Below, in pieces: positions 1-20,384 of a stretch of DNA of 20,384 nt; position 1 is the stretch's first letter; every line of letters starts with the position of its first letter. The DNA comes from a virus: the IMG/VR virus record IMGVR_UViG_3300042934_000481, positions 1 through 20,384 of that record; one strand, 5' to 3'. The position numbers and the translations under genes were made by a program. The notes under the pieces were generated by a model that was not told the origin of the DNA, made no database searches, and saw only the letters and a list, made by a program, of their open reading frames with translations.

Positions 1-16
1 GGAAGCGGAAATGCAC

Positions 17-49
17 AAAGGCCTGCGTCGCTTTCGCTCGCAGGCCTTT
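17..49 (-). terminator. Rho-independent-type terminator of tRNA-Leu
   Basis: A perfect 11-bp inverted repeat (17-27 with 39-49) surrounds an 11-nt loop. The outer A/T pairs leave a short T run on the minus strand, just downstream of the tRNA-Leu 3' end. It is most likely the native terminator of the host tRNA gene, so the bases to its left are probably chromosome rather than phage. The T tract is short, so function as a terminator is inferred from structure and position. Confidence 0.7.
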
Positions 50-58
50 GTTGAAAGA

Positions 59-117
59 TGGTGCCCGAAGCCGGAATCGAACCGGCACGCCCTTACGAGC
101 GGGGGATTTTAAGTCCC
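59..117 (-). tRNA. tRNA-Leu(TAA), 3' fragment only
   Basis: Read on the minus strand, the sequence has a CTTAAAA anticodon loop (anticodon TAA), a long class II variable arm, a T arm containing GGTTCGATTCC, the acceptor strand TCGGGCA and an encoded CCA at 59-61. The variable arm and anticodon identify leucine. Upstream of the anticodon stem the D arm (the GG...GTAGAC type sequence) and the 5' acceptor strand GCCCGA are absent, and the fifth anticodon-stem pair is already mismatched near 117. The gene is therefore truncated and cannot make a tRNA. This is the fragment displaced when a phage recombines into a tRNA 3' end; the complete gene should lie at the other, integrase-side end of the prophage. 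Confidence 0.8.
59..117. other. Probable prophage attachment site (attL/attR core in tRNA-Leu)
   Basis: The match to a canonical tRNA-Leu stops abruptly at about 117 and phage-type genes begin from 389, so the junction of host and phage DNA falls here. Tyrosine-recombinase phages commonly use tRNA 3' ends as attB and carry a copy of that segment in attP. The exact core cannot be fixed without the other end of the element. Which side is called attL or attR depends on the unseen integrase. Confidence 0.65.
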
Positions 118-388
118 GCGCCAGAATCAAGCGGGCTGCGGCTTTGATGCGATTTTTTGGGCCGCAATTAGAGTCGAGCGACTGCGATACGGCCCAATGT
201 TTTCACATATCGGAAAATGATTGCGGCCCGAAAAAAGACTTCAAGTTTCACGTGGAAATTGAAATCCTATCGGACACTTAGAAGCTGGCATTATGCCGAT
301 TCTGCATAATCCAGCGCTTTGCCCTTCTCCGGCGTTCTGCCGACATTGAATCCCCCTGCTACTCTGGTTTCGTCCACGGAGGAAACCA

Positions 389-598
389 ATGCCAAACTCT
401 GATCTGCTCCCTTCCCTACTCTCCAAAATCAACGAAAACCAGCTCGCCCTTGAGGCTGCCATCATGGAGCTAACCCTATGGGTCGAGCAGCGCGGATCCG
501 CCGATGTCGCCGAAAACGTCCGAAGCTCTCTGGCCGCGCTCGATCGAAATGAAGAATTCATCAAAATGACCTTGGCTGTTTTGATGACGCCCGACTGA
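389..598 (+). CDS. Small hypothetical protein (69 aa)
   Basis: I do not recognise this family. The start is well supported: GGAGG lies at 378-382, six bases before the ATG at 389. The product is a small soluble protein, mostly helical in appearance, with no signal peptide or membrane span. It lies in the plus-strand unit at the prophage edge, upstream of the LexA box, so it is probably not in the same LexA-controlled transcript as the next two genes unless read-through occurs. The longer minus-strand frame across this region (241-660) lacks a good ribosome site and is regarded as a shadow. Confidence 0.7.
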   Translation: MPNSDLLPSLLSKINENQLALEAAIMELTLWVEQRGSADVAENVRSSLAALDRNEEFIKMTLAVLMTPD

Positions 599-641
599 CA
601 GCTCGTCGCCTCACTCTCGCCCACGGGCCTCGCCTCGATTA

Positions 642-657
642 CTGTACATGCATACAG
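642..657. promoter_or_regulatory. LexA binding site (SOS box)
   Basis: The 16-mer CTGTACATGCATACAG fits the gammaproteobacterial LexA pattern CTGT-N8-ACAG with both half-sites exact and an AT-leaning, partly palindromic centre. It sits 23 bp before the ATG at 681 of the following gene, a position where bound LexA would block RNA polymerase. I could not identify convincing -35/-10 elements around it. The downstream SRAP gene belongs to a family tied to the SOS response, which makes the site more credible. Confidence 0.8.
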
Positions 658-680
658 CACTAGTACAGCGAACCCGTTTC

Positions 681-1406
681 ATGAATTTCAACCAAGCAAA
701 ATCCCTTCGCCTTGATCGCTGGCGAGCCACTCTCGATGATCACGACTTCCGTATGCAAAGCCCCGAAGCGCACCGGGCGACCTTGCGAGAAATGGCGATG
801 GATTTGCTGAGTGAAGGCTTGATCGACGAGCTCGAGCAGTTCGACATGAGCGAAATGGCCGACGCTGCTTATTGGCACGCAGTGGAAGAACTGCAGAGCT
901 TGCCTGGCCAGTACCGGGGTGCATCGAGCTATGACGTGGTGCACATCGACAACGGGGAGTTGCTTGGCACCATCAGTCGGTCAATATTCAACTTCGCAAA
1001 GAGTGAGCCGCGCGGCGCTTACTCTGGCTATGACGGAAAGGTGTACTCCGAACCCGACGGAGTTTGGTTGTCGCTTGGAATCTCTCGTAGGATCGGAAAG
1101 ATTGCCGGGTTGGCGATGGAGATGAACGGCTGCCGGTACCAGCTGATTGAAACCGATCGAATGATTGATGGAGTTACCCACCACCCTCTCGCGGATGCTG
1201 ACGTCTACCGGGCGCTCGTCGATGCGGCGCAGGTCGCTCAAGAGGAGCGGGATCTTCGGGCGTTTGAAAAGCTACGCCCTCACATCGAGTCGGCGGCGTT
1301 CTGCATTTGCTCTGAGTGCCTTGATCGCTTCGGTGCCAGGGACGACTGCACGACATGCTCCGGAAAAGGTTTTGTGACGAAGCCAGCGCTGGCGGGTCTA
1401 CGTTGA
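681..1406 (+). CDS. Hypothetical protein with C-terminal zinc-ribbon-like cysteines (241 aa)
   Basis: I do not recognise the family. The N-terminal about 200 residues show no motif I can name. The C-terminus carries CxxC (C210, C213) and, after nine residues, another CxxC (C223, C226) followed by SGKG, which resembles a DnaJ-like or rubredoxin-like zinc knuckle; C208 is a possible extra ligand. An in-frame ATG at 648 lies inside the LexA box and would fall upstream of most plausible transcription starts, so I chose ATG 681, although its ribosome site is weak. The gene is followed after 25 bp by the SRAP gene, and both are probably transcribed from the LexA-controlled promoter. A DNA-repair or SOS-linked role is inferred from context only. 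Confidence 0.75.
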   Translation: MNFNQAKSLRLDRWRATLDDHDFRMQSPEAHRATLREMAMDLLSEGLIDELEQFDMSEMADAAYWHAVEELQSLPGQYRGASSYDVVHIDNGELLGTISRSIFNFAKSEPRGAYSGYDGKVYSEPDGVWLSLGISRRIGKIAGLAMEMNGCRYQLIETDRMIDGVTHHPLADADVYRALVDAAQVAQEERDLRAFEKLRPHIESAAFCICSECLDRFGARDDCTTCSGKGFVTKPALAGLR

Positions 1407-1431
1407 ATCAGATCCCGCCGAGGGCATGGCA

Positions 1432-2112
1432 ATGTGCGGACGACTCTCCCAATACAGCGGCATTCACGATTTCGTGGCGGCGCTCAGCATGCCGAACGCG
1501 CTCATTAACTCGACCGGCGAGCAGCCTTTCGAGCGGTACAACGCCGCGCCGACTGCTCAGCTCGCCCTCTTCCACCAGGAAGGCCAGTTCCTGCACGCCG
1601 ACATGGTTCGCTGGGGATGGCGCCCGCACTGGGCGAAAGACCGCGCTGCGCCGATCAATGCTCGTGTCGAGAAAGTCGCCCACGGCCCGTTCTTCCGCGC
1701 GATCTGGCCGCACCGGGCAATCATCGCGATCAACAACTGGTTCGAGTGGGTGGACGAAGGCGGGCCGAAGAAGCAGCCCTACCTAATCAGGCACCGCGAC
1801 CACTCCCCAATCCTCTGCGCCGCGATCGGCCAGTACCCCAACGAGGAGCACGGCCCCGGCGAGCACGACGGCTTTGTGATCATCACCGCCGACAGCGCCG
1901 GCGGCATGGTCGACATCCACGACCGCCGCCCGGTCGCTCTCCCGCCAGAGCTCGCGCGGGAATGGCTGGACCCGGCTACGCCCAAAGAGCGCGCTGAACA
2001 GATGGTGCTGCATGAGGGCGAACCATCCGAGGCTTTCGAGTGGTTCAAGGTTGACCGCGCCGTGGGCAACGTGGGCAATCAGGGGCCGGAACTGATTCAG
2101 CCGGTCGGATGA
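1432..2112 (+). CDS. SOS response-associated peptidase family protein (SRAP/YedK/HMCES type)
   Basis: Family members form a covalent thiazolidine link to abasic sites in single-stranded DNA through an N-terminal cysteine, shielding the lesion. The hallmark residues are all present: MCGR at the N-terminus (Cys2), PINAR (Asn76), NWFEW (Glu105) and DIHDRRPV (His163), at spacings that match E. coli YedK. An in-frame ATG lies 6 bp upstream at 1426, but the chemistry needs Cys next to the initiator Met, and GAGGG at 1420-1424 is well placed for ATG 1432, so that start is preferred. Length (226 aa) is normal for the family. The usual AET after NAR is altered here to VEK. It is the last gene of the LexA-controlled unit and converges on the next gene with a 2-bp gap. 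Confidence 0.92.
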   Translation: MCGRLSQYSGIHDFVAALSMPNALINSTGEQPFERYNAAPTAQLALFHQEGQFLHADMVRWGWRPHWAKDRAAPINARVEKVAHGPFFRAIWPHRAIIAINNWFEWVDEGGPKKQPYLIRHRDHSPILCAAIGQYPNEEHGPGEHDGFVIITADSAGGMVDIHDRRPVALPPELAREWLDPATPKERAEQMVLHEGEPSEAFEWFKVDRAVGNVGNQGPELIQPVG

Positions 2113-2114
2113 TT

Positions 2115-2351
2115 TTATTGTTGAGACAGGGTTTTCAGGTGATCCACCAGAGCAGCTTCGAAAATGATGTAGAGCCTTTCAGCATCGCCGGAGCGTAATG
2201 CGCCGGCGGTTTCCAGACCAAGCACGAAACCTTCAGCCCGTGCTCCCGCCTTCACTGCAGTGATCATCGAATCCGTCCGGACGATCTGCGCAAGCAGACG
2301 ATCGGCCTCTCGCTGCATCTTGTCGCCCATCACTACGCCGTCCACAACCAT
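2115..2351 (-). CDS. Small hypothetical phage protein (78 aa)
   Basis: I do not recognise this family. The ATG at 2351 is preceded by AAGGGTG, a fair ribosome site. The protein looks helical and soluble, with charged residues spaced through the length and no membrane span or signal. It is the last minus-strand gene of the late region, downstream of the lysis genes, and nearly abuts the convergent SRAP gene. Its position suggests late expression, but no function can be given. Confidence 0.6.
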   Translation of the reverse strand: MVVDGVVMGDKMQREADRLLAQIVRTDSMITAVKAGARAEGFVLGLETAGALRSGDAERLYIIFEAALVDHLKTLSQQ

Positions 2352-2364
2352 TCACCCTTTGTAT

Positions 2365-2526
2365 TCAGTGTGACATCCAATACATGACTGTAAGGACGAC
2401 CGCGACCCAAGCGAGGGTCATCAAAAACGAAAGCCCTGCGAGTCGTTTGTCCACGTACATAACGCCATCATCAAAAAGGAATGATGGTTCAAGACCAGCA
2501 GCCTCGCAAGTGTGGCTCAGAGCCAT
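2365..2526 (-). CDS. Small single-span membrane protein next to endolysin (53 aa)
   Basis: The frame stays open upstream into the endolysin gene, but ATG 2526 lies just past the endolysin stop and gives a compact 53-aa product. The N-terminal half is soluble and the C-terminal part has one hydrophobic segment (about residues 31-50, with LAGLSFL and VVLTVMYW), ending MSH. No holin or Rz/Rz1 pair is otherwise visible in this lysis region, so it could be a holin-like or spanin-like lysis accessory; this is inference from position and topology. The ribosome site is weak (AGAG about 4-7 bases before ATG), which lowers confidence in the exact start. Confidence 0.5.
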   Translation of the reverse strand: MALSHTCEAAGLEPSFLFDDGVMYVDKRLAGLSFLMTLAWVAVVLTVMYWMSH

Positions 2527-2545
2527 CAACTCTGCTGCGCAGCGG

Positions 2546-3079
2546 TCACGCCAGCACCGCCCGCGCCTTCTCCCACAGCGCCAGCCGATCCGCCAACCCA
2601 TTCAACCCGCCGTTGATCCGCCGGGTGATCGCGTTGAAGTCGTCCCGATCGGCCAAATCGTTCAGGCCCTTCTGTTTCCAGAACCACGCCGCCGACATCG
2701 CGGCATGCTGAGGCAGCTCGAGCAGCTCCGGGTGATTGATCAGGTCAAGGCCCAGCGCCTCGCCGCACTTGGCGTAGTTCGCCCGGCCGGTGATCTGGAC
2801 CAGGCCGCGTCCGCAATACTTCCGGCCGTCACCCGGCACGGTGTTGCCCAGGTCTGCCCGGCCCTCGTACCCACGCTGAGCGGCGGTCGGCCCCCAGATC
2901 TCACGGACGTAGCGCAACTGGCCGGACTCATGCCCGATTTGTGCGAGGAACGCGGCGGCGCGCTGCGGGCCAACGATCTGGTAATGCTGCATGGCGGTGT
3001 TGAGGGCGGAAACAAAAACGCCCGCTTGGGTGCGGGCGTTCGGGAGGATTTGCAGCAATTGCTGCTGGGTGATGGGCAT
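2546..3079 (-). CDS. Endolysin, GH19 chitinase/lysozyme-like
   Basis: This enzyme would cut host peptidoglycan at the end of the lytic cycle. The protein has the GH19-like pattern seen in many Gram-negative phage lysins: an IGHESGQL motif with the probable catalytic Glu51, a second acidic region just after it (Glu60), the CGRGLVQITGRANY core (about 89-102) and an NGGLNGLADR motif near the C-terminus. It is 177 aa with no added cell-wall-binding domain and no signal peptide, so a holin or similar would be needed for export. The reading frame extends to 3265, but ATG 3079 has GGAG shortly upstream and gives the expected N-terminus MPITQQQLL, so the shorter form is preferred. Confidence 0.9.
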   Translation of the reverse strand: MPITQQQLLQILPNARTQAGVFVSALNTAMQHYQIVGPQRAAAFLAQIGHESGQLRYVREIWGPTAAQRGYEGRADLGNTVPGDGRKYCGRGLVQITGRANYAKCGEALGLDLINHPELLELPQHAAMSAAWFWKQKGLNDLADRDDFNAITRRINGGLNGLADRLALWEKARAVLA

Positions 3080-3129
3080 GGCTCGCTCCGAGAAATTTCT
3101 TGTGAGGTGCGTGGGCAGGTTCGACTCGG

Positions 3130-3852
3130 TTAGATCGAATCGGATGAGATAAGCATGGGCGCAGCGACGATCTCGGGGATTGGCGGCTCGACCGGCCAGA
3201 CCGGCGCCTGATACCAGGTCGGCTGCGTCGTCACCTTGCCCAACTCGAATTTGTATTTTTTCCAAGCCTTGAGCGTTACGAGCAGCGCAGCCTGTTCGGC
3301 TTCGTCCTCCGCAGTGGCTTCGCCGATATCAATGCCGAAACCGATCGTATCGACCCGGTCTTGGATGCGCGCGATCTGGGTGACCGCTCTCGCATTTCGC
3401 GCAGTAAGATCGGCCTTGGCCTGTGCCAGATGCTCAGCCGCTGCCGCCGTCGCTTTCATCGCAGCGGTGATCAGCTTCGACCAGTCAATAACTCCGGCCG
3501 AGGCCATCGCGGGTATTGCCAGACTTGGCGCCTGCTGCTCTGCGTTTTCCTCTACAGGATTGGGTTCGGGGAAGACGACGGGGCCGTCCGGGACGTTGAG
3601 AAGAGGCACGGGAAACGCTTGCGCCTGGCTGTAGTTCCATGGGTTGGGCAGCAACAGGGTCAGCACCAGCTCCCCATCGACCTTGTCGACGTCCCCGGCG
3701 AACCACTCGCTGTTCAATGCATCACGCGGCAGAGTGTCGCCATTGCCCATCGGCGAGAAGTCGTAAACCAAACCGTTGACGGTCAGGACTTCGCCGCTTT
3801 TGGTTACTACCAATTGATCATCACGCCGCTGGGGGCTCAAGATAATTTTCAT
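3130..3852 (-). CDS. Tail fibre assembly chaperone (Tfa-like)
   Basis: Proteins of this type help the adjacent fibre trimerise. The gene follows the fibre gene directly and its ATG (3852) overlaps the fibre stop in ATGA, suggesting coupled translation; this also rules out the slightly longer start at 3861. The N-terminal part (about 1-95) is a beta-rich region including NPWNYSQAQAF; a helical middle (about 120-190) carries many Ala and Lys. The C-terminal part has the LKAWKKYKFEL segment followed by WYQAPVWPVEPP, which resembles the conserved C-terminal signature of lambda Tfa-type chaperones. It is 240 aa, a little longer than lambda Tfa. Confidence 0.75.
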   Translation of the reverse strand: MKIILSPQRRDDQLVVTKSGEVLTVNGLVYDFSPMGNGDTLPRDALNSEWFAGDVDKVDGELVLTLLLPNPWNYSQAQAFPVPLLNVPDGPVVFPEPNPVEENAEQQAPSLAIPAMASAGVIDWSKLITAAMKATAAAAEHLAQAKADLTARNARAVTQIARIQDRVDTIGFGIDIGEATAEDEAEQAALLVTLKAWKKYKFELGKVTTQPTWYQAPVWPVEPPIPEIVAAPMLISSDSI

Positions 3853-5054
3853 TCGTACCACCGCCCGATTGCGAAACAGTCGAAAGTGAAGGAGGTAGCA
3901 TCAGATCCGGCGAAGCCGCCCAAGCTGAATGCCGAAATGTTTGCGGTTGTCGCGTTGCGCGAGTAGGCGCCGACGGACGTTACCCCTCGGGAAATACCCA
4001 GCGTCCCCACGATGTTCGCCGTAGCAAAGTTGTATGAGCTGAAAGGATGGGGATAGGTCCAGATAAAGCCGATGTTCGACGCGTTGTAGAACCCGAGCGA
4101 GCCCTGGTTCGTCTGCGTGCAGATCAGCGTCCCGTCGGCAAACTTCACGTACGATCCGTTCGAGTTCGAGCTGCGTTCGATAATGCCGCCCGTCGGTACA
4201 CCGCCCGCCTGCGCGAGTGCGCCAAGGATGTTGGATCGGTCGTAGGCGAAAGCGATCGGCTTGCCATTTGCGCGAGAGTAGTCAAGGCACACCCACGACC
4301 CTGAGCCAAAGCTCAGGAACTCAGCCGAATCGCCGGGCAGAGTCGTGATATTTGCTCCGCCTGGCAGAATCAGATTCGAGCTGTTGTGCGTCAGGACGAG
4401 GCTGCCGGTGAAGCGCAGCGTGCGCCGCGCGCCCGAGGCGATTACACCCAAGCTCGTGATCGTCGTGTTCCCGCTGATGCTGACGATGTTCGATGCGGCG
4501 GCGCCTATGTTGACCGTGGCCGCACTGGCAAGGGTGACAACGGTCGCCTCATTCAGGGCGCCGGTCATTTTCCCGCCTGCCACCGGCAGTGCGCCCAGAT
4601 TGGCGAGTGCTGCAGGAGCATTGTCGGCACTCGTCCCCCCGCGCTGCACGGTCTGAATATCAAGAATTCCGAGGTTGGTTTTCGCCCCCGCCAACGTCTC
4701 AGAGCCGGTTCCGCCCTTTTCCACGGGCAGAATGTTGTAATTACCAGTGGTGCCAAGGGCGGCCAACTGCGCGCCGAACTGATTTACGAGCGCCCGCAGC
4801 GCGTCCGCCGATTCCTTCACATAGCCCTGCATCGGAGCGATCGCGTAGACACCGGCCGCGTTGGTGGCTCCTTGGTAGTTCGGCGAGATCGACATGGCGG
4901 TATCGCTGGCGATGTTGGTGATCTCGTACCACCCGCCATCTGGCCCGCGGAAGGCATCACCTACGCGCCCGTTGGACAGGAACGAAGTCCCGGTGCCGGC
5001 CACTGCGTTGGAATTTTGGACGACAGAAACCGTCCCGGTTTTGTACCAGGTCAT
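3849..5054 (-). CDS. Tail fibre / receptor-binding protein
   Basis: A 401-aa fibre. The N-terminal about 90 residues (MTWYKTGTVSV..., containing GPDGGWYEI and IAPMQGY) resemble the conserved attachment module of phage fibres. Residues about 108-155 hold glycine-rich fibre repeats of the GGTGS...AKTNLG type, seen twice. The middle is a beta-rich, Ser/Thr/Ala-rich shaft, and the C-terminal about 130 residues (VKFADGTLICT, ending AIGRWYE) form the likely receptor-binding tip. GGAG is found 7 bases before the ATG. The next gene is its probable chaperone. Fibre tips usually vary most between related phages, so host specificity cannot be inferred here. Confidence 0.85.
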   Translation of the reverse strand: MTWYKTGTVSVVQNSNAVAGTGTSFLSNGRVGDAFRGPDGGWYEITNIASDTAMSISPNYQGATNAAGVYAIAPMQGYVKESADALRALVNQFGAQLAALGTTGNYNILPVEKGGTGSETLAGAKTNLGILDIQTVQRGGTSADNAPAALANLGALPVAGGKMTGALNEATVVTLASAATVNIGAAASNIVSISGNTTITSLGVIASGARRTLRFTGSLVLTHNSSNLILPGGANITTLPGDSAEFLSFGSGSWVCLDYSRANGKPIAFAYDRSNILGALAQAGGVPTGGIIERSSNSNGSYVKFADGTLICTQTNQGSLGFYNASNIGFIWTYPHPFSSYNFATANIVGTLGISRGVTSVGAYSRNATTANISAFSLGGFAGSDATSFTFDCFAIGRWYE

Positions 5055-5079
5055 TGACTAACTCCAGAAATAGAAGAGC

Positions 5080-5742
5080 TCAGGCGAGCAATTTTGCGCA
5101 GAGGAAGGGCCGATGCCCCTGATCTGTCCAGGCGTTCGAGGCAAGGCTGTACATCAGGATTCGGCCATTGGCGTAATCAACGCCCAGCGCGCAACTTCCG
5201 CCTGATGAGTTGTTGTGACAGGTCATCGTGAAAGGGTTGATTGAAACGTATTCGCCTACACCCAGCGACTTGTTGATCCCCCATATATAGCGCTGCCCGA
5301 CGCTAAGCTGCTCGGTGCCAATGTACGTCCAATTACCCGCCGCGAATGTCACGACCACTGCGGGCGCACCGCTGTCGTAGCACAGCACTCCATTTGGATC
5401 CCACAGGCGCAGACCGTAAGTGGCTGTCCCCATAGAAGCCCATGCCGCCACGAAATACTGACCGCTCAACGACTCGTTGACCTTCGACGCATTCATCGAA
5501 AACCCAGTCCAGTTGCCTGGACCACCGGTGAACCATACCGAATACGGAACCTGAATTACGCCGTTCTGGTCCGGACGAATGAAAACTAGCGGCGGGTCTT
5601 GGCTGGTCACTGCGCGTGAAAATGTGGCCGTCGCGGTCGCAACCCCCGAATAGGAACCTTTGGTGAGCATGCAGAGCCGTGGCGCTTCGGAGTCGATCTG
5701 GACAAACGAGTTATCGTTGATGCTCTGAAAACCGTAGCTCAT
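5080..5742 (-). CDS. Tail-tip-associated structural protein, unknown role (220 aa)
   Basis: No named domain is recognised. The protein is beta-rich, with many Gly, Ser, Asn and Trp, and lacks a signal or membrane span. Its first 20 residues (MSYGFQSIND...VQIDS) loosely resemble the start of the gene just upstream (FGLRVFNESGQLAMDT), suggesting the two share an N-terminal module. Its ATG overlaps the upstream stop in ATGA, so translation is probably coupled. Location between the gpJ-like tip and the fibre suggests a virion protein at the tail tip or fibre base. Confidence 0.7.
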   Translation of the reverse strand: MSYGFQSINDNSFVQIDSEAPRLCMLTKGSYSGVATATATFSRAVTSQDPPLVFIRPDQNGVIQVPYSVWFTGGPGNWTGFSMNASKVNESLSGQYFVAAWASMGTATYGLRLWDPNGVLCYDSGAPAVVVTFAAGNWTYIGTEQLSVGQRYIWGINKSLGVGEYVSINPFTMTCHNNSSGGSCALGVDYANGRILMYSLASNAWTDQGHRPFLCAKLLA

Positions 5743-6092
5743 GTGGCAAACCTTATTGCATAGGCCTTCGAGACAACTTTCGATTGCAGGCCGGTCGTAG
5801 ACGAGGGGTTTTTCGGCTGCACCACAACCTGACCGACCGCCGTCGTGACGTATGGATAGGATCGAAGGTTTCCCGACGAGTCATTCTCCGAAGGCTGCAC
5901 ATCCTGTGCTCTCGTCGGGATGATCATGAACACGCAATTGGCCGGGTTGAAGCCGGGAATGTTCAGGGTGTAGCTGGGCGTATTACCGCTGAAATCGATC
6001 ACGCCCTGCCAGATCACCTGATAGGTTGAGCTGTTTGTGTCCATAGCGAGCTGACCGCTCTCGTTGAACACACGAAGGCCGAATAGAGCCAT
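5739..6092 (-). CDS. Small tail-tip-associated protein, unknown role (117 aa)
   Basis: A short beta-rich protein starting MALFGLRVFNESGQLAMD, a type of N-terminus I associate with small proteins downstream of gpJ in Pseudomonas siphoviruses, though I cannot name the family. It starts 3 bp after the gpJ-like stop and overlaps the following gene in ATGA. There is no signal peptide, membrane span or catalytic motif. A structural role at the tail tip is inferred from the tightly packed neighbours. Confidence 0.7.
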   Translation of the reverse strand: MALFGLRVFNESGQLAMDTNSSTYQVIWQGVIDFSGNTPSYTLNIPGFNPANCVFMIIPTRAQDVQPSENDSSGNLRSYPYVTTAVGQVVVQPKNPSSTTGLQSKVVSKAYAIRFAT

Positions 6093-6095
6093 GGA

Positions 6096-9000
6096 TTACC
6101 CCAAATAGCCGAGACGAACACGCAACACGTTATTGGCGTCATAGACAGAAACGTTCAGTGAGTTGATCACCAAGCGGCCCTGTCCCGGGACAATGCCGTT
6201 TATTTCCAGAGTGCCGTCTTTGTTCAGGATCCAGCCTTGCTGGCCCGCGATGTAGTTGGTGGAACTGATGTAGCTGCCGATCTTGGCGTTGGTTATCGTT
6301 CCGTCCTGAATGAACGCCGAGTTCATGAACACCTGCCCACCCTGCACGGCGAACGGCACCGCGATGGCGCCGCCGGCAATGGTGTTGACAATGGCGAACC
6401 GATCAGCGCTGACAAGGAACTGACTCTGCAATCCGGCTGGTCCGTTCTCGATACCCAGTCCCACACCGGCCGCGATGTACTGACCCGTCCCTGAGTTGTA
6501 CTGCATCTTCACCGACCAACTCGCAGAGACCTTGCCGTTCACGTCATTGACGATGGACGTGTTTTGCTCAATCGCTGTTTGCTGCGTTCCGACTGTGGTG
6601 CTGAGCTGAGTGATTGCCTGGGCGGTGGCTTCTTTGTCAGTGGCAACCACCTGGCGCAGATCCGTCACGTTCGCCTCGTTCTCGCCCACCTTGGCATCCA
6701 GCGTGGTGATCTTCTGCGCACTGGCAAAATTCTCAGAAGCCCTAACCTTGCTTTCAGAAGCGACTGCCGCCGTAGTGCTCCATCCTTTCAGCGCGTCAGC
6801 GAGATCGCCCTCCCCGTCGTCGTCTCGAAACGATGCGCGCAGAGCCTCGAACGCTGTCGCCTGCGCAGTGACAGCGCCGTCGAGCTCGGAGATCTCCGTG
6901 GTGTTGGTCGCGACCTGCTGGGCAAGCCCATTTGCCGTTTCCACGGTCTGGCCCACATCGAGCCAATACGCAGGATTCGGAGGCGGAGTGTCGATAGGCA
7001 CCGGGCCGGTGGCCTGATAGATCCGTTTGCCCACCACGACTAGGTCAGACTCCTCGTAGGTGTCGTCCGGGTTGTAAGTCTTCAGCCCATCCAGCGCATC
7101 GATCTGTGCCTGCAACCCCGGGATCTTGTCGATTTCGTCGAGGATGTCCTGCCCCAGCTCCGTGCGGCCGATCTCACCGGCGATCATTTCCAGAATTGCC
7201 GCGGCGTCAGCGCTCGATTGTCCCTGCACGCCGGTGCCGATCGGAAACCACGGACCGATGTTCCCGATCTTGTCGACGATGCGGCCCCAGAAGTAGAAGG
7301 TCACGCCCGCGCGCAGGCCGAGCATGGAGAAATCGCTCTGCGGATAGGCAAGGTCTGTCAGCTTGGTCGCGGCCTCAAGATCGGTCGTCGGCCCGTACCA
7401 GATCTCCGTGCGCTGGCTGTCCTCGGCGCCAGCAGGGAATCCCCACTTGAGGTAGATGCCGAATAGCAGCGGCGTCGCGGTCAGATAGGCCAGCGCCGGC
7501 GGCAGCCCCTGCTTACCGCTGAGGTTGGTCAGGATCGAGTTGCGCCACGGCGACGTGATGTCGAAGGCGCTCACTGCGCGGACGCGAGCCACGTAGGCAC
7601 CTGCATAGATGCCGACCACGTCCACACTGGTCATGCCAGTGCGTTGCAGCTTGATCCAGTTGCCGCTGTCCTTGCGCCATTCGACGTCATAGCCGACCGC
7701 ACCGTCCACGGCGTCCCAGTTGATGGTCATGGTGGCCACGGCCAGCCCCTGCACAACCGATGAAGTCGACGACAGCGAAACGCTCGCCGGCGCCGGAACG
7801 ACGGTGATCGGGATCACGCTGATCGGGCGTTCTTCCAGGCGTGCGCCGGTATCGATAAATGCGAACTTGCTCGGTTCAAACTGCAAAGCACTGATTTCGT
7901 AGTCGCCCTCGGTGGTGCGCTTGGTGCGCAGCACGCGATAGAGCGGGATTGCCAGATCATCGGCGTCGAGCGCCCATTGCAACTGTGCAACCGGCGGCTC
8001 GCTGTAGGCGACCGTGACTGTCACCGCGCGCCCGTTCACGCTCTGCACTGTGCGGCCTTCGGCGCGACCGCCCGGCAGGTTGATGATCAACCGATCGCCA
8101 GCCTTGGCCTGGGTGTCGCGATCGAGCGTGATAGCCCGCCCTGCCACCGCCGAGATACGGCCGCCCACCTCACGACCAGCCAGCAGCGAATCCGCCACTG
8201 GGATGATGTGCCCGGGCAGCGGGATAACGCCTTCCATACCGGTCTTGAACGAGACGGTGCGGTCTTGGTTGTTGCTGAGGATCGCCCACTTGCCACGGCG
8301 CTGAGCCTCGGAGGCGCGGGTACAGCCAATGGCGCTGAGCTCGGTCGGCCGGTCGCCATAGCGGCGCTGCAGATCCAGGTCAGCGAACGGGATGACGTCG
8401 GTGTCGTAGTTGTTCGCCGGGTTGTCGTAGCTGACCAGCGCCCGGGTGTAACGGGTTTTCGCCGAGGCGCTGCCATAGGAGAACTTGCCGTCGATGACGT
8501 TCGACCGGGTGAACACATAGTCGAAGTCCTGCGCGCGCGGCATGTCCGCCTGCATCACCAACTGGCCCTGCGCCCAGTACGTCATGCCCCGGTAAATCGC
8601 CGAGATGTCACGCAACAGCGACCAGGCGTCAGCCTTGCCCTGCAGATTCATGTCGCAAAGGAAGCGCGGTTCCTGACCGCCCAGGCCGTTCGGCACCAAC
8701 TGGTCGCAATACTGGGCGATGCGGTACAGCTCCCACTTGTCGACCATGAACGGCTTGATGCGCTTGCCCAGACCGAACCGGTCTTCCGTGCAGATACCGT
8801 AGGTGATCCACGCCGGGTTATTGGTCCAAGCCGATTTCATCGAGCCATCCCACGTCCCGGTATAGGTGCGCGCGATCGGGTCGTAATTGCTCGGAACCAT
8901 CCAGCGGCGCGCCTTGCACTTTACGGTGACGGCGGGGATGTTGGTGAACTGCTCGGCGTCGAATTCGATGTAGAGCAGCGCGGTGTTGGGGTAACGAAGC

Positions 9001-9659
9001 TTGGCGTCGATCACCTCGGTGTAGCCGGCAATCCGCATCGTGTCGGCAACTTTGTTGTTGTTCTGGTTCGGGGTCAGACGGCGTACCCGGATCTGCCAGC
9101 CCGTGGCTGCATCCGGCAGATCGATGCGGCGCGATCGCTCATAGCGCGTGGTGGTCTTGCCGTCGACGGCGTCCACCAGCACCTGCTGATAGGCGCCGCC
9201 ATCGGTGGCGACGTCGATCGCGTATTCGATGCGGTAGCCACCAACGCCATTTTCGTCTGATCGCTGTAGACCTGGCCATGCGAAGCGCATACGCACTGCG
9301 GAAAGCTGGGTATTGCTGATCGAGCGAACCCACGGTGATTCGCTGCGCAGCTCTATGTCCAGCGACGTCTCGTTTTCCACAGACGGAATGCCCGGGATGT
9401 AAGTCTGATCCACCGAGCCCGGGCGCCAGTCCCACTTCACGTTAGGGAAGTTGTAGTTGCCGCTGGCATCGCGGATCGGCGTGTTGTCCAGGTAGATGTC
9501 GTAATCGGTCGGGACGCTGTCGAACTCACCCTCGCCCACGGCGATCAGCAGCTTTGCCAGGTTGGTGGAGCGCAGGCTGTCGCTGGCTTCGGTCGGCGAC
9601 TTCGGCTTGCTGCTACCGCCCTTCTCGCCGTGGATGTCGATCTTTGCTGGTGCGCCCAT
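6096..9659 (-). CDS. Tail tip / host specificity protein J-like
   Basis: A 1187-aa central tail-tip protein, close to the lambda gpJ size. The N-terminal about 600 residues form the tail-tip hub region; two fibronectin III-like domains follow (about 620-715 with INWDAVDGAVGYDVEW, and about 725-815 with TFYFWGRIVDKIGN). Next is a small aromatic segment (about 850-895, YNPDDTYEESD...YWLDVGQ) that resembles a carbohydrate-binding module. The C-terminal about 250 residues hold helical, coiled-coil-like repeats and then a DUF1983-like end (FAVQGGQVFMNSAFIQDG). The start has an excellent ribosome site (GGAGGAAAGC before ATG). It recognises the host receptor and triggers DNA ejection in lambda; here that role is inferred from homology and gene order. 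A terminator hairpin lies just upstream of the gene. Confidence 0.95.
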   Translation of the reverse strand: MGAPAKIDIHGEKGGSSKPKSPTEASDSLRSTNLAKLLIAVGEGEFDSVPTDYDIYLDNTPIRDASGNYNFPNVKWDWRPGSVDQTYIPGIPSVENETSLDIELRSESPWVRSISNTQLSAVRMRFAWPGLQRSDENGVGGYRIEYAIDVATDGGAYQQVLVDAVDGKTTTRYERSRRIDLPDAATGWQIRVRRLTPNQNNNKVADTMRIAGYTEVIDAKLRYPNTALLYIEFDAEQFTNIPAVTVKCKARRWMVPSNYDPIARTYTGTWDGSMKSAWTNNPAWITYGICTEDRFGLGKRIKPFMVDKWELYRIAQYCDQLVPNGLGGQEPRFLCDMNLQGKADAWSLLRDISAIYRGMTYWAQGQLVMQADMPRAQDFDYVFTRSNVIDGKFSYGSASAKTRYTRALVSYDNPANNYDTDVIPFADLDLQRRYGDRPTELSAIGCTRASEAQRRGKWAILSNNQDRTVSFKTGMEGVIPLPGHIIPVADSLLAGREVGGRISAVAGRAITLDRDTQAKAGDRLIINLPGGRAEGRTVQSVNGRAVTVTVAYSEPPVAQLQWALDADDLAIPLYRVLRTKRTTEGDYEISALQFEPSKFAFIDTGARLEERPISVIPITVVPAPASVSLSSTSSVVQGLAVATMTINWDAVDGAVGYDVEWRKDSGNWIKLQRTGMTSVDVVGIYAGAYVARVRAVSAFDITSPWRNSILTNLSGKQGLPPALAYLTATPLLFGIYLKWGFPAGAEDSQRTEIWYGPTTDLEAATKLTDLAYPQSDFSMLGLRAGVTFYFWGRIVDKIGNIGPWFPIGTGVQGQSSADAAAILEMIAGEIGRTELGQDILDEIDKIPGLQAQIDALDGLKTYNPDDTYEESDLVVVGKRIYQATGPVPIDTPPPNPAYWLDVGQTVETANGLAQQVATNTTEISELDGAVTAQATAFEALRASFRDDDGEGDLADALKGWSTTAAVASESKVRASENFASAQKITTLDAKVGENEANVTDLRQVVATDKEATAQAITQLSTTVGTQQTAIEQNTSIVNDVNGKVSASWSVKMQYNSGTGQYIAAGVGLGIENGPAGLQSQFLVSADRFAIVNTIAGGAIAVPFAVQGGQVFMNSAFIQDGTITNAKIGSYISSTNYIAGQQGWILNKDGTLEINGIVPGQGRLVINSLNVSVYDANNVLRVRLGYLG

Positions 9660-9675
9660 GCTTTCCTCCAGGCAT

Positions 9676-9698
9676 AAAAAAACCGCCTCGCGGGCGGT
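9676..9698 (-). terminator. Intrinsic terminator between gpI and gpJ genes
   Basis: On the minus strand a 6-bp GC-rich stem (ACCGCC / GGCGGT) with a 5-nt loop is followed by seven T residues. It lies inside the late operon, so late transcription must read through it, as an antiterminated polymerase would. The 16 bases from 9673 to 9688 are repeated exactly at 10324-10339, in the hairpin upstream of gpI. Confidence 0.8.
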
Positions 9699-9717
9699 CG
9701 GTGTGCTGCTGTCCTGC

Positions 9718-10284
9718 TTACACTTTGTCTTCAGCCAGGATCGAGGCCGAGATGATCATCCCGCCCCACCGGCGCTCGCCGATGCAGATCGGTACCGGGT
9801 TGCCGCTGGCTGTAGTGTTCTTGGCGCTACCGAAGGCGTAGGAAGGGGAGTTTTCGGGGGATGCGCTTTGCTTCAGTCCTGAGGCTTGCGGACTGAGCAT
9901 TTGGATGACGCCGCCGGCGATAAGACCAATCCCGGCCGGGGTCAGGTATGGCGCCGTAAATGGAAGCGCGTAGGATATCGCAAGCAAAACGACACCCACG
10001 ACAGTCTGCAAAACGCCTGCACGCTTGCTGCCCTCAATGACTGGCACGATCCTAATTTCCCTAGTGCCGCCAAGATCCAAATCCGGCTCGCCAACATTTA
10101 CGCGGTTTCTGAAGACCGCAAAGCGCATGCCCAGGCTGGACAGTCGCTTTATTTCCGATTCGAACCCTTCGATCGTGCAGCCCAATGATTTGAAAGCTTC
10201 ACGGCTTGAGCCTGAATCGATCTGTTTCAGGTGGGTTCTGCCGAATCTTTTTGCGAGAGAGCCTGAGAGCTTAATGACTGTCAT
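9718..10284 (-). CDS. Tail assembly protein I-like
   Basis: A lambda gpI-type protein made between gpK and gpJ and needed for tail-tip assembly. The N-terminal about 80 residues contain the typical VIKLSGSLAKRFGRTH start, resembling a ubiquitin-like fold. A hydrophobic Gly/Ala-rich segment follows (about 90-125, TVVGVVLLAISYALPF...AGIGLIAGG). The C-terminus has the PVPICIGERRWGGMIISA motif common in this family. ATG 10284 gives the usual N-terminus but lacks a clear ribosome site. The frame is also open to ATG 10326, just after a terminator T run, and a GTG at 10311 has GGGTGGA upstream, so the true start is uncertain. Confidence 0.85.
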   Translation of the reverse strand: MTVIKLSGSLAKRFGRTHLKQIDSGSSREAFKSLGCTIEGFESEIKRLSSLGMRFAVFRNRVNVGEPDLDLGGTREIRIVPVIEGSKRAGVLQTVVGVVLLAISYALPFTAPYLTPAGIGLIAGGVIQMLSPQASGLKQSASPENSPSYAFGSAKNTTASGNPVPICIGERRWGGMIISASILAEDKV

Positions 10285-10326
10285 GCCGGATGAATGCAGG
10301 TACGCTGCCACTTTTTGTCCACCCAT

Positions 10327-10350
10327 AAAAAAACCGCCTTGCGGCGGCTT
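10327..10350 (-). terminator. Intrinsic terminator after the lipoprotein gene
   Basis: On the minus strand a stem of about 8 bp (AAGCCGCC with GGCGGTTT, one G-T pair) closed by GCAA is followed by a seven-T run. It lies 4 bp beyond the lipoprotein stop codon and so would end the moron transcript. Its 3' side shares an exact 16-bp direct repeat with the terminator on the other side of gpI. Confidence 0.8.
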
Positions 10351-10354
10351 CAGA

Positions 10355-10696
10355 TTATTTGCATTTCTGGAGCGATTCTCTTAAATCGCCCCTTCCAATT
10401 TGTGACCATGCAACTCGCTGATAAAGCTTGGCGACGGAGCCCTTTGGGGCTGCTGTTATATCGAGTACATCATCCGTCTGTTGAGCAAAACCGCTAACGA
10501 TTCTGTAGCCATTGGCTGTTTCGCTCATGCTTGCGTTCGAGTTGTGCTCCTGCCATACAGGAAAGACACACAGCGCCAGCGCCTTCGGAGCTTTCGCGGA
10601 AGACACGGTTACTGACGGCCCTGACGCCATCAAGTCAGATGGTGAAGAACACCCCGCCAACAGCGCTACCGCCAGCGCTCCTACGATCAATTTCAT
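10355..10696 (-). CDS. Prophage-encoded lipoprotein (moron; 113 aa)
   Basis: The frame extends to 10879, but ATG 10696 has AGGAGTG upstream and begins a textbook lipoprotein signal: MKLIVGALAVALLAGC, with lipobox LAGC and lipidated Cys16. Ser at +2 favours delivery to the outer membrane. The mature protein is about 98 aa, with two further Cys residues, one in an LALCVFPV segment and one next to the C-terminus. I do not recognise a family. A possible own promoter upstream, a terminator directly downstream and placement inside the tail operon fit the classical moron pattern. Small phage lipoproteins of this kind often block superinfection by masking a receptor (Cor-like proteins are an example), but no specific similarity is claimed. 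Confidence 0.8.
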   Translation of the reverse strand: MKLIVGALAVALLAGCSSPSDLMASGPSVTVSSAKAPKALALCVFPVWQEHNSNASMSETANGYRIVSGFAQQTDDVLDITAAPKGSVAKLYQRVAWSQIGRGDLRESLQKCK

Positions 10697-10723
10697 GCAG
10701 GTCACTCCTGTGGGAAAACCGGG

Positions 10724-10750
10724 AATGTAGCACTGCTTAGGGAAGTGCAA
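10724..10750 (-). promoter_or_regulatory. Possible promoter of the lipoprotein moron
   Basis: On the minus strand a TTGCAC box (10745-10750) is followed, after 15 bp, by TACATT (10724-10729), which has TG one base upstream as in extended -10 promoters. The spacer is shorter than the ideal 17 bp, so the call is tentative. It lies in the 85-bp gap between the acetyltransferase stop and the lipoprotein ATG. Confidence 0.4.
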
Positions 10751-10781
10751 GAAGTCCGGGTGAGCAGCGATTTCGAGCGGA

Positions 10782-11195
10782 TCACGGGATAGATGAAATA
10801 CACACAATAAATTTGTTGTCTCCTTCCATCTGAACCTGATACTGCCGAAACGTCTTTGTCCAAAACGGTACTGACTCATCCACTGAGTTGACGGTGAGCT
10901 GCAATATTCCGCGATCTCGCATTTCGGAAACGAGCTTCGCTACCGCAAGCCTCCCCACGCCATGCTTCCTATGCTGGGGCGAGACAAAGAGGTTAAACAA
11001 TTGGCTACCAATGTTTCGGTAGGTGATAAATCCGACGAAATTTCCAGTTTCGGCTATTAAATAAACGACCTCATCATGTTCAAGAGAATCACTCCGGACA
11101 GAGCTAACTCCACACGGGCCACTCACTCTTAACAGACTGGTCGCCCACGCCTCATCGCTAGAGGTTGCAAGCTTTAACTCTACCGATCTTGACAC
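10782..11195 (-). CDS. GNAT-family N-acetyltransferase
   Basis: The family transfers acetyl from acetyl-CoA to an amine on a protein, peptide or small molecule. The acetyl-CoA-binding motif A is clear: LFNLFVSPQHRKHGVGRLAV, with the Q/R-x-x-G-x-G/A loop as QHRKHGVG, preceded by a beta strand (FVGFITYRN) and followed by a long helix. A C-terminal FWTKTFRQYQVQ segment fits the end of the fold. The frame is open to an ATG at 11282 (166 aa), but GTG 11195 has GAGGAT upstream and gives a normal 137-aa length and about 120 bp of intergenic DNA, so I prefer it. The substrate is unknown. It lies in the low-GC moron block and is divergent from the next plus-strand gene, so it is not arranged as a GNAT toxin-antitoxin pair. 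Confidence 0.8.
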   Translation of the reverse strand: MSRSVELKLATSSDEAWATSLLRVSGPCGVSSVRSDSLEHDEVVYLIAETGNFVGFITYRNIGSQLFNLFVSPQHRKHGVGRLAVAKLVSEMRDRGILQLTVNSVDESVPFWTKTFRQYQVQMEGDNKFIVCISSIP

Positions 11196-11314
11196 CAGAA
11201 CTATCCTCAAAAAGTAGTCGAGAGGAACTTGTCGCAGAGGTTGCCTGTACGAATTCCCAGTAGCAATGCCTTGTCTCTCCATAGTAGCTTTCAGCCATAC
11301 AAGGAGTGGCGTAA

Positions 11315-11596
11315 TTGGCTTTATCTAACCCCCAGAGGGCAGACCTGCTCAGGTATGCGTTCAGAGAAATGCCTGAGGTGCCGAACGGTGCCTTTCATTT
11401 TCGATTATTCATATTCGACGTGCTTGAAGGTAGCTCAATCGATGCTGATGACTTTGCGAACCGATTTGTCCCTCCGGGTAAGCCAATCGACAAAGAGCGA
11501 TGGGCAATGCTTCCTCTCATCTGCGATTACATTCATTCATCGCAAGATCTGCAGTTCAAAACTGTCGACATGCTGAAACTAATGCATGCCATTTGA
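11315..11596 (+). CDS. Hypothetical protein, TTG start (93 aa)
   Basis: I do not recognise this family. The TTG at 11315 has AAGGAG at 11301-11306, eight bases upstream, a strong site that supports initiation at a non-ATG codon. The protein looks helical with several aromatic residues and no membrane span or signal. It runs against the late genes and so is probably made in the lysogen rather than with the tail. The gene has visibly lower GC (about half) than the flanking tail genes, suggesting separate acquisition. Confidence 0.65.
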   Translation: MALSNPQRADLLRYAFREMPEVPNGAFHFRLFIFDVLEGSSIDADDFANRFVPPGKPIDKERWAMLPLICDYIHSSQDLQFKTVDMLKLMHAI

Positions 11597-11636
11597 AGGA
11601 CTCCCCAGTCCTTTGCCTGCAAGCCCAAGGACTGGG
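11596..11636 (+). repeat. Triple AAGGACT/AGTCCTT element forming two alternative hairpins
   Basis: AAGGACT (11596-11602) pairs with AGTCCTT (11607-11613) across four C residues, giving a 7-bp stem. The same middle segment extended to CCCAGTCCTT (11604-11613) can instead pair with AAGGACTGGG (11627-11636), a 10-bp stem. The two folds exclude each other. The element lies between two plus-strand genes, about 40 bp before the ATG of the second. No T run follows the second stem, so it is not a simple terminator; an RNA switch or a processing site is possible but unproven. Confidence 0.55.
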
Positions 11637-11676
11637 ATTGCGCCAATTTCGGCGCGTTTATGACCTGGAGGTCAAA

Positions 11677-11880
11677 ATGGCAAAAAAACCTGAAAACGCT
11701 GGAAAGGCGTGGAGCGCGGCTGACGTAGCCGAACTGAAAAAACTGGCCAAAGAAAACACACCAACCAGGGTAATCGGACTAAAACTAGGCCGATCAGAGG
11801 ATTCCATCTACTCGAAAGCTGCAGAGGAAAATATAAGCCTCAAACCGACGAACCAGTCTCCTTACAATCGCCAGAAGTAA
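11677..11880 (+). CDS. Small conserved HTH-like protein (67 aa)
   Basis: The frame is open from 11500, but ATG 11677 has CTGGAGGT upstream and begins the compact MAKKPENAGKAWS product. I recall proteins with this opening and an NQSPYNR-type end being common in Pseudomonas and relatives, without an assigned function. Residues about 11-50 (WSAADVAELKKLA ... TRVIGLKLGRSEDSIYSKA) look like a small Myb/SANT-like or sigma-region-4-like helix-turn-helix, so DNA binding is plausible. The last 41 bp overlap the convergent 53-aa gene on the minus strand. Confidence 0.8.
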   Translation: MAKKPENAGKAWSAADVAELKKLAKENTPTRVIGLKLGRSEDSIYSKAAEENISLKPTNQSPYNRQK

Positions 11881-12001
11881 GGTAGGCAACGCTTGATTCA
11901 TATGCCTGGCGCTGTTCATGGCTCCACTCATGATCATGCTCCGCCAGAGAAAGCGCCATCGAGTCCAGGCACTTGAGCAATTCTGCTTTGTCGTTATCCA
12001 T
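11840..12001 (-). CDS. Small hypothetical protein immediately after gpK (53 aa)
   Basis: I read this gene directly from the minus strand. ATG 12001 lies one base after the gpK stop codon, and GGAG within the last codons of gpK is 7 bases upstream, so translation is probably coupled to gpK. The product starts MDNDKAELLKCLDSMAL, contains an EHDHEWSHEQRQAYE segment with closely spaced His and acidic residues, and ends KETGSSV. It is soluble and helical in appearance, with no family I can name. Its 3' end overlaps the convergent plus-strand HTH-like gene by 41 bp, so transcripts of the two would be antisense to each other. Confidence 0.6.
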   Translation of the reverse strand: MDNDKAELLKCLDSMALSLAEHDHEWSHEQRQAYESSVAYLTSGDCKETGSSV

Positions 12002-12002
12002 T

Positions 12003-12788
12003 TTAGTTCTCCTGCGGCCCGGCCGCGTTATGTGACTGTGAATCTTTGTGCCTGAGAATCAGGCGTGTACGATCCAGCCACGGCCCACCAAAAACGATGA
12101 CCTCCGATGGCCGGCCGTACAGGTGGTGCAGCAGGAAAGGCCCCGGCCCGAATGTCGCAGCATCCTCACCTGGCAACGCGGGATCGGCGCCGAGGAAAAT
12201 CCCGGCGTGGTTCGGAAAAACCGTGCGCCCCACTTCCATCACGATCATGTCGCCGCGCTGCGGCTGGTTGACGCGGTAGAAGCCGGCGGCCTCGTAGTTC
12301 GCCTCGTACAGGCTGGTGTTTTCCTTGCTTTCCCACCAGCCATCGGCGCGCTTGAACGCTTCGAACTCGAGTCCCCACTCGCGCTTATACCAATCAGCGC
12401 AGACCTGCCAGCAGTCCCAGGCACCGTGAACGAATGGCCGCTTGAGCAGCGGCACCTCGCCGGAAGGCATGACCGTGCGCATGTCACCCTCGGGCCAGCT
12501 CAGGATGTGCCAGGGCATCGCCGTCGCTTCGCACATGGCGAGGTCGCGCGGTGAGGGCCTGGTGGTGGCGTCCGGATGCGAATGCACCACGCCGATCACC
12601 TCACCGATGTCCTCGGCCGCCGCGTACTCCTCGGGATCGATCCGGAACTCTTCGTTCGGTTCGGTCGAGACGTTGCTGCAGGGAAAGTATTGTTCCTTGC
12701 GGCCGATCGCCAGCAGAAGCCCGCAGCACTCTTTTGGGTACTCGGCTGCCGCGTGCGTCTGGATCGCGTTCAAAATGTGCTTTCGCAT
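12003..12788 (-). CDS. Tail tip protein K-like (JAMM plus NlpC/P60 domains)
   Basis: A 261-aa two-domain protein as in lambda gpK. The N-terminal JAB/MPN domain has Glu20 (YPKECCG) and a full H-x-H-x7-S-x2-D zinc motif (His69, His71, Ser79, Asp82), as in metal-dependent isopeptidases. The C-terminal NlpC/P60 domain has the likely catalytic Cys126 (HGAWDCWQ) and His194 (FPNHAGIF), as in cell-wall peptidases. It probably works in the tail tip, in assembly or in local peptidoglycan cleavage on entry. It starts 1 bp after the gpL stop. In this phage gpK and gpI, usually adjacent, are separated by about 1.7 kb of accessory genes. Confidence 0.93.
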   Translation of the reverse strand: MRKHILNAIQTHAAAEYPKECCGLLLAIGRKEQYFPCSNVSTEPNEEFRIDPEEYAAAEDIGEVIGVVHSHPDATTRPSPRDLAMCEATAMPWHILSWPEGDMRTVMPSGEVPLLKRPFVHGAWDCWQVCADWYKREWGLEFEAFKRADGWWESKENTSLYEANYEAAGFYRVNQPQRGDMIVMEVGRTVFPNHAGIFLGADPALPGEDAATFGPGPFLLHHLYGRPSEVIVFGGPWLDRTRLILRHKDSQSHNAAGPQEN

Positions 12789-12789
12789 G

Positions 12790-13539
12790 TCAGCTCCGCG
12801 CGATCAGAGAAACAGCTGGGAAGCCACCGTGCGGTAGCGGATTGTTTTCACCAAAGCGCGGCATGCAGCCCTTGCCCAACGTGGCGTCGCACTCGTCCAA
12901 CTCGGGGTTATCAGTAACGACACCGTCCTTCGTGACGTAAGGGCCGGTGTAGCCGCAGTTTGGCCCGCGATACCCGCCGGTGAGGCACCAATGGCAAAGG
13001 GTTGTGGCTTGCCGGCCGATTGATTCATTGCCGACGTCGCCCGGGCTCGCCAACTCCCAACTGACCGTCTCCCCGTCCTCGTTCGTCTTCTGGTCGATGT
13101 ACCAGACCTCGATCGTCTCTTGGGTTGGGTCAGCCGTCGGATTGCCGGCGGGGAAGTTGGCCGCGTCCAGGTACGTGCCCAGCGTGTGACGCATCGTCAG
13201 CTTGAACTCGAGCAGATCCTCGAACGCCAGACAGAGCGCAGTGATGCGCCCGTTTACGTTGCCCACTGACAATGTCGGCCGTACCGCAGTGCCGTCGCCA
13301 TTCGCCTCAATGCCGTCGATCTGCATCGGCCAGGCGCTGTACTCGTTGCCCTGCCAGTAGATCGCCTTCGCCGGCAGTTGGTCAGCATTGGCGCCGGCGG
13401 CAATCAACTCGGCCGGCGTGTGCGGTATCGCGTGCCCATGGAAGCGCAGCACGTCCGCGCCGTATTCCGTGCCGTCCAATTCAAAGAGCAGCACTTCGCT
13501 GCCAGGTTCAAGCACCTGGATGTCACTGATCAGCGGCAT
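12790..13539 (-). CDS. Minor tail protein L-like (Fe-S cysteine motif)
   Basis: A 249-aa lambda gpL-type protein of the tail-tip complex. The C-terminal part has cysteines at 185, 195, 217 and 225 (CHWC...GPNCG...DECDATLGKGC), a spacing very close to the four cysteines that bind a [4Fe-4S] cluster in lambda gpL; C182 is an extra one. The N-terminal part carries the ELDGTEYGADVLRFH region and the QIDGIEANGDGT segment usual for this family. It lies between gpM and gpK, in the standard order, with a 9-bp gap after gpM. Confidence 0.93.
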   Translation of the reverse strand: MPLISDIQVLEPGSEVLLFELDGTEYGADVLRFHGHAIPHTPAELIAAGANADQLPAKAIYWQGNEYSAWPMQIDGIEANGDGTAVRPTLSVGNVNGRITALCLAFEDLLEFKLTMRHTLGTYLDAANFPAGNPTADPTQETIEVWYIDQKTNEDGETVSWELASPGDVGNESIGRQATTLCHWCLTGGYRGPNCGYTGPYVTKDGVVTDNPELDECDATLGKGCMPRFGENNPLPHGGFPAVSLIARS

Positions 13540-13548
13540 GGTTGCCCC

Positions 13549-13887
13549 TTATGGATGAAATGCCCGCTCGAACGTGGCGGTGAGTTTGAAAACGCCGCCG
13601 CCCACCGGAGTGGGCACGGGGTTCTTGCAGGTGAACAGGCCAAGCTGGCCCAAGGGAGTCGTCCAGCGGAACGCCTTCGCCCCAGCGTGCCGATCGAGGA
13701 ATGACATGATCTCCAGTACCTTGGCTTGTGGGCCGCTATAGGTGATCGGGTACGCGTCTTCCTTGTTGTTCGGTCCATCGCCAACTTCCTGTTTGTAGCC
13801 GTCGCCAAACCGCGAGGTGCGCACCCGATAGGAAATCTCGGGGGAGTCACCGTGCTGGGTCGGCCAGTGGAATGTCTCGATGGCCAT
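13549..13887 (-). CDS. Minor tail protein M-like
   Basis: A 112-aa protein of the lambda gpM type, part of the tail-tip/baseplate hub that joins the tape measure end. The family pattern is visible in ISYRVRTSRFGDGYKQ near the N-terminus, a central FLDRHAGAKAFRW segment, and the LFTCKN and TATFERAF elements near the C-terminus. Length is normal for the family. The start shares one base with the stop of the tape measure gene (TGATG), which suggests translational coupling. Confidence 0.9.
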   Translation of the reverse strand: MAIETFHWPTQHGDSPEISYRVRTSRFGDGYKQEVGDGPNNKEDAYPITYSGPQAKVLEIMSFLDRHAGAKAFRWTTPLGQLGLFTCKNPVPTPVGGGVFKLTATFERAFHP

Positions 13888-16800
13888 CAGCCCCTCCCGT
13901 TCGTAAGTTTCCAGATTGAACCGCCTGGCTGCAGCGCTCGCGCGATTGCTGTTTCAGCCTCGACTTTCGCCGCCTGCTGAATGCCCTTGCCAAGCTGCGT
14001 TGTATCTTCGGTACTGGCCGCGCCGCCAGCGCCTTGGGTTTGCACCGACACAGCGACAGGGAAGTTGTAAACGTTGCCGCCACCACTCCCGCCGCCACTG
14101 ATTGCGCGCACACCCAACTGCCCGCCGGCGGTGCGGGTCAGCGGCATGATTGCCTCTGGCCCTGCCTCGCCCATGACGCCGGTCTGCCCGCCTGCCATTC
14201 CGAACGCTGTCGGCTTGCTCACCACGGAGTTGGTAAACGCAGCGCCATTGGCGAACATCTGCACACCGTTGGCCCAAGCCCCGCCGTCAGCCTGGAAATA
14301 CGTGGACGAGTAACCAGCCTGTGAAGCCCCGAGGTTAGATGACGTTGCACCAGCAGATCCTGCCGCCAATCCATTTCCTCCACCGCCTCCGGTGAAGTAG
14401 CTGGTTGCGGCGCCGACCAGGCTGCTCAGCAGCGTCGAACTGGCCTGACGGGTCGCGATCCGCGCCATATCCGCCAGAATCGACTTGGTGAAGTCAGCAA
14501 ACGACAGCTTCCCGGTCATGGCGAAGTTGACGACCGCGTCTTCCATCGAGCTGAAGGCGTTGCCGAACAGAGTTTTTGTTTGGCCGGCAATGTTGCTCGC
14601 CGAGTCCAGGTAATTGGCCCAGGCCGACGTTGCGCCCTTGGTCCAGTCCCCTTGTGCTTTTTCAACATCAGCGTAGTTCTGCCGGATCTGATCGGTCGCG
14701 GCTTTGTTCGCATCGGCGAGCGCCTGCGACTTCCGAGAGAATTCCTCTTCCGACATGTTGCGGGATGGGTCAGATCGCTGATTTTCCAGCTCGAGCGATT
14801 GCTGAGCGAACCGATCTTGCTGGCTGTTCAGCTCACCGTTCAGGGCGTTCTGCCGATCACCCTGGCCAACGCCAAGTACCGCCCGCTGCCCTGCCAGTTC
14901 CAATGCCCGTTGCTGCTGGCTCAAAGCCTGAATATACGAGGTGATCGCACGCTCCTGCTTCGCTAACCTTCCGGTTTCGCTCGTAGCGAGCACTTCGAGC
15001 TGGCTGTCAGCTTCCTTTTGGGCCTTGACCATGCCCGCGCGAGCATCGGCAATTTTCTGGTCCAGCTGAATGCTTTGCGCGGCAGAGGTTGTCTTCTTTG
15101 ACTTTGCGGCTTCCAGCGCAGCGATCTCAGCCTCGTAGGCTGCGGTCACTTCGTCGCGCTCGTTGCCGATCAACGCTTCGCGCTTCAGGGCATAGTCAGC
15201 CTGAGAAACAAGCCCGGCCTTCTGCGCTGCCTCCAGTTCCTTCTGAGCGTTTTTATAGTCAGCGCTGATGGCGGCCAAAACGTTTTTGGCATCATTTAAG
15301 CCTGTCAGGTCGACCTGAGACGCTGCCGATTTCGGATCTTTGTTCTTATCTTCAAGCCCTTTCTTCAGCGTGTCGTAGGCGCCGCCAGAGAACTTGCTGC
15401 CGTCGTAAAATACGCCATCAAGCAGGGGTGACTTCTGTCCTGTTTTCTCCGCATTTTCGTACAGGGTTTTGAACTGCTGGTTGAGCTTATCCAGCGCGGC
15501 CTTGCGCTTATTTAGCGGATTAATGTCATCAAGCTGCGCATCGAGCGCTTTCTGAATTTCGATAGCCTTCTGGTTGGCATCTGTGTTCTCACCGGTGGCA
15601 ATTGCCAATTCGGTGCTGGCCGACATTCTCGCCTTGAGGCCGGCGAGCTTTTTCTCCAAAGCTTCGGTTGAGTCGTCATGCTCGCCAGTGCCTAGGCCCA
15701 GCGCCGTGTTCAGAGAGCTGAGACCGTTGGAGATTGCACCCGCTACTCCGCCACCCTTGCGGGTATCCAGAATGCGCTGAGTGATCTCAATCTGCTTGGC
15801 CAAGTCCGGGAATATTTCCGAACGGACCTCGGCGTACGCGCCTTTGATGGCTGACTTGATTCTGTCCCAATCGCGCTCAACATCTGATAGGGACTCGCGA
15901 TAGGCTTCCAATCGCTTCAGCGCTGCCTGATTCACGTCTTCGCTGAGAACGTCAAGCGCACGCTGGCTCTCGCCCTGATCATCAAGCGCTTTGATAACCT
16001 GATATTGCTCGAGGGTCAGCAACCCATACTGACCACTGATCTTGCCCGCGGCCTCTGTTGCCGTGTCGCCAGCGGTGGCGAAAGACTTGGCGAGTTCGGC
16101 AGCGCCCTGGCCGGTGACTTCACTCACGGCCGCTGCGGCCTCAGCCAGATTACGCATCTGCGTGCCGCTGGTAGCGGCTCCAGATGCAAGCGAAACAACC
16201 GCCTCGCGCGCGCCGGACAGGTTGCCGGTCACGCGCCCAGCTCCGTCGGCCATGTCCTTCAGGCTGGCGATGGTCTGCCCAGCACCATTCGTACCGCCGT
16301 TGATAGCGGCGTTGAACTCGCGAGCCTGCTTCATTGCATCGAAGTAGGCGTACCCGAGCGAACCGATTACAGCGACCAAAAGACTGGCCGGGATCAGCAT
16401 CCCTGCGAGGCTTTTCGCCGATTCTCCGGCGCCAGCGCCCAGCTGAGCGATCGCGCGCGCACCACTGCCCAGATCGCCTGCCTGAATGGCATTGGCGAGC
16501 TGCATGACGTTTTCTTGAGCTTGGCGCGTGCCGAGCTTCAGCTTATCGAATGCGCCCGCGGCTTCAGTCAGGCCCGCTCGGTCCTTGCCGATTTTGGCCA
16601 GGGCTTCGTTATAGCGCTCGGCATCGACCTGCCCAGCTTTGTGCAGGTCGTTTAGCGCCTTCTCCTGAGCCTCCAGCTTCGCCAACTTGGCGGTCACTGG
16701 ATCAATGCCGTTGACGGTGCGCTTCAGCGCTTCAATCTGGCGATTCTCAGCCTCAATCAGCTTTTGCTTCTGGGCCAGCTCTTTGGCTTCCGCCTTTTCA

Positions 16801-17237
16801 ATCTTGTCGTAGGCCTTACCCAGTTGATCCTGGTACTTGGCCTGCTCCTCGATGGTGACCAAGCCGCCCTTGCGGGCGCGCTCCAGCAAACCCTCGGCCT
16901 GGACCAGCGACTCCATGCTCGAGATATTGCCCGTCATCGCCTTGTCGAGTTGACTGATGACGGAGATTTCGGCGACTGCGCTGTCGGTAGCTTTGCGGCT
17001 TGCCCCGGCTTGACGGTCCCTCGCTGCCGTCGATTTATCGATGCTTTGCGCAACGTCCGCTTCTGCCTGGGAAACCCTCTTACCGGTGTTGGCCAGGCCT
17101 TCGCCCGTTTTGCCCAGGTCATCAATGGCCTTCTGGGCGCCTTCTGCCGAATCGACAAGCTTATCCAGATCGTCAGCAGCCTTTGCAGCTTGTGACGACT
17201 CGACCGCAATACCCAGGGAAGCGAAGTTGGTGCTCAT
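13887..17237 (-). CDS. Tail tape measure protein H-like
   Basis: A 1116-aa protein that sets tail length; in lambda it is inserted in the host envelope during DNA entry. The N-terminal about 230 residues are mainly coiled coil, with many Ala, Lys and Glu. A hydrophobic segment at about 278-299 (MLIPASLLVAVIGSLGYAYF) is the likely membrane-inserting part. A long helical middle follows, and the C-terminal part (about 870-935, FGNAFSSMEDAVVNFAMTG ... DFTKSIL) is the lambda-type C-terminal tape-measure domain. The Gly-rich end includes GQTGVMGEAGPEAIMPL. The start overlaps the GT stop in ATGA. By analogy with other siphoviruses (about 1.5 Angstrom per residue) the tail should be roughly 150-170 nm. 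Confidence 0.95.
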   Translation of the reverse strand: MSTNFASLGIAVESSQAAKAADDLDKLVDSAEGAQKAIDDLGKTGEGLANTGKRVSQAEADVAQSIDKSTAARDRQAGASRKATDSAVAEISVISQLDKAMTGNISSMESLVQAEGLLERARKGGLVTIEEQAKYQDQLGKAYDKIEKAEAKELAQKQKLIEAENRQIEALKRTVNGIDPVTAKLAKLEAQEKALNDLHKAGQVDAERYNEALAKIGKDRAGLTEAAGAFDKLKLGTRQAQENVMQLANAIQAGDLGSGARAIAQLGAGAGESAKSLAGMLIPASLLVAVIGSLGYAYFDAMKQAREFNAAINGGTNGAGQTIASLKDMADGAGRVTGNLSGAREAVVSLASGAATSGTQMRNLAEAAAAVSEVTGQGAAELAKSFATAGDTATEAAGKISGQYGLLTLEQYQVIKALDDQGESQRALDVLSEDVNQAALKRLEAYRESLSDVERDWDRIKSAIKGAYAEVRSEIFPDLAKQIEITQRILDTRKGGGVAGAISNGLSSLNTALGLGTGEHDDSTEALEKKLAGLKARMSASTELAIATGENTDANQKAIEIQKALDAQLDDINPLNKRKAALDKLNQQFKTLYENAEKTGQKSPLLDGVFYDGSKFSGGAYDTLKKGLEDKNKDPKSAASQVDLTGLNDAKNVLAAISADYKNAQKELEAAQKAGLVSQADYALKREALIGNERDEVTAAYEAEIAALEAAKSKKTTSAAQSIQLDQKIADARAGMVKAQKEADSQLEVLATSETGRLAKQERAITSYIQALSQQQRALELAGQRAVLGVGQGDRQNALNGELNSQQDRFAQQSLELENQRSDPSRNMSEEEFSRKSQALADANKAATDQIRQNYADVEKAQGDWTKGATSAWANYLDSASNIAGQTKTLFGNAFSSMEDAVVNFAMTGKLSFADFTKSILADMARIATRQASSTLLSSLVGAATSYFTGGGGGNGLAAGSAGATSSNLGASQAGYSSTYFQADGGAWANGVQMFANGAAFTNSVVSKPTAFGMAGGQTGVMGEAGPEAIMPLTRTAGGQLGVRAISGGGSGGGNVYNFPVAVSVQTQGAGGAASTEDTTQLGKGIQQAAKVEAETAIARALQPGGSIWKLTNGRG

Positions 17238-17557
17238 TTTTGATCTCTCTGTTCCGCCATCACCTGCAGGGCTTCAGCCTCCATCCGCCGGAAGTCGCTG
17301 AAAATGGTTTGTCGCTGGCTGATCGGTACGCCACACATTCGAATCACACCGGATAGAACGCTGTAGTCCATCCCTGTTGCGCCGCACGCGCCTGTGCGCC
17401 ACTGGGTGCTCATGGCCTCAAAGACCTTGAAGGCGTTCCAGTTCTCCGGCCAGATGCCGACTTCCTTGTCGGGGATGTCCTGGCGCGACAAACCGAAGGC
17501 CATCAGGTCCGCATCTGATGGCCCCGGCTCGTACAAGGCGCGGGAGGCGCTTAGGAG
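17234..17557 (-). CDS. Tail assembly chaperone T part, made as G-T fusion by -1 frameshift
   Basis: This frame lies in -1 relative to gene G and resembles the DUF1799 group (MYEPGPSDADLMAFGL...). It has no credible start of its own: the TTG at 17536 has no clear ribosome site, and the frame is open without a stop back to the GGGAAAC heptamer at 17557-17563. The -1 reading gives ...RLGN-LLSASRALYEPG..., a continuous fusion of about 232 aa. In lambda the GT product binds the tape measure and recruits tail tube subunits and is absent from the virion. The frame ends in an ATGA overlap with the tape measure start, as expected from this order. Confidence 0.9.
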   Translation of the reverse strand, partial: LLSASRALYEPGPSDADLMAFGLSRQDIPDKEVGIWPENWNAFKVFEAMSTQWRTGACGATGMDYSVLSGVIRMCGVPISQRQTIFSDFRRMEAEALQVMAEQRDQK

Positions 17558-17931
17558 TTTCCCAGACGGGCCTCACTGAAAGCTTCCGCGTAAGCGTTCA
17601 GCACAGCCTTGGGGGCCGAGTTGATCGAGTTGACTAGGATGCGCACGTTTTCAGGCGTGAACTTCTCTTCGATATCCCAGCCGACTACCACCGCCAGGAC
17701 CTGTTCAACTTGCAGATCGATTTGAGCAGCCGTGAACGCCTTGAGGTCCATGTCGCCGACCTGCTTGCTCAATTCGTCGTGTCGCTCATTCCAGGCGGTA
17801 TACAGATCCGCAAGCGCTGTGCGGTCCAGGTACTTGAACTCGAACTCCACCTTTTCGGCGCTATAGCCGGCCCGCTGGATCATCACCGGCGCTTTGAAGG
17901 TCGGCTTCTGTATCAACTTAAATTTGGCCAT
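17551..17931 (-). CDS. Tail assembly chaperone G-like
   Basis: A 126-aa protein between the tail tube and tape measure genes, the place and size of lambda gpG and similar tail assembly chaperones. It is an acidic, mostly helical protein (ALADLYTAWNERHDEL, VVGWDIEEKFTPEN) and is thought to coat the tape measure before tube assembly. The last codons, Leu-Gly-Asn-Ser-stop, contain the slippery GGGAAAC, so a fraction of ribosomes should shift to -1 and make the longer GT form. It begins 3 bp after the tail tube stop. Its upstream ribosome site is weak (GGTGTAAG), which may fit coupling to the gene before it. Confidence 0.9.
   Translation of the reverse strand: MAKFKLIQKPTFKAPVMIQRAGYSAEKVEFEFKYLDRTALADLYTAWNERHDELSKQVGDMDLKAFTAAQIDLQVEQVLAVVVGWDIEEKFTPENVRILVNSINSAPKAVLNAYAEAFSEARLGNS
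17557..17563 (-). promoter_or_regulatory. Programmed -1 frameshift site GGGAAAC (G/GT)
   Basis: On the minus strand the heptamer is read in the zero frame as G GGA AAC, then TCC TAA. It fits the X-XXY-YYZ slippery pattern exactly, and lambda uses GGGAAAG at the same point in G/GT. The -1 frame continues as CTC CTA AGC without a stop. I see no obvious strong hairpin or pseudoknot in the next bases by eye. Confidence 0.9.
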
Positions 17932-17934
17932 GGC

Positions 17935-18198
17935 TTACACCGTGGCCGCGTAGCGAGTTGGGCGACCGGTCAATGCAATGCTGATGACACGGGTCATCAG
18001 GTTGTTGCGGGACATGGTCGGTGTCGAAGTGATCGACACGTAGCCGTTGTAGATGATGCTGCTGCCGCCAGGAAGGTTGAGCCGGAGCAGGCGCGCTTGC
18101 TTGTCATCGTCGGCGGCCTCGCAGACCTCCACATAGGGCTTGGAGGGATCATCGGCAACGGTGATGGTCAGCGTGATCGGATTTTTGGTGGTTGGCAT
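17935..18198 (-). CDS. Tail tube protein, C-terminal frame (87 aa)
   Basis: This is the C-terminal part of the same tail tube gene, in the -1 frame. From the in-frame ATG it would read MPTTKNPITLT..., but nothing like a ribosome site precedes that codon. The sequence is intact and shows no sign of decay, which argues that the frameshift is recent, an error, or bypassed. Confidence 0.65.
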   Translation of the reverse strand: MPTTKNPITLTITVADDPSKPYVEVCEAADDDKQARLLRLNLPGGSSIIYNGYVSITSTPTMSRNNLMTRVISIALTGRPTRYAATV

Positions 18199-18590
18199 CT
18201 GGCGATCATCATCGTAGCGAGGAAGCCAAAGGTCAGAAATTGCTGATCGCCGCCGCTGGAGTTCAGCTCGGTGATCTGCGAGATCTCAGTGAAACCAGTC
18301 ACCTCTCGTACCGAGCCAATGCCCGAGCCGGCCGGATACTGCTGGACGTTCACCGTATTCACGTTTTCCAGCGCGAAAGTACCGCTGGCGATCTCACCGA
18401 CTCGTACGCCCCGCCCTTCGAGACGAGTCCAGCCGGAGTTGACCGCAATCACGTCGCCTTCGGCCAAACCATGCGCTGCCGCGGTAGCGACGGCTGGATT
18501 GGCGTTCGTCAAGGCAGTGAATGGGATCGCGGGGCCATAGGTGGCTGCAATCTCGAAGGTGGCGCCGTTGGGCATTTGGATGCCGGCCAT
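18168..18590 (-). CDS. Tail tube protein, N-terminal frame (140 aa)
   Basis: This is the part translated from the normal start without a frameshift. About 122 residues match the start of a tail tube protein, including a 28-residue insertion-rich stretch with many Ala and Val and the VTGFTEISQITELNSSGGDQ region. The last 16-18 residues are probably out of frame. Without the second frame the protein would lack the C-terminal strands of the tube fold and is unlikely to polymerise. Confidence 0.7.
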   Translation of the reverse strand: MAGIQMPNGATFEIAATYGPAIPFTALTNANPAVATAAAHGLAEGDVIAVNSGWTRLEGRGVRVGEIASGTFALENVNTVNVQQYPAGSGIGSVREVTGFTEISQITELNSSGGDQQFLTFGFLATMMIARCQPPKIRSR

Positions 18591-18617
18591 GGGTGTTTCC
18601 TCTTTTCAGAAATGACA

Positions 18618-18639
18618 AAACCCGCACAGAGGCGGGTTT
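18618..18639 (-). terminator. Hairpin between tail terminator and tail tube genes
   Basis: A perfect 8-bp inverted repeat, AAACCCGC with GCGGGTTT, has a 6-nt loop and is followed on the minus strand by TTTTG. It lies in the 72-bp gap ahead of the tail tube gene. It may be a weak or antiterminated terminator, or protect the 5' end of the tail tube message, whose product is needed in many copies. Confidence 0.6.
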
Positions 18640-18662
18640 CGGGGTTTGCCCAACGGGCGTAT

Positions 18663-19082
18663 TCAAGTGGCGATGTCAGCTCGATACTCGAACGACACCG
18701 GCACAGTGTATGTGGGTGGATCAGGAATCCCGGGGCCGGGATCAACTGGCGACATCGTAACGACGGTGAGGCCTGCCTTTGTGTCTCGCGCATAAAGCGG
18801 GAACAGCATGGTCAGCTCCGCGACGAGCGGGTTGGTCTTCGCCTTGCTGGTGCCGGCCGGCGCCACAATGCTCACCTGGTAGACGCCAATGAATGCGCGG
18901 TGGTCGCCGGCGAGCGTGCTGCTCGCGGTATCGCCCGGCAGCAAGAACGCGCGCAGATAGGTTTCGCCGTCGGCGGGGTCGTATTGGACGTTTTCGAACA
19001 CAACCTTGATCGGCTCCGACCGGGCCTTGCTCCAGGCAATGAGCTTGGCCTCGTAAATCGAGGCAATAATGGCGTGACTCAT
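18663..19082 (-). CDS. Tail terminator-like protein (gpU type)
   Basis: A 139-aa protein in the place of lambda gpU, next to the tail tube gene; such proteins cap the tube and join it to the head. The start MSHAIIASIYEAKLIAW, the middle YLRAFLLPGDT and GVYQVSIVAP, and the C-terminal VPVSFEYR resemble the DUF4128 tail-terminator-like group. The ATG overlaps the stop of the preceding gene in ATGA. Length is normal for the group. Confidence 0.82.
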   Translation of the reverse strand: MSHAIIASIYEAKLIAWSKARSEPIKVVFENVQYDPADGETYLRAFLLPGDTASSTLAGDHRAFIGVYQVSIVAPAGTSKAKTNPLVAELTMLFPLYARDTKAGLTVVTMSPVDPGPGIPDPPTYTVPVSFEYRADIAT

Positions 19083-19735
19083 ACCCGGTTGTTCCTTGTG
19101 GCTTCGTCGACGATCTGCTGAAAACGGGCCAGGGTGACGCGCACCATGCCGCCCGGTGCCTGTTTGGAGTGTCCGTACTCTAGAGGCACAGCATATGGCA
19201 GGTTATTCACGATGTAGGCCGTCTCGCCCGCGGTGAGTGTCTGGACCTGAAGGCGCAGCTTGGCCATCGTCACACCGCCAGCCGGATCGACCTGATCAAG
19301 CGTGCCCTCCGTGGGTGTGCCGATGGAAAACTGCCAGTTCCCACGAAACCGTCCGCCGACATAGTCCCTGCCAGCCACCAGGCCATTCACATTGAAATTC
19401 TGGTCGCGCTCGGTCTTTGTCAGGGGTTTGGCATACTTGATACCGCGCCGCAGCTTGCCTGCCTTCGTGAAGTTCGTTTCGTTGAGGTTGATGATCGTAT
19501 TGCGAACTGCGACCTTGAAGTCATAGTCGTCGGCTGCGCGGGTGTTGGTCTGGCGGTGAGCAACGTTTGCCGCCCAGATCTCAGGATTTCCCACCGGTGA
19601 CATGCGGATAACGCTGCTGCCGATCTCGATCACGATCTCGCGGATGGTTGCGTCGATTCCGCCCTTCGCTCGCTCGGCGAAGTCGCGGATGCTCTCGGCG
19701 AAGCTACCGTTCATGCTTGCATATTTGCTCGCCAC
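19079..19735 (-). CDS. Tail completion / HK97 gp10-like protein (218 aa)
   Basis: The protein resembles the HK97 gp10-like/gpZ-like group of tail completion proteins, by gene order and by elements such as IREIVIEIGSSVIRMSPVG near the N-terminus and a C-terminal AYIVNNLPYAVPLEYGHSKQ followed by GMVRVTLARFQQIV, which is the typical signature. The likely start is GTG 19735 with GAGGAAG upstream; a later ATG at 19714 is possible. It begins 1 bp past the stop of the gene before it and overlaps the tail terminator gene. Confidence 0.8.
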   Translation of the reverse strand: MASKYASMNGSFAESIRDFAERAKGGIDATIREIVIEIGSSVIRMSPVGNPEIWAANVAHRQTNTRAADDYDFKVAVRNTIINLNETNFTKAGKLRRGIKYAKPLTKTERDQNFNVNGLVAGRDYVGGRFRGNWQFSIGTPTEGTLDQVDPAGGVTMAKLRLQVQTLTAGETAYIVNNLPYAVPLEYGHSKQAPGGMVRVTLARFQQIVDEATRNNRV

Positions 19736-19736
19736 A

Positions 19737-20129
19737 TCACTTCCTCAGCTGTGCCGTCCACGTTGCATCTGCGGGATCGGCGGACACGTTCATCACCCGC
19801 AAACCGTTGATCGTGTCGCCAATGACTGGCGCTGCAGGTGCCGCAGTCGGCAGACCGCCCTCTGACACGAACAGCTCGTTTTGCAGCACCAACAGTTTTA
19901 TGTCAGTGGTCTGGATGAGAGAGCCGTCGATTTCCTTGGACAGGTAGCTACCCGAGACGCCGCGCCCCATGTAAGTGATGGTGGTCTCCGGCGTCTCGCC
20001 GCCCAGGTCGGGGTCATACTCGCCCGCAACCTTGCGTACGCCCTCCACCGGCTGGACCGCGTCGGCCAAGCCGTCGGGATCATCGAACGCCTCAGCCATT
20101 TCAGCCTGAATCTCTTCGCGCATGCCCAT
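19737..20129 (-). CDS. Probable head closure / neck protein (130 aa)
   Basis: The frame extends to 20174, but ATG 20129 has AAGGAT 7 bases upstream and gives MGMREEIQAEMAEAF, the expected N-terminus for a head-closure type neck protein. The rest is acidic and beta-rich (KLLVLQNELFV, VIGDTINGLRVMNV). It lies between a head-tail adaptor-like gene and the gp10-like gene, the usual place of the stopper or closure protein that plugs the portal after packaging. I infer this role from gene order. A second Met two codons later (20123) is also possible. Confidence 0.6.
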   Translation of the reverse strand: MGMREEIQAEMAEAFDDPDGLADAVQPVEGVRKVAGEYDPDLGGETPETTITYMGRGVSGSYLSKEIDGSLIQTTDIKLLVLQNELFVSEGGLPTAAPAAPVIGDTINGLRVMNVSADPADATWTAQLRK

Positions 20130-20131
20130 GA

Positions 20132-20384
20132 TCAGATCCTTTTCAGCATCATCACGCCGGAGCGCTTGATCCAAGGCTCCAGCAGCGCCAGCGCGAAGTT
20201 CACACCCGCCGACTGATCAGTAGATCCGGCCACGTAGGTCTTGCTCACGGACGTGCCGGACTGCGCCGATACCGTCTTGCTTTGCACTTCCTTCTGAGTG
20301 GCCGTGTACAACTTGCCCTCCGCCGCCTCTTTGGCGACCTGGGCGCCGGCTGTTTTGATCTCGGCCGGAACCGGATCGGGAACA
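20132..20384 (-). CDS. Head-tail adaptor-like protein, C-terminal part (cut by window end)
   Basis: The last 83 codons of a minus-strand gene run off the right edge of the window. The visible sequence contains VPAEIKTAGAQVAKEAAEGK, a serine-rich middle (SKTVSAQSGTSVSKTYVAGS) and a C-terminus ALLEPWIKRSGVMMLKRI. This pattern resembles the C-terminal end of the small phage proteins often labelled DnaT-like ssDNA-binding or gp6-like head-tail connectors. The stop lies 2 bp before the next ATG. Identity is tentative because the N-terminal part is missing. Confidence 0.6.
   Translation of the reverse strand, partial: VPDPVPAEIKTAGAQVAKEAAEGKLYTATQKEVQSKTVSAQSGTSVSKTYVAGSTDQSAGVNFALALLEPWIKRSGVMMLKRI

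What the first reader, a model, noticed from the sequence alone, without database searches (positions are those of the whole stretch)
642..2112. LexA-controlled operon of an unknown zinc-ribbon-like protein and a SRAP gene at the prophage edge
A near-ideal SOS box precedes a two-gene unit that faces the prophage late genes and abuts the attachment site. SRAP proteins link covalently to abasic sites in single-stranded DNA. The partner gene (681-1406) is unrecognised and ends in two CxxC pairs. Such a unit could help the lysogen or replicating phage survive the same DNA damage that induces the prophage. Pairing of this unknown protein with SRAP under LexA may be a recurring, undescribed module.
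Basis: partly seen in the sequence, partly recalled or inferred. Interest (0 to 1): 0.6.

Follow-up and report, generated by a model that had tools for sequence, protein, structure and literature searches.

The report
SOS-box prophage cassette with SRAP partner
Pseudomonas prophages repeatedly carry, next to their attachment site, a pair of genes behind a LexA (SOS) switch, one encoding a DNA-lesion-capping SRAP enzyme and the other an uncharacterised partner protein, so the prophage probably adds its own damage-response gadget to the cell's alarm system.

Summary
An SOS box (642-657, CTGTACATGCATACAG) lies 39 nt upstream of a 241-aa gene (681-1406), followed 25 nt later by a SRAP gene (start corrected to 1432). 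The box is present at -37 to -41 in 41 of 41 relatives (chance about 0.006 per 60 nt), although synonymous sites are near saturation. SRAP follows in 36 of 41. Of the 70 closest SRAP loci with enough upstream sequence, 68 have a LexA-type box before a partner gene: 31 are this protein, 37 an unrelated coiled-coil protein. Remote homologues of the partner sit between a box and SRAP in phages F116, Presto and Fyn8. Eight of eight host chromosomal SRAP genes lack a box. The four Cys are invariant, so a zinc ribbon is likely; no known fold or function was found for the rest. SRAP has all the YedK catalytic residues. Most likely the unit is a LexA-repressed cassette that caps abasic sites during SOS, with the partner as an accessory; partner function is inferred. 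SRAP in SOS operons and prophages was already known; this cassette was not found described. An antirepressor role is less likely: 15 of 18 related prophages carry an S24-type repressor.

The parts
1..117 (-). host DNA and 3' part of tRNA-Leu(TAA): prophage attachment-site edge
   Evidence: matches tRNA-Leu(TAA) loci in 8 of 8 Pseudomonas genomes, homology ending at 115-117; in G007 a 30-bp repeat of 87-116 lies next to the P241 unit
389..598 (+). 69-aa conserved phage protein (phrog_12397) between the att site and the SOS box
   Evidence: E 1.9e-36; found in many related loci; variable cargo is inserted after it in relatives
642..657 (+). LexA (SOS) box CTGTACATGCATACAG, extended ATTACTGTACATGCATACAG
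   Evidence: conserved in 41 of 41 relatives
681..1406 (+). P241: 241-aa protein, N-terminal helical part, middle beta domain, C-terminal zinc ribbon CxxC-9-CxxCxGxG
   Evidence: phrog_19595 E 2e-91; alignment A1; model pLDDT 81; dN/dS 0.07-0.33
1420..1424 (+). likely ribosome binding site GAGGG of the SRAP gene
   Evidence: read from the sequence: 7 nt before ATG 1432
1432..2112 (+). SRAP (YedK/HMCES-type) gene, 226 aa, catalytic C2, N76, E105, H163
   Evidence: PF02586; aligned to YedK 6kcq over the whole length; residue roles from PMC9436759

Best explanation
This is a LexA-repressed two-gene operon carried by the prophage. When host DNA is damaged, RecA-driven LexA cleavage frees its promoter at once, independently of the phage repressor. 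The lysogen (or the newly induced phage) then makes P241 and SRAP. SRAP forms a thiazolidine cross-link through Cys2 to abasic sites in single-stranded DNA, shielding them from strand breakage and error-prone bypass at forks. P241 most likely acts as an accessory that binds SRAP or nucleic acid and directs or limits that capping, a role filled by a coiled-coil protein in sister cassettes. Shown here by sequence: box, operon layout, conservation, catalytic residues, recurrence. Inferred: LexA binding, SOS induction, AP-site capping by this SRAP, and the accessory role of P241.
For: Box at a fixed place in 41 of 41 P241 loci, against about 0.006 expected per 60 nt, while P241 dS to the 75%-identity group is 1.6-2.3. 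68 of 70 eligible SRAP loci have a box before the partner gene. The same arrangement occurs in F116 and Presto, and in Fyn8 with a degenerate box. Identical or near-identical boxes precede umuD-like and yebG-like genes in Pseudomonas hosts. Eight of eight host chromosomal SRAP genes have no box within 900 nt, so LexA control is a feature of the phage cassette. YedK catalytic residues are all present. P241 is under purifying selection with four invariant Cys. In L028 and L031 a different MCGG-type SRAP-like gene occupies the SRAP slot behind P241.
Against: No expression or binding data. P241 occurs without SRAP in Meadow, LPPA36, L010 and L029, and SRAP occurs with another partner in 37 loci, so a physical P241-SRAP interaction is not shown. 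The SRAP frame is broken in 7 of 36 P241 loci, so it is dispensable. In 22 of 41 relatives the box has a degenerate right half (CCAG or TCAG), which may weaken LexA binding. Hosts already have their own SRAP.
Confidence: 0.55

Rival explanations
1. Two independent accessory genes (morons) share one SOS promoter. SRAP handles abasic sites; P241 does something unrelated, such as regulation or counter-defence, and the pairing is only modular shuffling of the att-proximal cargo slot.
For: Partner class switches on the SRAP tree (6 changes by parsimony, 2 forced by well-supported branches). P241 with its own LexA box but no SRAP occurs in Meadow and LPPA36. The slot upstream of the box carries mixed cargo such as AbiTii, DUF4238 and a UDG-family protein.
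Against: P241-SRAP adjacency in 36 of 41 loci and in the remote F116/Presto/Fyn8 cassettes; replacement by a divergent SRAP-like gene at the same place in L028 and L031.
Confidence: 0.3
2. The unit is the prophage's induction switch: P241 or SRAP is a LexA-controlled antirepressor or sensor that inactivates the phage repressor, as in the Gifsy phages or 186 Tum.
For: LexA-controlled phage antirepressors outside the immunity region are known (PMC3121763); Aravind et al. proposed phage SRAP as a damage sensor and lysis switch (PMC3765255).
Against: 15 of 18 related prophage contigs encode an S24-type repressor, the kind usually cleaved through RecA. SRAP keeps the AP-site chemistry residues. The frequent loss of SRAP (7 of 36) and the exchange of partner do not fit an essential switch. 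RecA-dependent cleavage of these repressors was not tested.
Confidence: 0.1

Closest known systems
YedK / HMCES SRAP family (PF02586)
   Same: Whole-length homology and all four catalytic residues.
   Different: Phage-type subfamily in a two-gene cassette behind a LexA box; the hosts' own chromosomal SRAP has no box nearby.
SOS-linked SRAP operons of Aravind et al. 2013 (PMC3765255)
   Same: SRAP under SOS context; SRAP reported in temperate phages; Zn-ribbon-like partners reported next to SRAP and Ku.
   Different: Those operons hold UmuCD, ImuAB-DnaE2, DinB or Ku; this cassette has none of these and carries P241 or a coiled-coil partner. Whether P241 is one of their Zn-ribbon domains was not tested.
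LexA-controlled antirepressor operons of Gifsy, 186 and N15 phages (PMC3121763)
   Same: Prophage genes outside the immunity region placed directly under host LexA.
   Different: No antirepressor found; related prophages have S24-type repressors; the second gene is a DNA-lesion-capping enzyme.
phrog_19595 and phrog_8717 (unknown function)
   Same: P241 and the Meadow/LPPA36 proteins belong to phrog_19595; F116p69 to phrog_8717, which is a remote relative (E 1.9e-8).
   Different: The F116-type proteins lack the zinc ribbon; neither PHROG has a function assigned.

Membership tests
SRAP (PF02586, YedK-like) | Pfam match above the curated cut-off over the full domain | tested here: met
   159 bits against a cut-off of 27.1, positions 1-214 of 214
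SRAP (PF02586, YedK-like) | Catalytic Cys2 (N-terminal after Met removal), Asn75, Glu105, His160 | tested here: met
   C2, N76, E105, H163 by alignment to YedK, if translation starts at 1432
SRAP (PF02586, YedK-like) | Covalent cross-link to abasic sites in ssDNA | not testable with these tools
   needs purified protein
LexA (SOS) regulon | CTGT-N8-ACAG box close to the start codon, conserved in relatives | tested here: met
   642-657 in the window; box core in 41 of 41 relatives, strict form in 19
LexA (SOS) regulon | LexA binding and induction by DNA damage | not testable with these tools
   indirect only: the same box types precede umuD-like and yebG-like host genes
phrog_19595 | Full-length profile match | tested here: met
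   E 2.2e-91, residues 5-240
Zinc ribbon (DnaJ-like CxxCxGxG) | Four conserved Cys in two CxxC pairs | tested here: met
   invariant in 36 sequences
Zinc ribbon (DnaJ-like CxxCxGxG) | Sequence or fold match to a solved zinc-ribbon structure | tested here: inconclusive
   DnaJ 1exk only at E 1.3-5.3; low-confidence region in the models
LexA-controlled phage antirepressor (Gifsy/Tum type) | Cognate repressor is non-cleavable (not S24 type) | tested here: inconclusive
   S24-type domain found in 15 of 18 related prophage records, which speaks against it; the window's own repressor lies outside the window and cleavage was not tested
LexA-controlled phage antirepressor (Gifsy/Tum type) | Binds and inactivates the prophage repressor | not testable with these tools
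   needs an experiment

The most novel reading that the evidence does not exclude
P241 is the founder of a new family of dedicated SRAP cofactors (recruiter or release factor for SRAP-DNA cross-links), exchangeable with a coiled-coil protein, and temperate phages use this SOS-triggered cassette to protect their own replicating DNA from abasic-site damage, including sites made by glycosylase-type phage defences such as Brig1.
Probability: 0.15. Interest if true: 0.75.

Novelty: new variant of a known kind. Interest (0 to 1): 0.48.

Why it matters
What SRAP does for temperate phages has been a guess since 2013. A compact, conserved, LexA-boxed cassette with two interchangeable partners, present in the classical transducing phage F116, makes the question testable: does SRAP need a partner, does the lysogen gain damage tolerance, or does the phage gain yield. 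It also shows that the LexA link belongs to the phage cassette and not to the host's own SRAP gene.

Tried and rejected
Solved-structure searches with profiles of the whole P241 and of residues 80-241 gave nothing significant. Fold comparison of the whole model and of the part model gave only weak rows: ribosomal protein S20-like helical bundles for the N-terminus (Z up to 8.2), small beta-barrels such as Atu4866 and MliC for the middle domain (Z up to 5.4). These are not taken as relationships, and a known fold is not excluded. No PADLOC match for P241, SRAP or orf69. No P241 match in plasmids. A sigma-70 scan found no consensus promoter; the recA-like placement of the box between -35 and -10 in relatives is only a visual impression. 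A link to glycosylase defence was considered because L015 has a UDG-family gene upstream of the cassette, but it is a single case. The weak Q-antiterminator match of Meadow_21 (E 0.08) was not followed. L042 (27-residue match, no box) was set aside as not a real member. Window-wide relatives by taxon could not be drawn because the record is a virus contig.

Full report
What is there. The window is a 20.4-kb virus contig. Its left edge, positions 1-117, is host DNA carrying the 3' part of a tRNA-Leu(TAA): the same stretch is found beside intact tRNA-Leu(TAA) genes in eight of eight Pseudomonas genomes, and homology stops at 115-117. In one of them (G007) a 30-bp repeat of window 87-116 lies about 59 kb from the tRNA gene, next to a P241 unit, as expected for the two ends of one prophage. 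From the att edge inward come a 69-aa conserved phage gene (389-598, phrog_12397), an SOS box (642-657), the 241-aa gene P241 (681-1406), SRAP (1432-2112), and then, tail to tail, the lysis and tail genes on the other strand.

The box. CTGTACATGCATACAG is the only exact CTGTN8ACAG in the window (0.19 expected). In all 41 P241 loci (the window, L002-L041) a CTGT-N8-NCAG box starts 37-41 nt before the P241 ATG; elsewhere in the same loci the rate is about 0.006 per 60 nt and strand. The strict palindrome is present in 19 of 41; the others have CCAG (one TCAG) in the right half. Most positions of the extended box (A-TACTGT, T7, A10, CAG) are invariant, while P241 itself has diverged to dS 1.6-2.3 against the 75%-identity group. 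In the host genomes, CTGTACATACATACAG (the exact box of L002, L003, L006 and L009) lies 18 nt before a umuD-like gene, and CTGTATATAAATACAG 42-44 nt before yebG-like genes (the gene identities are read from the translated sequence). So these are sequences that Pseudomonas LexA very probably binds.

The second gene. SRAP matches PF02586 at E 1e-46 and aligns with YedK over its whole length; C2, N76, E105 and H163 correspond to YedK C2, N75, E105 and H160 (roles in PMC9436759). The mechanism needs an N-terminal Cys after Met removal, so the real start is ATG 1432, supported by a GAGGG at 1420-1424.

The first gene. P241 belongs to phrog_19595 (E 2e-91) and has no Pfam or NCBIfam family. In 36 relatives C210, C213, C223 and C226 are invariant, in a CxxC-9-CxxCxGxGF pattern like DnaJ-type zinc ribbons. 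dN/dS is 0.07-0.33. Models of the whole protein and of residues 80-241 (pLDDT 81-82) show an N-terminal helical part, a middle beta domain, two helices and the poorly predicted ribbon. No fold match was strong enough to use.

Recurrence. Same-type SRAP follows P241 in 36 of 41 loci. In 7 of these the SRAP frame is broken or truncated (L007, L011, L013, L015, L023, L038, L039). Two of the remaining five (L028, L031) carry a divergent MCGG-starting SRAP-like gene at the same place (PF02586 E 0.004-0.006, below the cut-off). Going the other way, of the 80 closest SRAP loci in IMG/VR 10 have too little upstream sequence; 68 of the other 70 have a LexA-type box directly before a partner gene. The partner is P241-type in 31 (a few on the same contigs as the first set) and an unrelated 106-127-aa coiled-coil protein in 37. 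The two exceptions, L084 and L100, look rearranged upstream. On the SRAP tree the partner class changes 6 times by parsimony, at least 2 forced by well-supported branches; the window's SRAP is 96% identical to one with a coiled-coil partner. This is modular exchange around SRAP.

Wider phages. F116, Presto and Fyn8 have SRAP next to the integrase, preceded by a 171-aa protein that is a remote P241 homologue without the ribbon (F116p69 against phrog_19595 E 1.9e-8). F116 and Presto have CTGTATATTCATACAG upstream of it; Fyn8 has a degenerate form. PseuP_222 has box, coiled-coil-like gene and SRAP. Meadow and LPPA36 have a P241 homologue with the ribbon behind a box, but no SRAP. SRAP genes of TC7, PG1, PHB10, Stenotrophomonas S1, Smp131, SPBc2 and Gifsy-2 had no such box within 1.2 kb (the E. 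coli-type pattern would not detect the Bacillus LexA site). All eight P241-bearing Pseudomonas genomes also have a separate 207-aa chromosomal SRAP with no box within 900 nt. LexA control therefore goes with the Pseudomonas phage cassette.

How it most likely works. Shown by sequence: the box, operon layout, conservation, catalytic residues and recurrence. From established knowledge: LexA represses such boxes and is cleaved on RecA filaments; SRAP caps abasic sites in ssDNA. Inferred: the cassette is switched on with the host SOS response, before or apart from lytic genes; SRAP caps abasic sites in host or phage DNA; P241 is an accessory. Fifteen of 18 related prophage records have an S24-type repressor, 30-40 kb from the cassette, so the prophages probably have their own RecA-responsive switch, which lowers the antirepressor reading. 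The serious rival is that P241 and SRAP are two separate morons sharing a promoter.

Known or new. Aravind et al. 2013 (PMC3765255) named SRAP from SOS operons, noted it in temperate phages, suggested a sensor role there, and mentioned Zn-ribbon-like partners near SRAP and Ku. Nine literature searches in the open-access library found no description of the LexA-box, P241 and SRAP cassette; subscription papers are not covered. I file it as a new variant of a known kind.

Noticed in passing
L008:351-3950, L015:2844-3950, L026:207-3850, L038:1053-3950 (between orf69 and the SOS box): In relatives the stretch between the 69-aa gene and the SOS box is a variable cargo slot: AbiTii (L026), DUF4238/PDLC03000 (L038), a UDG-superfamily protein (L015), a LysR regulator with a dehydrogenase (L008). 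In the window it is empty (44 nt).
   Followed up: partly
L176:1054-1950: In Stenotrophomonas phage Smp131 a DUF4238 protein sits directly upstream of SRAP next to the integrase; a DUF4238 protein also lies in the L038 cargo slot.
   Followed up: no
L043:4703 and L044:4694: Meadow and LPPA36 have a second LexA-like box just downstream of the P241 homologue (in LPPA36 29 nt before the next gene), suggesting further SOS-controlled phage genes.
   Followed up: no
L173:1814-2341: Phage Gifsy-2 has an unannotated SRAP-like stretch covering about 79% of the query near its end, perhaps a broken gene.
   Followed up: no
L185:1501-1516, L186:1501-1516: Near-perfect LexA boxes precede uncharacterised 420-440-aa genes in Pseudomonas chromosomes (G004, G001).
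   Followed up: no
L028 and L031, downstream of P241: A divergent MCGG-starting SRAP-like protein (about 150 aa, HDRWP motif) replaces the usual SRAP.
   Followed up: partly
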